From NCBI GenBank assembly GCA_021773645.1, contig JAJFJU010000016.1, positions 1-64,000 of the forward strand: a stretch of 64,000 bases of DNA, written 5' to 3'. Source of the DNA: Gammaproteobacteria bacterium. Its GTDB lineage: Bacteria; Pseudomonadota; Gammaproteobacteria; HK1. The notes below the pieces were generated by a model. That model worked only from the letters and a program-made list of their open reading frames with translations. It was not told the DNA's origin and ran no database searches. Shown here in pieces: positions 1 to 64,000 of this stretch; the stretch's first letter is position 1, and each line of letters begins with the position of its first letter. Both the position numbers and the translations under genes were made by a program.

Positions 1-309
1 CGCACCACCTGAGAGGGTGGGGTTTTGTAGGGTGGACCATGTCCACCATGTTGTGGCCGGGGGTCTTCGTTGTGCGGCGCACATGGTGCGCCCTACGACA
101 TTGATTGTGACCGCACCACCTGAGATGGTGTGGTTTTGTAGGGTGGACCGTGTCCACCATGTTGTGGCCGGGGGTCTTCGTTGTGCGGCGCACATGGTTT
201 TGTACAGGGATGTACTTATGCCGCGACGGCATTTTGTGCATGGATGCACAGTAGTAGGGCAATGCAGGAGCAATTGCCGAGGATGCCGGAGAGCGGTGCG
301 CCCTACGAC
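1..309. repeat. Tandem BIME-like palindromic repeat, about two units
   Basis: A 111-base unit at 1-111 starts again at 112 with few changes. Each unit carries a pair of inverted arms: GTAGGGTGGACCATGTCC at 27-44 and its relative on the other strand at 76-96, ending GCGCCCTAC. The second unit follows the first to about 198, is interrupted by about 96 bases, and then resumes with GTGCGCCCTACGACATT near 295-311. A related arm pair occurs at 6899-6967. The layout resembles paired REP elements. The block lies downstream of the minus-strand operon that ends at 325. No coding potential is convincing here. Confidence 0.75.
202..277. repeat. Run of four small hairpins inside the repeat block
   Basis: Four short inverted repeats follow one another: GTAC-AGGGAT-GTAC (202-215), ATGCCG-CGA-CGGCAT (218-232), TGTGCAT-GG-ATGCACA (235-250) and GCAAT...ATTGC (259-277). 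They fill the stretch that interrupts the second repeat unit. The first core, TACAGGGATGTA, also occurs inside the palindromic element at 33643-33806. They could act as transcript-end structures for the minus-strand operon. No T tract is seen, so this is not called a terminator. Confidence 0.55.
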
Positions 310-324
310 ATTATTCATGAGTGT

Positions 325-1395
325 TCAGGGGATGCCACGAACGATGCCCGGGCCGATGAGGCGGGTTATCCAGAGCGGCAATTTTTTCCACATTTCGATG
401 CGCCGTTGCATGCGGGGATTGTCCGGGCGGGCAACGTCGAGTTCACCGTGGATGAGGTGATATTGCCAAACAGTGGGGTGAGGCAGTGCGCCCCATTGTT
501 TTTTGAAGCGATAAGTGCCGGAATCTTCACTGGAGCGCCCAAAATCAAATGCTTTGCTGCCACGTGCCATCGCCCGCAGCAGTAACTGATGGTACATCCA
601 CATATTGGCATTGGTGTGGTTGTAGGAACGCAGGCAACTGGCCGAAGGGACTTGGCTGCTCTGTTCCAGATGGTCATCGTGGACGAGTAGCGCACCAGCG
701 ATGGGCTTGTCTGCCTGATAAACCACCGCTAACTCGGCTTCTTCAGAAAAGTGCTGGAGGATGGCCGAAAACAACCTGCTTGAGTACACCGGGGTACCGA
801 GATCACGCATGTTGCTGGTGAATACGGTGTAGAAATCATTTAGCAATGTCTCCCCATCCCATCGGATACTCAGCCCGGATTTTTCGCCCTTACGTACCTG
901 GTTGCGCACCTTGGGGCCGACTTCCTTGAAAAGGGTTTCTGGACTGTCCGGCAAGGCACGTACCATGCGTACCTTGTTATCCCGGCTATGGGTGATCAGC
1001 GCGTCGTCAAGGGTGAGAGCGTGGTGGCGGAGTTCCAAGTATTGGACGTTTAATTTGTTGGCGAGTTTGACTACTTCTTCCAGCAGGGCGGTGGCGGTCG
1101 CTTCGTCTCGTGCGATGACACCGGCTCGGTTGAGATAGGGAAGGCTAACGAGGAAGCGCCCGAAGAGTGTGCTTTTAACCAGCGCCAATGGCAGGTAGCC
1201 GTTTATTTGGGCTGAGCCATCTCCGGTGCGGCTGACAAGCATGAAGGGGCGATGCCCTAAAGCATCTGATAACACTTGCAGCCAGCGAGGATCGTGCTCG
1301 GCGCATGCACCTTCCTTTCGGGATGCTGATTTAAGGAAGGTAGCAATTTCTTCCTGGATGGCCGGATTAACCTTCTCTACAGTTTCTATTGTCAC
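325..1395 (-). CDS. FemAB-like protein associated with the XrtA/PEP-CTERM system
   Basis: The product is about 356 residues, cytosolic, with no signal peptide or membrane segment. It resembles the FemAB/GNAT-fold proteins found beside exosortase A loci, which are presumed to transfer an amino acid or acyl group to an envelope polymer; the substrate is not known. The family-type C-terminal block is visible as FGRSSEDSGTYRFKKQWG. The GTG start at 1395 is preferred over the ATG at 1479 because it overlaps the preceding glycosyltransferase stop as GTGA and has GGAAAGG just upstream. It is the last gene of an operon with the glycosyltransferase and the amidotransferase. Family assignment is fairly sure; function is inferred from context. 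Confidence 0.88.
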   Translation of the reverse strand: MTIETVEKVNPAIQEEIATFLKSASRKEGACAEHDPRWLQVLSDALGHRPFMLVSRTGDGSAQINGYLPLALVKSTLFGRFLVSLPYLNRAGVIARDEATATALLEEVVKLANKLNVQYLELRHHALTLDDALITHSRDNKVRMVRALPDSPETLFKEVGPKVRNQVRKGEKSGLSIRWDGETLLNDFYTVFTSNMRDLGTPVYSSRLFSAILQHFSEEAELAVVYQADKPIAGALLVHDDHLEQSSQVPSASCLRSYNHTNANMWMYHQLLLRAMARGSKAFDFGRSSEDSGTYRFKKQWGALPHPTVWQYHLIHGELDVARPDNPRMQRRIEMWKKLPLWITRLIGPGIVRGIP

Positions 1396-2540
1396 TGCCT
1401 TTCCGGGTTCCAGGTGATGAGCTTCTTTCCTTTGAATACCCCCACCGTACCTAGTAGCGCGGCAACGCTCGAAAGGCAAAAGAAGTAGGCAAGGTAGACG
1501 GGTTTCAGTTTCGCAAGTACGGGCACCTGATGCAGAGCAGCCAGCGTATAAAAGGCGAGTTGGGCGAACAGGGCGATTTGATACAAGGATTCACCGCTGA
1601 TCAGAACGATGCCAAGCGATCCTGCGAAGACGCCCATAAGGAAAAAGGGTGTGAACCACCTCAATACCTTGTGGAGCAATAATTGATAGGCAAACCAGCC
1701 TGTTTGCAGCGGATTGAGCACTTCGGGGACACGGCCAAGGCCGCGCAGGGCGCGATTGACGATACGCACTTTTCTGCGGAATTCCCCCTGGAAATTCGGT
1801 GCAGCCTCTTCGTGACAGAAGGCCTCTCCATCAAACACACCCCGGTAGCCTTTGGCCACGATTTGCAGCGGGTTTACGAAGTCGTTGATGTCCTCATCGC
1901 TTAGTGGGAAAAACAATTCCGAACGGATGGCGTAGATGGCACCGTCCGCGCCGACGACGGAACTCAAGTTTCCTTCCCATGTTTTTAGTCGAATCTCGAA
2001 TCCCCAGTAGGTGCTTTCAGACTCAGCGGCAGTTGATTCCCGATCCTCAAAATAGCGTTGGTGACCCACGACATAACCGACTTCAGGATCGGCAAAATGA
2101 CGAACCAGATGGCGAATCGCCTGAGCATAGTATATAGAGTTAGCGTCGCTAAAAACGATGATCTCGCCACTCGCTTCGGGGACGAAGCGAGTCAGCCCTT
2201 TAGATTTTCCGCCTCGTGGCTCCTGGCGCTTGAGAATGACGCCCTTATCCGCATATTCATTAACAATTTCATCCGTTCCATCATCTGAAGCGTCTGAGAT
2301 AACAAAAATTTCCATCTGATCGCGCGGGTAATCCAGAGCAAGTGCATTCTCGATCTTTTCACGGATCACCGATGCCTCGTTATAGGCAGCAATGACAAGG
2401 GTGACCCGGGGGATGGCGTCGCCAGTGACATGGCTACGACCAAACAGCCGTGCCAGGATCGGCATGCTGAACGGATAAAGTATATAAGTTGCGAGTATGG
2501 CGGATGCAGATAGCCAGAAGAGCAGCTTTGCCAGAATCAC
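1392..2540 (-). CDS. Family 2 glycosyltransferase, membrane-anchored, XrtA locus
   Basis: A 382-residue GT-A type glycosyltransferase, likely building the exopolysaccharide made by this locus at the inner membrane. A hydrophobic N-terminus (residues 1-30) leads into the GT2 domain: VTLVIAAYNEASVIREK near 46-63, the acidic pair in ISDASDDGTDE near 81-91, and the DxD-like VFSDANSIY at 129-137. The C-terminal 90 residues contain about three membrane helices. The start is GTG at 2540, overlapping the end of the amidotransferase by four bases; its own stop overlaps the FemAB-like start by four. This tight coupling implies one transcript. Donor and acceptor sugars cannot be read from the sequence. 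Confidence 0.9.
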   Translation of the reverse strand: MILAKLLFWLSASAILATYILYPFSMPILARLFGRSHVTGDAIPRVTLVIAAYNEASVIREKIENALALDYPRDQMEIFVISDASDDGTDEIVNEYADKGVILKRQEPRGGKSKGLTRFVPEASGEIIVFSDANSIYYAQAIRHLVRHFADPEVGYVVGHQRYFEDRESTAAESESTYWGFEIRLKTWEGNLSSVVGADGAIYAIRSELFFPLSDEDINDFVNPLQIVAKGYRGVFDGEAFCHEEAAPNFQGEFRRKVRIVNRALRGLGRVPEVLNPLQTGWFAYQLLLHKVLRWFTPFFLMGVFAGSLGIVLISGESLYQIALFAQLAFYTLAALHQVPVLAKLKPVYLAYFFCLSSVAALLGTVGVFKGKKLITWNPERQ

Positions 2541-4450
2541 GCTGCGATATCCTTTGTTTGATCAAAAAACACCCCTTGCCATACCTCCAGGGTCAGGAGT
2601 GCAAGGATGTGTTCTGAGTGATCGGCGCGTTCTGCCATGTGGTCGTCTATGAGTTTCCATGCTGCCTTGGGGTCGACGAGCCCGCGTGCGCGTAAACGCT
2701 CAGGGGACAGCATGTCGTGCAGGTATTCACGTAATCCACCGCGAAACCAGCGGCTAATGGGCGTGCCAAAGCCCTGTTTGCGCTGTTTTAACAGACCTTT
2801 GGGGAAGCGCTCTGCCATTGATGCCTTGAGTACCCGTTTGCTGTCTCTGAGTCCTCTCATCTTCAGGTCTGGCGGCATGCGTGCTGCCAGTTCAATCAGG
2901 CGGGTATCGAGAAAGGGCACGCGAGCCTCCAGGGAGACTGCCATGGTCATTTTGTCGGTGAAGCTCAGCAGGCTATCCACCAAGGAGGTTTTCTGGTCTG
3001 CGTAGAGCATGTGGTCCAGCGGGGCTTCGGCATCAGCAGCCCGGTACCAGTCGGCCACCTGAGTGGCAGGTGAGGCGGCATGCACTGCACGCATGTCGCC
3101 ACTCAATAGTTGTTGTAACTGATTGTCGGTGAAGATCCGCACGTAACCCTGGTAGCGTTCGGCATCGGGAAGATCGGCGTGGGCGAGATAGCCACGCAGG
3201 TAACGTGTGAAGGCCTTGAGAGGTGAGCCCCGATCCACCGGCATGCGATTCACCAGCGGTCGCACCATGGAGCGATCGATGAAGTTTGGCATTAGGGAAT
3301 AGTATTTCTGAATCTCCGGCCACAGGTAGCGACGGTAGCCACCAAACACTTCATCGCCGCCAACCCCGGAAAGGATGACGGTGACACTCTCTTTAGCCAG
3401 CTTGCTTACCAGATAGGAGACCAGAAATGAGGTGTCGGTAACGGGCTCATCCAAATGGTAAATGAGTGGCTCGATGAGCTGGGTGACATCGGGTTCTACC
3501 AGGATTTCATGATGATCACTGCCAATAGCCTTTGCCACCATGGCGGCCTTGTCGGTTTCATTATGAAAGGCGTCTCCGGCGCCAAAACCGATAGCATAGG
3601 TGGAGATATCCTTCACGCCCAGATGACGCATGGAGGTCACGATGGCGCTGGAGTCAATGCCGCCAGAAAGGAAGGCACCCAACGGCACATCGCTCGCCAG
3701 TTGGCTACCCACTGCGTCATCGAAGGTGGTCCGAAGCTCTTCGCACCAATCTTCAAAGGGCCGCTCTTCGGGGCGAAATGCAATATCCCAGTAGCCGTGG
3801 CGCGTAATTTTCCGGCCTTCGGCCACCAGATAGGTGGCGGGTGGAAGCTTCTCGATTCCCTTGAACATCGTACGGGGAGCAGGGACGTAGCCAAAGGTGA
3901 AGTAGTCGATTAGTGCCTGTTGGTCGAGCTCCGGTTTAATAAAGGGGAGGGCAAACAGGGCCTTGATCTCGGAGGCCCAAGCGAGGACGTGCTCATCCTC
4001 GAACAGGTAGAGGGGTTTAATGCCCACGTGGTCTCGGGCAATCAGCAGTCGCCGCGCCCGTGAGTCCCAGACGCTGAAGGCAAACATGCCGTTGAGATGG
4101 CTGGGCAGTGCATCTCCCCATTGTTCATAGCCATGCACCAGGGATTCGGTGTCGCTGTGGGTGCGAAAGCGATGTCCCTGGCCTTCCAGCTCCTGTTTCA
4201 GTTCGGGATAGTTGAAAACCTCTCCATTGAATACGGTGGAAATGGAGCCGTCCTCATTGAAAATGGGTTGGCGCCCGCCTTCCAGATCGATCACGGCCAG
4301 GCGACGCATTCCCATCCCCATATTGCCGTCCATGAAGACGCCCTCGTCATCGGGACCACGGTGAACAATGCGTGCGCACATGGCGCGGATGGCCGACTCA
4401 TCGACCTTCCGTTGTCCATCCTTAAAGTAGATTCCGACGATTCCACACAT
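2537..4450 (-). CDS. Asparagine-synthase-like amidotransferase, XrtA/PEP-CTERM type
   Basis: A 637-residue class II glutamine amidotransferase fused to an asparagine-synthetase ATP-pyrophosphatase domain. Cys2 is the expected N-terminal nucleophile (MCGIVGIY), with RGPDDEG at 31-37 and FNGEVFNY at 74-81 in the glutaminase half. The PP-loop LSGGIDSSAIV sits at 261-271, and LSGVGGDEVFGGYRRYLW further on. Length and architecture fit the exosortase-A-associated amidotransferase family rather than housekeeping AsnB. It probably amidates a sugar acid or other envelope-polymer component; this is inference from the neighbours. It is the first gene of the three-gene minus-strand operon. No strong Shine-Dalgarno sequence is visible before the ATG. 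A second, different family member lies at 54682-56460. Confidence 0.9.
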   Translation of the reverse strand: MCGIVGIYFKDGQRKVDESAIRAMCARIVHRGPDDEGVFMDGNMGMGMRRLAVIDLEGGRQPIFNEDGSISTVFNGEVFNYPELKQELEGQGHRFRTHSDTESLVHGYEQWGDALPSHLNGMFAFSVWDSRARRLLIARDHVGIKPLYLFEDEHVLAWASEIKALFALPFIKPELDQQALIDYFTFGYVPAPRTMFKGIEKLPPATYLVAEGRKITRHGYWDIAFRPEERPFEDWCEELRTTFDDAVGSQLASDVPLGAFLSGGIDSSAIVTSMRHLGVKDISTYAIGFGAGDAFHNETDKAAMVAKAIGSDHHEILVEPDVTQLIEPLIYHLDEPVTDTSFLVSYLVSKLAKESVTVILSGVGGDEVFGGYRRYLWPEIQKYYSLMPNFIDRSMVRPLVNRMPVDRGSPLKAFTRYLRGYLAHADLPDAERYQGYVRIFTDNQLQQLLSGDMRAVHAASPATQVADWYRAADAEAPLDHMLYADQKTSLVDSLLSFTDKMTMAVSLEARVPFLDTRLIELAARMPPDLKMRGLRDSKRVLKASMAERFPKGLLKQRKQGFGTPISRWFRGGLREYLHDMLSPERLRARGLVDPKAAWKLIDDHMAERADHSEHILALLTLEVWQGVFFDQTKDIAA

Positions 4451-4933
4451 AATAAGGGGTGATTAATACCGTATTGAGCTGAGTGGGTGCTTAGGCTTCA
4501 GGCAGGTTTTGTCTAAGCTGCTGGTACTAGAACGGCTACCGCACATGAAGCCCTACAGGGGCCCCACGTTCAAACTTCAAATTTTACCCCTACTCCAGCC
4601 GAAAAAATCTGAACCGAGGCACGTTACGATGAGTCTGGAGTATTGAGTTTGGGAGGCCCGTGGGCTTCCCGCTAATGTATCGTCCGAGAGTGGTAATGCT
4701 TGAGGATAATTTGTTTCAGGAATTCCTTTGCCACGAGAGATGATAGAACTGGGATTTGAGCGGGTGTTATGGGCTACCAAGGACAATACAGGGAGATATA
4801 AGATTTCTGGTGCTTCAGTTCAGATTTCAGTCCAAATGCCGATGTGTCTCAGAAGCAGTATTTTTTAATCGTATAGTGAGTCTCCAGGATACTGGCGCCA
4901 TAGGCCGGTTAAGTGCCAAAAGGAACAATAAGA
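4451..4933. other. Intergenic region between divergent operons
   Basis: This 483-base stretch separates the minus-strand amidotransferase operon from the plus-strand epimerase gene, so it should hold both promoters. The only clear structure is an inverted repeat, GGGAGGCCC-GT-GGGCTTCCC, at 4651-4670 with one mismatch and no T tract. No convincing open reading frame, RNA gene or standard promoter could be assigned by eye. Confidence 0.5.
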
Positions 4934-6037
4934 ATGAGGAAGTTGAAAATAGTCAATGTGGTCGGCGCACGGCCTAATTTCATGAAGATAGCGCCTATAT
5001 ACGAGCAGATGTCTGTATGTTCGCAGATAGACCCGGTTATCGTGCACACCGGGCAGCACTACGATCAGAAGATGTCGACGCTCTTTTTTGACCAGCTTGG
5101 GTTGCCGAAGCCCGATTACTACCTTGGCGTCGGTTCGGCCGGACACGGGGTGCAGACCGGGCGGGTGATGATTGAGTTTGAGGAGATTCTGAAGGAGTTG
5201 CAGCCGGATTTGGTGTTGGTGGTGGGGGATGTGAATTCCACTATCGCCTGTGGTCTGACGGCGGTGAAGCTGGGGATCAAGCTGGCGCATGTGGAGGCAG
5301 GCCTGCGTTCCTGGGATCGGGGGATGCCGGAGGAGATCAATCGGGTGCTAACCGATCAAATCTCTGATTTTCTGTTTCTTACGGAGCGAACTGCCTTCGC
5401 TAACCTGGAACGGGAGGGAATTGACAGCAAGCGGGCGTTCTTCGTGGGCAACGTTATGATTGATTCCCTTCTACACCATCGTGAGCAGGCGGCGAAGCAG
5501 AAGATCCTGGATAACCTTGGCCTTGCATCCCGGGGCTATGCCCTCGTCACGCTCCATCGCCCCTCCAACGTGGATCATGCGGAGATGTTGAGTCCGTTAT
5601 TGGATGTGCTAACCGAGATGTCGGAGCGTCTGCCTATCGTATTTCCGGTGCATCCGCGTACCCGTGCCCGGCTTACCGAGTTTGGCTTTGACGAGCGTCT
5701 GGCGGCCTGCCCGGATATCCATCTGGTGGAGCCTCTCGGCTATCTGGAATTTCTCCAGTGCATGGATAATGCGGCTCTGGTACTGACGGATTCCGGGGGT
5801 ATTCAGGAGGAGACGACGGTGCTGGGAGTGCCTTGCGTGACGGCCCGGGAAAATACCGAGAGGCCCATTACCATAACCGAGGGTACCAATATATTGGCCG
5901 GGCAGGATCCGCAAAAGATTCGGCAGGCCGTGTTTTCCATTCTTGATGGAGAGACGCGGGAGGGGCGGCGTCCGGAACTCTGGGATGGCGCGGCTGCGGG
6001 ACGTATCGTGAAAATCCTGCTGGAGCAGATGTGCTAG
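4934..6037 (+). CDS. wecB: UDP-N-acetylglucosamine 2-epimerase (non-hydrolysing)
   Basis: This enzyme interconverts UDP-GlcNAc and UDP-ManNAc in the cytosol, feeding ManNAc-type sugars into surface polysaccharide. The 367-residue product shows the family landmarks: GARPNFMKIAP near the start, HTGQHYD near residue 42, VEAGLRSWDRGMPEE in the middle, HPRTR, then DSGGIQEE and ERPITITEGTN toward the C-terminus. The ATG at 4934 is chosen over the one at 4913 because AGGA lies 9 bases upstream and the protein then begins at the conserved MRKLKIVNVVGARPN. The downstream protease gene overlaps its end by 7 bases, so the two are probably cotranslated. Confidence 0.93.
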   Translation: MRKLKIVNVVGARPNFMKIAPIYEQMSVCSQIDPVIVHTGQHYDQKMSTLFFDQLGLPKPDYYLGVGSAGHGVQTGRVMIEFEEILKELQPDLVLVVGDVNSTIACGLTAVKLGIKLAHVEAGLRSWDRGMPEEINRVLTDQISDFLFLTERTAFANLEREGIDSKRAFFVGNVMIDSLLHHREQAAKQKILDNLGLASRGYALVTLHRPSNVDHAEMLSPLLDVLTEMSERLPIVFPVHPRTRARLTEFGFDERLAACPDIHLVEPLGYLEFLQCMDNAALVLTDSGGIQEETTVLGVPCVTARENTERPITITEGTNILAGQDPQKIRQAVFSILDGETREGRRPELWDGAAAGRIVKILLEQMC

Positions 6038-6804
6038 CCCAAAGGCTGCTAACTCTATGGTTTATTAGTGTTTGTTCTGCGGGGGTCTGGGCCGACTCGC
6101 TGCCGGATACCATCGCAAAGGTGAAGCCGGGCGTAGTGGGGGTGGGCACCATACTGGCTACACGGCGACCCCCCGCCAGATTCGTGGGTACCGGTTTTGT
6201 GGTGGCTGATGGCAAACACGTGGTCACCAATGCCCATGTAGTGCCGACAACCCTTGATAGTGAGCACCATGAATCTCTGGTGGTGCTCGTTAGCGGGCCT
6301 GCAAACAAGGGCCAGGTGCGCAAGGCTCACCGGGTTGCGGAGGACAAGGCGCATGATCTTGCCCTGTTAAAAATTGAGGGCCGTCCGCTATCCGCCTTGA
6401 AACTTGGTGATTCTGGACGGGTACGGGAAGGTGAGCTCTATGCCTTTTCCGGATTTCCCATTGGCATGGTGCTCGGTATGCGTCCGGTCACGCATAGGGG
6501 GATCGTGTCCGCCATCACGCCCATTGCGATTCCCCAGATATCTACAAAACACCTGGATACGCAGATGATTCAACGTCTGCGCTCTCCCTATAACGTCTTT
6601 CAGCTGGATGCGACGGCTTATCCCGGGAATAGTGGAAGCCCGCTCTACGACGTGGAAAACGGCATCGTCATGGGGGTGATTAACCGGGTGTTTATCAAAG
6701 AGAGCAAAGAAACCGTGCTGGAGAAGCCGAGTGGCATCAGTTATGCCATTCCCAGCCGTTACGTACGGGCGTTGCTGCGTAAGGCGGGTATTCCCGAAAA
6801 ATAG
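6031..6804 (+). CDS. Secreted trypsin-like serine protease
   Basis: A 257-residue exported protease of the HtrA/trypsin-2 fold without a PDZ domain. Residues 1-21 form a signal peptide ending near VWA-DS. The catalytic triad is readable as His69 (TNAHVV), Asp109 (HDLALL) and Ser201 (PGNSGSPL). It starts at GTG 6031, inside the end of the epimerase gene, so translation is probably coupled. The role is unknown; the position suggests processing of an envelope or PEP-CTERM substrate, which is inference only. The absence of a PDZ domain argues against a DegP-type quality-control role. Confidence 0.88.
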   Translation: MLAQRLLTLWFISVCSAGVWADSLPDTIAKVKPGVVGVGTILATRRPPARFVGTGFVVADGKHVVTNAHVVPTTLDSEHHESLVVLVSGPANKGQVRKAHRVAEDKAHDLALLKIEGRPLSALKLGDSGRVREGELYAFSGFPIGMVLGMRPVTHRGIVSAITPIAIPQISTKHLDTQMIQRLRSPYNVFQLDATAYPGNSGSPLYDVENGIVMGVINRVFIKESKETVLEKPSGISYAIPSRYVRALLRKAGIPEK

Positions 6805-6898
6805 CTTATCGTCGGGGTTATCGCTCTTCAGCATCCTTGCACAAAACGCTGTCGCTAACCCGACCGACGGCGAGTACGCTGCTGGCTTTTCAGGCGAC

Positions 6899-6967
6899 GT
6901 AGGGCGGATCATGTCCGCCGCCGGTCCCTTGTTCCACCGTCAGCGAGGCGGACATGGTCCGCCCTAC
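6899..6967. repeat. REP-pair palindromic repeat
   Basis: Arms at 6899-6919 (GTAGGGCGGATCATGTCC...) and 6947-6967 (...ATGGTCCGCCCTAC) are reverse complements with one mismatch, and each arm is itself nearly palindromic. They are separated by 27 bases. The arms match the consensus of the arms at 27-47 and 138-158, so this is a dispersed family in this genome. It lies between the protease and the sulfurylase/kinase gene. Confidence 0.75.
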
Positions 6968-7050
6968 GATTTGCCCTATCTTTGTTCTCTGGACCCCGGG
7001 CCACTCTCGCACATCCTTGTGCTTTGTGGCATAAGACCATCCATGGTAAA

Positions 7051-7110
7051 AATTTCCAGCGCAGCCTGCCCCGTACCGGATACGGGGCTACATCCGGGAT
7101 GATGGAAATT
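7051..7110 (+). promoter_or_regulatory. Two-tier stem-loop before the sulfurylase/kinase start
   Basis: An inner hairpin GCCCCGTA-CCGGA-TACGGGGC spans 7068-7088. Outer arms AATTTCCA (7051-7058) and TGGAAATT (7103-7110) are exact complements and enclose it. The only purine-rich Shine-Dalgarno candidate before the ATG at 7116 is the GGAA inside the 3' outer arm. If the transcript folds this way, ribosome access would be reduced. This is read from sequence only. Confidence 0.4.
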
Positions 7111-7115
7111 AATTA

Positions 7116-8870
7116 ATGGCCTCGTTTGATTTCATAAAACCCTACGGTGGAACCCTCCGTGAGCTGCTTGTGGATGATGCGGAGGGCGCGCGGCTGCGTG
7201 CTGAGTCTCCCGATTTCCCCTCCATTAGCCTTAGTCATCGCCAGTTATGTGATCTAGAGCTGCTGCTGAATGGCGCTTTTTCACCACTTGACGGATTCAT
7301 GGATCAAGGTTGCTACGAATCAGTGCTTGAGCGGGTACGGCTAAGCGATGGCACGGTTTGGCCTATTCCTATTGTTCTGGATGTGGATAGGAATGCTGCA
7401 GTGGGGCTTGAACCGGGGATCACCGTTGCCCTGCGTGATAGCGAAGGGGTGATGCTGGCAGCGCTTGAAGTACAAGATATCTGGGAGCCCGATCTGGGGC
7501 GGGAGGCGGAGCAGGTTTATGGCACGCGTTCAGAAGCCCATGCAGGGGTTCAGCGTTTGTTGCGGGATACCTGCCCCTACTATGTGGGGGGCAAGGTGAG
7601 GGGGCTGCAACTCCCTCTGCATTACGATTTTTCCGATGCCCGTCTGACCCCTACGGTGTTACGCACACTTTTTGGACGTTGGGGTTGGGACCGGGTGGTT
7701 GGCTTTCAGACCACCCAGCCCATGCATCGTCTGGAGCAGGAGATAACGCTCAGGGCGGCCCGGGAGGCGCGGGCCCATATTTTGCTCCATCCGGTGGTGG
7801 GTATAGCCAAGCCTGATGACCCTGGCTACTACGCTCGAGTAAAGTGCTATCAGGCCATCCAGAAGCACTACAGTCATGCTCAGGTTTTGCTATCCCTGCT
7901 TCCTCTAGCTATGCGTATGGCCGGGCCGCGGGAGGCGCTGTGGCAGGCGATTATTCGGCGCAATTATGGATGTAGCCATTTCATCGTAGGCAATGATCAC
8001 AGTGGTCCTCCTCCCCAAGTGGATAGTGATGGGCCGTTCTATGCGCACTATGCGGCGCAGGAGTTTGTAAAAGAGTACGAAGCAGAAATTGGTATCGGGA
8101 TAATTGCTTCTCGGCGCCTGTGTTATGCGCCACGAAGAGGGCAGTTTATTGCTTCTGAAGCGGCGCGCTCCCAGCATGAGCCTTGTCATAGCTTGGGTCC
8201 TCGCGAGCTCTCCTCTCTGATGGCCATGGGGCAATCGGTGCCGGGCTGGTTTTCATTTCCTGAGGTATTGAAGGTACTGAGCCAAGTCTATCCACCGCGC
8301 AACCGCCAGGGTTTCACGCTATTTTTCACCGGCCTTTCCGGTTCCGGAAAATCCACCCTGGCAAAGATTCTGCAGGCCAAGTGTATTGAGGCAGGGGAAC
8401 GTCCGGTGACTTTGCTGGACGGAGATGTCGTACGCCAGCACCTCTCAAGCGAGCTGGGCTTCTCCCAGCATGATCGTGATTTGAATGTCTGTCGTATTGG
8501 ATTTGTGGCCGGGGAAATTACAAAAAACGGCGGCATTGCTATCTGCGCACCCATCGCGCCTTTTAAGGAAACCCGAAACCGGGTACGCGAGATGATCGCG
8601 GCGGATGGGGCGTATATCGAAATACACGTAGCAACCCCGCTAGCCGTCTGCGAGGAGCGGGATCGGAAGGGGCTTTATGCTAAGGCGCGACAAGGCCTGA
8701 TAGCAGAATTTACGGGTATCTCTTCACCCTACGAGGCGCCGGAGACGCCGGAAATCCGTATTGATACTACGCATTTGCAACCGCAACAGGCCGCTGATGT
8801 GATCTTTCACTATTTGTTGGGTGAGGGTTATTTGGAGATGGCGGAGCCGGAGGATAATTTGCCGGGGTAG
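7116..8870 (+). CDS. Bifunctional sulfate adenylyltransferase-like / adenylylsulfate kinase
   Basis: A 584-residue fusion. Residues 1-390 match the ATP-sulfurylase fold and about 397-575 an APS kinase, which makes PAPS, the donor for sulfation. The kinase half looks intact: P-loop GLSGSGKST at 406-414, LLDGD at 433-437, RDLN and ICAPIAPFKETR. The sulfurylase half does not: the usual QxRxPxHxxH signature reads QTTQPMHRLE (198-207), so the Arg and second His are Thr and Glu. GRDHAGP reads GNDHSGP (292-298), and the GTELR-type segment reads GPRELS (361-366). The kinase is probably active; the sulfurylase half may be inactive or altered. The neighbours suggest sulfated exopolysaccharide, which is inference. 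Confidence 0.88.
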   Translation: MASFDFIKPYGGTLRELLVDDAEGARLRAESPDFPSISLSHRQLCDLELLLNGAFSPLDGFMDQGCYESVLERVRLSDGTVWPIPIVLDVDRNAAVGLEPGITVALRDSEGVMLAALEVQDIWEPDLGREAEQVYGTRSEAHAGVQRLLRDTCPYYVGGKVRGLQLPLHYDFSDARLTPTVLRTLFGRWGWDRVVGFQTTQPMHRLEQEITLRAAREARAHILLHPVVGIAKPDDPGYYARVKCYQAIQKHYSHAQVLLSLLPLAMRMAGPREALWQAIIRRNYGCSHFIVGNDHSGPPPQVDSDGPFYAHYAAQEFVKEYEAEIGIGIIASRRLCYAPRRGQFIASEAARSQHEPCHSLGPRELSSLMAMGQSVPGWFSFPEVLKVLSQVYPPRNRQGFTLFFTGLSGSGKSTLAKILQAKCIEAGERPVTLLDGDVVRQHLSSELGFSQHDRDLNVCRIGFVAGEITKNGGIAICAPIAPFKETRNRVREMIAADGAYIEIHVATPLAVCEERDRKGLYAKARQGLIAEFTGISSPYEAPETPEIRIDTTHLQPQQAADVIFHYLLGEGYLEMAEPEDNLPG

Positions 8871-8956
8871 TGTGGCCTTAACGGCATTCTTCTGTCCCTG
8901 GAGTTCACCGCACCTGTTCCCGACAGGTGTTCGGTATACCCCCCATCCCTGGGGGT

Positions 8957-9002
8957 AAAAAAAAGCCCCTTACAGATGGAATAAATTCTATCTGTAAGGG
9001 GC
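8957..9002 (-). terminator. Rho-independent terminator of the prsT-galE operon
   Basis: A 13-bp stem, GCCCCTTACAGAT (8965-8977) with ATCTGTAAGGGGC (8990-9002), is followed on the minus strand by eight T residues (complement of 8957-8964). It lies about 400 bases past the galE stop, with a repeat in between. On the plus strand there is no T tract, so it serves minus-strand transcription. Confidence 0.85.
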
Positions 9003-9199
9003 GCTGCCACTTCCGTGTAGCTCCGTGTGCACCGAGGCCTCCTTGGCTTCCTTGTGCACGAGGGGACAATCTAGATTATTCCAGTGGGGTGAAGCTATAG
9101 ATAAAGACCCTGGTATTTGTAGGCCATCGTCTAGAGGTTCTTTAAGGAAAGGCCTTTCGGGATTCCGCCCACGCTTCATTTGAATTACTGACTTCAACA

Positions 9200-9380
9200 C
9201 CGTCATTACCCACGAAAGTGGGTGTTCCAGGAGATAATGGCGGTGGAAATAGTGTTTTTGTAGCCATTACAAACCACCGTTTTATAGGGTTGGGAGACGG
9301 CGGTAGGCTGTAGAGCCTACGTGCTACGTGCTACGTGCTCTGGATACCGGTGTTCCACTTCGCTGCAACCGGCATGACGG
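9200..9380. repeat. MITE-like dispersed palindromic element
   Basis: The terminal arms CCGTCAT (9200-9206) and ATGACGG (9374-9380) are exact inverted repeats. Inside the left end is ACCCACGAAAGTGGGT (9208-9223) and inside the right end GATACCGGTG...CACCGG-like sequence. This layout resembles the common proteobacterial elements built from TCATTCCCGCGAAAGCGGGA-type ends. The heptamer CTACGTG is repeated three times in tandem near 9318-9338. No coding sequence is seen. Confidence 0.55.
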
Positions 9381-9396
9381 AGTAAGGGGGTTGCTC

Positions 9397-10386
9397 CTAT
9401 GTGCCCCGTGCTACCAGTTTGCGTTCCCAGGCGAGGCTGGTGCGGACGATGGTATCTAGATCGTCGTAGCGTGGGGTCCAATTAAGTTGTTTGCGGACTT
9501 GTTCGCCGTTGGCGATCAAAGCGGGTGGATCGCCGGCTCGACGGGCTTCTTCATGGATGTTCAGTTTAACGTTTCCTACGCGCTGCACTGAATCCAGCAC
9601 CTCGCGAACACTGAAGCCACTGCCATAGCCACAATTCAAGGTCAGTGAGTCGCCGCCGTTTTCGAGGTGTTCCAGGGCCTTGAGATGGGCGCTTGCCAGG
9701 TCTTCTACGTGGATGTAATCACGGATGCCGGTGCCGTCGGGGGTGGGATAGTCGGTGCCGAAGATGGCAAGTGAGTCGCGTTTTCCCACGGCTGCTTCGC
9801 AGGCGACCTTGATGAGCAGCGTAGCCCCGGGTGTGGATTGGCCGATGCGGCATTCAGGGTCACAGCCAGCGACGTTGAAATAACGCAGGATTCCGTGGCG
9901 CAGATCGCTCGCTGCCGAGAGGTCGCGAAGCATCCACTCGGTCATGAGTTTGGAACTGCCATAGGCGTTAATCGGCTGGGTCGGGGTCTCTTCGGTGACT
10001 GGTTGAACCTCGGGGATGCCGTAGACCGCAGCAGTGGAAGAGAAGATGAAGTGGCGGACCCCGGCCTCGGAACAGCAGGCCAGCAGATTGCGGGAGTTAC
10101 AGGTGTTATTGCCGTAATATTTGAGGGGATTGGAGACCGATTCCGGCACTATCGTATGGGCCGCGAAGTGCAGCACGGTATCGACTTCATGCTCTTTGAG
10201 GATTTGGCGAATGAGGTCATGGTCACCGGTGTCACCCACCACCAGTTCGCCATATAGCACGGCCTCAGCAAAGCCCGTGGAAAGATTATCCAGTACTACG
10301 ATGCGACGTCCGGCTTCGCCGAGTTGGCGGACCACGTGACTGCCGATGTATCCGGCGCCACCAGTTACGAGAATTCCATTAGTCAT
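9397..10386 (-). CDS. galE: UDP-glucose 4-epimerase
   Basis: A 329-residue short-chain dehydrogenase-type enzyme that interconverts UDP-glucose and UDP-galactose in the cytosol for polysaccharide synthesis. The NAD-binding GGAGYIGSH lies at residues 9-17, the catalytic Ser/Thr in FSSTAAVYG, and the YGSSK dyad follows. The C-terminal GIRDYIHVEDLA block is typical of GalE. It follows the prsT gene by 23 bases on the same strand, so it is likely in the same transcript, with the terminator at 8957-9002. Confidence 0.93.
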   Translation of the reverse strand: MTNGILVTGGAGYIGSHVVRQLGEAGRRIVVLDNLSTGFAEAVLYGELVVGDTGDHDLIRQILKEHEVDTVLHFAAHTIVPESVSNPLKYYGNNTCNSRNLLACCSEAGVRHFIFSSTAAVYGIPEVQPVTEETPTQPINAYGSSKLMTEWMLRDLSAASDLRHGILRYFNVAGCDPECRIGQSTPGATLLIKVACEAAVGKRDSLAIFGTDYPTPDGTGIRDYIHVEDLASAHLKALEHLENGGDSLTLNCGYGSGFSVREVLDSVQRVGNVKLNIHEEARRAGDPPALIANGEQVRKQLNWTPRYDDLDTIVRTSLAWERKLVARGT

Positions 10387-10409
10387 AGGAAGTGTTAACC
10401 CGTAGTAGT

Positions 10410-13184
10410 TTAAAGTTGTTCGAGCAATTTATGTGCTTCATCTCGGCCCTGGAAATTATCTTTCCCGATGGCCAACGCTTTCTTCAATGCCTCTCGCGCC
10501 GCTGTTTTATCGCCTGCTTGGGCGAGGGCCGCGCCGAAGTGATAACCGATTTCGGGATTTTTGGGTGCCAGTTCCACGGCCCGGCGCAACAAACCAAGGC
10601 CCTGTTCCACTTTATCGTTCAACACCAGCAGCCAGCCGTAGGTATCGACGATTTCGGCGCGTTTAGGCAGCAAATCATGAGCCTGCCGGGCGTAGTCCAA
10701 GGCTCGTCGGTCGCCCTTGTTCTGGTAGAGCCAAGCAAGGTTGTTGAGGGCAATGATGTGCTTGGGCTGGCGTGTCAGCAGCTTTTCATAATGGCTAATA
10801 GCGAGTTCATCACGACCAGCAATCTGATCGATGCTGGCCAGGCTCAGACGTACCCGTTGATCCTTCGGGTGTGCTTTCAGCCATTTTCCCAAGCCCTTGT
10901 AGGCTGCTTCAGCCGCACCTGTGCCGCGCTGGGCATGATAACGCCGGATGGCGAGGGCCCCAGTGGGTTGCAGGGCCAAAGCTTTTTCATAGGACGCCAG
11001 CGCCTTAGCAGGTAGCTGTTCTACCATATTAATATCACCTTCAAGTAACAGTCCAGCCGCCGCCTTGGGGGCAAGTTTCCGGATTTTTGCGGCGATTAGG
11101 CGGGACTCTTTGAGTCTACCGGTACGCAGTTCCAGATTACCCAGGGCGATGAGGGTGGTCAGATTGTCGGGCGCAAGTTGCAGGGTTTTCTCCAGCGATG
11201 CACGGGTATTGGCGGCATCCCCGGCCTGGCTCTGGGCGAGGGCAAGGTGGAAATGGGCTTCCGCCTCACTGGGGTAGCGTTCGGTGAGGCCATGGAAGGT
11301 GGCGAGGGCGTCGTTGCGTTTACCATTGGCGAGTTGTGCGCGCCCAAGATTGAGCAGCACCACTGGGTTTTCTGGAGCCAGTTTGCGCGCTTCCTCGGCA
11401 ATAACCAGCGCCTCGTCACGCTTGCCACGCTGCAGTAGTCCGGCGACCAGCATGAGCCGTGGTTGTAGGGCGCGGGCATTGCTACGACGAGCCTGTTGCA
11501 GCAGTTCTATGCCCTTTTCAATTTTGCCGGCCTGGCCATGGATCCGGGCAAGGCCTACCAGCGCTAAGGTTTGAGTTGGGTGTTTGGCAATGATGGCCTC
11601 ATAGCGCTTTTGTGCGCCTGCCCGATCATCGCTCTGAATATCCATACGCGCCAAATTGAGCGCTGCCCCGATATAGTCAGGGTTTATCTCCAAGGCTTTT
11701 TGATACTGCTTGCGAGCTTGGACAGGAACCTTTTTTCCTTCAAAAGCAGCACCCATGAGATTCCAGGGAATGGGGTTTTCTGGTTGTTTTTCAGTGAGGC
11801 TATGAGCCGCCTCAAGGGCTTTATCAAAGTGCTTATTGCGCAGATGGGTGAATATCAATAGCACATCAGCTCGGTGAAATTTTGGATCGAGCTTCACCGC
11901 TGACTTAAGCTCACTAACCGCTTGCTCCGCTGAGCCTGTGGCGAGATGGCTAATGGCGAGTTGGGTACGAATGGCCGCGGCATCCGGTGCCAGCGCCGCA
12001 GCCTTTTCCAGATACTCTGCACCTTTAGCAAAATCCCGGCTGCTCATATAGGCGCTGCCGAGCAGGGCGAGCAGTTGGGGGTCTTTGCTCTCTGGCCGGA
12101 TGACCGCGAGCAAGGTTTTTACAGCCTCAGCGGCTTGACCCTGCTCCATTTGCACTGCAGCCAGAAGCTTGCGCGCGGGAATGTGACCTGGAAGGGCGGT
12201 AACAAAGCGCTCGAGAAAGGAGTGGGCTTGGTCAAACTCACGTTTTTCATAATGGATCGCCCCCATGAGTAGCAGGCTACGCATGTGATTAGGCTGAACG
12301 CTCAACACCTCGCGCAGTGCCTGCTGGGCGCTATCAATATCCCGTCGTTGTTGTGCCGCTACAGCACGCAGATAATTCACCAGTGGGTGTTTTGAACTTG
12401 CTTTGGTCAATACCGCAAGTTGCTCTTCGGCCCCTTCGGTGTTTTCCAGTGCCAGGAAACTACGGGCCAGACCGAGGCGTGCGCCTGCATTATTGGGGGA
12501 TAGTGTGAGAGCTTCCTGGAAGGCCGATTGCGCCGCTTCGAAGCGAGATTGAGAAAATTCAAGCTCACCTTTCAGCATCCAGGCCTGAACATCCTTGCTG
12601 GAGACCTCTAGCGTGCGATCCAACTGTTTTTCCGCTTCCTCAAACTTGCGTTGACTGAGAGCGATGATCGCCAGGCCGCGTTGGGCCTCGGCATTTTTCG
12701 GGTCCAGTTCCAGCGCTTTGTTGAAAGCAGAACGAGATTTTTCAGGCTTATTAAGGCCGAGGTAGGCCTGGGCGCGGAATAGGTTCAGGGATTTTTCACC
12801 CAGCTCATCCTGCGGAGTCCCCAAGCGTCCCAAGACTTCCTCGAACTTACCTTGGAGTAGCAGGGCACGCAGCAGAACCGGCTGGAGTTCGCTGCCTTTA
12901 TAGCCCAGATCTCGGGCCCGCCGGATTTCTTTGGTGGCGGCGGCACCCTGACCCAGCTGCAGATAGATATTGCCCAGTTTCCAGCGAGCATCGCGATGTT
13001 CCGAATCCTTTTGCAGGACATTTTTCAGCTCAATGACGGCCTCACGAAACTGTCCTTCGGCAATGTATTTATCGGCATTTTTAAGATGCTCCTCAACGCC
13101 ATCACCACAAGCACTAAGGCTGAAAAACAGGAGAAAAACAAAGTAACGGATGGCCGCAGGATGGGCACGGTTTAAAATTGCCAT
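10410..13184 (-). CDS. prsT: PEP-CTERM system TPR-repeat lipoprotein PrsT
   Basis: A 924-residue lipoprotein made almost wholly of tetratricopeptide repeats. The signal peptide ends in the lipobox LSAC, giving lipidated Cys26. Repeats such as AEGQFREAVIELKNVLQKD recur every 34 residues to the C-terminus. Length, lipobox and setting fit PrsT, the large TPR protein found beside exosortase A loci, which may act in export or assembly of exopolysaccharide or PEP-CTERM proteins at the membrane. The 201-residue membrane protein gene lies 74 bases upstream and galE 23 bases downstream, both on the same strand. Exact function is not established. Confidence 0.92.
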   Translation of the reverse strand: MAILNRAHPAAIRYFVFLLFFSLSACGDGVEEHLKNADKYIAEGQFREAVIELKNVLQKDSEHRDARWKLGNIYLQLGQGAAATKEIRRARDLGYKGSELQPVLLRALLLQGKFEEVLGRLGTPQDELGEKSLNLFRAQAYLGLNKPEKSRSAFNKALELDPKNAEAQRGLAIIALSQRKFEEAEKQLDRTLEVSSKDVQAWMLKGELEFSQSRFEAAQSAFQEALTLSPNNAGARLGLARSFLALENTEGAEEQLAVLTKASSKHPLVNYLRAVAAQQRRDIDSAQQALREVLSVQPNHMRSLLLMGAIHYEKREFDQAHSFLERFVTALPGHIPARKLLAAVQMEQGQAAEAVKTLLAVIRPESKDPQLLALLGSAYMSSRDFAKGAEYLEKAAALAPDAAAIRTQLAISHLATGSAEQAVSELKSAVKLDPKFHRADVLLIFTHLRNKHFDKALEAAHSLTEKQPENPIPWNLMGAAFEGKKVPVQARKQYQKALEINPDYIGAALNLARMDIQSDDRAGAQKRYEAIIAKHPTQTLALVGLARIHGQAGKIEKGIELLQQARRSNARALQPRLMLVAGLLQRGKRDEALVIAEEARKLAPENPVVLLNLGRAQLANGKRNDALATFHGLTERYPSEAEAHFHLALAQSQAGDAANTRASLEKTLQLAPDNLTTLIALGNLELRTGRLKESRLIAAKIRKLAPKAAAGLLLEGDINMVEQLPAKALASYEKALALQPTGALAIRRYHAQRGTGAAEAAYKGLGKWLKAHPKDQRVRLSLASIDQIAGRDELAISHYEKLLTRQPKHIIALNNLAWLYQNKGDRRALDYARQAHDLLPKRAEIVDTYGWLLVLNDKVEQGLGLLRRAVELAPKNPEIGYHFGAALAQAGDKTAAREALKKALAIGKDNFQGRDEAHKLLEQL

Positions 13185-13221
13185 ATCAGCAGAGATTCCT
13201 TGGCATGGGCGCCGCGCAGCC

Positions 13222-13242
13222 TTTCAGGCTGGCAGCCTGAAA
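13222..13242. other. Perfect 21-base palindrome upstream of prsT
   Basis: TTTCAGGCTG-G-CAGCCTGAAA is a perfect inverted repeat with a single central base, 38 bases before the prsT start. Neither strand has a T tract directly after it, so it is not a standard terminator. It could be an operator for a dimeric regulator or a transcript hairpin between the two genes. Confidence 0.45.
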
Positions 13243-13258
13243 AAGAGGGTTTTATTAA

Positions 13259-13864
13259 CTACTTGATCTTAAAGGTACTTTCCCCGTTCTTGTCGAACAG
13301 GACTAGGGTGGGGTTATCTTCTGCTGTCATCTCGAAAGTGGCGCGCGTCTTGCCGGTTTTATCGGATAGATCGATGAACGGCGTGTCGTCAAAGCGCATA
13401 CCGAGAGACATACGTGGCTTGCCATTGCGATCGAGCAACTGCAGTACCGGCACACGGGAATACATGCGCAAAAACAGCCGTGGATTGCCATCACTGTCCA
13501 TGAGCTTCAATTGCTTTGATTCCACCAGGGTTTGCCTGACGATGGCGCTGGCGGGGACGAATTTATCGGCAACCAGAAATCCGCTGAGCAGGACTAGAAA
13601 ACCCACCAATAATTTCATCAGCAGGTTATTTCGCTCCAGTTTTGCCAACCGCGGAAGGACTGAGTCGGCAGTAGCCGTGGCGGATGGTACGGCTGCATCT
13701 GGAGTGGTGTTTGGGGGGGAGCCAGGCCTGACGGCACGCCTGACAGCCCGCAGTTTTCCAGTATCTATAGTGCTGTCGTTGATACGCCGCTCCTCCTGTT
13801 CTTCCTTTGACGTTTTATCCCACGAACCGCTTTGGGTTCGGGCATCCGATATGGGCTGCTTCAT
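13259..13864 (-). CDS. Membrane protein with four DxxG repeats, unknown function
   Basis: I do not recognise a named family. The 201-residue product has a charged, low-complexity N-terminus (1-75), one membrane helix at about 83-99, and an outer segment of four repeats of about 23 residues. Their Asp residues are at 123, 145, 168 and 191, with pattern L-x-D-x-x-G-x-x-R-x-x-hydrophobic, for example LMDSDGNPRLFLRM and LLDRNGKPRMSLGM. Such spacing suggests stacked beta-hairpins. The topology would place the repeats in the periplasm. It is the first gene of the minus-strand run with prsT and galE, so an envelope or exopolysaccharide role is plausible. Confidence 0.8.
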   Translation of the reverse strand: MKQPISDARTQSGSWDKTSKEEQEERRINDSTIDTGKLRAVRRAVRPGSPPNTTPDAAVPSATATADSVLPRLAKLERNNLLMKLLVGFLVLLSGFLVADKFVPASAIVRQTLVESKQLKLMDSDGNPRLFLRMYSRVPVLQLLDRNGKPRMSLGMRFDDTPFIDLSDKTGKTRATFEMTAEDNPTLVLFDKNGESTFKIK

Positions 13865-14116
13865 CTACCTTGTTTCCTTGTTTGGCCACATAAGGCCTCG
13901 TGACGGTACGCTTCCCTGCTGCGGCTAAGTTTAGGGCAGGTGGCTGCGAAATCCCACCAGAGGTAATGGGCTTGTTAGCGGTTGTTCCGAGAGGGTCTAG
14001 CGAGTAAGCGGCAGGTTGGGGGATCTCTTTAGCCCATTGCCCGGCTACTGCCTGGAGATAGCAACGTTGTGAGCGGCTATAATCGGACAACGAGTTCATT
14101 CTTTTGGGAGGGGATG

Positions 14117-14854
14117 ATGGGACAACAAAATCGCCGTGCAAGCTACCGTGTTACGCCAGATTCTGCTGATGAGATGGCGGTAACGCTACAAACTCTGTCT
14201 GGCCAGCATTCGGCCGCAGAGGTTATCGACATTAATGTGGATGGAGCCGGGACCCGTTTCGCAAGTGACGAAGCCATTGCTCTCGGGATTGGGGAGCGGG
14301 TCAAACTTTCACTCTCGTCCTCACGTTTTAGCGCACCCGTTGAATTGGAGGCAACGGTGGTCGGCAAGAAAGAACGGGAGTCGGAGCGGGATTATAGTTT
14401 TCACTTCCAGGGGCAAGGGAAGATTGATACCGAGTTTCCGCAAGAGTTCTACGAAATGTTCAATCGCCGCGGGGCCTACCGGGCCGTGGAGCCAGAAAAC
14501 GAGAATCCCATTGATGTAGGGTTACGGATCCCGGATTCTGCGGGCATAAGAAGTGTGGGTATTGCCCGACTTATGAACATCTCTGCGACCGGGATGGGTG
14601 CCTTGGCTGAGCCGGATACCGACCAAGTCATGGGGGATAACCAGTTCGTTGAACTGTCCTTGGGGTTGCCACCCAATATGACGGCAATCAACCTGGGGGC
14701 ATGGATCCATAACCGCGAGGTTCAGGAGCAGGGTATTTATTACGGACTGAAATTTGATGCCCAGCGATCTCAGGACTTTCTAGCCATGGAAGAAGAGATA
14801 GTCGATTACGTGATGTGCCGTTATTACGACAAGATGCAGCAACGTGCTCTTTAA
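14117..14854 (+). CDS. Tandem PilZ-domain protein
   Basis: A 245-residue cytosolic protein with two PilZ-like halves; PilZ domains bind cyclic di-GMP. The first half has RRASYR at 6-11 but DINVDG where D/NxSxxG is expected (Ser replaced by Asn). The second has RRGAYR at 117-122 and a full NISATG at 154-159, so it is the better candidate for ligand binding. The second ATG (14117) is chosen because GGGAGG lies 5 bases upstream; the ATG at 14114 is too close to it. A TATAAT hexamer lies at 14078-14083 without a clear -35. The cysteine-cluster gene follows after 6 bases. c-di-GMP control of matrix production is plausible here. Confidence 0.85.
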   Translation: MGQQNRRASYRVTPDSADEMAVTLQTLSGQHSAAEVIDINVDGAGTRFASDEAIALGIGERVKLSLSSSRFSAPVELEATVVGKKERESERDYSFHFQGQGKIDTEFPQEFYEMFNRRGAYRAVEPENENPIDVGLRIPDSAGIRSVGIARLMNISATGMGALAEPDTDQVMGDNQFVELSLGLPPNMTAINLGAWIHNREVQEQGIYYGLKFDAQRSQDFLAMEEEIVDYVMCRYYDKMQQRAL

Positions 14855-14860
14855 TCAGCC

Positions 14861-15742
14861 GTGGTAAGTGAATTTCGATTTTCCTGCACCGCCTGCGGTC
14901 GTTGTTGTAATGCACCTCCGGGCATGCGCCTTGCTGAGGCCTTCAGGCTTTCAGACATTTTCATTCCCGGGCTACGTTTTCGCACCCACGTTATTGCCGA
15001 CCCGAGCGATCCCGATGGCCTCTATGCCTGGAACGGTGGATCCAGTTTTCGTCTCTCGCCACCGCGTAAGAAAGAGTTTGCAGAAGCCATGCAGGACTTT
15101 TGTCGAGAGCGCTATCGGTTTATAGCCCGCCATCCAATCTATCCCTTCGATCTGTTCGTTTCGGCTATCTCCGAGCACGTGAGCCTTGAGCGAGGCTTAT
15201 GTCCTGCTCTGGCAGACAAAGCCTGCTCCATCTACGAGCGTCGGCCGTCTGTGTGCAAAACCGTGCCCCTGGACGGTACCGTACCTGAGGCATTCCAGGG
15301 CGAGGCGCTGGCTTTTTTCCGCGGATATATCACCCATGCTGAAGATGGAGAGTGTGATTTTGAGGCGTCCGCTCCAGTGATGTTTGAAGGAGCGCGCATC
15401 GTGGCGAAAGAGGATCGGGATGCCTGGCTCCAGACTACAGCCAAGTGTGAAACTGCGGAGCAGCTAATTGATAGTCACCTTTTAGGCGCTATGGAAATGA
15501 CCCCGGAAAAACTCTGGAATGTGTCCGAATCCGGCTTTCCATTAATCACTGATTTTTCACCGGCGGTGGAAAGTCTTGCTAAAGAAGATGCGGAAGCAGG
15601 CAATATTTTCTACCAAAATCAATTGCAGGTGATTGACCGGGAGTTGGCTCAATCTGGTGAAACTACTAGTTCTGAATTATTAAGGCAACTGACCAACTTC
15701 CGGGACCGCTACGTAGAGATTCTTCAGAAAAAGGCATTCTGA
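14861..15742 (+). CDS. YkgJ-like cysteine-cluster protein
   Basis: A 293-residue soluble protein with the N-terminal CTACGRCC cluster and later Cys residues in LCPALADKACSIYERRPSVCK, the pattern of the YkgJ/zinc- or iron-binding cysteine-cluster family. The function of that family is unsettled; metal binding is expected. The GTG start at 14861 is 6 bases after the PilZ gene stop, so the two are likely cotranscribed. No signal peptide or membrane segment is visible. The C-terminal 130 residues are mostly helical and not recognised. Confidence 0.82.
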   Translation: MVSEFRFSCTACGRCCNAPPGMRLAEAFRLSDIFIPGLRFRTHVIADPSDPDGLYAWNGGSSFRLSPPRKKEFAEAMQDFCRERYRFIARHPIYPFDLFVSAISEHVSLERGLCPALADKACSIYERRPSVCKTVPLDGTVPEAFQGEALAFFRGYITHAEDGECDFEASAPVMFEGARIVAKEDRDAWLQTTAKCETAEQLIDSHLLGAMEMTPEKLWNVSESGFPLITDFSPAVESLAKEDAEAGNIFYQNQLQVIDRELAQSGETTSSELLRQLTNFRDRYVEILQKKAF

Positions 15743-15864
15743 GAAGCGCATCAATACATTTTCCCGGGCGTGAAATGAGGATGGTAGCCATGAGGTACAC
15801 CGCACACAGTCCGGAAACGCTGTCCTGTGACTGACTTTGAAACATTTCCCACAACATACCGCCG

Positions 15865-16958
15865 ATGAATAAAACCGCTAAGGCCATGGTTTTTGACGGC
15901 CCAGGAAAACCACTGAGATCCGCCAACTTTCCATTACCCACGCTTGCTGCTGGAGAGGCCTTGGTACAGGTGAGCTGTTCGACACTCTGCGGTAGCGACG
16001 TGGGAACTTTCTTTGGGCGCCGGGCGGCACCAACTCCCACGATACTCGGACACGAAATCATGGGATTCATCGAGGGGCTTGCCGAGGTCGACCCTCCACG
16101 CGACTTCCGGGGTGGGGCGTTGGTTGTTGGTGACCGCGTGACCTGGACAGTGGCTGCGAACTGCAGGACCTGCTTTTTTTTAAAAATGGTTTGCCACAGA
16201 AATGTGAAAACCTTTTTAAATATGGTCACGAGAGAATTTCTGACAGTCACCCTTTTAGTGGCGGGCTTGCCGAATATTGTCATCTCGCGCCAGGGACCGT
16301 GATTCTCAAGGTGCCCGATGCACTACCCGATACTATCGCTTGTCCGGTCAATTGCGCGACTGCGACGGTAGCAGCTGGTTTTCGGCTCGCGGCTTTGCCG
16401 GTGGGCGGGGCCTCAGTTCTCGTTATCGGCGCAGGAATGCTGGGACTGATGGCGACGGCCATGGCACGTTCGGGTGGAGCGCGCGAGGTGATTGTCTGTG
16501 ATGTTCAGGCGGATCGTCTGGAGCAGGCAAAGCGTTTTGGCGCCACTCGGGTTTTTCGTGTCGGAGATGCGCCTGAAACGCTTGAGGGGATTATTGTCCA
16601 GGCCACGGACGGACGTGGTGCCGATCTCGCCATGGATCTGACCGGCGTGGCCGACGCCATGGAGCTTTCACTTGCGCACCTGCGTGTCGGTGGCGTCTGC
16701 ATCTGGATTGGGGCAGTGCATCCCAGTCGGCCGATCCCGCTGGACGCAGAAAACCTCGTGCGCCGCATGACGAAAATCGTGGGTGTTCACAACTACGCGC
16801 CTGAAGACCTGGCCACTGCGCTGGCATTCACCGAATCCAACGTTGGGGCGTATCCTTTTGGAGAACTTGTTTCGCAGAGTTTCCCCCTGGAGCAAGCGAA
16901 TGAGGCCTTTGAGGCGGCGCAAGCCTCGGGCGCCTACCGAGTAGCAATCAAACCGTAA
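15865..16958 (+). pseudogene. Zinc-type alcohol dehydrogenase (MDR family), frameshifted
   Basis: Two overlapping frames together make one medium-chain dehydrogenase of about 363 residues. The first (from ATG 15865) has LCGSDVGTFFG and ILGHEIMGFIEG, the catalytic-zinc Cys and the GHE motif. The second (open to 16958) has the NAD-binding VLVIGAGMLGLMA and runs to the normal C-terminus. The break is in a T8-A5 run at 16174-16186. Restoring one G after the seventh T gives TGT, the third Cys of the structural-zinc set (C-x2-C-x2-C-x7-C), so a one-base deletion best explains it. It could be a true null allele or a homopolymer sequencing error. It is not obviously part of an operon. Confidence 0.85.
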
Positions 16959-17060
16959 TCGGTGACGGGAAATGGTTAGGCAGGATTACGCCGCCGAAAT
17001 GGTGTGTTTTGGCTCGCGAAATATTGCCGCTTGGGGTGTGGGAGAGCCGGGAGGCTTGGG

Positions 17061-17094
17061 TAAAAATAAAATGCCCCGCGCTGGGGCGGGGCAT
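17061..17094 (-). terminator. Terminator of the small PEP-CTERM gene
   Basis: The stem TGCCCCGC / GCGGGGCA (17072-17093) is followed on the minus strand by ATTTTATTTTTA (complement of 17061-17070). It sits 28 bases past the stop of the 57-codon PEP-CTERM gene, supporting that this short frame is a transcribed gene. Confidence 0.82.
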
Positions 17095-17121
17095 TGGTCG
17101 GCAATAAAGAACGCCGACGAC

Positions 17122-17295
17122 TTACTTTTTTTTGCGCCTGCTGAATGCTATCCCGGCCAGGCCGAGGCCCAACAGGATGAGGGTGGATGGTTCAGGCACG
17201 CTAATGTCGGGAAGGGGGCCTGTGCCACCGGCAAAGGCCGCCGTCGTTGCCAGACTTAAGAGAGCGGTGCTGGCTAATTTATAAAGGGTTTTCAT
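17122..17295 (-). CDS. Minimal PEP-CTERM protein (57 residues)
   Basis: This short gene encodes a signal peptide (MKTLYKLASTALLSLATTAA, cleavage probably after AFA at 23), a linker of about ten residues (GGTGPLPDIS) and a complete PEP-CTERM tail: VPEP, a glycine-rich hydrophobic helix and the basic end SRRKKK. It should therefore be exported, recognised and cleaved by exosortase A at the inner membrane, leaving only a very short peptide. The Shine-Dalgarno AAGGAG is 8 bases before the ATG. A terminator follows (17061-17094) and a sigma-54 type element precedes it (17379-17396). Role unknown: perhaps a released peptide, an exosortase decoy or a remnant. Confidence 0.88.
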   Translation of the reverse strand: MKTLYKLASTALLSLATTAAFAGGTGPLPDISVPEPSTLILLGLGLAGIAFSRRKKK

Positions 17296-17378
17296 GGGTT
17301 GTATCTCCTTCCAAAAATGACGTATGGGCCAGTGGGACCCGTCGACAACGGGGGAGTCCTAGCTGCTGGAAAGGAAGG

Positions 17379-17396
17379 GAGCAAGACTCGCGCCAA
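17379..17396 (-). promoter_or_regulatory. Sigma-54 (-24/-12) promoter of the small PEP-CTERM gene
   Basis: On the minus strand the sequence reads TTGGCGCGAGTCTTGCT, close to the RpoN consensus TGGCAC-N5-TTGCW. The invariant GG (17394-17393) and GC (17382-17381) have the required 10-base spacing. Start of transcription would fall near 17369, giving a leader of about 75 bases. Exosortase A loci often encode the PrsK/PrsR pair, and RpoN-dependent expression of PEP-CTERM genes is known in floc-forming bacteria. Confidence 0.72.
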
Positions 17397-18068
17397 CATG
17401 TAAATACGGCTATGTATCAATGGGATAGGAGAAGCTGCTGACGGGCAGTTCACTTAAGTGTAAAGAATAATGACGGTTTCTATCCCATTTTGGCTCCATT
17501 ACCACCGCGACATGCACCTGATATCACACAAACTGATTGTTAATCTGATGGTTACGGGTTTTTTGGACAGTAAAAAATCCTGACAAAGTGCGGGGCGAGC
17601 AGCCGGTTTTTAGCAGGCGGCGGTGAAATGGTTCCTCGGGACGGATAAATCTGGGCGCTGGGAGCAAGTCGTATCGTGCGCGTGAGGAAATGCCCGATTA
17701 AGATCCGAATCCGCTGTCTAGGCCTGAATAAGCCAACGTCCGGCTTGGGGGAGGTTACGTGACTGAATGATGTTCTCTGCTGGTCTAACATTCAGGCTGG
17801 ACGAAACGCTTGGCGAGTAACTTGAGAGCCAGTAATACCGTGCTTCTCAGCGTGTTCATAGTCCTTTTTTCCAGGATTCTTTTACATATACTGGTTCCTG
17901 TTAACATTTTGATAAATAAAAGGTTGGTGTGAAATGGTGGCGCATTTCCTTTGTTTTGGCGCTGAAATAGGCTGAAAAGTGTCAGGATTTTTTACATCTT
18001 TCCGCTTGTTTCTGCATAGTTCCCTGAGATATCTTCATATCCCATTGATAAATAATACATTTATTATG
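17397..18068. other. Intergenic region between divergent PEP-CTERM genes
   Basis: This stretch of about 670 bases lies between the two sigma-54 elements. It should hold upstream activator sites for both genes, but I cannot define one by eye. The frame at 17552-17791 on the minus strand has no Shine-Dalgarno and no recognisable product. The last 200 bases (17860-18068) are AT-rich compared with the rest of the window. Confidence 0.45.
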
Positions 18069-18086
18069 TAGGCATAAGAATTGCAA
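18069..18086 (+). promoter_or_regulatory. Sigma-54 (-24/-12) promoter of the 188-residue PEP-CTERM gene
   Basis: TAGGCATAAGAATTGCAA carries GG at 18071-18072 and GC at 18083-18084, exactly ten bases apart, with the TTGCA -12 box intact and GGCAT for the -24 GGCAC. The predicted start of transcription is near 18096, about 50 bases before the ATG at 18146. The same class of element precedes the divergent small PEP-CTERM gene. Confidence 0.72.
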
Positions 18087-18145
18087 CGCATTAGTGCATA
18101 GACTCGTTGCTTTGGATTTGGTTTTTTCTGGAAGTACTAAAAATT

Positions 18146-18712
18146 ATGAAATTAAAAATGAAGTTGTTGGCATTCTTTTACGCTGCTTTGCTCAGCGGGA
18201 TGGCCCAGGCCGGCCCGATACTTGATACTCCAATCTTGGGCGGTGCTTTGCTGGTGGCGAGCAATGGCAACGTGCATGCCGAGTTTCTGGGTAGCGATGC
18301 GGGATATTTTAATACCCTTTATCTGGGTGATGATGAAATATTCAATAAGTCCACTCCCGTGAATGGCGATCTGATTGATCTGGGGGTTTTCAGTGCTGGT
18401 ACAGAACTGGAATTCAGAATCCATGTCCGCGATACGGGATTGAGCTTCTTTAGTGGCGACCGTTCCCGCAACCCTGATGGCCTGGCGCATGCAGAGGCGA
18501 TCACCAGCCTTGTGGACGATGTCTTCGTGACCACGGTAGGATTTGAAGACCTGCTGGGTGGCGGCGACCGGGATTACAACGATTTCATGTTCAGGCTGAC
18601 CAACGTAATTGACCCACCCTCCAGCGGAGCTGCGGCTCCCGAGCCGGTTACCCTTGCTCTCCTGGGCCTTGGTCTGGTCGGAATAGGTTTCAGCCGGCGT
18701 AGAGCAACGTAA
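18146..18712 (+). CDS. PEP-CTERM protein with a DUF4114-like domain
   Basis: A 188-residue exported protein. The signal peptide is residues 1-22 (to GMAQA). The mature part ends in GFEDLLGGGDRDYNDFMFRL, the acidic, probably calcium-binding signature of DUF4114-type domains in extracellular proteins. PEP is at 165-167, followed by the hydrophobic helix and the basic end SRRRAT, so it is an exosortase A substrate delivered to the surface or matrix. The ATG at 18146 is chosen over the one at 18107 because the signal peptide then starts MKLKMK; GGAAG lies about 11 bases before it. A sigma-54 element lies upstream and a terminator downstream. Confidence 0.9.
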   Translation: MKLKMKLLAFFYAALLSGMAQAGPILDTPILGGALLVASNGNVHAEFLGSDAGYFNTLYLGDDEIFNKSTPVNGDLIDLGVFSAGTELEFRIHVRDTGLSFFSGDRSRNPDGLAHAEAITSLVDDVFVTTVGFEDLLGGGDRDYNDFMFRLTNVIDPPSSGAAAPEPVTLALLGLGLVGIGFSRRRAT

Positions 18713-18740
18713 TCAGCTCAAGTTATCTGCCTGGCTATAG

Positions 18741-18766
18741 TCCCGCCTTAGTGCGGGATTTTTTTC
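18741..18766 (+). terminator. Terminator of the PEP-CTERM gene
   Basis: TCCCGC-CTTAGT-GCGGGA followed by seven T residues, 28 bases after the stop codon at 18712: a standard Rho-independent terminator for the plus strand. Confidence 0.88.
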
Positions 18767-18899
18767 GCCCGGGTTATATATCGTACAACTCGATCAGCGC
18801 CCGTAGGGTGGCGGCCATGGAAGGCCGACATCAACCCCGAAGACGGTGAGAGCTTTGAGTAATAATTGGAATCGCCAGCCAAGAAGTTTGGCGATGAAT

Positions 18900-18975
18900 T
18901 GGCTCCCCCGGACGGGCTCGAACCGCCGACCTAGTGATTAACAGTCACCCGCTCTACCAACTGAGCTACAGGGGA
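18900..18975 (-). tRNA. tRNA-Asn (GTT)
   Basis: A 76-base cloverleaf on the minus strand starting TCCCCTGTAGCTCAGTTGG. The anticodon loop is CTGTTAA with anticodon GTT, the T loop is TTCGAGC, and CCA is encoded at the 3' end. It lies between the PEP-CTERM terminator and the aminotransferase gene. No integration scar is evident. Confidence 0.96.
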
Positions 18976-19068
18976 ATTGCAGGGCGCGTATGTTATTGCG
19001 GTGGTCGGGAATGGTCAACCGCTGTAAGTGCCTTTTTTGCGGTTTCCCATTCCTTCCCGAATCTACGC

Positions 19069-20250
<1,182 letters not shown>

Positions 20251-20336
20251 TTTCGGTTACTCCTGATGTCAAAATGGTCGTTTGCTCTAGCCATAAGGCC
20301 AAAAGCACCGCGGATTCTACGCAAGCAAGCACCTAA

Positions 20337-22370
<2,034 letters not shown>

Positions 22371-22449
22371 TGTGGGTGCAAGTGGCAAATCAATGCTGAA
22401 ATCCCCTTGCCTCCAGCCGGGCACACCTGTATTGTTTGCCGCCGTTTAT

Positions 22450-22524
22450 AGGCGCGTAGCTCAGTGGTAGAGCACTATCTTGACATGGTAGTGGTCGGCG
22501 GTTCGACCCCGCCCGCGCCTACCA
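22450..22524 (+). tRNA. tRNA-Val (GAC)
   Basis: A 75-base cloverleaf beginning AGGCGCGTAGCTCAGTGG. The acceptor stem AGGCGCG/CGCGCCT is fully paired, the anticodon loop TTGACAT gives GAC, the T loop is TTCGACC, and CCA is encoded. It lies 84 bases before thrS and could be cotranscribed with it. Confidence 0.96.
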
Positions 22525-22607
22525 TTTTCATTACCCTTTCTGGACTCTCCGACAGACGCGGACGTACCTTGAATATAGTCCCCGCCACACCCTTTTAGGA
22601 CCCCCTC

Positions 22608-24533
22608 ATGCCAGCTATCAGGCTTCCGGACGGCTCTGTCCAGGATTTCGAGCAACCCGTCAGTGTGCTGGAGGTTGCGACCCGCATCGGGCCGGGACTC
22701 GCCAAGGCCACTTTGGCCGGAACGGTCGATGGGCATCTGGTGGATGCCTCTTATCTCATCGAAGGCGATGCGGAAGTCCGCATCATTACCACCCGTGACC
22801 CGGAAGGGCTCGTGGTAATACGCCATTCCACGGCGCATTTACTCGCCCAGGCGGTCAAGGCTCTGTTCCCTGAAGCCCAGGTCACCATTGGCCCGGTCAT
22901 CGAAAACGGCTTTTACTACGATTTTGCCTTCGATCGGCCTTTTACGCCGGAGGATCTGGAGGCCATCGAAAAGCGCATGGCGGAGCTGGTGAAGACCGAT
23001 CACGCCATTGAGCGTTCGACCATGTCGCGCGAGGAAGCCATAGAGTTTTTCAGTGGTATGGGCGAGGCCTATAAGGCTGAACTCATTGGTGATATTCCTG
23101 GCGGCGAGGATATCTCCCTCTATCGCCAAGGCGATTTCATCGATCTCTGCCGTGGCCCCCATGTCCCTCGCACTGGTGTGCTCAAGGCCTTCAAACTGAC
23201 CAAGGTGGCGGGTGCCTATTGGCGCGGCGATTCCCGCAACGAAATGCTGCAGCGCTTGTATGGCACGGCCTGGCCGGACAAGAAGCAGCTGCGGGGCTAT
23301 CTCCATCGCCTGAAAGAGGCGGAGAAGCGGGATCATCGCCGTATTGGCAAGGAGCTAGACCTGTTCCATTTCCAGGAAGAGGCCCCGGGCATGGCTTTCT
23401 GGCATGACCGCGGCTGGATCATCTACAAGGAAGTGGAACAGTACATTCGTACGGTGTTGCGTAAAAACGATTATCAGGAGGTACATACCCCGCTGATCGT
23501 TGACCGTTCGTTGTGGGAGCGCTCAGGGCACTGGGGTAAATATCAGGACATGATGTTTACCACGGAGTCGGAAAATCGTGACTATGCGGTGAAACCGATG
23601 AATTGCCCCTGCCATATTCAGATTTTCAACCAGGGTCTACGCAGCTACCGTGAATTGCCTTTGCGCATGGCCGAGTTTGGCGCCTGTCATCGGCGCGAGC
23701 TCTCCGGAGCCTTTCACGGTCTCATGCGGGTGATGGCCTTCGTACAGGACGATGCCCATATCTTCTGTACTGAGGACCAGATCCAGAGCGAGGTTTCTAG
23801 CCTCATCGATTTGGTGTTCGAGGTGTATCGGGATTTCGGTTTTGATGAGGTCATGGTGGCGCTTTCCACCCGTCCTGAGCAGCGTGTGGGCGAGGATGCT
23901 ATTTGGGATAAGGCGGAAAATTCATTACAGCAGGCGCTTGAGGGTAAGGGGCTCGATTGGACCTTGCAGCCAGGTGAGGGTGCCTTTTACGGCCCCAAAG
24001 TGGATTTCTCTTTAAAAGACAGTATTGGTCGTATCTGGCAGTGCGGCACCATTCAGGTGGATTTCTCCATGCCCGGGCGCCTCGATGCGCAGTATGTGGC
24101 GGAAGATGGCAGCCGCCAGATACCGGTAATGCTGCATCGCGCCATCCTTGGTTCGTTGGAGCGTTTTATCGGTGTGCTCATCGAAGAACATGCCGGACGT
24201 TTTCCGCCTTGGTTGGCTCCGGTACAGGCGGTGTTGTTGAATATCACCGATGGGCAGGCAGAATATTGCACAGCTATTGCTAATAGCCTGAAGAATCAAG
24301 GTTTCAGGGTGAAAACGGACTTGAGAAACGAGAAGATCGGCCTTAAGATCCGTGAGCACACATTACAACGTGTTCCCTACTTGCTGGTCGTTGGTGATCG
24401 GGAAGTAGAAAACCACCAGGTGGCCGTACGCACGCGAGGTGGGAAGGACCTGGGCGGCATGGGGCTGGATGCCTTTGTCGAACTGCTTTCCCGGGATATC
24501 GCGCGCCGCGGCCGCTCTCGTTTGGAGGAATAG
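22608..24533 (+). CDS. thrS: Threonyl-tRNA synthetase
   Basis: Class II synthetase of 641 residues that charges tRNA-Thr. The N-terminal TGS domain covers about 1-60. The editing domain has [10 protein letters not shown] (the HxxxH site). In the catalytic core, MNCPCH carries the zinc Cys, motif 2 is [11 protein letters not shown] and motif 3 is [13 protein letters not shown]. An anticodon-binding domain closes the protein. AGGA precedes the ATG. It heads the conserved block thrS-infC-rpmI-rplT-pheST. The 83-base upstream gap is too short for the large tRNA-like operator known in E. coli unless it extends into the tRNA-Val gene. Confidence 0.97.
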
Positions 24534-24535
24534 GT

Positions 24536-25060
24536 ATCGCTGCATCAAAAAAGAATCGGCTGAATGAAGATATCCAGGCGGAAAACCTGCGATTGATTGG
24601 AATAGATGGGGAGCAGGTTGGCATCGTTTCCCGGGGAGATGCGCTGGCCTTGGCCGCTGAGTCGGGTGTGGATCTGGTAGAGATTTCACCCAATGCTGAG
24701 CCACCCGTTTGTCGGGTAATGGATTTCGGGAAGTTTCAGTTCCAGCAGAACAAAAAGCGCCAGGAGGCACGCAAGAAGCAGGTGCAGGTGCAGATTAAGG
24801 AAGTGAAATTTCGTCCCGGAACAGAGGTGGGTGACTACAATGTCAAACTCCGAAATCTGCGGCGTTTCCTGGACCACGGCGACAAAATCAAGGTCACCGT
24901 GTGGTTTCGAGGGCGGGAAATGGCCCACCAGGATTTGGGTATCAAATTATTAAAGCGGGTGGAAGCGGACCTGGATGAAATTGCCAAGGTCGAGCATTTC
25001 CCCCACATGGAGGGACGGCGGCTGTTCATGGTAATGGCCCCCCGTGCTCCAAAGAAGTAA
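24536..25060 (+). CDS. infC: Translation initiation factor IF-3 (ATC start)
   Basis: IF-3 of about 174 residues, which binds the 30S subunit and enforces start-codon choice. The true start is ATC at 24536: it gives [19 protein letters not shown], the expected N-terminus of the family, and lies 5 bases after GGAGGAA (24524-24530) at the end of thrS. An ATG-based call would lose about 19 residues of the N-terminal domain. Rare AUU/AUC starts let IF-3 repress its own translation, a known feature of infC. The gene starts 2 bases after the thrS stop. Confidence 0.94.
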
Positions 25061-25138
25061 GGGTTGGTAGCGCAGTATCGACGAACCCTATATCCGGCTA
25101 TTTATCATGAATATCATGCTGATAGCCCCTATTGGTTT

Positions 25139-25162
25139 CCGGCCACACGGCATCCGTGCCGG
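25139..25162 (+). promoter_or_regulatory. Stem-loop in the infC-rpmI gap, possible L20 site
   Basis: CCGG-CCA-CACGG-CAT-CCGTG-CCGG folds into a 9-bp stem with a 3-base bulge, 28 bases before the rpmI start. In E. coli, ribosomal protein L20 represses rpmI-rplT by binding RNA in this part of the operon. The position fits, but no specific L20-site similarity was shown. Confidence 0.3.
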
Positions 25163-25189
25163 CACCATTAACGAGAGAGAGAAACGGAC

Positions 25190-25390
25190 ATGCCTAAAAT
25201 AAAGAGTCTTAGCGGCGCTTCCAAGCGCTTCAAACGGACGGGTAGTGGGCGCTTTAAGCGCGGTCAATCCCACACTAGCCACATCCTTACCAAGAAAAGC
25301 ACCAAGCGTAAGCGCCATCTCCGGTCAGGAGAATTGGTTGCCCAGGCGGATACTCCCGCCGTGCGGCGCATGTTGCCGTACAGCGTATAA
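25190..25390 (+). CDS. rpmI: 50S ribosomal protein L35
   Basis: L35, 66 residues, very basic ([28 protein letters not shown]), with the usual ending near RRMLPYSV. It binds 23S rRNA in the large subunit. It is preceded by GAGAGAG and followed by rplT after 14 bases, the universal order. Confidence 0.97.
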
Positions 25391-25404
25391 GAGGAGAATG
25401 AACA

Positions 25405-25758
25405 ATGCCTAGGGTAAAACGTGGGGTCACTGCTCGTGCCCGCCACAAAAAAGTTTTAAAGAAGGCCAAGGGTTATTACGGTGCTCGTAGTCGGGTTTAC
25501 CGGGTGGCCAAGCAGGCGGTCATTCGTGCCGGTCAATACGCTTATCGCGATCGCCGTCAGCGCAAGCGCCAATTTCGCGCCTTGTGGATCGCCCGTATCA
25601 ATGCGGGTGCGCGTGAATGCGGTTTGTCGTATAGCCGTTTCATCAATGGCTTGCTGAAGGCGGGTATCGAGCTGGATCGCAAGGTTCTGGCGGATCTCGC
25701 TGTACATGACGAGTCAGCTTTTGCTGCTTTGGTAGAAAAAGCCAAGGCTGCACTTTAG
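25405..25758 (+). CDS. rplT: 50S ribosomal protein L20
   Basis: L20, 117 residues, needed early in 50S assembly and the usual autoregulator of this operon. It starts [16 protein letters not shown] and ends in the globular [18 protein letters not shown] lies before the ATG. The stop is followed closely by two hairpins and the possible leader peptide of pheS. Confidence 0.97.
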
Positions 25759-26847
<1,089 letters not shown>

Positions 26848-26850
26848 ACA

Positions 26851-29229
26851 ATGAAATTTAGCGAACAGTGGTTAAGAGAGTGGGTGAACCCACCGATTTC
26901 CAGCGAGGAACTGCTGGCACAGCTCACCATCGTGGGACTCGAGGTGGACGGTGCGGAGCCTGTGGCACCGCCCTTGGACGGCATCATCGTTGCACGGGTG
27001 ACATCACTTAGCCCTCATCCCAATGCCGATAAACTACGGATAGTCGAGCTGGATACCGGCAGCGGTCAGCAGAGTGTGGTGTGTGGTGCGCGCAATGTGC
27101 GAGAGGGCGGCAGTTTTGCCCTGGCGACGCTGGGCACAGTGCTTCCCGATGGCATGAAATTGAAGCCGGTCAAGCTGCGCGGGGTCGAGTCCTCGGGCAT
27201 GTTGTGTTCTACCCGTGAGTTGGGGCTAGCCGATAGCGCCGATGGGCTACTGGAGCTCCCGGATGATGCGGTTCCGGGTACTCCCCTTTACGATTATCTC
27301 AAGCTCGATGATTTCTCTATTGATGTGGATCTCACGCCTAACCGGGGTGATTGCTTCTGCATTGCGGGTATTGCTCGTGAAGTGGGAGCAAAAAATCGCT
27401 GTATCCCCGAATGGCCTTCTCTGGTTGCAGTGAAAGACGCGGTTTCCACGCGGTTTCCGATTCATCTGGATGCTCCGGAGGACTGTCCTCATTATGCCGG
27501 TCGGGTTATCGCAAACATCGATGCCACTGCCCGCACCCCGTTGTGGATGGAAGAACGTCTGCGCCGCTGTGGCCTGCGGGCTATTCATCCGGTAGTGGAT
27601 GTCACCAATTACGTCATGTTGGAGCTGGGTCAGCCCATGCATGCCTTTGACCTTGATCGCTTGGATGGCGCCATTCATGTGCGCCACGCTGTTTCGGGAG
27701 AGCAGCTAACGTTGCTCGATGAGCAGGCGTTGGAGCTGCAGGCGGGTAGCTTGGTGATTGCCGATGAGTCGGGGCCGCTGGCACTCGCTGGCGTCATGGG
27801 TGGGGCCAAATCGGGCGTAGTAGAAAAGACGAGAAGCCTTTTTCTTGAAAGCGCTTATTTTGTCCCGGAACGGCTTAGTGGCGTTGCCCGTAGCTATGGT
27901 CTGCATACCGATTCATCCTTGCGTTTCGAGCGCGGCGTAGATCCTGAATTGCAAGAGCGCGCCATGGAGCGCGCTACCGCTTTGCTGGTGGATATAGTCG
28001 GTGGTGAGCCAGGGCCGATTATCGAGCAGCGTGTTCCTCGCTATTTGCCTGAGCGCCCAGCTATTCATCTGCGTGCCGAGCGTATAGAACGTTTGTTGGG
28101 TTTGAAGGTCGCGGATGCAGATGTACTAGATATCCTCGAGCGGCTAGAAATGGAAGTGGTTGTGCTGGAGGACGGTTGGCGGGTCACTGCGCCAAGTTTT
28201 CGCTTTGATATTGCCTTAGAGGCGGATCTCATTGAAGAGGTCGCGCGTCTGGTGGGCTATGACCATATTCCCAGTACTCGCATCAGCCTGGGATTTGCAC
28301 GAAATGATCGAGATGAGGCGGTGGTTGGTTTGTCGCGTCAGCGCCAGGTGTTGGTGGAGCGGGGATATCAGGAGGCCATTAGCTACAGTTTTGTGGACCC
28401 AACCCTGCAGTCGCGTATCGATCCTGATTTGAAGCCGTTGGCGCTAGCTAATCCGATTTCGAAGGAATTGTCGGTCATGCGCACTAGCCTATGGCCTGGG
28501 TTGCTCCAGGCCCTGGCCTACAATCGTAAGCGCCAACAGCCGCGGGTACGATTATTTGAGTCGGGTTTAGTATTCCGGCCCCAGTCCGATGGTAGCTTGC
28601 TGCAGGAAAAGCGTCTGGGTGGGGTGATTGCTGGTCCGCTGGAACCAATGCAGTGGGGATCTCCGGAGCAGACAGTGGATTTCTATGACCTCAAAGGTGA
28701 CGTTGAAGCATTGCTACACCTTGGGGTTGGTGGTGGCGAATATACTTTTGTTCCTGCGACCCATCCGGGCCTGCACCCAGGGCAATCTGCTGAAATTCGT
28801 AGGGGTGAGCAGACGGTAGGCATGTTGGGCGGTTTACATCCAGAAATTGCGCGCAAGCTGAAAATTGGCGGTGAAGTATTTCTCTTCGAGCTGAGTCTTG
28901 CAGAAATCGGAGAAGGGCGTTTGCCACGCAGTGTCGAGCTTTCAAGATATCCCGCCGTATCTCGGGATATTGCCATCAGTCTGGACGAGGATATTGCGGC
29001 TGAAAGGGTGCTTTCCTGTGTGCGAAAGGCCGCTCCAGAGAGCTTGATGAACTTAGAGTTGTTTGATGTATATCGTGGCGAAGGTGTTGATTCAGGGAAA
29101 AAAAGTCTCGCGCTTGGCTTGATCTTTCAGGATGTATCGCGCACTCTTGACGATACGGAAGTAGATGGTGGTCTAGAGGCCATCGTATGTGCCCTGGAAG
29201 AACAGCTGGGCGCCTTGCTAAGGAGTTAA
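26851..29229 (+). CDS. pheT: Phenylalanyl-tRNA synthetase, beta subunit
   Basis: The 792-residue beta subunit. An N-terminal tRNA-binding fold ([29 protein letters not shown]) comes first. The B3/B4 editing domains follow (LALAGVMGG near residue 310), then B5, the catalytic-like region and a C-terminal anticodon-binding domain ([16 protein letters not shown]). It clears mischarged Tyr and helps bind tRNA-Phe. ihfA begins immediately after, as in other gammaproteobacteria. Confidence 0.97.
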
Positions 29230-29230
29230 T

Positions 29231-29533
29231 GTGGCATTAACCAAGGCGGATATGGGTGAAAAACTCTACGAGGAGCTTGGCCTTAACAAGCGTGAGGCGA
29301 AGGAACTTGTAGAAATGTTCTTCGAGGAAATGAAGCTTGCGTTGGAGAGTGGCGATCAGGTCAAACTGTCCGGTTTCGGAAATTTTGATCTGCGTCAAAA
29401 AAACGAACGACCTGGGCGTAACCCCAAGACTGGTGAAGAGATTCCTATCTCCGCCCGTCGCGTGGTCACCTTCAGGCCTGGCCGGAAACTTAAAACCCGA
29501 GTAGAAGCCTATGCTGGATCCCTCGAGCGGTAG
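29231..29533 (+). CDS. ihfA: Integration host factor, alpha subunit
   Basis: IHF-alpha, 100 residues, a DNA-bending architectural protein that works as a heterodimer with IHF-beta. It has the HU-fold start [24 protein letters not shown] and the beta-arm [20 protein letters not shown], with the intercalating Pro in [10 protein letters not shown]. The start is GTG at 29231, one base after the pheT stop. IHF often assists sigma-54 promoters such as those near 17.4 and 18.1 kb. Confidence 0.96.
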
Positions 29534-29867
29534 CGAACTGCCGGTTATACCCGGTAAACGATATTTCACCATTGGTGAGGTCAGCGATCTATGTGCGGTC
29601 AAGCCGCACGTGTTGCGCTACTGGGAACAGGAATTCCCGCAACTTAAACCTCTAAAACGACGCGGTAATCGGCGTTATTACCAACGTCAGGATGTCATCC
29701 TCATTCGCCAAATCCGTAGCCTGCTCTATGAACATGGCTTTACCATCGGCGGAGCTCGTCAGCGCTTGTCCGGGGAAGAGGCCAAGGTGGATGTGAACCA
29801 AAGTCAGCAAATCATTCACCAGCTTCGAGTCGAATTAGAAGATGTGCTTTCCATCCTGAAACACTAG
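29511..29867 (+). CDS. MerR-family transcriptional regulator
   Basis: A 118-residue MerR protein of the type regularly found downstream of ihfA. The winged helix-turn-helix is [20 protein letters not shown] (about 19-38) with [13 protein letters not shown] as the wing. A C-terminal coiled coil mediates dimerisation. No metal-binding Cys set is present, so it is not a CueR/ZntR-type sensor. It overlaps the end of ihfA by 23 bases. Its TAG stop falls on the first bases of a palindromic repeat. Its target is unknown. Confidence 0.9.
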
Positions 29868-30009
29868 CGGGCTGCTGAAAACGCCTCATACGGCACAATA
29901 CGGCGTTAAAAAATTGACTTAAAATGCTCGCTTAGTATTTGTAGGCCCGCTTTTTCACCAATTGTTGCATTGTCTTGCACTCGCCTGAGTCATTTTCAAC
30001 AACCCGCTA
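29865..30009. repeat. MITE-like palindromic element after merR
   Basis: The ends TAGCGGGCTGCTGAAAA (29865-29881) and TTTTCAACAACCCGCTA (29993-30009) are inverted repeats with two mismatches. The inside (CGCCTCATACGGCACAATACGGCG...) contains further small repeats. Such AGCGGGYTGYTGAAAA ends recur between genes in many gammaproteobacteria. The left end supplies the stop codon of the MerR gene. Confidence 0.7.
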
Positions 30010-30077
30010 ACCCTTTAACATGCGCGGCAAAATATGATTTACACGCCGCCGCGTATCCAATAGAATCCGTTTCCTTT

Positions 30078-30155
<78 letters not shown>

Positions 30156-30158
30156 TTA

Positions 30159-30608
30159 TTGAACTCCCCTATTTCTACCTATGAGACCACCGGTGGTCTT
30201 CCCGAGAATGGCAAGTTCAGCGTCAGGGGAAATATTGAGGAATGGGTGCGGCGGGACTTGGAATATACCGGCATGTCCACCGAAGAGATTGCCCGGCTGG
30301 GCTATTTTGATGCCTATCTGCGCTACTGGGAGCAATATCACTATTATGTTGCGACTACAGGGCTCAGCACCAACAAATTGACCCGCATCGTGCCCTACAG
30401 CAATGAGGCGATGATGGACACTGCGCTGGATTATCGCTACCGCTTTGGCAACCGTAATCCCAAGCCAGAGGAGTTCTAGGTTTTCGATAAACGTGACCGC
30501 CATCTAGCTTGGTTCAAGCAGGCGGAACCAGTGGTGCGCCGGGTACACGAGATCTGGACGCAAGTGGGGTTAGAATTCCCGCTGGAGCAGGTTGTAGAGG
30601 CTTGGTAA
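30159..30608 (+). pseudogene. Unknown small protein interrupted by an in-frame amber codon
   Basis: I do not recognise the family. The frame starts without an ATG; TTG 30159 ([16 protein letters not shown]) is the only early start. It runs through YFDAYLRYWEQYHYYV and YSNEAMMDTALDYRYRFGNR to a TAG at 30477-30479. The same frame then stays open for 42 more sense codons (VFDKRDRHLAWFKQAEPVVR ... FPLEQVVEAW) to TAA 30608. The tail looks like real protein, so one gene of about 149 codons seems split by a nonsense mutation, or is read through. It precedes the MoeB-like gene by 12 bases, suggesting an operon. Confidence 0.6.
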
Positions 30609-30620
30609 GGGCATCTTCGA

Positions 30621-31739
30621 TTGCTAAAAAGAAAAGACCAACGCCTGGCTGAATTAAAGGCGCTCATTCCCGAGATTAGCCCTGCTGATGGCTTGGCCTT
30701 GCAGCAGGATGGTGTGGTACTGCTTGATGTGCGGGAGGTGGGTGAGATTGCCCAGGGGAGTCCGGTGGGGGCGACATGGCTGGGGCGCAGTTTTCTTGAA
30801 CTGGAGGTAGAGGAAAAGCTTCCCGATTCAGAGCGTCCCGTGATGGTGATGTGTGGCTCTGGCCAACGTGCTCTGTTTGCCGCTGAGGCGCTGCAAAAGC
30901 TAGGCTATACGGACGTTCGTTCGGTGGCTGGTGGTTTTGAACGCTGGAAGAATGAGGGTCTCGCCTTCGAGATACCTAAGGGGCTGGACGCTACGGCCCG
31001 TGAGCGTTATTCCCGCCATCTGCGTATGCCAGAGGTGGGGGAGGCCGGTCAGTTGCATTTGCTGGAGAGCAAGGTGCTGCTTATTGGTGCTGGAGGGCTT
31101 GGTTCGCCAGCCGCGTTGTATTTGGCTGCAGCGGGTGTGGGCACGCTAGGCATTGTTGATCATGATGTGGTGGACCGCAGTAATCTGCAACGCCAAATTC
31201 TGCATACTGAGGCACGCATTGGCCTGTCCAAAGTGAGTTCTGCGCATGCAGCTATCAATGCCCTCAATCCTGCGATCAGGGTTGTGGAGCACGAGTTGCA
31301 TCTGGATAGCGATAACGTAGATAAGCTCTTTTCCGGATATGACTTGGTTATCGACGGTTCAGACAACTTTCCCACCCGCTATCTGGTGAACGATGCCTGT
31401 GTGCGTCACGGTATTCCCAATGTATATGGGGCGGTCTACCGCTTTGAGGGTCAGGTGAGCGTATTCTGGCCGGCCTCTGAGCAACGGGGGCCCTGCTATC
31501 GTTGCCTTTATCCCGATCCACCCTCCGCAGAAATGGCACCGTCTTGCGCCGAGGCCGGGGTGCTTGGTGTGTTACCGGGCGTGATCGGTTTGTTGCAGGC
31601 CGTGGAGGCGATTAAGTTGCTGCTTAAGGTGGGGCAGCCTCTGGTTGGCAAGCTGCTCTATTACGATGCCTTGAGTACAGATTTCTCCATCCTTAAACTG
31701 GCATCCAATCCGGATTGCCCTTCCTGCGGTAAAATCTAG
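30621..31739 (+). CDS. MoeB/ThiF-family adenylyltransferase with N-terminal rhodanese domain
   Basis: A 372-residue fusion. Residues about 15-118 form a rhodanese domain with the persulfide Cys in MCGSGQRA. From about 128 comes an E1-like adenylyltransferase: GAGGLGSPAALYLAAAGVG (ATP), DRSNLQRQ, the CYRC and CPSC zinc pairs. It should adenylate the C-terminal Gly-Gly of a small sulfur carrier (MoaD, ThiS or similar) and hand over sulfur, for molybdopterin, thiamin or tRNA thiolation. The usual MoeB/ThiF protein has no rhodanese, or has it C-terminal (as in MOCS3). The start is TTG 30621, with AAGGGC upstream; it is uncertain. No MoaD/ThiS gene is adjacent. Confidence 0.88.
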   Translation: MLKRKDQRLAELKALIPEISPADGLALQQDGVVLLDVREVGEIAQGSPVGATWLGRSFLELEVEEKLPDSERPVMVMCGSGQRALFAAEALQKLGYTDVRSVAGGFERWKNEGLAFEIPKGLDATARERYSRHLRMPEVGEAGQLHLLESKVLLIGAGGLGSPAALYLAAAGVGTLGIVDHDVVDRSNLQRQILHTEARIGLSKVSSAHAAINALNPAIRVVEHELHLDSDNVDKLFSGYDLVIDGSDNFPTRYLVNDACVRHGIPNVYGAVYRFEGQVSVFWPASEQRGPCYRCLYPDPPSAEMAPSCAEAGVLGVLPGVIGLLQAVEAIKLLLKVGQPLVGKLLYYDALSTDFSILKLASNPDCPSCGKI

Positions 31740-31879
31740 CCACCTTTTTTTAAGCCATCCCAAGGCCGGTTGGCTCCTGCTGTCCATTCAAGATTTACGT
31801 CCGTCTGCCGACTGTATGGTGACGAAGGGATATCTCATCTCGTCAGGGAAATTAGACGATCAGATCCAATGGGGAGAGT

Positions 31880-33643
31880 TTGTTGCCGGTCGAAAATACC
31901 ACGCCACTCGTAGAAGTAACGTCGCTGTTGCGCGAGGGGATTGTTTCCACGAATGCCCCCACCGTCCTAGTGGTGGATGACAGTAAATCCAATCAGATGA
32001 TTTTAACGGCCTATCTTGAGGCAGATGGATTTAAGGTAGAACTGGCGGCAAATGGTTTGGAGGCGGTGGAACAGGTTAGACAGAAGCGCCCGGATGTCAT
32101 CCTCATGGACATCAACATGCCGGTGATGGATGGTTACGAGGCGACACGTCATATCAAGAACGATATTGGCGATTCGTTCCTGCCTATCCTGTTTCTCACT
32201 GGGCAAACTGATGAGAAGGCACTCGCCCGCTGTGTACGCTCCGGTGGGGATGATTTTCTTAACAAGCCAGTTCAGCAGGTCATCCTTAAGGCCAAGCTCG
32301 ATGCCTTGCTGAGAATTTCAGATCTTTACGGCATGGTGAGGCAGCAGTACCACTCTCTCTCCAGTCATAAAGAGGAGCAGGAGCGAGAATTTGAGGTGGC
32401 GGAGCGGCTGTTTTCCAATGTCGTTCACTCGGCCTGCCTGGATGAGTTGCCGAATATTAATTATCTCCATTCCGCCATGTCGGTATTCAATGGTGATTTG
32501 TTATTGGCTACGGAATTACCTGGTGGCGCTTTACGTGTGCTGGTAGGAGACTTCACCGGCCATGGTCTGGCGGCCTCCATTGGTGCCTTACCAGTGGCTG
32601 AAATCTTTAATGGCATGTCGGCCAAGGGTTTCGCTATTGGCGATCTGGTGCAGGAAATCAATCGAAAACTCCGCAGATTGCTACCGGTGGGGCGATTTTT
32701 CTGCGCCTCGGTGATGGATTGGATCTGGGAGGAATCTCGGCTTTCCGTATGGAATGGTGGCCTGCCAGAGGTCCTGGTTGCCAGCGAAAATGGAGAGATT
32801 ATTCATCGTTTGCCGTCCCGAAATTTACCCTTGGGTACGGTGTCAACCGAGCGGGTGAATACGGGTGTGGAGGAGTACGAGATCCTTCCAGGCCAGCGTG
32901 TTTATGCCTATTCCGATGGCATTATTGAAGCGGAAAACCCGTCTGGAGAGTTGTATGGGCAGGCACGTCTGGAGGCCTGTTTTGATGGCGCGATGCCGGC
33001 CGACAGTATTTATGCACGAATCGTAAACGGTGCGGAGGCGTTCTGTGAGGACGAATCCCAGTCCGATGACCTCACCTTGATGGAATTGCATTGCGATCCA
33101 GCGGTGATGGTGGCGCGGGCCAAGGATAAGCAGGAGGAGGAGAACACTCGCCCACCCATGCATTGGCGTTTCCAGCTAGAGTTTGAGGCGGATATGCTGC
33201 GCAGTGCGGAGCCGATTCCGCTGCTGACCCAGATGTTGTTGGACTATCAGGGCTTAAGGGGTCATTGGAGCCGGATTTTCACGGTGCTGACTGAGTTGTA
33301 CACCAATGCCTTGGATCACGGCATTCTTGGGCTGGATTCTGGCATGAAGGACTCTGCTGAGGGCTTTAGCCAGTATTACACCCAGCGTGAGCAGCGCCTA
33401 GCCAACCTTGAGGATGGGCGATTGATGATTAAGCTGCAGCATGTGGCCCATGGTGAGGGTGGTCGACTTACCATCAGCTTTAAGGATAGCGGCCTTGGTT
33501 TTGACTTTAACGCAGCACCGATAGAAGTAACGAGTAATCTAGGTCTTTCCGGGCGGGGTATACCGCTGATGCGCTCGCTGTGCCAATCTCTTAATTATCA
33601 CGGCAAGGGTAATTCTGTTACCGCTGTCATCGACTGGGATTAG
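31880..33643 (+). CDS. Response regulator-PP2C phosphatase-HATPase fusion
   Basis: A 587-residue cytosolic signalling protein. The receiver domain (about 28-145) has phospho-acceptor Asp77 in ILMDINMP and LNKPV. A PP2C/SpoIIE phosphatase domain follows (FNGDLLLA, VGDFTGHGLAAS, SDDLTL carry the metal-binding Asp residues). The C-terminal HATPase/RsbW-like domain has TELYTNALDHG and FKDSGLGFDF. It is built like HsbR of Pseudomonas, which both phosphorylates and dephosphorylates a STAS anti-anti-sigma partner. The start is TTG at 31880 or 31883 after GGGGAGAG. The likely partner is the STAS protein at 37015-37347, but none is directly adjacent. Confidence 0.9.
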   Translation: MLPVENTTPLVEVTSLLREGIVSTNAPTVLVVDDSKSNQMILTAYLEADGFKVELAANGLEAVEQVRQKRPDVILMDINMPVMDGYEATRHIKNDIGDSFLPILFLTGQTDEKALARCVRSGGDDFLNKPVQQVILKAKLDALLRISDLYGMVRQQYHSLSSHKEEQEREFEVAERLFSNVVHSACLDELPNINYLHSAMSVFNGDLLLATELPGGALRVLVGDFTGHGLAASIGALPVAEIFNGMSAKGFAIGDLVQEINRKLRRLLPVGRFFCASVMDWIWEESRLSVWNGGLPEVLVASENGEIIHRLPSRNLPLGTVSTERVNTGVEEYEILPGQRVYAYSDGIIEAENPSGELYGQARLEACFDGAMPADSIYARIVNGAEAFCEDESQSDDLTLMELHCDPAVMVARAKDKQEEENTRPPMHWRFQLEFEADMLRSAEPIPLLTQMLLDYQGLRGHWSRIFTVLTELYTNALDHGILGLDSGMKDSAEGFSQYYTQREQRLANLEDGRLMIKLQHVAHGEGGRLTISFKDSGLGFDFNAAPIEVTSNLGLSGRGIPLMRSLCQSLNYHGKGNSVTAVIDWD

Positions 33644-33806
33644 GAGCCTGTCGGACTTAGGACTGCTCTACTGTGGAAAAGCTATTTTGGTCATATTTCC
33701 CGATCCTTTTCGTTACCTACAGGGATGTAGGGTAAAAGGCGTAAGCAGGACGCGTAATCCTCAAATAGCTTCTCCTCGCGACGAGCGCCTAAAACCGACA
33801 GGCTCC
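33643..33806. repeat. MITE-like palindromic element, copy 1
   Basis: The terminal inverted repeats GGAGCCTGTCGG / CCGACAGGCTCC enclose 140 bases. The ends match the element at 63555-63717 in the opposite orientation over long blocks, such as TTTAGGCGCTCGTCGCGAG and CAGTAGAGCAGTCCTAAG, while the centres differ. The centre here holds the hairpin ACCTACAGGGATGTAGGGT. There is no coding capacity. The element abuts the stop codon of the preceding gene. Confidence 0.85.
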
Positions 33807-33881
33807 TTTTTCTAGCGCTGCTGCGCATCCTTTCTACCCTGCTACAATCACCCCTTATTCCCAGAATCAGGAGGTGTTCAA

Positions 33882-34184
33882 GTGGAGCAACAAGATCGTG
33901 TCGAACTGGAGGCTGCGTCTTTCCGTAGCCTAGTAGCCTATCTGCAGGAACACCCAGAAGTGCAGAATATTGACTTGATGAACCTGGCAGGCTTTTGTCG
34001 TAACTGCATGTCCAAGTGGTATCTGGCCGCCGCCAAAGAACAGCATCTCGATCTGAATGAAGATGAAGCCAAGGAGGCGATCTATGGCATGCCTTACGGC
34101 GAATGGAAGAAGCGCTATCAACAGAAGGCAAGTGCAGAGCAACTGGCGGCCTTTGAGGCCCGTCAGGCGGCACAAGACAATTAG
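33882..34184 (+). CDS. DUF1244-family protein
   Basis: A 100-residue soluble protein with the family core LMNLAGFCRNCMSKWYLAAA and EAIYGMPYGEWKKRYQ. The CxxC pair in FCRNC may bind metal. Function is unknown. The start is GTG 33882 after AGGAGG. It precedes the MscS gene by 12 bases. Confidence 0.88.
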   Translation: MEQQDRVELEAASFRSLVAYLQEHPEVQNIDLMNLAGFCRNCMSKWYLAAAKEQHLDLNEDEAKEAIYGMPYGEWKKRYQQKASAEQLAAFEARQAAQDN

Positions 34185-34196
34185 GTTTTTGACGGC

Positions 34197-35300
34197 GTGA
34201 CTTTCGATTTCTCATCGACTTCTGGTTTGGAGCCCTGGGTGCTTCAGACCTTTCTGGTGGTCTTCGCGACCCTCCTTTGCCACTACGTGGTACGCCGTAT
34301 GCTCGGCCGTATCCATGCCCGCCTAGAGCGCACACGTACACCTTGGGATAATGCGCTGGTAGGGGCACTGATTAAGCCGCTTGGCGTACTTATCTGGATT
34401 GTTGGTCTCGCCTTTGCGGTAGATATTATCCGCCAGCAAACGGCCGCCCCCATCTTTGATGCGGTGGTTCCGCTGAGAAATCTCGGGGTTATTATGGTTA
34501 TGGCGTGGTTTCTGATACGCCTGATACACCGTGCCGAGGAGAATATCCGGCTGGCCGAAGTGGCTGAGGATGCATCATTCGACCGTAGCACCTTGGATGC
34601 CGTCGCCAAATTGCTGCGCGTTTCGGTGCTGATTACCGCTGTGTTGGTCGGGCTGCAGACTTTGGGTTTCAGCATTTCTGGGGTGCTTGCTTTTGGTGGT
34701 GTTGGTGGTATTGCAGTGGGTTTTGCTGCCAAGGATTTGCTGGCTAATTTCTTTGGTGGTTTGATGATCTACTTGGACCGCCCATTCTCGGTGGGGGATT
34801 GGGTGCGTTCTCCGGATCGCAACATCGAAGGTACGGTGGAGCAGATTGGTTGGCGCCTGACCCGCATTCGTACCTTTGATAAGCGCCCCCTCTATGTACC
34901 CAATTCTACTTTTGCCACCATTGCGGTGGAGAATCCCTCGCGGATGAGTAACCGGCGGATCTACGAGACCATCGGCATTCGTTACGAAGATGGGGACAAA
35001 ATGGGCGATATCGTCCAGGCAGTACGGAAGATGCTGGAAACCCACCCCGATATTGATAACAACCAGACGCTAATTGTTAACTTCAATAGCTTTGCCGCCT
35101 CATCGTTGGATTTCTTTGTATACACCTTTACCCGCACTACGGACTGGGTGAGTTATCACGGGGTTAAGCAGGATGTGCTGCTGCGAATTCTCTCCATTAT
35201 TGCCGAGCGTGACGCTGAGATTGCCTTCCCCACCTCTACTTTGCACATGCCTAACGCATTGGGCTTTCAACAAACACCACTGCCGGTAGAGAGCGGTTGA
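34197..35300 (+). CDS. MscS-family mechanosensitive ion channel
   Basis: A 367-residue inner-membrane channel. Four N-terminal hydrophobic segments (about 15-35, 65-85, 93-110, 135-155) precede the pore helix. The pore segment GVGGIAVGFAAKDLLANFFGG is followed by YLDRPFSVGDWV, the family hallmark, and the cytosolic beta domain with TRIRTFDKRPLYVPNSTF. It should release solutes at low external osmolarity. The start is GTG 34197. The PP2C gene at 35302 begins one base after its stop, so channel and signalling protein are likely cotranscribed. Confidence 0.92.
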   Translation: MTFDFSSTSGLEPWVLQTFLVVFATLLCHYVVRRMLGRIHARLERTRTPWDNALVGALIKPLGVLIWIVGLAFAVDIIRQQTAAPIFDAVVPLRNLGVIMVMAWFLIRLIHRAEENIRLAEVAEDASFDRSTLDAVAKLLRVSVLITAVLVGLQTLGFSISGVLAFGGVGGIAVGFAAKDLLANFFGGLMIYLDRPFSVGDWVRSPDRNIEGTVEQIGWRLTRIRTFDKRPLYVPNSTFATIAVENPSRMSNRRIYETIGIRYEDGDKMGDIVQAVRKMLETHPDIDNNQTLIVNFNSFAASSLDFFVYTFTRTTDWVSYHGVKQDVLLRILSIIAERDAEIAFPTSTLHMPNALGFQQTPLPVESG

Positions 35301-35301
35301 A

Positions 35302-36999
35302 GTGAGTACCAAGCGGCCAGATCTACGCCTGATTGGCAAAGATTCAGACCACGATGCCGTAGAGCAACTGGCATTATTGGCCGAGTTGATTCAAGAATTC
35401 GCCAGTTCTTTGAATCTTGATGAGACGCTGCAGACGGCTATTGAACGCTTCATGGCCTATATGGATGCCGAGGCGGCATCCATATTCTTGCTGGAAAACA
35501 AAGATCGGGAGTTGGTCTGCTACAAGTGCGTGGGCCCGGTTGATATCGCCGGTCTGCGCCTGAATGTGGCGGAAGGCATAGTCGGAAAATGTGTGCGCGA
35601 GCAGGCCTGTCAGATGGTTCGGGATGTGCGCCGCAGCCGGGATTTTAGCGGCACTATTGATCATAGCTCCGGCTTTTCCACCCGTTCGCTGCTGTGTGCT
35701 CCCCTGAGTGTACGTGGTGAGTGTATCGGGGTGCTGGAACTGGTTAACAAGCGCAGTGGTGACGGCTTGTTTGACCCCCAGGACCAGACGCTGGTTCGTG
35801 TATTGGCATCGGCGGCGGCGCTAGCTATTCACAACGCGCGTATGGCGGATTCCTTGGTAGAACATGAACGCCTGCGGCGGGAATTTGAGCTTGCCCGGGA
35901 GATTCAGCGCAAGTTATTGCCCGTACCCCACGAAACGCGGTTCCCCGTGGCTGGGGTCAATTTCCCGGCTTATGAGGTGTCCGGGGACTTCTACGATTTT
36001 TTCCGTCTTCCCGATGGGCGTATCTATTTCAATCTTGCCGATGTTTCCGGAAAGGGTATGAATGCAGCGTTGCTGATGGCTCAGACCAGCAGCCTGTTGC
36101 GTTGTCTGGCGCGGGATTATACGGACCCGGGAAAGCTACTGGCGCGGGTTAATCAGGCCCTTTGTGAAACTGCTTCCCGCGGGATGTTTGTCACCATTGT
36201 TTCCGGCTACATCGAGCCGCAGGGCAGGCTGATCTGTTTTTCCAATGCCGGGCACCAGCCACCCTTGCAGCGTCACTGTGATGGTGGGTTTGCCGAGATT
36301 CCTGCGGGTGCCCCGCCACTAGGCGTGGATCCCGAGACGGAATTTCCCATGAGTGAGCTATCGCTGATGGATGGTAGCTTGTATCTCTTTACCGATGGGG
36401 TAACCGAGAGCCTGACCGCGGAGCACAAGCCGCTGGATGTATCAGGCCTAATTGAGCTTATTGAGAGCGGTACAGCATTGGAATCTAGTGAGCAGCTGGA
36501 AAATATTGTCGCTGAGATTCGGCGTCCTGGGACACGCCAGCGGGATGACATCACCATGATGTTAATCAGCAGCAGATGCCATCAGCTAAGTAAAAAACTG
36601 TTTCAACAGAGATTTTCGGCACAGCCGGAATGTCTGCAGGATGTTCGAGCCAAGGTGAATGCGGCGGCTATACAGGCTGGATGCAGTGCCAAGGTGGCGG
36701 CACAGATAGTATTGGCCGTGGACGAGGCCTGTACAAACATCATGCAGCACGCTGATCAGGGGGATTACGCCGGTGAAATCCTGTTGGAGATGCACAATAA
36801 TGACGAGGAATTGATTTGCGTGTTGAAGGACTGGGCGGCACCGCTAGATCCCTCTCAGATTCAACCACGGGCGCTGGATGAATTGCGTCCCGGGGGACTC
36901 GGCACTCACTTTATCAATGAGCTTATGGACAACTGGATTTTTGATGAAGCCCCGCAGGGTTGCGGAAATTGTTTGACCTTAAGAAAGCATATCGCATAA
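35302..36999 (+). CDS. GAF-PP2C phosphatase-HATPase fusion
   Basis: A 565-residue cytosolic protein. An N-terminal GAF sensor domain (about 22-185) is followed by a short coiled coil (EHERLRREFELAREIQRKLL). The RsbU/SpoIIE-type phosphatase domain (about 210-420) has VSGDFYDF, DVSGKGMNAALLM and RDDITMM. The RsbW-like HATPase domain (about 430-565) has LAVDEACTNIMQHA. Carrying both kinase-like and phosphatase domains, it could set the phosphorylation state of one STAS protein in either direction. The start is GTG 35302. The STAS gene lies 15 bases downstream and the lipid transporter follows, so it is probably the switch of that operon. Confidence 0.92.
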   Translation: MSTKRPDLRLIGKDSDHDAVEQLALLAELIQEFASSLNLDETLQTAIERFMAYMDAEAASIFLLENKDRELVCYKCVGPVDIAGLRLNVAEGIVGKCVREQACQMVRDVRRSRDFSGTIDHSSGFSTRSLLCAPLSVRGECIGVLELVNKRSGDGLFDPQDQTLVRVLASAAALAIHNARMADSLVEHERLRREFELAREIQRKLLPVPHETRFPVAGVNFPAYEVSGDFYDFFRLPDGRIYFNLADVSGKGMNAALLMAQTSSLLRCLARDYTDPGKLLARVNQALCETASRGMFVTIVSGYIEPQGRLICFSNAGHQPPLQRHCDGGFAEIPAGAPPLGVDPETEFPMSELSLMDGSLYLFTDGVTESLTAEHKPLDVSGLIELIESGTALESSEQLENIVAEIRRPGTRQRDDITMMLISSRCHQLSKKLFQQRFSAQPECLQDVRAKVNAAAIQAGCSAKVAAQIVLAVDEACTNIMQHADQGDYAGEILLEMHNNDEELICVLKDWAAPLDPSQIQPRALDELRPGGLGTHFINELMDNWIFDEAPQGCGNCLTLRKHIA

Positions 37000-37014
37000 A
37001 TCAGGGAGTATGAG

Positions 37015-37347
37015 GTGAGCTTTGGGCATAGAGTAGAAAGAGGTTATGCGGTGGTGGCGCTGCGTGGAGATGTGGACCTCGCACGGTCCCCTGATGCGCG
37101 GGCGCTGATCCTTCAGTGCCTGGAGCAAAAGAGCGATCTGCTGGTGGATCTTTCAGAGGTTGATTATATCGATAGCTCGGGCGTCGCCAGCTTGGTGGAG
37201 GGATACCAGATGGCAAAAAAAGAAGGGTTGAAATTTGGCCTTATCGGGGTGAGTGAGGCGGCTCTTAGTGTCCTGAAGCTGGCTCGTCTCGATCAGGTCT
37301 TTCCTATACATGCCGATCTGGATGCACGGCTCTTGGATGATGGCTGA
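37015..37347 (+). CDS. STAS-domain anti-anti-sigma-like protein
   Basis: A 110-residue single STAS domain. The phospho-acceptor region YIDSSGVASL has the conserved DSSG, with Ser54 the expected target, as in SpoIIAA and RsbV. The start is GTG 37015 with AGGGAG upstream. It is flanked by the phosphatase/kinase fusion (15 bases) and overlaps the MlaE gene. In E. coli, MlaB is a STAS protein that binds the MlaF ATPase, but it usually lies after mlaD and need not be phosphorylated. So this protein could be a MlaB-like transporter subunit under phospho-control, or an anti-anti-sigma factor. Confidence 0.88.
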   Translation: MSFGHRVERGYAVVALRGDVDLARSPDARALILQCLEQKSDLLVDLSEVDYIDSSGVASLVEGYQMAKKEGLKFGLIGVSEAALSVLKLARLDQVFPIHADLDARLLDDG

Positions 37348-38140
37348 AACCCGACTTGGACGGGTAGAACAGCTGGGGAAGCGCACTCTTGGCTTGATCG
37401 CTGAGGTGGGGTATCTGGCGGCTTTATTAACGGAAAGCCTCTACTGGATTTTTGCCGGCGTGTTCCAGCGCCAACCGGTGCGCGTGAGCTCAGTATTTGC
37501 CGAAATGATGCGTACCGGGGTTAGTGCCATTCCCATCGTATTTCTGCTGTCCTTCTCCATCGGCGTCATGCTGGCTATTCAGGGGATTCATACCCTGCGC
37601 ACTTTTGGTGCTGAATCCCAGGTCGTTATCGGCATTGCGCTTTCTATAAGCCGGGAATTTGGGCCGCTCATTACCGGCATCGTAGTGGCTGGACGCACAG
37701 GTTCTGCTCTCGCTGCTCGTATTGGCACGATGGTTGTTTCTGAGGAAATCGATGCCCTGCGGGTGATGGGAATCCAGCCAGTGCGCTACCTCGTCTCACC
37801 GGTATTGCTGGCCATGTTGGTGATGTTGCCGGCATTAACCATCATGGCGGATTTTGCTGGTTTACTCGGAGGTGCGGTCTACAGCGCCATGGATCTAGGT
37901 ATTAGCTATGCCGCCTACGCCGATCGAGTTATCAGCGTGCTGAAGACCGGGGACATCTGGCAGGGGCTTATCAAGAGTGCTGTGTTTGCCACGGTGATTA
38001 CCCTCATTGGGGTTGCTAATGGCTTTAGCGTTACCGGTGGGGCAGAGGGCGTGGGGCGAGCCACTACACGCTCTGTGGTACTAGCCATTTCAGGCATTGT
38101 CATTGCCGATATGGTGTTTACCTGGTTTCTTAACCGATGA
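37340..38140 (+). CDS. mlaE: MlaE-type lipid ABC transporter permease
   Basis: A 266-residue permease of the MlaE/YrbE family that moves phospholipids or other lipids between the inner and outer membranes. It has the amphipathic N-terminal helix, then FLLSFSIGVMLAIQGIHTLR, and the EFGPLITGIVVAGRTGSALAA region with the coupling helix, and five or six membrane segments. ATG 37340 or 37337 is chosen; both overlap the STAS gene end. The upstream ATG 37310 would overlap it by 38 bases. mlaF overlaps its end by four. Confidence 0.9.
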   Translation: MAETRLGRVEQLGKRTLGLIAEVGYLAALLTESLYWIFAGVFQRQPVRVSSVFAEMMRTGVSAIPIVFLLSFSIGVMLAIQGIHTLRTFGAESQVVIGIALSISREFGPLITGIVVAGRTGSALAARIGTMVVSEEIDALRVMGIQPVRYLVSPVLLAMLVMLPALTIMADFAGLLGGAVYSAMDLGISYAAYADRVISVLKTGDIWQGLIKSAVFATVITLIGVANGFSVTGGAEGVGRATTRSVVLAISGIVIADMVFTWFLNR

Positions 38141-38952
38141 GTTCCGTTTCAGACCGCATGCTGACCTCAGATCCGGTGGTTGAGGTAGAAAATCTGGTGG
38201 CCCATTACGGCAGTCACAAGGTGCTTGATGGGGTCAATCTTACGGTTAATGCCGGTGAAATCCACATCATTATGGGCGGCAGTGGTTCGGGTAAGAGCAC
38301 CTTGCTGCGCCATCTGCTGGGTCTGCGGCGTGTGACCTCGGGACGAATTCGTCTGCTTGGGCATGAACTGGATGGGGTGCATCGGAGTGAGTTACAGGAA
38401 CTGCGAAAGCAGATCGGTGTGTCCTTTCAGGGCGGGGCACTTCTGAGCTCTATGACTGTGGGCGAGAATGTTACCCTGCCGTTGCGAGAGCATACCCGGC
38501 TGGACGAAAGTACCATGGCCATCATGGCGCGGATGAAGCTAGAGGTGGTCAATCTCGGAGGATTTGAACACTTTATGCCGGCTCAGTTATCGGGGGGCAT
38601 GATCAAGCGTGCGGCCCTCGCTCGCGCCATCGTTATGGATCCGAAATTATTGTTTTTCGATGAGCCCTCGGCTGGGCTCGATCCGGTAGTATCGGCAGAG
38701 CTCGATGAGCTTATCCTGCGCCTGCGAGAGGCCATGCACATGAGTATCGTGGTGGTTACCCACGAATTAGAGAGTGCATTTCGCATTGCTGACCGCATGA
38801 CGGTGCTCGATTGCGGGAAAATACTAATCAGCGACACGGCGGATAAGGTGCGTAATTCAGCTAATTCCCGGGTTCAGGATTTACTCAATCGGCGGCCCAG
38901 GGTCGAGGAATTAGACGCCGATGCTTATCTTGCACGCCTCACTGGAGAATAG
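38137..38952 (+). CDS. mlaF: MlaF-type lipid ABC transporter ATPase
   Basis: A 271-residue ABC ATPase. Walker A is GGSGSGKST, the signature is LSGGMIKRAALARA, Walker B is LLFFDEPSAGLDP, and the H-loop is VVTHE. It powers the MlaE permease at the cytosolic face. ATG 38137 overlaps the mlaE stop. In Mla systems the STAS protein MlaB binds this subunit, which bears on the role of the STAS protein at 37015. Confidence 0.93.
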   Translation: MSSVSDRMLTSDPVVEVENLVAHYGSHKVLDGVNLTVNAGEIHIIMGGSGSGKSTLLRHLLGLRRVTSGRIRLLGHELDGVHRSELQELRKQIGVSFQGGALLSSMTVGENVTLPLREHTRLDESTMAIMARMKLEVVNLGGFEHFMPAQLSGGMIKRAALARAIVMDPKLLFFDEPSAGLDPVVSAELDELILRLREAMHMSIVVVTHELESAFRIADRMTVLDCGKILISDTADKVRNSANSRVQDLLNRRPRVEELDADAYLARLTGE

Positions 38953-38958
38953 CCGTCT

Positions 38959-39960
38959 GTGAAACGCGATAACGTACATTATCTGGCCGTAGGCAGCTTT
39001 GTGCTCATCGCGCTGGCTGCATTGCTATTTAGCATCGCGGTGCTTAGTGGGCGTACTGGGGCAACAGATGCCTACTACCTTTATTATCAAAATATCGCTG
39101 GTGTGAAGTTCGGGACACCGGTTTTTTATGAAGGCTTCCAAGTAGGGCAGGTTGAGGAGATTGAACCGCGACGCGAGGCGGGGAGTTTGCGTTATCGGCT
39201 ACGTCTGCATATCCGCCGTGACTGGCCAATTCCAGAGGATAGCGTTGCCAGGATGACGGCCTCCGGTTTGCTGGCGGTCATCTCCATTGATATTAAGGGT
39301 GGGCAGAGCGCACGTATCCTCTCTCCCGGAGATGAAATCAAGGGCGCGCCGAGTATCAATCTACTCGCCACGCTCAATGATACCGCCGAGGATTTTCGCG
39401 CCTTGTCGCGGGATACTATTCGACCGCTAGTTAAGGATTTACAGACCCAGTTGGCCAGCTTGTTGGCGGAGTTTCGTGGGCTCAGCAGGGACAGTGTGCG
39501 CCCCCTGATGGATAAATTACGCGGCGATTTGGAGCGGGCGGATCTGGTGACCGAGGCAAGCAGTGTGCTGGTGCGCCTGAATGATGCGGCCGGTTCGTTG
39601 CAGCAATGGCTCAGTGTAGAGAATCGCAACAATGCCGAGACTGCGCTTTCAAACCTGGCTCAGGCCTCGGGAAAGCTCCATACCGTGCTGGGAGAAGTTG
39701 AGCAGCTGCGTGAGCATGCAGAGCGAGTGCTGAGCGGTGTGGAGGGCATGGTCGATGAGAATCGAGGTGATTTGCATGGCGCGGTAAAGGAACTGCGCCA
39801 GATTTTGACGACGCTCTCGCTGCGTGTTGATACGGTGGGCTATCACCTTGAGGGTAGCAGTCGCAACATCCATGAATTTACCCGTCAGATTCGGGAGAAT
39901 CCCGCGCTACTCATCAGTGCACCGGCACCACAAAAATTTCAAGGAAAAGCGCCACGATGA
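38959..39960 (+). CDS. mlaD: MlaD-like MCE-domain protein
   Basis: A 333-residue inner-membrane-anchored, periplasmic MCE protein. One N-terminal helix (about 9-30) is followed by the MCE domain (YLYYQNIAGVKFGTPVFYEG to about 140), which forms hexameric lipid-conducting rings. A long helical tail (about 150-310) is rich in heptad-like Leu and could form a needle. The start is GTG 38959, 6 bases after mlaF. At 333 residues it is longer than E. coli MlaD and closer to the long single-MCE proteins paired with PqiC-like lipoproteins. Confidence 0.9.
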   Translation: MKRDNVHYLAVGSFVLIALAALLFSIAVLSGRTGATDAYYLYYQNIAGVKFGTPVFYEGFQVGQVEEIEPRREAGSLRYRLRLHIRRDWPIPEDSVARMTASGLLAVISIDIKGGQSARILSPGDEIKGAPSINLLATLNDTAEDFRALSRDTIRPLVKDLQTQLASLLAEFRGLSRDSVRPLMDKLRGDLERADLVTEASSVLVRLNDAAGSLQQWLSVENRNNAETALSNLAQASGKLHTVLGEVEQLREHAERVLSGVEGMVDENRGDLHGAVKELRQILTTLSLRVDTVGYHLEGSSRNIHEFTRQIRENPALLISAPAPQKFQGKAPR

Positions 39961-40571
39961 AAAAGGGACTGATCTTTGGATTGTGTTTATTCCTCGGTGC
40001 TTGCAGTCGCCAACCACCGGTTCCTGAGGACCTCTTTTATCGGCTTCCAGCGCCACAAGCGGTGACACGGCTGCATAGCCCCATTGTAGAGAAATTGGTA
40101 TGGGTCAATATTCTTGAGAGTGATGGTCTGCATCGGGAACGAGCCATCGTTTTTACCAACGATTCTCAGGGTATCCGTCTACAGCAGCACCACTATCACT
40201 TCTGGATGGAGCCGCCACCGCGCCTGCTGCAGCGCCAACTGGTCCGTTATCTGCGGGCCGTTGATTTTTCCCCCATGGTGCTTAGCGAGAATAGGGTGGC
40301 ACCGGATGGTGTGGTTATAGCCGGACGCATTCTCCGCTTTGAACGCGAACTCGTGGGTGACTCTACGCAGGCGGTGGTGGGGTTGGAGTTGCGATTTAGT
40401 CGAGGGCGGGATGCCCCATTATTAATTAGGGAATATGAGGCGCTGGTCCCGTCAGAAAAGTCGCTATCGAACAGCGTTCTGGCTTTTGAGGTGGCGCTTT
40501 CCAGAATCTTTGCAGACTTTGTTGGGGATGTCCGCAAGACTTTGTCCGCGGGTGGTCAGGCGAGTGGGTAA
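39957..40571 (+). CDS. ABC-type transport auxiliary lipoprotein (PqiC-like)
   Basis: A 204-residue lipoprotein with lipobox LGAC (lipid Cys16). The body (VPEDLFYRLPAPQAV, RLLQRQLVRYLRAVDFSPMV, FERELVGDSTQAVVGLELRFSR) fits the ABC_trans_aux/DUF330 family, which includes PqiC and is thought to receive lipid at the outer membrane. It overlaps the mlaD stop by four bases and ends the operon. Its 3' end overlaps the convergent DUF3307 gene by 16 bases. Confidence 0.87.
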   Translation: MKKGLIFGLCLFLGACSRQPPVPEDLFYRLPAPQAVTRLHSPIVEKLVWVNILESDGLHRERAIVFTNDSQGIRLQQHHYHFWMEPPPRLLQRQLVRYLRAVDFSPMVLSENRVAPDGVVIAGRILRFERELVGDSTQAVVGLELRFSRGRDAPLLIREYEALVPSEKSLSNSVLAFEVALSRIFADFVGDVRKTLSAGGQASG

Positions 40572-40972
40572 CGGGTGGTGACTAGCATCCAGACGATATA
40601 AAAATGGGTTAGGTGGTGGACCATCTGATCGAAACCAAGACAGTTCCAGAAGGCCTTTTTAGACAAGTTGTTATAGCGACCGAGATAACGTGGACCGGAC
40701 TTGATGCGGTCCATCATAAAGTGAATCGCAAAATCAAGCGTCGCCAGCCACCATAGGCTTGGCACCAAGGCCCATACTACGGAAAGAGTCAGAAAAGCAT
40801 GGAATGCGCAGTGCAGCGCAAGGGGCGGTACGAAGTCCCAGCCTGGGCGTACCTTCTTCAGCATATATTGGGATTGGAAAGGAAAGTCCGCAGCAAAGTG
40901 CTTGAACTGAAACAGTACGAGCAGCAGAAAAGTCAGGCCTAGAGCTGAGGCATATTCCGTAGATGAAGTCAT
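40556..40972 (-). CDS. DUF3307-family membrane protein
   Basis: A 138-residue membrane protein with three or four hydrophobic segments and the family features FKHFAADFPFQSQYMLKK, DFAIHFMMDRIKSGPRY and FDQMVHHLTHFY (His-rich faces). Function is unknown. ATG 40972 forms TGATG with the preceding stop; an in-frame GTG at 40975 is an alternative. It is the last gene after the aminopeptidase on the minus strand. Confidence 0.83.
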   Translation of the reverse strand: MTSSTEYASALGLTFLLLVLFQFKHFAADFPFQSQYMLKKVRPGWDFVPPLALHCAFHAFLTLSVVWALVPSLWWLATLDFAIHFMMDRIKSGPRYLGRYNNLSKKAFWNCLGFDQMVHHLTHFYIVWMLVTTRYPLA

Positions 40973-42369
40973 CACTTGATCTCAGGAGCAGTTACTTCAA
41001 AGCGTTTTCGCAGATAGGAAAAAATCCCTCTCAAGGCCATGGCCTCACCGCCTATAGGACGACCTGCCTGATTTTCAAGATTCCAGGCCATGAGATCAAA
41101 GTGCACCCAGGGTATGCCTTTGGGAACAAATTCCTGCAGGAACAAGGCGGCGGTAATCGCGCCTGCATAGGGGGTTTTTCCAGCACTTGAGATATCGGCT
41201 ATCTGACTATTCAATAAGCGGCGATATGGCGTATGCAAAGGTAGGCGCCAAATTGGGTCCAGTTCAGTTTGGGCGGCTTCCATGAGCTCGCATGCAAGCG
41301 GGTCATCGTTGCAGAAAAATGCCGGCACTTCAGTGCCCAAGGCAACCCGTGCGGCCCCGGTCAAAGTGGCGAAGTCCAGCAGTAACTCTGGATTTTCTGC
41401 TGCTGCATCGGTGAGTGCATCGGCGAGCACAAGACGGCCCTCGGCATCGGTGTTTTCTACTTCTATGTTAACGCCAGCGCGTGAAGCCAGAACATCGCCT
41501 GGGCGGAAGGCATTTCCGGCCACGGCATTTTCCACCGCAGCGATGAGCACTCGCAGACGGACGGGCAGCCCTGCCGCCATAATCATATGAGCTAGTCCCA
41601 AGGCATGGGCGGCACCCCCCATGTCCTTTTTCATCAGGCGCATATTAGCTGATGATTTGAGGTCCAGCCCACCGCTATCAAAACACACGCCTTTCCCCAC
41701 CAGACTGATATGAGGATTGTTCTTATTTCCCCAGTACAGTTCCACCAGGCGGGGGGCGTGACAACTCGCCCGACCCACAGCGTGAATGGCAGGGTAGTTG
41801 GCCGTTAGCAAGGCGTCACCGGTAATGTCTGCTATTTCAGCATCAAAGGTGTTGGCGAGTGAGTGCGCGGATGCTGCCAAATCTGCCGGCATCATATCGG
41901 CGGCCGGGGTGTTGATTAGATCGCGAACCAGTCGCAGGCCTGCAACTTGATTGGCTATGAGATTGGCATCGCAGCGGGAATCGAGTACCAGATGTGCTTG
42001 ATGTGGTTTGGGCGAGCGGTAACGGGTGTAACTGTAGGCTCCCAAGCTCCAGCCGACGGTGATGCGTTCAAGTATTTCGGGTTGCCAGTCACTTTCGATG
42101 ACATAGTTCCCCGAGGGAAGTGCTTGCGGTAGGGCCGCTAGTGACCACGGATCTTCCGTTGCACCGACGCCTACCAGAACTCGCTGTAGCTTGCCGCGGC
42201 TATTGGGCAAGAGGCAGAATTGCCCGGGTTGGGCATGAAAGTCATTGGCCTTTAACCAGCGCTTGGTTTTGTCCTTTTGGCCTTTTAACCAGTCATCAAA
42301 TTCCGTGGTGAGGATAGGTTCCAGAGGGATTGCTCCGGACGTACCCGCATCGAGCAAGTTGTTTTCCAT
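40972..42369 (-). CDS. M17-family leucyl aminopeptidase
   Basis: A 465-residue cytosolic zinc/manganese exopeptidase. Metal ligands and catalysis are visible in LVGKGVCFDSGGLDLK and the NTDAEGRLVLADAL signature. The N-terminal domain is short and divergent from PepA. The C-terminus has VHFDLMAWN, typical of M17. It removes N-terminal residues from peptides during turnover. The start codon follows the FHA gene by 3 bases, and DUF3307 is coupled behind it. Confidence 0.92.
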   Translation of the reverse strand: MENNLLDAGTSGAIPLEPILTTEFDDWLKGQKDKTKRWLKANDFHAQPGQFCLLPNSRGKLQRVLVGVGATEDPWSLAALPQALPSGNYVIESDWQPEILERITVGWSLGAYSYTRYRSPKPHQAHLVLDSRCDANLIANQVAGLRLVRDLINTPAADMMPADLAASAHSLANTFDAEIADITGDALLTANYPAIHAVGRASCHAPRLVELYWGNKNNPHISLVGKGVCFDSGGLDLKSSANMRLMKKDMGGAAHALGLAHMIMAAGLPVRLRVLIAAVENAVAGNAFRPGDVLASRAGVNIEVENTDAEGRLVLADALTDAAAENPELLLDFATLTGAARVALGTEVPAFFCNDDPLACELMEAAQTELDPIWRLPLHTPYRRLLNSQIADISSAGKTPYAGAITAALFLQEFVPKGIPWVHFDLMAWNLENQAGRPIGGEAMALRGIFSYLRKRFEVTAPEIK

Positions 42370-42372
42370 GGC

Positions 42373-43053
42373 CTAGAGAAGGAATACAAATCCGATAACC
42401 AGTGCCACTCCGACAATCATAATCCACCAGTGTCCATGACTCACTGCGGGTTTCTGCCGTGGGCGTGGCGCAGGCTTTCGTGGTGCTGCTGTGGCGCCTG
42501 CGCGAGGGGCTGGAGATGCCGCTGGTTTTGATACAGGGGTTGGGGTAGCCCGTTTTTGAACGGGTGCAGGCGTAGGCTTGGTTGGTTGCGGTTTTGGCTG
42601 TCCTGCTCCCGCTGTTACTTGTTGTTTAACCGTGGGGCGCATGATCACGGTTTTTTCAAAAGGATCTTCGACGGCTTCTTCTGTACTTGCAGGCGGCGGC
42701 GATTCTTGTTCCAGCGTGAGGTATTTGTAGGTGACGGTGCCAATGAGCAGGGTATCCCCGGGCTTAAGCCAACCTTTTTTGACCCTATTTCCATTTATCA
42801 AGATGCCGTTGGTGCTATCAAGATCTTCCACACCCCAACCACCATCGCCCGCGTAGAGGCGGGCGTGGGCACGGGAAACGCCGTCGGCTTTGAGGCTAAT
42901 GTTATTGCTGTCACCTCGCCCAATCGTGAGTTCGTTGCCCACCAGTTGGATTTTTCCCATTACCGGATGAGCCGCTAGGCCTTCATTTTGACATTCCAGA
43001 CGAGCCTCGGGGCCTGCCTGCTTTGCTCCGTTGTTGTCGAGACCTTTTTCCAT
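42373..43053 (-). CDS. FHA-domain membrane protein
   Basis: A 226-residue protein. The FHA domain (about 30-115) has LTIGRGDSNNISLKADGVSR and DLDSTNGILINGNRV, the phosphothreonine-binding residues. A Pro/Ala/Lys-rich linker of about 80 residues follows, then one C-terminal membrane helix (about 205-225). It should read Thr phosphorylation near the inner membrane; the kinase at 49208-50479 is a possible source. ATG 43053 with GGGAA upstream is preferred to the in-frame start at 43077. Confidence 0.86.
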   Translation of the reverse strand: MEKGLDNNGAKQAGPEARLECQNEGLAAHPVMGKIQLVGNELTIGRGDSNNISLKADGVSRAHARLYAGDGGWGVEDLDSTNGILINGNRVKKGWLKPGDTLLIGTVTYKYLTLEQESPPPASTEEAVEDPFEKTVIMRPTVKQQVTAGAGQPKPQPTKPTPAPVQKRATPTPVSKPAASPAPRAGATAAPRKPAPRPRQKPAVSHGHWWIMIVGVALVIGFVFLL

Positions 43054-43134
43054 TTGCAGATTCCCTGTTAAGAACAAATCATAAGCACATGATTAAACGC
43101 GAGATTATCATGTAATAAGCCGCTGCGCGAGATG

Positions 43135-46100
43135 CTAATAACCCAGTATTGGAGCCAGCCATCGCTCTGCTTGAAGGGTCTCTGCTTTGCGGCGTTGGGC
43201 GTAGTCTGCCACTTGGTCGCGACCGATCTTGCCGGTACCGAAATAGCGTGCTTCGGGGTGGGAAAAATAGAAGCCGCTGACTGAGGCCGCCGGCAACATG
43301 GCAAAACCCTCGGTGAGTTCCATATCTGCATTTTTCTGGGTTGAGAGCAGACGCCAGAGAATCTCCTTTTCGCTGTGATCCGGGCAGGCCGGGTAACCGG
43401 GGGCCGGACGGATGCCTCGGTAGGCTTCCTTGATGAGCGCGGCGTTATCAAGTTGTTCATCCTCCGCATAGCCCCAGAATTCCTTGCGCAATTTGGCGTG
43501 CAGGTGTTCGGCAAAGGCCTCGGCCAGCCGGTCAGCCAGGGACTTCAGCAAGATGGAGCGGTAGTCGTCATGATCGGCCTCAAAGGCGGCAAGGTGCCGT
43601 TCAATGCCGATCCCTGTGGTGACCGCGAAGGTGCCAAGATAATCGGCCACTCCACTCTCTACTGGGGCCACGAAGTCTGCCAGGCAGAGGTTGGGTACGC
43701 CGGTACGTCGCTGCATCTGCTGACGGATGAAGTGGAAGGTTTCCACTGTGTTGGTGCGGCTATCATCGCTATAGATCTCAATATCATCATCCGTCGTGGC
43801 ATTGGCGGGAAAGATCCCCAGCACAGCACGTGCCGTTAGCCATTTCTCGCTAATGATCTTATCGAGCATTTCGCGGGCGTCGGCGTACAGGCCGCGTGCG
43901 CTTTCTCCGACTACCGCATCTTCGAGGATCTCGGGAAAGCGGCCAGAGAGCTCCCAGGTCTGGAAGAAGGGGCTCCAGTCTATGTAATCCACCAACTCCG
44001 CTAGTGGAAAGTCGCGGAAAACAGTCAGTCCGGTTTTTGCCGGATGTGGCGGCAGATAGCTCGTCCAGTCCGTGGCTAGATGATTGGCGCGGGCGGCAGC
44101 CAAGGTGAGGCTATTACGGCTTTTCTGCTGTCGGCTACGTTCTTCTCGCAGCTTTTGATAGTCGCTGCGTACCTCGGCTGCGTAACTATCACGCTGCTCG
44201 TCATTCATGAGTTTGCTCACCACGCCAGCGGCGCGTGAGGCATCGAGGACGTGCATCACCGGGCCGCTATAGGCGGGCTCCAGCTTCACCGCAGTGTGGA
44301 TTCGTGAGGTGGTCGCGCCACCAACCAACAGTGGTAGGCTAAAGTTCTGGCGCTCCATCTCCTTGGCGAGATAGACCATCTCTTCCAGCGAGGGGGTAAT
44401 CAGGCCGGAGACACCAATAATGTCGCAATTTTCCTTGCGTGCCGCTTCCAGGATGCGCTCCCCCGGCACCATGACGCCGAGATCCACAACCTCATAACCA
44501 TTGCATTGCAGTACCACGGCGACGATGTTCTTGCCGATGTCGTGGACATCACCCTTGGCGGTGGCGATGAGAATACGGCCCTTGCTGCTTTTCTCGCCGT
44601 CTTTTTCGTCATCCATGTAGGGCAGCAGATGGGCCACCGCTTTTTTCATCACACGAGCGGATTTCACCACCTGTGGCAGGAACATTTTGCCGGCACCAAA
44701 AAGATCGCCCACGATGTTCATGCCGTCCATCAACGGCCCTTCAATGACGTCCAGTGGTCGGGTGGCGGCTAGTCGAGCCTCCTCGGTATCTTCCTCGATG
44801 TACTGCACGATGCCCTTGACCAGGGCATGGCTCAGACGCTCGTTGACCGGAGCGTCCCGCCAGGCGGTATCTTCGCCCGCGCCACTGCGGGCCTTGCCAC
44901 CTACGTATTCCTGGGCGGTTTCCAGCAGCCGATCGGTGGCGTCCTCGCGGCGATTAAGAATCACGTCTTCCACTCGCTCGCGTAGCTCTGCCGGAATCTC
45001 TTCATAGATGGCGAGTTGACCAGCGTTGACGATCCCCATGTCCATGCCGGCGCGAATGGCGTGGTAGAGAAACACCGCGTGCATCGCTTCACGTACCGGG
45101 TTGTTGCCACGGAAGGAGAAGGAGACGTTGGAAACACCGCCGGAGATCAGACAACCCGGCAATTTTTTCTTGATGATGGCAGTGGCTTCAATGAAGTCGA
45201 GGGCGTATCGATTATGGGCCTCGATACCGGTAGCGACGGCAAAGATATTAGGGTCGAAAATAATATCCGAGGGGTCAAAACCGACTTCTTCCGTCAGCAG
45301 TTGGTAGGCGCGGCTGCAGATATCTACCCGTCGCTGGGTGGTTTCTGCTTGTCCTGCTTCATCAAAGGCCATGACGATAACCGCGGCGCCGTAGCTATGT
45401 ACTAGGCGGGCGCGGCGAAGGAATTCTTTCTCGCCTTCCTTGAGGCTGATGGAATTGACTACTCCCTTTCCCTGGATATGTTTGAGGCCGATCTCTAGCA
45501 CGTCCCAGCGGGAGGAGTCGATCATGATGGGGACGCGGGAGATCTCCGGTTCTGCCGCCACTAAATCCAGGAAGCAGGACATCACCTCGGGCGAGTCGAG
45601 CATGCCTTCGTCCATGTTGATGTCGATGATCTGGGCACCGTTTTCCACCTGTTCGCGGGCCACTTCCAGCGCGGTTTCGTAGTCCTCGGCCTGAATCAGG
45701 CGGCGAAAGCGTGCGGAGCCGGTGACATTGGTGCGCTCGCCGACGTTTACAAACAGCGAATCCGGGGCAATGGTCAAGGGCTCCAGGCCAGACAGGGCGC
45801 AATGTCCGGGGTTTGCCGGCACCTTGCGTGGGGTAATTCCATCCATTGCCTGGCTGATGGCGCGGATATGTTTCGGTCTGGTGCCGCAGCAACCACCGAC
45901 GATATTGAGCAACCCTGCCTCGGCCCATTCACGAATTTCTCCCGCCATAGCCTCTGGCGTTTCCTCGTACTCACCAAATTCGTTGGGTAGGCCGGCATTG
46001 GGATGAGCCGAGACCCGCGTATCAGTGATACGTGAAAGGGTATCCACATAGGGCCGCAGCTGCTTAGCACCCAGCGCACAGTTGAGCCCAAAGGACACTG

Positions 46101-46830
46101 GGCGGGCGTGACGCAGGGAATACCAGAATGCCTCGGTGAGCTGGCCCGAAAGCGTGCGTCCCGAGGCATCGGTGATGGTGCCGGAGATCATTACTGGCAG
46201 GCGCAGATCATGGGTCTCGAAATAGCGCTCTACCGCGTACACCGCGGCCTTGGCATTGAGGGTATCGAAGATGGTCTCAATGAGGATAATGTCGGCACCG
46301 CCATCTATTAGGCCATTGAGGCATTCATCATAGGCGGTGGCCAGTTGCTCGAAACTGATGTTACGAAAGCCAGGGTTGTTTACATCGGGCGAGATGCTGG
46401 CGGTGCGGTTGGTGGGGCCCAGTACGCCGGCGACGAAGCGCGGCTTGTCTGGAGTTTGTGCGCTCATTTCATCGGCGCAGGCACGGGCCAGGCATGCCCC
46501 TTCACGATTTAGCTCATAGGCAAGTGACTCCATGCCGTAGTCAGCCAGTGAGATGGTTTGGGAATTAAAGGTGTTGGTTTCGAGTATATCGGCACCGGCC
46601 TCCAGGAAGGCACGGTGGATTTCACCGATAATTTTTGGCTGGGTCAGGGTGAGCAGGTCGTTATTGCCCTTAACATCCTGTTTCCAATCGGAAAAGCGAT
46701 CGCCCCGATAGCCGATTTCATCCAGGCCATAGCCCTGAATCATCGTTCCCATAGCCCCATCAAGGACCAGGATGCGTTGTTCAAGGGCGTGTAGAAATTG
46801 GGCGGTGCGTTGAGTATTAGCTAGTGGCAT
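43135..46830 (-). CDS. metH: Cobalamin-dependent methionine synthase
   Basis: MetH, 1231 residues, transfers methyl from methyl-tetrahydrofolate through cobalamin to homocysteine. The homocysteine domain (1 to about 325) has the zinc Cys in GLNCALG and GGCCGT. The folate domain (about 350-610) includes [14 protein letters not shown]. The cobalamin cap and domain (about 650-890) carry the His ligand in DVHDIGKN. The AdoMet reactivation domain closes the protein ([15 protein letters not shown] near 1145-1160). Length matches E. coli MetH. The leader of about 140 bases shows no clear cobalamin riboswitch. Confidence 0.97.
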
Positions 46831-46967
46831 AGGAGTTACTTATAAGGATTGAAAGTGGCGTATTTTCCCACATCCAGCGCCTTTATACCGAATCTACCAC
46901 GGCTATAAGTAGGGGGGCGCTAGGCCAAGAGCATGCAGCCTAGGCGCACCATTTTCTACTGAATGTT

Positions 46968-47537
46968 CTAAATTCCGCGTAAGCGGTTCCTTGCCGCAAA
47001 ACGCTTTTTTAAAAAATCCATTTGATCAGCAAGAATTCGCCGGTTGCTGAGGGCCAGATATTCCGCCCGGTTCGGTACATAGGGGACTGCGAGCAGTCGC
47101 ATACCGACTTCTTCCGGTGTGTGGGCGCCCTTACGATGATTGCATGACTTGCAGGCGGCTACGACATTGCTCCAATAATCCTTGCCGCCGCGGGAGAGCG
47201 GAATGATGTGGTCGCGGGTGAGTTGATAGCCGGGAAGTTCGTCACCACAGTACATGCACAGGTGCTGATCGCGGGAGAAAAGTTGGCGATTAGAAAGGGG
47301 CGGGACTGCTTTGTAGAAGGCTGGATGATGGGCCGTGCCGGAGACGGCAATGATAGAACTAACGCTGATTTCAGAGCGTGTGCCGGTGTGCCGATTAGTC
47401 CCACCGCGAAAGGTGAACACCGTATCTCCGGCATCCCAGGCAATCATATTCCGTGCACGCAAAGTGACGGCCTCTTGCCACGGAATCCAGCGGATGGGGT
47501 GGCCAGTGATTTCCAGTCTGAGGATGAGTGGTCTCAT
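46968..47537 (-). CDS. HNH endonuclease
   Basis: A 189-residue protein with a C-terminal-half HNH nuclease module (about 92-145). Zinc-type pairs CMYC and CKSC bracket LTRDHIIPLSRGGKDYWSNVV, giving the H-N-H metal centre. The N-terminal 85 residues are a domain often found in stand-alone HNH proteins of gammaproteobacteria. The substrate is unknown. There is no adjacent phage gene or restriction methylase, so it is not clearly part of a defence locus. Confidence 0.88.
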   Translation of the reverse strand: MRPLILRLEITGHPIRWIPWQEAVTLRARNMIAWDAGDTVFTFRGGTNRHTGTRSEISVSSIIAVSGTAHHPAFYKAVPPLSNRQLFSRDQHLCMYCGDELPGYQLTRDHIIPLSRGGKDYWSNVVAACKSCNHRKGAHTPEEVGMRLLAVPYVPNRAEYLALSNRRILADQMDFLKKRFAARNRLRGI

Positions 47538-47703
47538 GGTTTTGCCTGGATACGATGCCTCTTTTTTTGTTACGAACTAATGTTGCACGAACAATGCGCT
47601 ATTTCAATGTCGACGCTATGGGCAAGGCCACTTGTGGTTGCAATGCCATGGGGGCAAAGGTAGTTTTGGAAAATCGCTAACACTAAGAGTCTGTTCCAGC
47701 CTA

Positions 47704-48189
47704 ATGCGTGAAAAAAAACTTCTCGGTGCCCTACGTTTTGTTAGCCGTACTTTTGAGGGTGGATTTAAGGAAAACCCCTATGTGCTTGATATGGATGCAA
47801 ATCTCTATATTGGGCCAGCGGATCATCTCGCCCGGGATGAGCATGGGGCAATAGAAGTTATCTATCACTTTTTAAATGAAACTGGCAAGCAAACCTTGCC
47901 GATACGGGAATTGTTGCGCAATCGTTTGTTGTTATTAGAGGCCTTCGCCATATTTGATGAAGCGCGTAGCGAGGATGGCGGTGAAGAGTTCCGGATTCTC
48001 ATCTTCGGAACCTATGATGGCGAACCGCTGATGGCTCCCGTTGATGACGGCTTGCCTGCGGGACCCTGTGGAAAAACGGTCAATGAAATCAAGCAGCGTA
48101 TGTACGCGATATGCGCGCGCGAGGACAAGGCTTTTCAAAGCCGAACCCTGAATTCACAGTTGCAGCGGGTGGAAGCAGATTTTCAATGA
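47704..48189 (+). CDS. Unknown conserved-looking protein, 161 residues
   Basis: I do not recognise this protein. It is soluble and acidic, without signal peptide or membrane segment: MREKKLLGALRFVSRTFEGG, YIGPADHLARDEHGAIEVIY, RILIFGTYDGEPLMAPVDDG. ATG 47704 is taken because upstream codons in the frame look non-coding. The Shine-Dalgarno is weak. The gene is alone on its strand between two minus-strand genes, and its stop lies in a hairpin shared with the convergent fabI end. Confidence 0.7.
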   Translation: MREKKLLGALRFVSRTFEGGFKENPYVLDMDANLYIGPADHLARDEHGAIEVIYHFLNETGKQTLPIRELLRNRLLLLEAFAIFDEARSEDGGEEFRILIFGTYDGEPLMAPVDDGLPAGPCGKTVNEIKQRMYAICAREDKAFQSRTLNSQLQRVEADFQ

Positions 48190-48220
48190 GTTGCCAGGCC
48201 GACAGCCGGACAACTCATTG
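48184..48220. terminator. Hairpin between convergent genes
   Basis: CAATGAGTTG (48184-48193) and CAACTCATTG (48211-48220) are exact 10-base inverted repeats around a GC-rich loop with further pairing. The stop of the 161-residue gene lies in the left arm, and fabI ends 13 bases beyond. No long T tract is seen on either strand, so termination here is likely but unproven. Confidence 0.45.
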
Positions 48221-48232
48221 AGGAGTGATTTG

Positions 48233-49021
48233 CTATTTTACGTCGGCGTCGTCGTAGGAGAAATTAAAGCCGGCATCCGCATAGGTGATTTCGCCGGTAA
48301 TTGCTGAGGCGAGATCCGAGCACAGAAAGGCCGCTACATTGCCCACTTCTTCGATATTGACATTGCGCTTGAGCGGGGCGTTATAGGCGACGATATCCAG
48401 TAGCTTGCGGAAGTTGCTGATACCGGCAGCGGCTAGGGTGCGTATCGGTCCAGCCGACAGGCCGTTGACGCGGATGCCCTCGGGCCCCATGGCACGGGCC
48501 ATATAGCGCACATTGGCCTCCAGACTCGCTTTTGCCAGTCCCATAACATTGTAGTTGGGGATGGCGCGCACAGCACCCAGATAGGTCATGGTCAGCAGTG
48601 CGGCATTGCGGCCTTGCATCAAGGGGCGGGCGGCCTTCGCGAGCGCGGCAAAGCTGTAGGAACTCACTTCATGGGCTGTCCTGAAGCCCTCGCGAGTCAC
48701 TTTCTCGAGATAGTCCCCGTCGAGCTCCTCACGTGGCGCAAAGGCAACGGAATGGACGAGGATATCCAGATGTCCCCACTCGTCTTTCAGAGTGGCCATG
48801 GCGGCATCAATCTCTTCGTCACTGCTGACATCACAGGGAATGGTGACTTTTACATCTAGGAGCTTGGCAAATTTTTCGACACGGGCTTTCAACTTGTCGT
48901 TTTGATAGCTGAAGGCCAGCTCAGCACCTTCACGCTGCATTGCTTTGGCAATTCCCCAGGCAATGGAACGATCGCTTGCCAGACCTACGATTAAAGCTTT
49001 TTTACCCTGCAAAAACCCCAT
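48233..49021 (-). CDS. fabI: Enoyl-[acyl-carrier-protein] reductase (NADH)
   Basis: FabI, 262 residues, reduces enoyl-ACP in the last step of each fatty-acid elongation round. The cofactor-binding [13 protein letters not shown] is at 13-25. The catalytic Tyr-x6-Lys is in [15 protein letters not shown], and [13 protein letters not shown] follows. Single gene, convergent with the unknown 161-residue protein. Confidence 0.96.
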
Positions 49022-49207
49022 GAATTTATTCCTTCTTTAAGCTTTACGCCCAGTTCGGACCAGTGGTTGGAAACTGCAATTTTTAGGATGTGTTTCGTTG
49101 CGCCAATTAACGCAGCCGCGCATTTTCTCGTGTTCGAGCCTAAAAGTATAGGGAGGGAGTCAAAGGCGCCCCCAAGGAGATGGAGTCCAGCATAAATCAG
49201 GGATGTC

Positions 49208-50479
49208 TTAATGCGCCTTTTGGGCTAGCTGCTCGCTGGTTCGTGCCAGGCGTTCAATCAGAGTTTGCAGAAAGACGTGGCTGAAATGGAGTTGGCAATC
49301 GGCGGATGTTTTCTCCATCAGGGTGGAATCTATCTTGATCAGACAAACCTCAGTGTGGGAAACGATAGTGGCAGTGCGTCGGGCCTTGGCCAAATAGCCC
49401 ATTTCGCCGAAGCAATCGCCCTTGCCCAGCGTGCTGATGAGCTTGCTCTCCTTGAGCACCGATACCTCTCCCGAAAGGATGATGAAAAAGGCTTGATCAA
49501 GGTTCCCCTCGGTAATTATTTGCTCCTCTGGGGCATATTTCTCCCAGATGCAGGCATCAACGATTTCACTAATTTCCTGCTCGTAAAATTGCTCAAAAAA
49601 GCTCAGCTGCCGGACCTGGCGGCCTATTTCCTTCCGGGATGGTCGTTCTTCACCGAGATTAAGATCCCGGTATACCAATGCCAGATCTGCCGCCATGGCT
49701 TTGCCGGAGGGATAGCGATCCTGCGGCGACTTTTGTAGAGCTCGTTGCATGATGCAGTCTAGGCTCGGGGGTAGTTCCGGGCGGATCTGGTGCAAACAAG
49801 GTGGCGTTTCGTGCATGAGTTTTTTCAGTAATTGCGAAAAGCCTGCTGCAATAAAGGGTGCCTGACCGGTCAATAATTCAAACATCACCACCCCAAGGGA
49901 ATAGAGATCGGTCTGTGGGCCTATGGGGGCGTCTAGTGCTTGCTCGGGTGCCATATAGCGGGGGGAGCCAAAAACACCGAGTATCTGGGTGGTATCCGAT
50001 TGGGTACGCCGTGCGACTCCAAAATCACAGATTTTGGGGGTGAGCTCTTGGGTTAACAGGATGTTGGCGGGCTTGATGTCACGGTGAATTACGCCATGAC
50101 GATGGGCGTAATCCAGCGCCTTGGCCAAGCGAAAAAGTATGGCAACGACCTGTGGCAGGGGAAGTAAGCCATCGGCTCGGCAGTGCCCGGTAAGGGGCTT
50201 GGCGTTGGCTATGTATTCAAGAACGAGATAGGGGCCTTCACTGTCATCTCCAGCATCCAGAACGCCCAATATGCCTGGATGGTGCAGGCTGCCAGCGCTG
50301 CGAGCCTCATTGAAAAATAGCTTGTGGCCAATGCGATCAGAGTTATCGAGCTTGCAAACTTTGATGGCAACTTTGTGGTTGCGATAGGGATCGTGGGCGA
50401 GATAGACCGTTCCCATACTGCCTTGGCCGAGTAGGCCGAGGATCTCAAACTTGCCTACCTTGGCGGGAAACTCATTCAT
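49208..50479 (-). CDS. Ser/Thr protein kinase fused to a cyclic-nucleotide-type domain
   Basis: A 423-residue fusion. The N-terminal Hanks-type kinase (about 8-270) has GQGSMGTVY, the Lys in VAIKV, HRDIKPANILL, DFGVARR and YMAPEQ, so all catalytic residues are present. The C-terminal domain (about 300-415) is a CAP/CNMP-binding fold with a phosphate-cassette-like FGEMGYLAKARRTATI. There is no membrane helix, so it is a soluble kinase probably gated by a nucleotide or oxidative ligand. ATG 50479 is preferred; the in-frame start at 50587 would overlap mltD. The FHA protein at 42373 is a candidate reader of its products. Confidence 0.9.
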   Translation of the reverse strand: MNEFPAKVGKFEILGLLGQGSMGTVYLAHDPYRNHKVAIKVCKLDNSDRIGHKLFFNEARSAGSLHHPGILGVLDAGDDSEGPYLVLEYIANAKPLTGHCRADGLLPLPQVVAILFRLAKALDYAHRHGVIHRDIKPANILLTQELTPKICDFGVARRTQSDTTQILGVFGSPRYMAPEQALDAPIGPQTDLYSLGVVMFELLTGQAPFIAAGFSQLLKKLMHETPPCLHQIRPELPPSLDCIMQRALQKSPQDRYPSGKAMAADLALVYRDLNLGEERPSRKEIGRQVRQLSFFEQFYEQEISEIVDACIWEKYAPEEQIITEGNLDQAFFIILSGEVSVLKESKLISTLGKGDCFGEMGYLAKARRTATIVSHTEVCLIKIDSTLMEKTSADCQLHFSHVFLQTLIERLARTSEQLAQKAH

Positions 50480-50510
50480 GGGAGATGAATCGAATCGGCC
50501 GGGGCTTGGC

Positions 50511-52187
50511 TTAGCCGTTATCTCCGCTACGGGTGACATCCACAAACAGCTTGATGCGCTGGCCGGGCTGGAGCCGATGCTTTCCACTCAGTCGGTTCCA
50601 ACTCTTGAGCGAGGCGATGCTGACCTTGAAGCGGTTAGAAATTCGCCACAGGGAATCGCCACGGCGTACTGTGTAGTGCAGTTTTTGACGTGTCAGGCCA
50701 GTTCGTTCAGCCCCTGCTGTGGGTGCACTCACACCATTGAGGGCGGGGGTGGCCGTTTGCCACAGGGTAAGACGTAGCCCCGGACGGATGGGATCGCCAC
50801 GGTTTAGGCCGTTCCAGGCGCTAATCTGGGAAATTCGGAGGTTTTTGCGGCGTGCAATGCTCCACAGGCTGTCCCCTTTACGCACCTGATAAATCTCCCG
50901 CTTACCCGAGCGCGGGCTTTTAATGGAACGCTGGCGGCGGCGTTCCGCACTTTGCTTATAGCTTTGCAATGATTTTCTGGCTACCGGAATGAGTAGATTA
51001 CGGCCAGCACGAATGAAATTTCCGCGTAGCCGGTTGGCCTGCCGTAGTACCGTAGCGGTAGTGCGGTATTTGTGAGCGATACCCCCCAGGGTTTCCCCAC
51101 TGCGGATGCGATGCCGACGCCAGTTGACCCGTTGGTCCCGGGGATAGGCGGCCAGGGCGGTCTGAAATTCGGCCACCTTTTCCACCGGCAGCAGTAGCCG
51201 ATGGGGGCCGTCGGGATCCGTAGCCCAGCGATTAAAGCCGGGATTAAGACGGTAGATCTCGTCCAGCGAAATCTTTGCCAGGTTGGCCGCCAGCGCCAGA
51301 TCAATCTGGCCATCGAGCTCCACCCGTTGGAAATAGCCTTCATCGGCAATGGGGCCTAATTTCAGCCCGTAATGTGCTGGCTCGGAGACCACCGCGGCGA
51401 TGGCTAGTAAACGGGGGACATAGCCTCGCGTTTCCCGAGGTAATAGCTTGCGAATCTGCCAGAAATCAGGACTTTGAGCATTGCCCTTATAGCGTCTTAG
51501 GGCGCGGTGGACATTGCCTTCACCGCAATTGTAGGCGGCAACAGCTAGCAGCCAATCGCCATTAAATTCCTTGTGTAATTTGGAGAGGTAGTCCAATGCG
51601 GCACGGGTTGACTCCTCAATATCCCGACGTCCGTCATACCACCAGTTCTGGCGTAGCCCATAATGTTTGCCGGTGGCGGGAATAAATTGCCAGATGCCTG
51701 AAGCGCGTCCCGATGAATAGGCAAAGGGCTGGAAAGCGCTTTCCACCACCGGTAGTAAGGCCAGTTCCGCTGGCATCCCGCGTTTTTCTATCTCGGCCAT
51801 CAGATGATGTAGATAGGGTTGCGCACGCTTGCTGGCCCGAGAGAGAAAGCTCTGGCGCTGGCGATACCAGTCGAGTTCTCTACGATAGTGCGTAGCATCC
51901 ACCGCGGGAATGCCGTAGCCGGCGCGGATTCGGCTCCAGACGCCATCGTCGATGGTGTTTTCCACCGGTTGTTGAGCGATTGTGGTGAGGGCAGCCAGGC
52001 TTGAAGCCTTAATTTCCACCGTTGGCAGGGGCTGCACGTTGAGGACCTTCGTATCCGATGTCGATGCGCTTTGAGCGGCATCTGGCAGGATCGTGGTGCT
52101 GGTCTGAGGTTGTGGTGTGGTTACGCAGCCCGAGATGGCAAGTGCTGCGAGCAGGTATAGCTGATTCAAGGAACAGTGTATGTGCAT
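50511..52187 (-). CDS. mltD: Membrane-bound lytic murein transglycosylase D
   Basis: A 558-residue outer-membrane lipoprotein (lipobox ISGC, lipid Cys21) that cleaves peptidoglycan glycan strands. The SLT domain has the catalytic Glu in LLPVVESAFQPFAYSSGRAS, then GIWQFIPATG and VAAYNCGEGNV. Three LysM modules follow, for example RIRSGETLGGIAHKY, QVRKGDSLWSIARRK and TVRRGDSLWRISNRF, which bind peptidoglycan. It lies back to back with the methyltransferase-rnhA-dnaQ genes, the usual gammaproteobacterial neighbourhood. Confidence 0.94.
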   Translation of the reverse strand: MHIHCSLNQLYLLAALAISGCVTTPQPQTSTTILPDAAQSASTSDTKVLNVQPLPTVEIKASSLAALTTIAQQPVENTIDDGVWSRIRAGYGIPAVDATHYRRELDWYRQRQSFLSRASKRAQPYLHHLMAEIEKRGMPAELALLPVVESAFQPFAYSSGRASGIWQFIPATGKHYGLRQNWWYDGRRDIEESTRAALDYLSKLHKEFNGDWLLAVAAYNCGEGNVHRALRRYKGNAQSPDFWQIRKLLPRETRGYVPRLLAIAAVVSEPAHYGLKLGPIADEGYFQRVELDGQIDLALAANLAKISLDEIYRLNPGFNRWATDPDGPHRLLLPVEKVAEFQTALAAYPRDQRVNWRRHRIRSGETLGGIAHKYRTTATVLRQANRLRGNFIRAGRNLLIPVARKSLQSYKQSAERRRQRSIKSPRSGKREIYQVRKGDSLWSIARRKNLRISQISAWNGLNRGDPIRPGLRLTLWQTATPALNGVSAPTAGAERTGLTRQKLHYTVRRGDSLWRISNRFKVSIASLKSWNRLSGKHRLQPGQRIKLFVDVTRSGDNG

Positions 52188-52295
52188 GGGCGGCCATGCT
52201 AGGCAAGGGCTTTGCCAGGGTCAAGCGGATGCTTCACAACGATGGGGATGAGATACAATTCTCTAAGGCACCGGAAATTAGTAGGGGACACCCGG

Positions 52296-53069
52296 ATGAC
52301 ACGCCATGCCCATAACCAATACGAAATCGCTCCACACCCATTGAGGCGCTGGTTTGAAGGTGATGCCGGACGTTTGATGCGGTCTGCGGAGCGGGATGTT
52401 TTGCGTGCGCGTTTACCCAATATTTTCGGTTACCATGCGCTGGAAATTGGCTGTGAGGGGGGCGGGGGTTGTTCGCTTGAGGCCAGCCGTATTCGTAATC
52501 GAGTGCGTCTATGCACCAGCGCAGATGGCCGGAGAGATGAATATGCCTCAGTCTGTGGAAGCATGCAGTCATTGCCCATCGCCAGTGATAGCGTGGATGT
52601 GGTGGTGCTGCCTCACCTACTTGAGTATGAGCGTGAGCCCCATGCCGTGCTGCGTGAGGCCGAGCGTGTACTGATGCCCGAGGGACATTTGCTGGTGAGC
52701 GCATTTAATCCCTGGAGTTTGTTGGGGGTCCGCCGTTTGTTCAGTGCTTGTCGTCCCGCACGACATTGGCAGGGGCATTTTTTTTCGGAGACGAGGATTC
52801 GCGATTGGCTGGCGCTGCTGGGTTTTGAAATCCTCAGCGTAGACCGCTTTTTCTATCGTCCGCCCTTTGGACATGAGCACATGTTGGGAAAATTAGAATT
52901 TCTTGAGCGCTCAGGGGCTCGTTTTTGGCCAATTTTTAGTGGTTGTTATTTGCTGCTGGCAAAAAAGCGAGTGGCTACCCTGACTCCCTTGCCCAATCGC
53001 TGGCGGCCGCGGCGGCAACTCAGCGGTGCCGGCATCATGGAGCCTTCAACAAGGATTGCTAAACAATGA
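52296..53069 (+). CDS. SAM-dependent methyltransferase of the mltD-rnhA region
   Basis: A 257-residue class I methyltransferase of the type found beside rnhA in many gammaproteobacteria. The motif I region is [31 protein letters not shown] and [20 protein letters not shown] follow. The substrate is unknown. ATG 52296 follows GGGGACACCC and starts [10 protein letters not shown]; the upstream frame to 52212 looks non-coding. It overlaps rnhA by four bases (ATGA). Confidence 0.87.
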
Positions 53070-53512
53070 GTGAGCGGGTGGAAATTTTTACTGATGGCTC
53101 GTGCCTGGGAAACCCTGGCCCTGGGGGCTGGGCTGCGCTGATGCGTTTTAACGGGGCGGAAAAAGCCATGAGCGGTAGCGAGTCGGGTACTACCAATAAC
53201 CGTATGGAGCTGATGGCGGCGATCCGTGGGTTGGAGGCATTGAAGCGGCCGTGCAACGTTCATCTGATGACCGATTCACAGTATGTGCGCCAAGGGATCA
53301 CTGAATGGCTGGCGGGCTGGAAGCGGCGCGGCTGGAAGAAGGCGGACAAAAAGCCAGTGAAGAACTCCGATCTCTGGAAGCGCCTCGACCAGGCTCGAAA
53401 AGGGCATGAAATTGAATGGATTTGGGTGCGCGGTCATTCCGGGCATCCTGAAAACGAACGAGTGGATGATCTGGCCCGTGAGGCGGCAGAATCGATCCGG
53501 GGGAAAGGCTGA
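53066..53512 (+). CDS. rnhA: Ribonuclease HI
   Basis: RNase HI, 148 residues, degrades RNA in RNA-DNA hybrids. The catalytic acidic set is visible in [38 protein letters not shown] and [11 protein letters not shown], and the basic handle is [17 protein letters not shown]. It overlaps the methyltransferase stop, and dnaQ starts on the next base. Confidence 0.96.
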
Positions 53513-54226
53513 ATGCGCCAAGTTTTACTGGATACGGAAACCACTGGTCTGGACCCGGCGCAGGGGCATCGGATCATCGAGATCGGTTGTGTGGAACTGG
53601 TGGGTCGACGCCTTACCCAGCGGGTGTTTCACCAATATTTACAGCCTGATCGGGAGATCGATGCCGGTGCCGAAGAGGTTCACGGCATCAGCGCAGAGTT
53701 CCTGAAAGACAAGCCACACTTTGGCGATGTAGTGGATGAATTCCTGGATTTTATCCGCGATGCCGAGGTAGTGATCCACAACGCGCCTTTCGACGTGGGT
53801 TTTATTGATAAGGAACTCAGCCTACTAGGCGGCAAGCGGGGGTGCTTCGAGCAGTATTGTAGCGTGCTCGATACCCTGACACTGGCGCGCAAGATGCACC
53901 CGGGGCAGAAAAACAACCTGGATGCGCTGTGCAAGCGGTATATGGTGGACAACTCCCAGCGCGAGCGTCATGGTGCCCTGCTGGATGCCGAAATCCTGGC
54001 TGACGTCTATGTGGCGATGACCGGAGGACAGGTGGCTTTTAAGCTTGGCTTGCAGTCACCGGTATCAGGCGAACAAAGCTTAAGCATGGAATCTGCACGT
54101 GCCGCACGGGGGCCACTCAAGGTACTGCGGGCTGATGCCACGGAGCTTTCGGCACACGCCGATCGCCTGCAGGCGATCGACGAGGCCAGTGATGGGGAAT
54201 GTCTGTGGAAAAGGCTGGAATCCTGA
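53513..54226 (+). CDS. dnaQ: DNA polymerase III epsilon subunit (proofreading exonuclease)
   Basis: DnaQ, 237 residues. The 3'-5' exonuclease motifs are DTETTGLDP (Exo I), VIHNAPFDVGFID (Exo II) and ERHGALLDAEILADV (Exo III with His). The C-terminal 60 residues are less conserved and bind polymerase alpha. It starts immediately after rnhA, as in many relatives. Confidence 0.95.
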   Translation: MRQVLLDTETTGLDPAQGHRIIEIGCVELVGRRLTQRVFHQYLQPDREIDAGAEEVHGISAEFLKDKPHFGDVVDEFLDFIRDAEVVIHNAPFDVGFIDKELSLLGGKRGCFEQYCSVLDTLTLARKMHPGQKNNLDALCKRYMVDNSQRERHGALLDAEILADVYVAMTGGQVAFKLGLQSPVSGEQSLSMESARAARGPLKVLRADATELSAHADRLQAIDEASDGECLWKRLES

Positions 54227-54230
54227 GTTT

Positions 54231-54569
54231 CTAGTCTGTAGCTTCCTGAGCCTTGGCAACGGCTGCGGATGCCATGGTCTGTAATTCACCCTTTTGATAC
54301 ATCTCCACGGTGATATCACAGCCGCCAATCAGCTCGCCGTCGATGTAGATCTGCGGGAAGGTAGGCCAGTCGGCAAATTTCGGCAGGGCGTTGAAAATCT
54401 CCGGATCTGCAAGAATATTGACGTGGGCGAACTCCACCTCACAGGCCTGCAGGGCTTGGACGGCGCGGAAGGAAAAACCGCACTGGGGGAATTCCGGGGT
54501 GCCCTTCATGTAGATAATGACGGGGTTCTCTGCGACCTGCTGGCCGATTTTTTCTAAAGCTTCCATCAA
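54231..54569 (-). CDS. grxD: Monothiol glutaredoxin
   Basis: A 112-residue Grx4-type protein with the CGFS active site in FPQCGFSFRAVQ, WPTFPQIYIDGELIGGCDI, and the usual YMKGTPEFP lead. It binds a [2Fe-2S] cluster with glutathione and passes it on. Convergent with dnaQ with 4 bases between the stops; AGAGGAAG lies before the ATG. Confidence 0.95.
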   Translation of the reverse strand: MMEALEKIGQQVAENPVIIYMKGTPEFPQCGFSFRAVQALQACEVEFAHVNILADPEIFNALPKFADWPTFPQIYIDGELIGGCDITVEMYQKGELQTMASAAVAKAQEATD

Positions 54570-54681
54570 ACTTCCTCTCTCTTAAAATTAGGCTCAGGGA
54601 TGTCTCCTGAGCCGACGAATTGTAATACGAAATCTTCCAATCAAACACTTAAGCTGGGCATGGGCATTCAGATGGCCTCTC

Positions 54682-56460
54682 TTAATGGCCGTCTACATTG
54701 AGTTGCAACCACCATTCCAGCAAGGCTGCATGCCATAGTTTATTGCCACGTAATGGGCTGAGATGGCTTTCCGGTGCAGCCAGCAGCGCCGCAATATGCT
54801 CCGATTGAAACAGCCCCCGCTCGCGGCAGGCCCGAGAGTTGAGGATATCGCCCATCAACTCAAGGAAGTCTCCACGCACGTATTTCAATGCCGGCATGGG
54901 GAAATAGCCCTTGGGACGGTCGATAACGCTATCGGGAAGCAAACCACGGGAAATGGCTTTGAGCGGGAACTTGCCACCACCTTTTAGCTTCAGCTCCGGC
55001 GGCATCTGCGCTGCCAACTCCACCAGTTGGTAGTCGAGGAAGGGCACCCGCGCCTCCAGGCCCCAGGCCATGGTCATGTTATCCACCCGCTTCACGGGAT
55101 CATCCGTTATCAGCATGGTGACATCCATGTGCAGCACGCGATCCATGAAGCGGTCGGCTCGGGGTAGGGCGAGCCGCTGGCGCACTAACTCGGAAGTGTG
55201 GTCGGCACCGTGATAGCGGGGGTTGATGGCCGAGAGCAGCTCTTCATGGCTGCGGTCGAAATAGTGTTGGCGGAAGCGATCGAGATCGCTTCCGGCAGTG
55301 GCCTGCATCTGCGGGTACCAGAAGTAGCCAGCGAATACCTCATCTGCCCCTTGGCCACTGAGTACAACCTTAATATCCTGGGAAACTCGCTCCCCGAGAA
55401 GGTAAAAGGCCACTGCATCCTGCCCCACCATGGGTTCGCTCATGTGGGTCAGCGCCTCCGGCAGGCGCTCTAATACGGCAGAGTTGGGTATGCGCCAGCG
55501 GTGATGCCGGGTAGCGAAGTGTTCTACCACTTGATCTGAGTATTCAAACTCACTGCCGCTCTCTTCGAGAGAGTCTTCAAAGCCGACGGAAAAGGTGCGG
55601 ATATCCGCATGTCCGGCCTCGGCAAGCAGGGCTACCAGCAGGCTGGAATCCAGCCCCCCGGAAAGCAATACGCCCACGGGAACGTCGGCGGCGTGGATGC
55701 GTTTGTCTACCGCCTGGGTGAGGCTGGCGTGAGTTGCTTCAATCCATTGTTTTTCATCCAGCGCTTTATCGGGTCGAGTGGCATCCAGTTGCCAATAACA
55801 GCGTTGCCGTTGCTGGCCGCGGATATCAATGCTCAGGGTGGTGGCTGGCGGCAGTTTTCGGATGCCCTTGAACAAGGTTCTGGGTGCGGGCACTACCGCA
55901 TGCAGGCTTAGATGATGATGCAGGGCGACGGGATCAATTTCTGTATCCACGTCTCCAGCGGCCAGCAGGGCTTGAGTGTTGGAGGCAATGCGGATGCGCT
56001 GGTTGTCACAGCTGTAATAAAGCGGCTTGATGCCGAGGCGATCACGCACCAGAAAAAGGCGTTGCTCGCGGGCGTTCCAGAGGGCGAAGGCAAACATCCC
56101 ATCCAGGCGCTCTGGGCAGTGCTCGCCCCATTCTGCATACGCTTTTAGGATGACCTCGGTATCGCTACTGGAATCGAAATGATGTCCTTTGGCTTGTAGC
56201 TGAGCGCGTAATTCGCGGTAGTTGTAAATAACGCCGTTGAAGGCCAACACATTGCCGGTGCGAGGATCCAGCATCGGTTGGTGGCCGCGGGCAGAGAGGT
56301 CAATGATGGCGAGGCGGCGGTGTCCCAGGGCAATGGGGCCAGCAATATGCAGGCCGTCATCGTCTGGTCCCCGGCGCGCCAGTTTATCCAGCATGCGTTG
56401 CATGGGCGCGGCGGCAGGGGTTTGGCCATCAAAGCGAAGTTCGGTACAGATTCCACACAT
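54682..56460 (-). CDS. N-acetylglutaminylglutamine-type amidotransferase
   Basis: A 592-residue asparagine-synthase-like enzyme: Cys2 glutaminase (MCGICTELRFDG, RRGPDDDG) and PP-loop LLSGGLDSSLLV. HMSEPMVGQDAVAFYLL, LSGQGADEVFAGYFWYP and VIDRPKGYFPMPALKY fit the family that makes the osmoprotectant N-acetylglutaminylglutamine amide. In other genomes the partner synthetase gene is adjacent; here the neighbours are grxD and sodB, so it looks orphaned. It differs clearly from the XrtA-type enzyme at 2537-4450. A housekeeping AsnB role cannot be excluded. Confidence 0.82.
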   Translation of the reverse strand: MCGICTELRFDGQTPAAAPMQRMLDKLARRGPDDDGLHIAGPIALGHRRLAIIDLSARGHQPMLDPRTGNVLAFNGVIYNYRELRAQLQAKGHHFDSSSDTEVILKAYAEWGEHCPERLDGMFAFALWNAREQRLFLVRDRLGIKPLYYSCDNQRIRIASNTQALLAAGDVDTEIDPVALHHHLSLHAVVPAPRTLFKGIRKLPPATTLSIDIRGQQRQRCYWQLDATRPDKALDEKQWIEATHASLTQAVDKRIHAADVPVGVLLSGGLDSSLLVALLAEAGHADIRTFSVGFEDSLEESGSEFEYSDQVVEHFATRHHRWRIPNSAVLERLPEALTHMSEPMVGQDAVAFYLLGERVSQDIKVVLSGQGADEVFAGYFWYPQMQATAGSDLDRFRQHYFDRSHEELLSAINPRYHGADHTSELVRQRLALPRADRFMDRVLHMDVTMLITDDPVKRVDNMTMAWGLEARVPFLDYQLVELAAQMPPELKLKGGGKFPLKAISRGLLPDSVIDRPKGYFPMPALKYVRGDFLELMGDILNSRACRERGLFQSEHIAALLAAPESHLSPLRGNKLWHAALLEWWLQLNVDGH

Positions 56461-56517
56461 AGGCGGTTTTGGGGAAGCGGGAGAAGTTTGGGCTGGGTGG
56501 GGTTTTGCCGAATGGCA

Positions 56518-56552
56518 GGGAAAACCGGAAGCTGTCAGTGACAGCTTCCGGT
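56518..56552 (-). terminator. Terminator of sodB
   Basis: A 14-bp perfect stem, ACCGGAAGCTGTCA / TGACAGCTTCCGGT, with one central base (56524-56552), followed on the minus strand by TTTTCCCT. It lies just past the sodB stop. Confidence 0.8.
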
Positions 56553-56559
56553 GCGGGTA

Positions 56560-57135
56560 CTAGCCCAGGTTGGCTGAGGCAAATTCCCAGTTAACCAGAT
56601 TCCAGAAGGCACCCATGTAGCTTGGGCGCGCGTTCCGATAGTCCACGTAATAGGCATGCTCCCACACGTCGCAGGTCAGAATCGGGGTTAGGCCGCTGGT
56701 CAGCGGATTGCCAGCATTGCCTTCCTGGCGGATCTCCAGCTTGTCGCCATTTTTCACCAGGAATACCCAGCCAGAGCCGAACAGGGTCAGGGCTGCAGTG
56801 GTGAAGGCTTCCTTGAAGTCGGCAAAGGAGCCGAAATCACGCTCGATGGCCGCGGCAATGGCGCCAGTGGGCTCGCCGCCACCATTGGGGGACAGGGAGT
56901 TCCAGTAGAAAGTGTGGTTCCAGATCTGAGCTGCGTTGTTGAAGACCCCGGCCGAGGCCTTGCTGATGATGTCTTCCAGCGAGGCATTCTCAAACTCACC
57001 GCCCTTGGTGAGGTTGTTCAGATTGGTGACGTAGGTGTTGTGATGCTTGCCGTGGTGATATTCCAGGGTTTCCTGCGAAATATGTGGCTGCAGGGCATCA
57101 ATGGCGTAGGGTAATTCAGGTAATTGAAAACTCAT
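56560..57135 (-). CDS. sodB: Superoxide dismutase (Fe type)
   Basis: A 191-residue cytosolic dismutase. Metal ligands lie in LEYHHGKHHNTYV, NHTFYWNSL and DVWEHAYYVDYRNARP. FNNAAQIWNHTFYW and GGGEPTG favour the iron-type SodB. A strong terminator follows. No Fur box was identified by eye. Confidence 0.95.
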   Translation of the reverse strand: MSFQLPELPYAIDALQPHISQETLEYHHGKHHNTYVTNLNNLTKGGEFENASLEDIISKASAGVFNNAAQIWNHTFYWNSLSPNGGGEPTGAIAAAIERDFGSFADFKEAFTTAALTLFGSGWVFLVKNGDKLEIRQEGNAGNPLTSGLTPILTCDVWEHAYYVDYRNARPSYMGAFWNLVNWEFASANLG

Positions 57136-57342
57136 TGTAGTTACTCCAGTTGTTTATTATTTGATAAGCCACGCGCCGAGGCCGTCAAAGCAGCCTTCTT
57201 TTTATACGCTGACAGGGCATGCTAACGGCCCTGAAGGAAGGGGGTCAAGAAGTCTTGCCGCGGTGTTCGAATTACCCGGTTTGCTGAATGGCTCCCATAA
57301 ATATAAAATTTCCCGTTTCGCCAAAGATTTGCAGGGATTTGT

Positions 57343-58530
57343 ATGAGTGATTCACTGATGTCCACCTATGCGCCGTTGCCGGTGAGTTTTAGCCGGGGTG
57401 AGGGGGCGTGGTTGTGGGATGCCGCTGGCAAGCGTTATCTTGATGCGCTGGCGGGGATTGCCGTCTGTGGTCTGGGTCATGCTCATCCGGGGGTTAGTCG
57501 GGCTATCTGTGAACAGAGCAGTCAGCTATTACACACCTCGAATCTCTACGGGATTGAAAAGCAGACGCTACTGGCCGAACGTTTGGCTGCTGTTGCTGGC
57601 ATGGATCGGGTCTTTTTCGGTAATTCCGGAGCCGAGGCCAATGAGGCAGCGATTAAGCTCGCCCGCCTGCATGGCCATGCCCAGGACATAGATACCCCGG
57701 CCATTATCGTCGCCGAAGGCAGCTTTCATGGGCGTACGCTGGCCACCTTGAGTGCCACGGGAAATCGCAAGGTACACGCGGGTTTTGAGCCATTGGTAAA
57801 GGGTTTTGTGCGGGTGCCTTATGACGATTTGGAGGCCATTGCCCGGGTGGCCGAGTGTCGTAGCGATGTGGTTGCGGTGTTGCTGGAACCCATCCAGGGT
57901 GAGGGTGGTGTGGTCATTCCTGATGCCGCTTATCTTGAAGGCGTGCGCGCGTTGTGTGACCAGCACGGCTGGTTGATGATGCTCGACGAGGTTCAAACCG
58001 GCACGGGGCGTACTGGGCGCTGGTTTGCCTGGCAGCACACCACGGCCCAGCCCGATGTAATGACTCTCGCCAAGGGCCTTGGTAATGGCGTGCCCATTGG
58101 GGCCTGCCTGGCCCGTGGTGCGGCGGCAGAGCTATTTCATCCCGGTAATCATGGTTCCACCTTTGGCGGTAATCCATTGTGCTGTAGCGCGGCTCTCGCG
58201 GTGCTTGATGCCATTGAAAGCGATGATCTCGTTGCCCGTGCCAGCGCCTTGGGTGAAAGTCTTCTTTCCGAGCTGCACGCCGGGCTGGATGGCATGGCGG
58301 GAGTGCGGGATATTCGTGGCCAAGGGTTGATGCTGGGTATCGAGCTGGATCGACCCTGTGGCGAATTGGTTGCCCAGGCTTTGGATGCGGGGCTGTTGAT
58401 TAATGTTACTGCTGAGTGCGTAGTGCGCTTGCTGCCGCCGCTGATTCTTAGCGATGAAGAGGCGCAGCAAGTGGCCGAGCGGGTAATCGCTTTGGTACAG
58501 GAATTTCTTGAGTCCGCTCAAGCGGCCTAA
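57343..58530 (+). CDS. argD: Acetylornithine aminotransferase
   Basis: A 395-residue class III PLP aminotransferase of arginine synthesis; it may also serve lysine synthesis as Dap[54 protein letters not shown] and the PLP lysine in [15 protein letters not shown] are all present. The TTTGTATG start lies in a 207-base gap from sodB. argF follows 28 bases later. Confidence 0.94.
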
Positions 58531-58558
58531 GATTCGTTCTATTCAGGGAAGTCTATCT

Positions 58559-59464
58559 ATGAGTGTTTGTCATTTTCTCAGCCTGGCCGAGTGGAGCAGC
58601 GTAGAGCTGGAGCAACTGGTGGCACGTGCCATCGAGTTGAAGGCTATGCGCCAGCGTGGTGAGGATCACGCGCCGCTGAAAAATAAAGTGCTGGGTATGG
58701 TGTTTGAGAAATCATCCACTCGTACCCGGGTTTCTTTTGAGTCGGCGATGATCCAGATGGGAGGTGGTGCCATTTTTCTGTCCTCCCGGGATACCCAGTT
58801 GGGACGAGGGGAGCCGGTGGCAGATACCGCTCGCGTGCTCTCGCGGATGGTGGATGCGTTGATGGTACGGACCTTTGCTCACGAGAAGATCGAGCTGTTT
58901 GCCGCTAGCTCTTCAGTGCCGGTGATCAACGCGTTAACGGATCATTCCCATCCCTGCCAGCTACTTGCGGATATCCAGACCTACGTGGAGCATCGCGGCA
59001 CCATTGCCGGGCGTACGGTGGCGTGGATTGGGGATGGCAATAATATGTGCCACAGCTATATGGAGGCGGCGTTACGCTTTGGCTTTAAATTGCGCATTGC
59101 CTGTCCTGAGGGTTTTGATCCCGATGCCCAGCTGTTGGCTGAGACTGCAGCGGTGGCAGAGATCGTGCGGGATCCGCTGTTGGCAGCTGAGCAGGCGGAC
59201 CTGGTAGTAACGGATGTATGGGCCAGCATGGGGCAGGAAGAAGAACAGGCCGAGCGCGAGCGCGCCTTTGCTGCCTATCAGGTTAATAGCGAGGTCATGG
59301 CGCGTGCCAAGGCTGATGCTTTGTTTATGCACTGCCTGCCAGCACATCGCGGTGAAGAGGTAAGTGCCGCGGTGATCGACGGGCAGCAAAGCGTGGTTTG
59401 GGACGAGGCGGAAAATCGCTTGCATGCACAGAAGGCCTTACTGGAAAAACTCCTTGTCGGCTGA
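58559..59464 (+). CDS. argF: Ornithine carbamoyltransferase
   Basis: A 301-residue transferase that makes citrulline from ornithine and carbamoyl phosphate. The carbamoyl-phosphate site is [25 protein letters not shown] follows, and the ornithine site includes [14 protein letters not shown] 58559 ([12 protein letters not shown]) is preferred to the upstream frame start at 58508, which overlaps argD. It forms an arginine operon with argD. Confidence 0.95.
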
Positions 59465-59520
59465 AGTCGTTCATTTCTTAAACTCGGGATCGCTTCCCCA
59501 ACACAGCGTATAGACCGCCC

Positions 59521-60588
59521 ATGAGCGCAGATATCCTGCTGGAAATCATAAAGATGCACGCGGGCTATCCGGGGCATCGGGTGATTCGTGGTCTTTCTAT
59601 GCAAGTCCAGGCAGGAGACATTGTTTGTTTGCTCGGTCCCAGTGGCTGTGGCAAGACGACTGTGTTGCGTGCCATAGGTGGATTCACTCCGTTGGACGGG
59701 GGTGAGATCCGCCTGCGCCAACAGGTGGTTTCCCGTGCTGCTTTCACCTTGGCGCCAGAGCAACGACGCATTGGTATGGTGTTTCAGGATAATGCGCTGT
59801 TTCCCCATCTCAACATCGCGGCAAATATAGCCTTTGGCCTGCGCGGGCGTTCCCGCCGGGAACAGCGGGATATTGTTGGTGGCTTGCTTGAAGTGGTGGA
59901 TCTGGCTGGTTTAGAGGCGCGTTATCCACACGAACTATCGGGTGGCCAACAGCAGCGGGTGGCACTGGCTCGGGCCTTGGCTCCGGACCCCGACCTGTTA
60001 TTACTGGATGAACCTTTCTCCAATCTGGATGTGGAGCTTCGTTCTCGGCTGAGCGCCCAGGTGCGAGAGATCCTGCGTGAGCGTTCAACCACGGCAATCC
60101 TGGTGACCCACGATCAGAATGAGGCCTTTGCACTTTCTGAACATATCGGTGTGATGGACCAGGGTCGGATTCTGCAATGGGATAGCGCTTATAACCTTTA
60201 CCACCGGCCGGCCGAACGCTTTGTGGCGGACTTTATCGGCCAGGGGATCTTCCTGCGTGGAAAATTACTAGACTCCCAGCGGGTAGAGACGGAAGCGGGC
60301 GTTATTCGCGGTAATCGGCATTTTGACTGGCCGGTAGGCAGCGCGGTGGATGTGTTATTACGCCCGGATGATGTGCAGCAAGATGCCGATGCCGCAACAA
60401 AGGCTACCGTCTCTAACAGGGCTTTCATCGGCCCCAAGATCCTTTATTCTCTGACCCTCGCTTCTGGTGAAACGCTGTTGTCCCTGTCGCCAAGCAGCCA
60501 GGAATTGGCGCTGGGTGACCAAGTGGGTATACGGATAAGTGCGGAGCACCTGGTGGCTTTCCCCGCAGATCAGGCGGCTCCCTTATAA
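59521..60588 (+). CDS. ABC transporter ATPase, FbpC/iron(III)-type
   Basis: A 355-residue ATPase. Walker A is GPSGCGKTT, the signature is LSGGQQQRVALARAL, Walker B is LLLLDEPFSNLD, and VTHDQNEAFAL carries the H-loop. A C-terminal TOBE/regulatory domain (about 245-350) follows. The pattern fits the FbpC/PotA branch for iron(III), polyamine or sugar uptake. No permease or binding-protein gene is adjacent, so its partners must be elsewhere. Confidence 0.88.
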   Translation: MSADILLEIIKMHAGYPGHRVIRGLSMQVQAGDIVCLLGPSGCGKTTVLRAIGGFTPLDGGEIRLRQQVVSRAAFTLAPEQRRIGMVFQDNALFPHLNIAANIAFGLRGRSRREQRDIVGGLLEVVDLAGLEARYPHELSGGQQQRVALARALAPDPDLLLLDEPFSNLDVELRSRLSAQVREILRERSTTAILVTHDQNEAFALSEHIGVMDQGRILQWDSAYNLYHRPAERFVADFIGQGIFLRGKLLDSQRVETEAGVIRGNRHFDWPVGSAVDVLLRPDDVQQDADAATKATVSNRAFIGPKILYSLTLASGETLLSLSPSSQELALGDQVGIRISAEHLVAFPADQAAPL

Positions 60589-60690
60589 CTGTTATAACCA
60601 ACAGAAAGTAGCGGATCTTGGGGGGCATCGCAGGGGAGCCCCATCTTTTGGAGAAGAACGCATCGATACTGGCCTGCTGAGTTTTTTCCT

Positions 60691-61371
60691 GTGAGTACCA
60701 CCCGTTCCTATCGCGGGGTGGGGATGACCTCACAACGCACCCGTAACCGTCTGGTAGAAATCCTCCGTGCTGAGGGCATCGCTGATGCTACGGTGCTGGA
60801 TATCATCTCCGAGGTGCCGCGACATATTTTCGTGGACGAGGCCCTGGCCAGCCGCGCCTACGAAAATAACGCGCTGCCTATCGGTCACGGCCAGACTATC
60901 TCCCAGCCCTATATCGTTGCCCGCATGACCGAGGCCATGATCGCCGGGCGGCACTTGGAAAAGGTGCTGGAGGTGGGCACCGGCTGTGGTTATCAGGCGG
61001 CTGTTTTATCTCAAGTTGCGGATACGGTTTACAGCATTGAACGCTTGCCGGCATTGGCCAGTCGTGCCCGTGAGCGTATGCACGTGTTAGGCATAGGCAA
61101 CGTTCGTATTCGCGAGGGTGATGGTTTTGAGGGCTGGGCCACTCACACGCCCTATGACGGCATCATCGTGGCCGCAGCACCGGCGGAAATTCCTGAAATA
61201 CTCAAACAACAGCTCGCCGACGGCGGTCGCATGCTGATTCCGGTGGGGGAACGGGATATGCAGCGCTTAATGCTGGTGCGCCGTGAGGGTAATGAGTATC
61301 ACGAAGAAGTATTGGAAGAGGTGCGCTTTGTGCCTATGTTGCCTGGCAGTGGTCCCGCGGCAGGTGTTTGA
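60691..61371 (+). CDS. pcm: Protein-L-isoaspartate O-methyltransferase
   Basis: A 226-residue repair methyltransferase for isoaspartyl residues. ALPIGHGQTISQPYIVARM and the SAM motif VLEVGTGCGYQAAVLSQ are clear. The start is GTG 60691; the in-frame ATG at 60724 (MTSQRTRNRL) is an alternative and closer to the usual N-terminus. It lies in the pcm-nlpD-rpoS block, but surE, normally just upstream, is absent here. Confidence 0.93.
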   Translation: MSTTRSYRGVGMTSQRTRNRLVEILRAEGIADATVLDIISEVPRHIFVDEALASRAYENNALPIGHGQTISQPYIVARMTEAMIAGRHLEKVLEVGTGCGYQAAVLSQVADTVYSIERLPALASRARERMHVLGIGNVRIREGDGFEGWATHTPYDGIIVAAAPAEIPEILKQQLADGGRMLIPVGERDMQRLMLVRREGNEYHEEVLEEVRFVPMLPGSGPAAGV

Positions 61372-61380
61372 ACGCTATCA

Positions 61381-62169
61381 ATGAATACCGGGCAAAGCGG
61401 TATTAAACATACGGCGCGAAGCATTATTTCAGTGCGGTATTGGCTCCCCTGTTTGCTCTTTATCAGCCTATTGCTCTCGGCATGTGCTTCCCCTGAATTT
61501 CAAGCGCCCCTTGGACGTGCGCCCCTGGCAGCAAAAAAATCCACATTTCGGCACGTGGTTCGTGGTGGACAGACGCTGTACTCAATCGCCTGGCGCTATC
61601 GTCTCGACTATCGCGATCTGGCACGCTGGAATGCAATTGCTGCGCCCTACACAATTTACCCAGGGCAAAAGCTACGGGTTAACAAGCAAGCCAAGTCATC
61701 CAAGCACCGCACTAAAAGTTCGCCCAGTAAAAAAAGCCGGACAAGGTGGAGCAAGGCCGCAAAAAAACCCACTCGAATTAGCCGAAATAAAGACCCGGGA
61801 TCTCCGGTTCGGCGCTGGAAATGGCCTACGCGTGGTAAGTTGGTTGCGCGTTTTAAGCTGCCGGAAAAGCAGGGCATTAACATTGCCGGGAAATCAGGTC
61901 AGGCGGTGACGGCTGCTGCTGGCGGACGGGTGGTTTATGCTGGAAGTGGACTGCGTGGTTACGGCAAGCTTATTATTATCAAGCATAATAAACGCTACCT
62001 AAGTGCCTACGCACACAATAAAAAATTACTGGTAGCCGAGGGCCAAACGGTGGCCTCGGGGGAGCGGATTGCTCAGATGGGGCGTAGTGGGGCACGGCGT
62101 GTCATGTTGCACTTTGAGGTGCGGCGTGATGGCAAGCCGGTCGATCCCATGCGCTACCTGCCAGGTTAG
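61381..62169 (+). CDS. nlpD: NlpD-like lipoprotein with LysM and degenerate M23 domains
   Basis: A 262-residue lipoprotein. The signal region runs to the lipobox LSAC (lipid Cys36). LysM is at about 58-102 (HVVRGGQTLYSIAWRYRLD), followed by a Lys/Ser-rich linker and a C-terminal M23 fold. The metal site is missing: GINIAGKSG lacks the His and Asp of HxxxD, and MLHFEV has lost one His of HxH. This is as in E. coli NlpD, an activator of the amidase AmiC in cell separation. pcm lies just upstream and rpoS 52 bases downstream; the main rpoS promoter is often inside nlpD. Confidence 0.92.
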   Translation: MNTGQSGIKHTARSIISVRYWLPCLLFISLLLSACASPEFQAPLGRAPLAAKKSTFRHVVRGGQTLYSIAWRYRLDYRDLARWNAIAAPYTIYPGQKLRVNKQAKSSKHRTKSSPSKKSRTRWSKAAKKPTRISRNKDPGSPVRRWKWPTRGKLVARFKLPEKQGINIAGKSGQAVTAAAGGRVVYAGSGLRGYGKLIIIKHNKRYLSAYAHNKKLLVAEGQTVASGERIAQMGRSGARRVMLHFEVRRDGKPVDPMRYLPG

Positions 62170-62221
62170 GAACTTATCGGACGCATAACGTACAAAAATA
62201 AAAACCAGACGGGATGAGTGC

Positions 62222-63139
62222 ATGACTGAAACGGATGAAAAACTGAAATCGGCGGATTCAGCAAAGCCGTTCTCGTTCAAGGCGAGTCTTGATGATATAC
62301 AGCCTAGAGAGCTAGATGCCACCCGCCTATATTTGGGGGAGATTGGCTTTTCTCCGTTGCTGAGCGCCGAGGAAGAGGTGTATTTCTCCCGTCTGCTGCA
62401 AAAGGGCGATGAAGCGGCGCGAAAACGCATGATTGAGAGCAACCTTCGCTTGGTGGTCAAGATTGCGCGGCGTTATATGAATCGCGGCTTGCCGTTGCTC
62501 GATCTCATCGAGGAGGGGAATTTGGGCCTCATTCGTGCGGTAGAGAAATTTGACCCGGAGCGCGGATTTCGCTTTTCGACCTACGCCACTTGGTGGATTC
62601 GCCAGACCATTGAGCGTGGGCTAATGAACCAGACCCGCACTATCCGTCTTCCTATCCACGTGGTTAAGGAGATCAATGTCTATCTACGTGCTGCACGGCA
62701 ATTGGCGCAGTCGCTGGATCGCGAGCCCAGCCCCGAGGATGTGGCGGAAATGCTGGATAAGCCCATCGAGGATGTGAAGAGAATGCTGGGGCTCAACGAA
62801 CGCATAGCCTCGGTTGATTCACCCCGGGGCCCGGGCTCGAACAAGCCCTTGCTTGATTCTATTCCCGACCTCTCTAATCCTGATCCATCAGTACTGCTGC
62901 AGGACCGCGATGTTCAACAGCATGTGGATACCTGGTTGGCTAAGTTGAGCGATAAGCAGCGATCTGTGGTGGTGCGTCGGTTTGGTCTGCATGGGCGCGA
63001 GATCGCGACCTTAGAGCAGGTTGGCAATGAATTGGGGGTGACCCGGGAACGGGTGCGCCAGATTCAGATCGAGGCCCTGCGCCGGTTGCGGGATATCCTC
63101 GAGCGTGAGGGCTTTTCCGGCGAGTGGGCTTTCGAGTAG
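62222..63139 (+). CDS. rpoS: RNA polymerase sigma factor RpoS
   Basis: A 305-residue group 2 sigma factor for stationary phase and general stress. [21 protein letters not shown] (region 1.2), [21 protein letters not shown] and [18 protein letters not shown] (region 2), and the region 4 helix-turn-helix [20 protein letters not shown] are all clear. Length is 25 residues shorter than E. coli RpoS, mostly at the N-terminus. The position behind nlpD is diagnostic. Confidence 0.95.
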
Positions 63140-63148
63140 TTGGGGAAG

Positions 63149-63526
63149 CTATTGCTCGATCATTAGCAGGGCTCCGGCTACTCGGCGGCCCTCGGCGGCG
63201 AGGATATTAAAAGTTCGGCAAGCAGCCGCGGTATCCATCACCTCTACCCCCAAACCCCGTGTCAGCAGGGGCGCGAAGATGCCGGGAGCGGGAAAGCGCT
63301 GCTGCTTGCCGGTGCCGAGCAAGACTACTTCGGCGTCCATCTCCAGTAATACGGCCATATTTTCCGCATCAATTTCCTCAAACCGCTGTGGTTGCCAATC
63401 TTCAAGCAGGGTGCGGGGTGTAAGAATCAGGCTGCGTTCGAGCTTTTTTTCTCCTAGGGCGACATAACCGATTCCATAAGCAGTTATGCGGTGGCTTTGA
63501 ATATTTTGTTCCAGGTTTAATTTCAT
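63149..63526 (-). CDS. Mth938-like (DUF498) protein
   Basis: A 125-residue protein of the Mth938/NDUFAF3 fold: TAYGIGYVALGEKKLERSLIL, VVLLGTGKQQRFP, GVEVMDTAAACRTFNIL and GRRVAGALL. Its bacterial function is unknown. ATG 63526 is chosen; the longer frame to 63772 would be read from the palindromic element at 63555-63717 and is rejected. Convergent with rpoS, 9 bases apart. Confidence 0.87.
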   Translation of the reverse strand: MKLNLEQNIQSHRITAYGIGYVALGEKKLERSLILTPRTLLEDWQPQRFEEIDAENMAVLLEMDAEVVLLGTGKQQRFPAPGIFAPLLTRGLGVEVMDTAAACRTFNILAAEGRRVAGALLMIEQ

Positions 63527-63554
63527 CTGTGTGTTGTCGCTGGCGACCCCTCTT

Positions 63555-63717
63555 GGGAGCCCGTCGGATTTAGGCGCTCGTCGCGAGGGAAAGCTATTTT
63601 GAGACAGATTTTTCGGTCGTTTGAGGATAATAGTTATTCTATTAAACGAAAAGGACCGGGAAATATGGTCGAAATGGCTTTTCCGCAGTAGAGCAGTCCT
63701 AAGTTCGACCGGCTCCC
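63555..63717. repeat. MITE-like palindromic element, copy 2
   Basis: The ends GGGAGCCCGTCGG and CCGGCTCCC frame a 163-base element. Read on this strand it matches the reverse complement of 33643-33806 over TTTAGGCGCTCGTCGCGAG, AACGAAAAGGA-CGGGAAATATG and CAGTAGAGCAGTCCTAAG, with a different centre. It separates the Mth938-like gene from adk and may displace or supply their promoters. Confidence 0.85.
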
Positions 63718-63735
63718 TTAGCATTGGCATAATAG

Positions 63736-64000
<265 letters not shown>

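Follow-up and report, generated by a model that had tools for sequence, protein, structure and literature searches.

A 57-codon PEP-CTERM gene with the promoter layout of a PrsR/sigma-54 regulon and only a short linker between signal peptide and sorting tail

Proteobacterial PEP-CTERM genes have been described as single-gene units with a large upstream region that contains motif 1, a spacer of near 63 nt and the sigma-54 motif 2 (PMC1569441). For pepA of Aquincola, transcription is RpoN-dependent with a mapped −24/−12 start, and the protein is processed in vivo, where the signal peptide is apparently cleaved; C-terminal cleavage of this protein was proposed but is not settled (PMC9850573). In the literature consulted, cutting by an exosortase close to PEP has so far the status of a model. 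Among exosortase targets, the PExPT-CTERM protein (targ_of_XrtJ, NCBIfam TIGR04200) is represented by a model of 57 positions.

The small gene analysed here resembles the XrtA system with PrsK/PrsR/PrsT control (PMC1569441) in its signal peptide, PEP-CTERM tail and organisation as a single-gene unit, as well as in its large upstream region, motif 1, spacer near 63 nt, motif 2 and the accompanying regulators. An extracellular domain between signal peptide and tail, which is usual but not defining for XrtA substrates, is absent, unlike in the usual substrates, its place being taken by 11 linker-like residues. With the floc-forming protein PepA (NF033554) of Aquincola/Zoogloea, the small gene shares the RpoN-dependent type of promoter, the signal peptide and the tail, whereas PepA is full-size and the small ORF matches NF033554 in the tail only (residues 32-57). 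The size of the small protein equals that of the TIGR04200 model, but its score of 12.5 bits is below the family cut-off of 40 and does not make it a member, and its tail is of the PEP type with XrtA as the host exosortase, in contrast to PExPT and XrtJ. TIGR04200 suggests that very small proteins form a class of exosortase substrates, and it is a partial precedent.

The features of the locus are listed below, with positions in the window, which is the whole 64-kb stretch of DNA analysed.

17070..17095, minus strand: intrinsic terminator (hairpin search and folding z)
17122..17295, minus strand: minimal PEP-CTERM gene of 57 codons, stop codon included (ORF list and profile matches)
17125..17199, minus strand: PEP-CTERM sorting domain (VPEP, hydrophobic helix and basic cluster), residues 33-57 (profile matches)
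17197..17229, minus strand: core GGTGPLPDISV, residues 23-33 (alignment with the pre-PEP linker of long PEP-CTERM proteins)
17230..17295, minus strand: predicted signal peptide MKTLYKLASTALLSLATTAAFA, residues 1-22, with the presumed cut after AFA (sequence and signal-peptide heuristic)
17302..17310, minus strand: Shine-Dalgarno region GGAAGGAGA (read from the sequence)
17380..17396, minus strand: sigma-54 promoter box (motif 2) TTGGCGCGAGTCTTGCT (weight matrix)
17415..17427, minus strand: IHF-like element TATCCCATTGATA at a fixed position upstream of the −24 box (promoter comparison)
17459..17474, minus strand: proximal motif 1 (predicted PrsR site) GTCATTATTCTTTACA, 62 nt from motif 2 (weight matrix)
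17569..17584, minus strand: distal motif 1 GTCAGGATTTTTTACT, 172 nt from motif 2 (promoter comparison)
10410..13184, minus strand: PrsT (TIGR02917, 817 bits), part of the XrtA/PEP-CTERM system (profile match)
18149..18712, plus strand: ordinary PEP-CTERM gene (DUF4114) with the same promoter type, divergent from the small gene (profile and promoter score)

The coordinates and the 57-codon length given in an earlier note on this DNA proved correct, and the minus strand is now added. The 57-aa product of the ORF running from 17295 to 17122 is MKTLYKLASTALLSLATTAAFAGGTGPLPDISVPEPSTLILLGLGLAGIAFSRRKKK, which is laid out as MKTLYKLASTALLSLATTAAFA / GGTGPLPDISV / PEPSTLILLGLGLAGIAFSRRKKK. Profile searches revealed a match to PF07589 (E = 2.4e-10, 40.5 bits; cut-off 20.7) and to TIGR02595 (35.7 bits; cut-off 16), with the PEP motif, hydrophobic helix and basic cluster all represented, and when the PF07589 matches were ranked across 229 genomes of the class, the tail of the small ORF had the top score. 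Inspection and a simple heuristic identified a lysine in the n-region, a hydrophobic core and an AFA/GG junction at the N-terminus, conforming with a signal peptide. The 11 core residues align with the pre-PEP linkers of long proteins, such as NGGGPGPVPSPAPEP (L086) and FGGTGNGSVSVPEP (L054), so that the signal peptide joins linker and tail directly. The previous description of a PEP-CTERM protein cut down to a signal peptide and a sorting tail is supported. If the preprotein were cut at AFA/GG and just before or after PEP, the predicted product would have 11 to 14 residues, in keeping with the "about ten" estimated before.

The machinery for such a substrate is encoded in the same genome. XrtA, PrsR and PrsK were found by profile search to be grouped on one contig (C3), with XrtA scoring 240.6 bits against TIGR03109 (cut-off 208), as expected of a cognate exosortase, and PrsR and PrsK scoring 726 and 834 bits, respectively. 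XrtA was the only match to the exosortase model in the genome. Besides PrsT, the window encodes FemAB and an XrtA-type amidotransferase, the latter under the cut-off of its XrtA-specific model. A second PrsT-like protein of 1001 aa (TIGR02917, 575 bits) is encoded beside PrsK/PrsR/XrtA (L083:16876-19881), and a minus-strand ORF of 4302 codons lies near the XrtA cluster (L084:2322-15230).

The strongest evidence for the small gene is its predicted promoter, whose layout is the one seen at other PEP-CTERM genes in the genus. Motif 1 and the sigma-54 motif 2, the marks of the proteobacterial regulon, are both situated upstream, with 84 nt between the ATG and motif 2. The comparison set consisted of 17 promoters that belong to other PEP-CTERM genes in the three genomes available for the genus. 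The double motif 1 is spaced at 172/62 nt in the small gene and at 173/62 nt in L016, while the other promoters of the genus have distal spacings of 168-240 nt and proximal spacings of 48-84 nt (mostly 72-74). An exact-pattern search was too strict, and a weight matrix was used instead to score the 64-kb window and the fetched loci. With the matrix trained without the small gene, the held-out score of its promoter was 37.2 bits, a value to be read as somewhat inflated, as are the other bit values, because the training set included orthologous pairs from the congeners. In 20 random sequences of 64 kb, no site scored above 22.2, and the sole higher-scoring site in the window (48.7) belongs to the DUF4114 PEP-CTERM gene. 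The sigma-54 element claimed in the earlier note was thus found, together with two enhancer-like copies of motif 1, and the statement that the gene looks expressed is backed by the full PrsR/sigma-54 promoter layout, which is stronger than what the earlier reader could show.

A third element of fixed position, TAACnnnTTGATA-like and of IHF type, was observed between about 30 and 18 nt ahead of the sigma-54 box. It occurs in nearly all of the PEP-CTERM promoters compared (L002-L027), the copy of the small gene having one mismatch. The consensus of the IHF site is YAANNNNYTGATW. The 2006 description gives two promoter motifs, and the IHF-like element is not among them (PMC1569441).

The signals around the reading frame are also intact. 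The Shine-Dalgarno sequence AAGGAGA is located about 8 nt upstream of the ATG, and the terminator (17095-17070) consists of a 10-pair stem and a U-tract (z = −5.6) positioned 27 nt beyond the stop codon; both elements had been claimed before and were seen again here. Such a short, monocistronic unit with a strongly structured 3' end could also be taken for a regulatory RNA whose ORF is incidental or secondary, but the ORF occupies much of the predicted transcript and comes with a Shine-Dalgarno, a signal peptide and the best tail of the set, and no Rfam match was obtained, making this explanation very improbable. Even less credence is given to a chance ORF or an assembly artefact, as which a single occurrence might be read; the independent protein and promoter scores are far beyond chance, and on both sides of the unique segment the DNA is collinear with that of the congener G002. 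On sequence grounds, protein and promoter independently show the gene to be real. Because of the tail, the terminator, the layout and score of the promoter, and the presence of PrsK, PrsR, PrsT and XrtA, it is very probable that the small ORF is a true gene under PrsR/sigma-54 control.

A lack of conservation in close relatives had been named in the earlier note as refuting its idea, and this lack was observed in the genomes searched, so that conservation is not supported. No full-length homologue of the small gene was found anywhere in the two congeners (G001 and G002), in 369 genomes of the class at E 1e-7 or in 398 genomes of the phylum at E 0.001 (a sample overlapping with that of the class), and neither viral contigs nor plasmids revealed a relative. 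Two named genome contigs match the small ORF in the tail only. G002 retains the dehydrogenase and DUF4114 genes on either side but lacks a segment of about 740 bp with the small gene; in G001, phage-like genes follow the dehydrogenase (L053) and the DUF4114 gene is likewise absent. Among the genomes searched, the small gene is limited to one species, a pattern that gain in this genome (G000) and loss in G002 would fit equally. The absence weakens a conserved function; a real gene of recent origin is not refuted by it, since PEP-CTERM genes turn over fast, their sets being among the fastest evolving (PMC1569441). Elsewhere in G002, about 2.5 kb of extra DNA (L045 5936-8471) separates the orthologues of window positions 15731 and 15870.

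The same context bears on the idea that the locus is raw material for gene birth, with promoter, signal peptide, linker and tail accepting new surface domains; such acceptors would contribute to the rapid turnover that PEP-CTERM genes show. The small gene adjoins another PEP-CTERM gene and a tRNA-Asn, which is an integration site in G001, where a recombinase-bearing element abuts the tRNA-Asn beside aspC (L044). Presence and absence differ across all three congeners, and the rapid evolution of PEP-CTERM sets points in the same direction. However, no longer descendant with the same signal peptide or promoter was found, and evolution is not normally taken to select for a use still to come, so that such a role would be a by-product at best; we regard this explanation as unlikely. 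The tRNA-Asn next to the PEP-CTERM pair is at window positions 18900-18975.

Our preferred explanation, held with slightly better than even confidence, is that the small ORF is a PrsK/PrsR-sigma-54 regulon member encoding an "empty" XrtA substrate that is lineage-specific and whose peptide probably has no evolved function yet. When PrsR is active, sigma-54 RNA polymerase would produce a monocistronic transcript some 300 nt long. The preprotein of 57 residues would enter the Sec pathway, signal peptidase I would cut after AFA, and the PEP-CTERM helix would anchor the 35 residues left over in the inner membrane, until XrtA cuts near VPEP and passes the linker peptide of 11 to 14 residues to the matrix. 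The gene may have originated when a longer PEP-CTERM gene lost its globular middle, or as a cassette assembled without one, in this lineage only, and the peptide therefore probably lacks a function of its own. The most likely course is loss of the middle, leaving a lineage-specific cassette that would still be regulated and exported; this is favoured because the gene is absent from relatives and its core is linker-like. That such genes break is evident from fragmented PEP-CTERM genes elsewhere; no parent gene for the deletion was found.

The intact promoter, start, signal, tail and terminator are explained equally well by a functional gene, and this complete set of signals keeps the main rival alive, namely that the released GGTGPLPDISV(PEP), or its conjugate with a matrix carrier, has a job as a matrix component, as a signal or as a chain stopper that consumes XrtA or its acceptor. 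The earlier note had suggested a secreted peptide, an occupier of the exosortase or a regulatory decoy, roles that are still hypothetical. All elements for expression and sorting are intact and close to their consensus, and the 57-position TIGR04200 model makes very short exosortase targets a recognised kind. Against this stand the lack of a homologue in relatives, the resemblance of the core to a generic linker and the low TIGR04200 score, and we consider this rival distinctly less probable than the empty substrate. The more specific proposal that the exosortase system releases a dedicated peptide of 11 to 14 residues, or loads a matrix carrier, from a PrsR-controlled micro-substrate is judged somewhat more doubtful. 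If that proposal held, short peptides would be a product class of XrtA.

A regulated XrtA substrate of 57 residues with a product of 11 to 14 residues would be compact and easily tracked by mass spectrometry, and as a natural substrate it could reveal the position of the XrtA cut and what joins the new C-terminus. A gene stripped to its delivery parts also bears on the birth and death of the fast-changing PEP-CTERM surface proteins. Genes this short are under the usual size limits and may be under-counted.

The other PEP-CTERM frames fetched mostly have about 170-530 codons. Short frames of 63 (G073), 44 (G097), 102 (G059), 115 (G002) and 53 codons (G722) look like gene fragments and have no tail-adjacent signal peptide; a 28-codon frame in G174 is cut by a contig end, and the short frame in G492 encodes a complete protein, about 103 residues long, whose middle is rich in Gly, Ser and His. 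A likeness at the DNA level between the core and a hydantoinase-B-like gene of G002 (AGGTHLPDITV, E = 0.0135) was attributed to chance, because the genome of the small gene has no such match and the score is weak over many comparisons. Broken PEP-CTERM genes were observed in other genomes at L069 (a 115-codon frame) and L115 (in-frame stops), which fits fast turnover.
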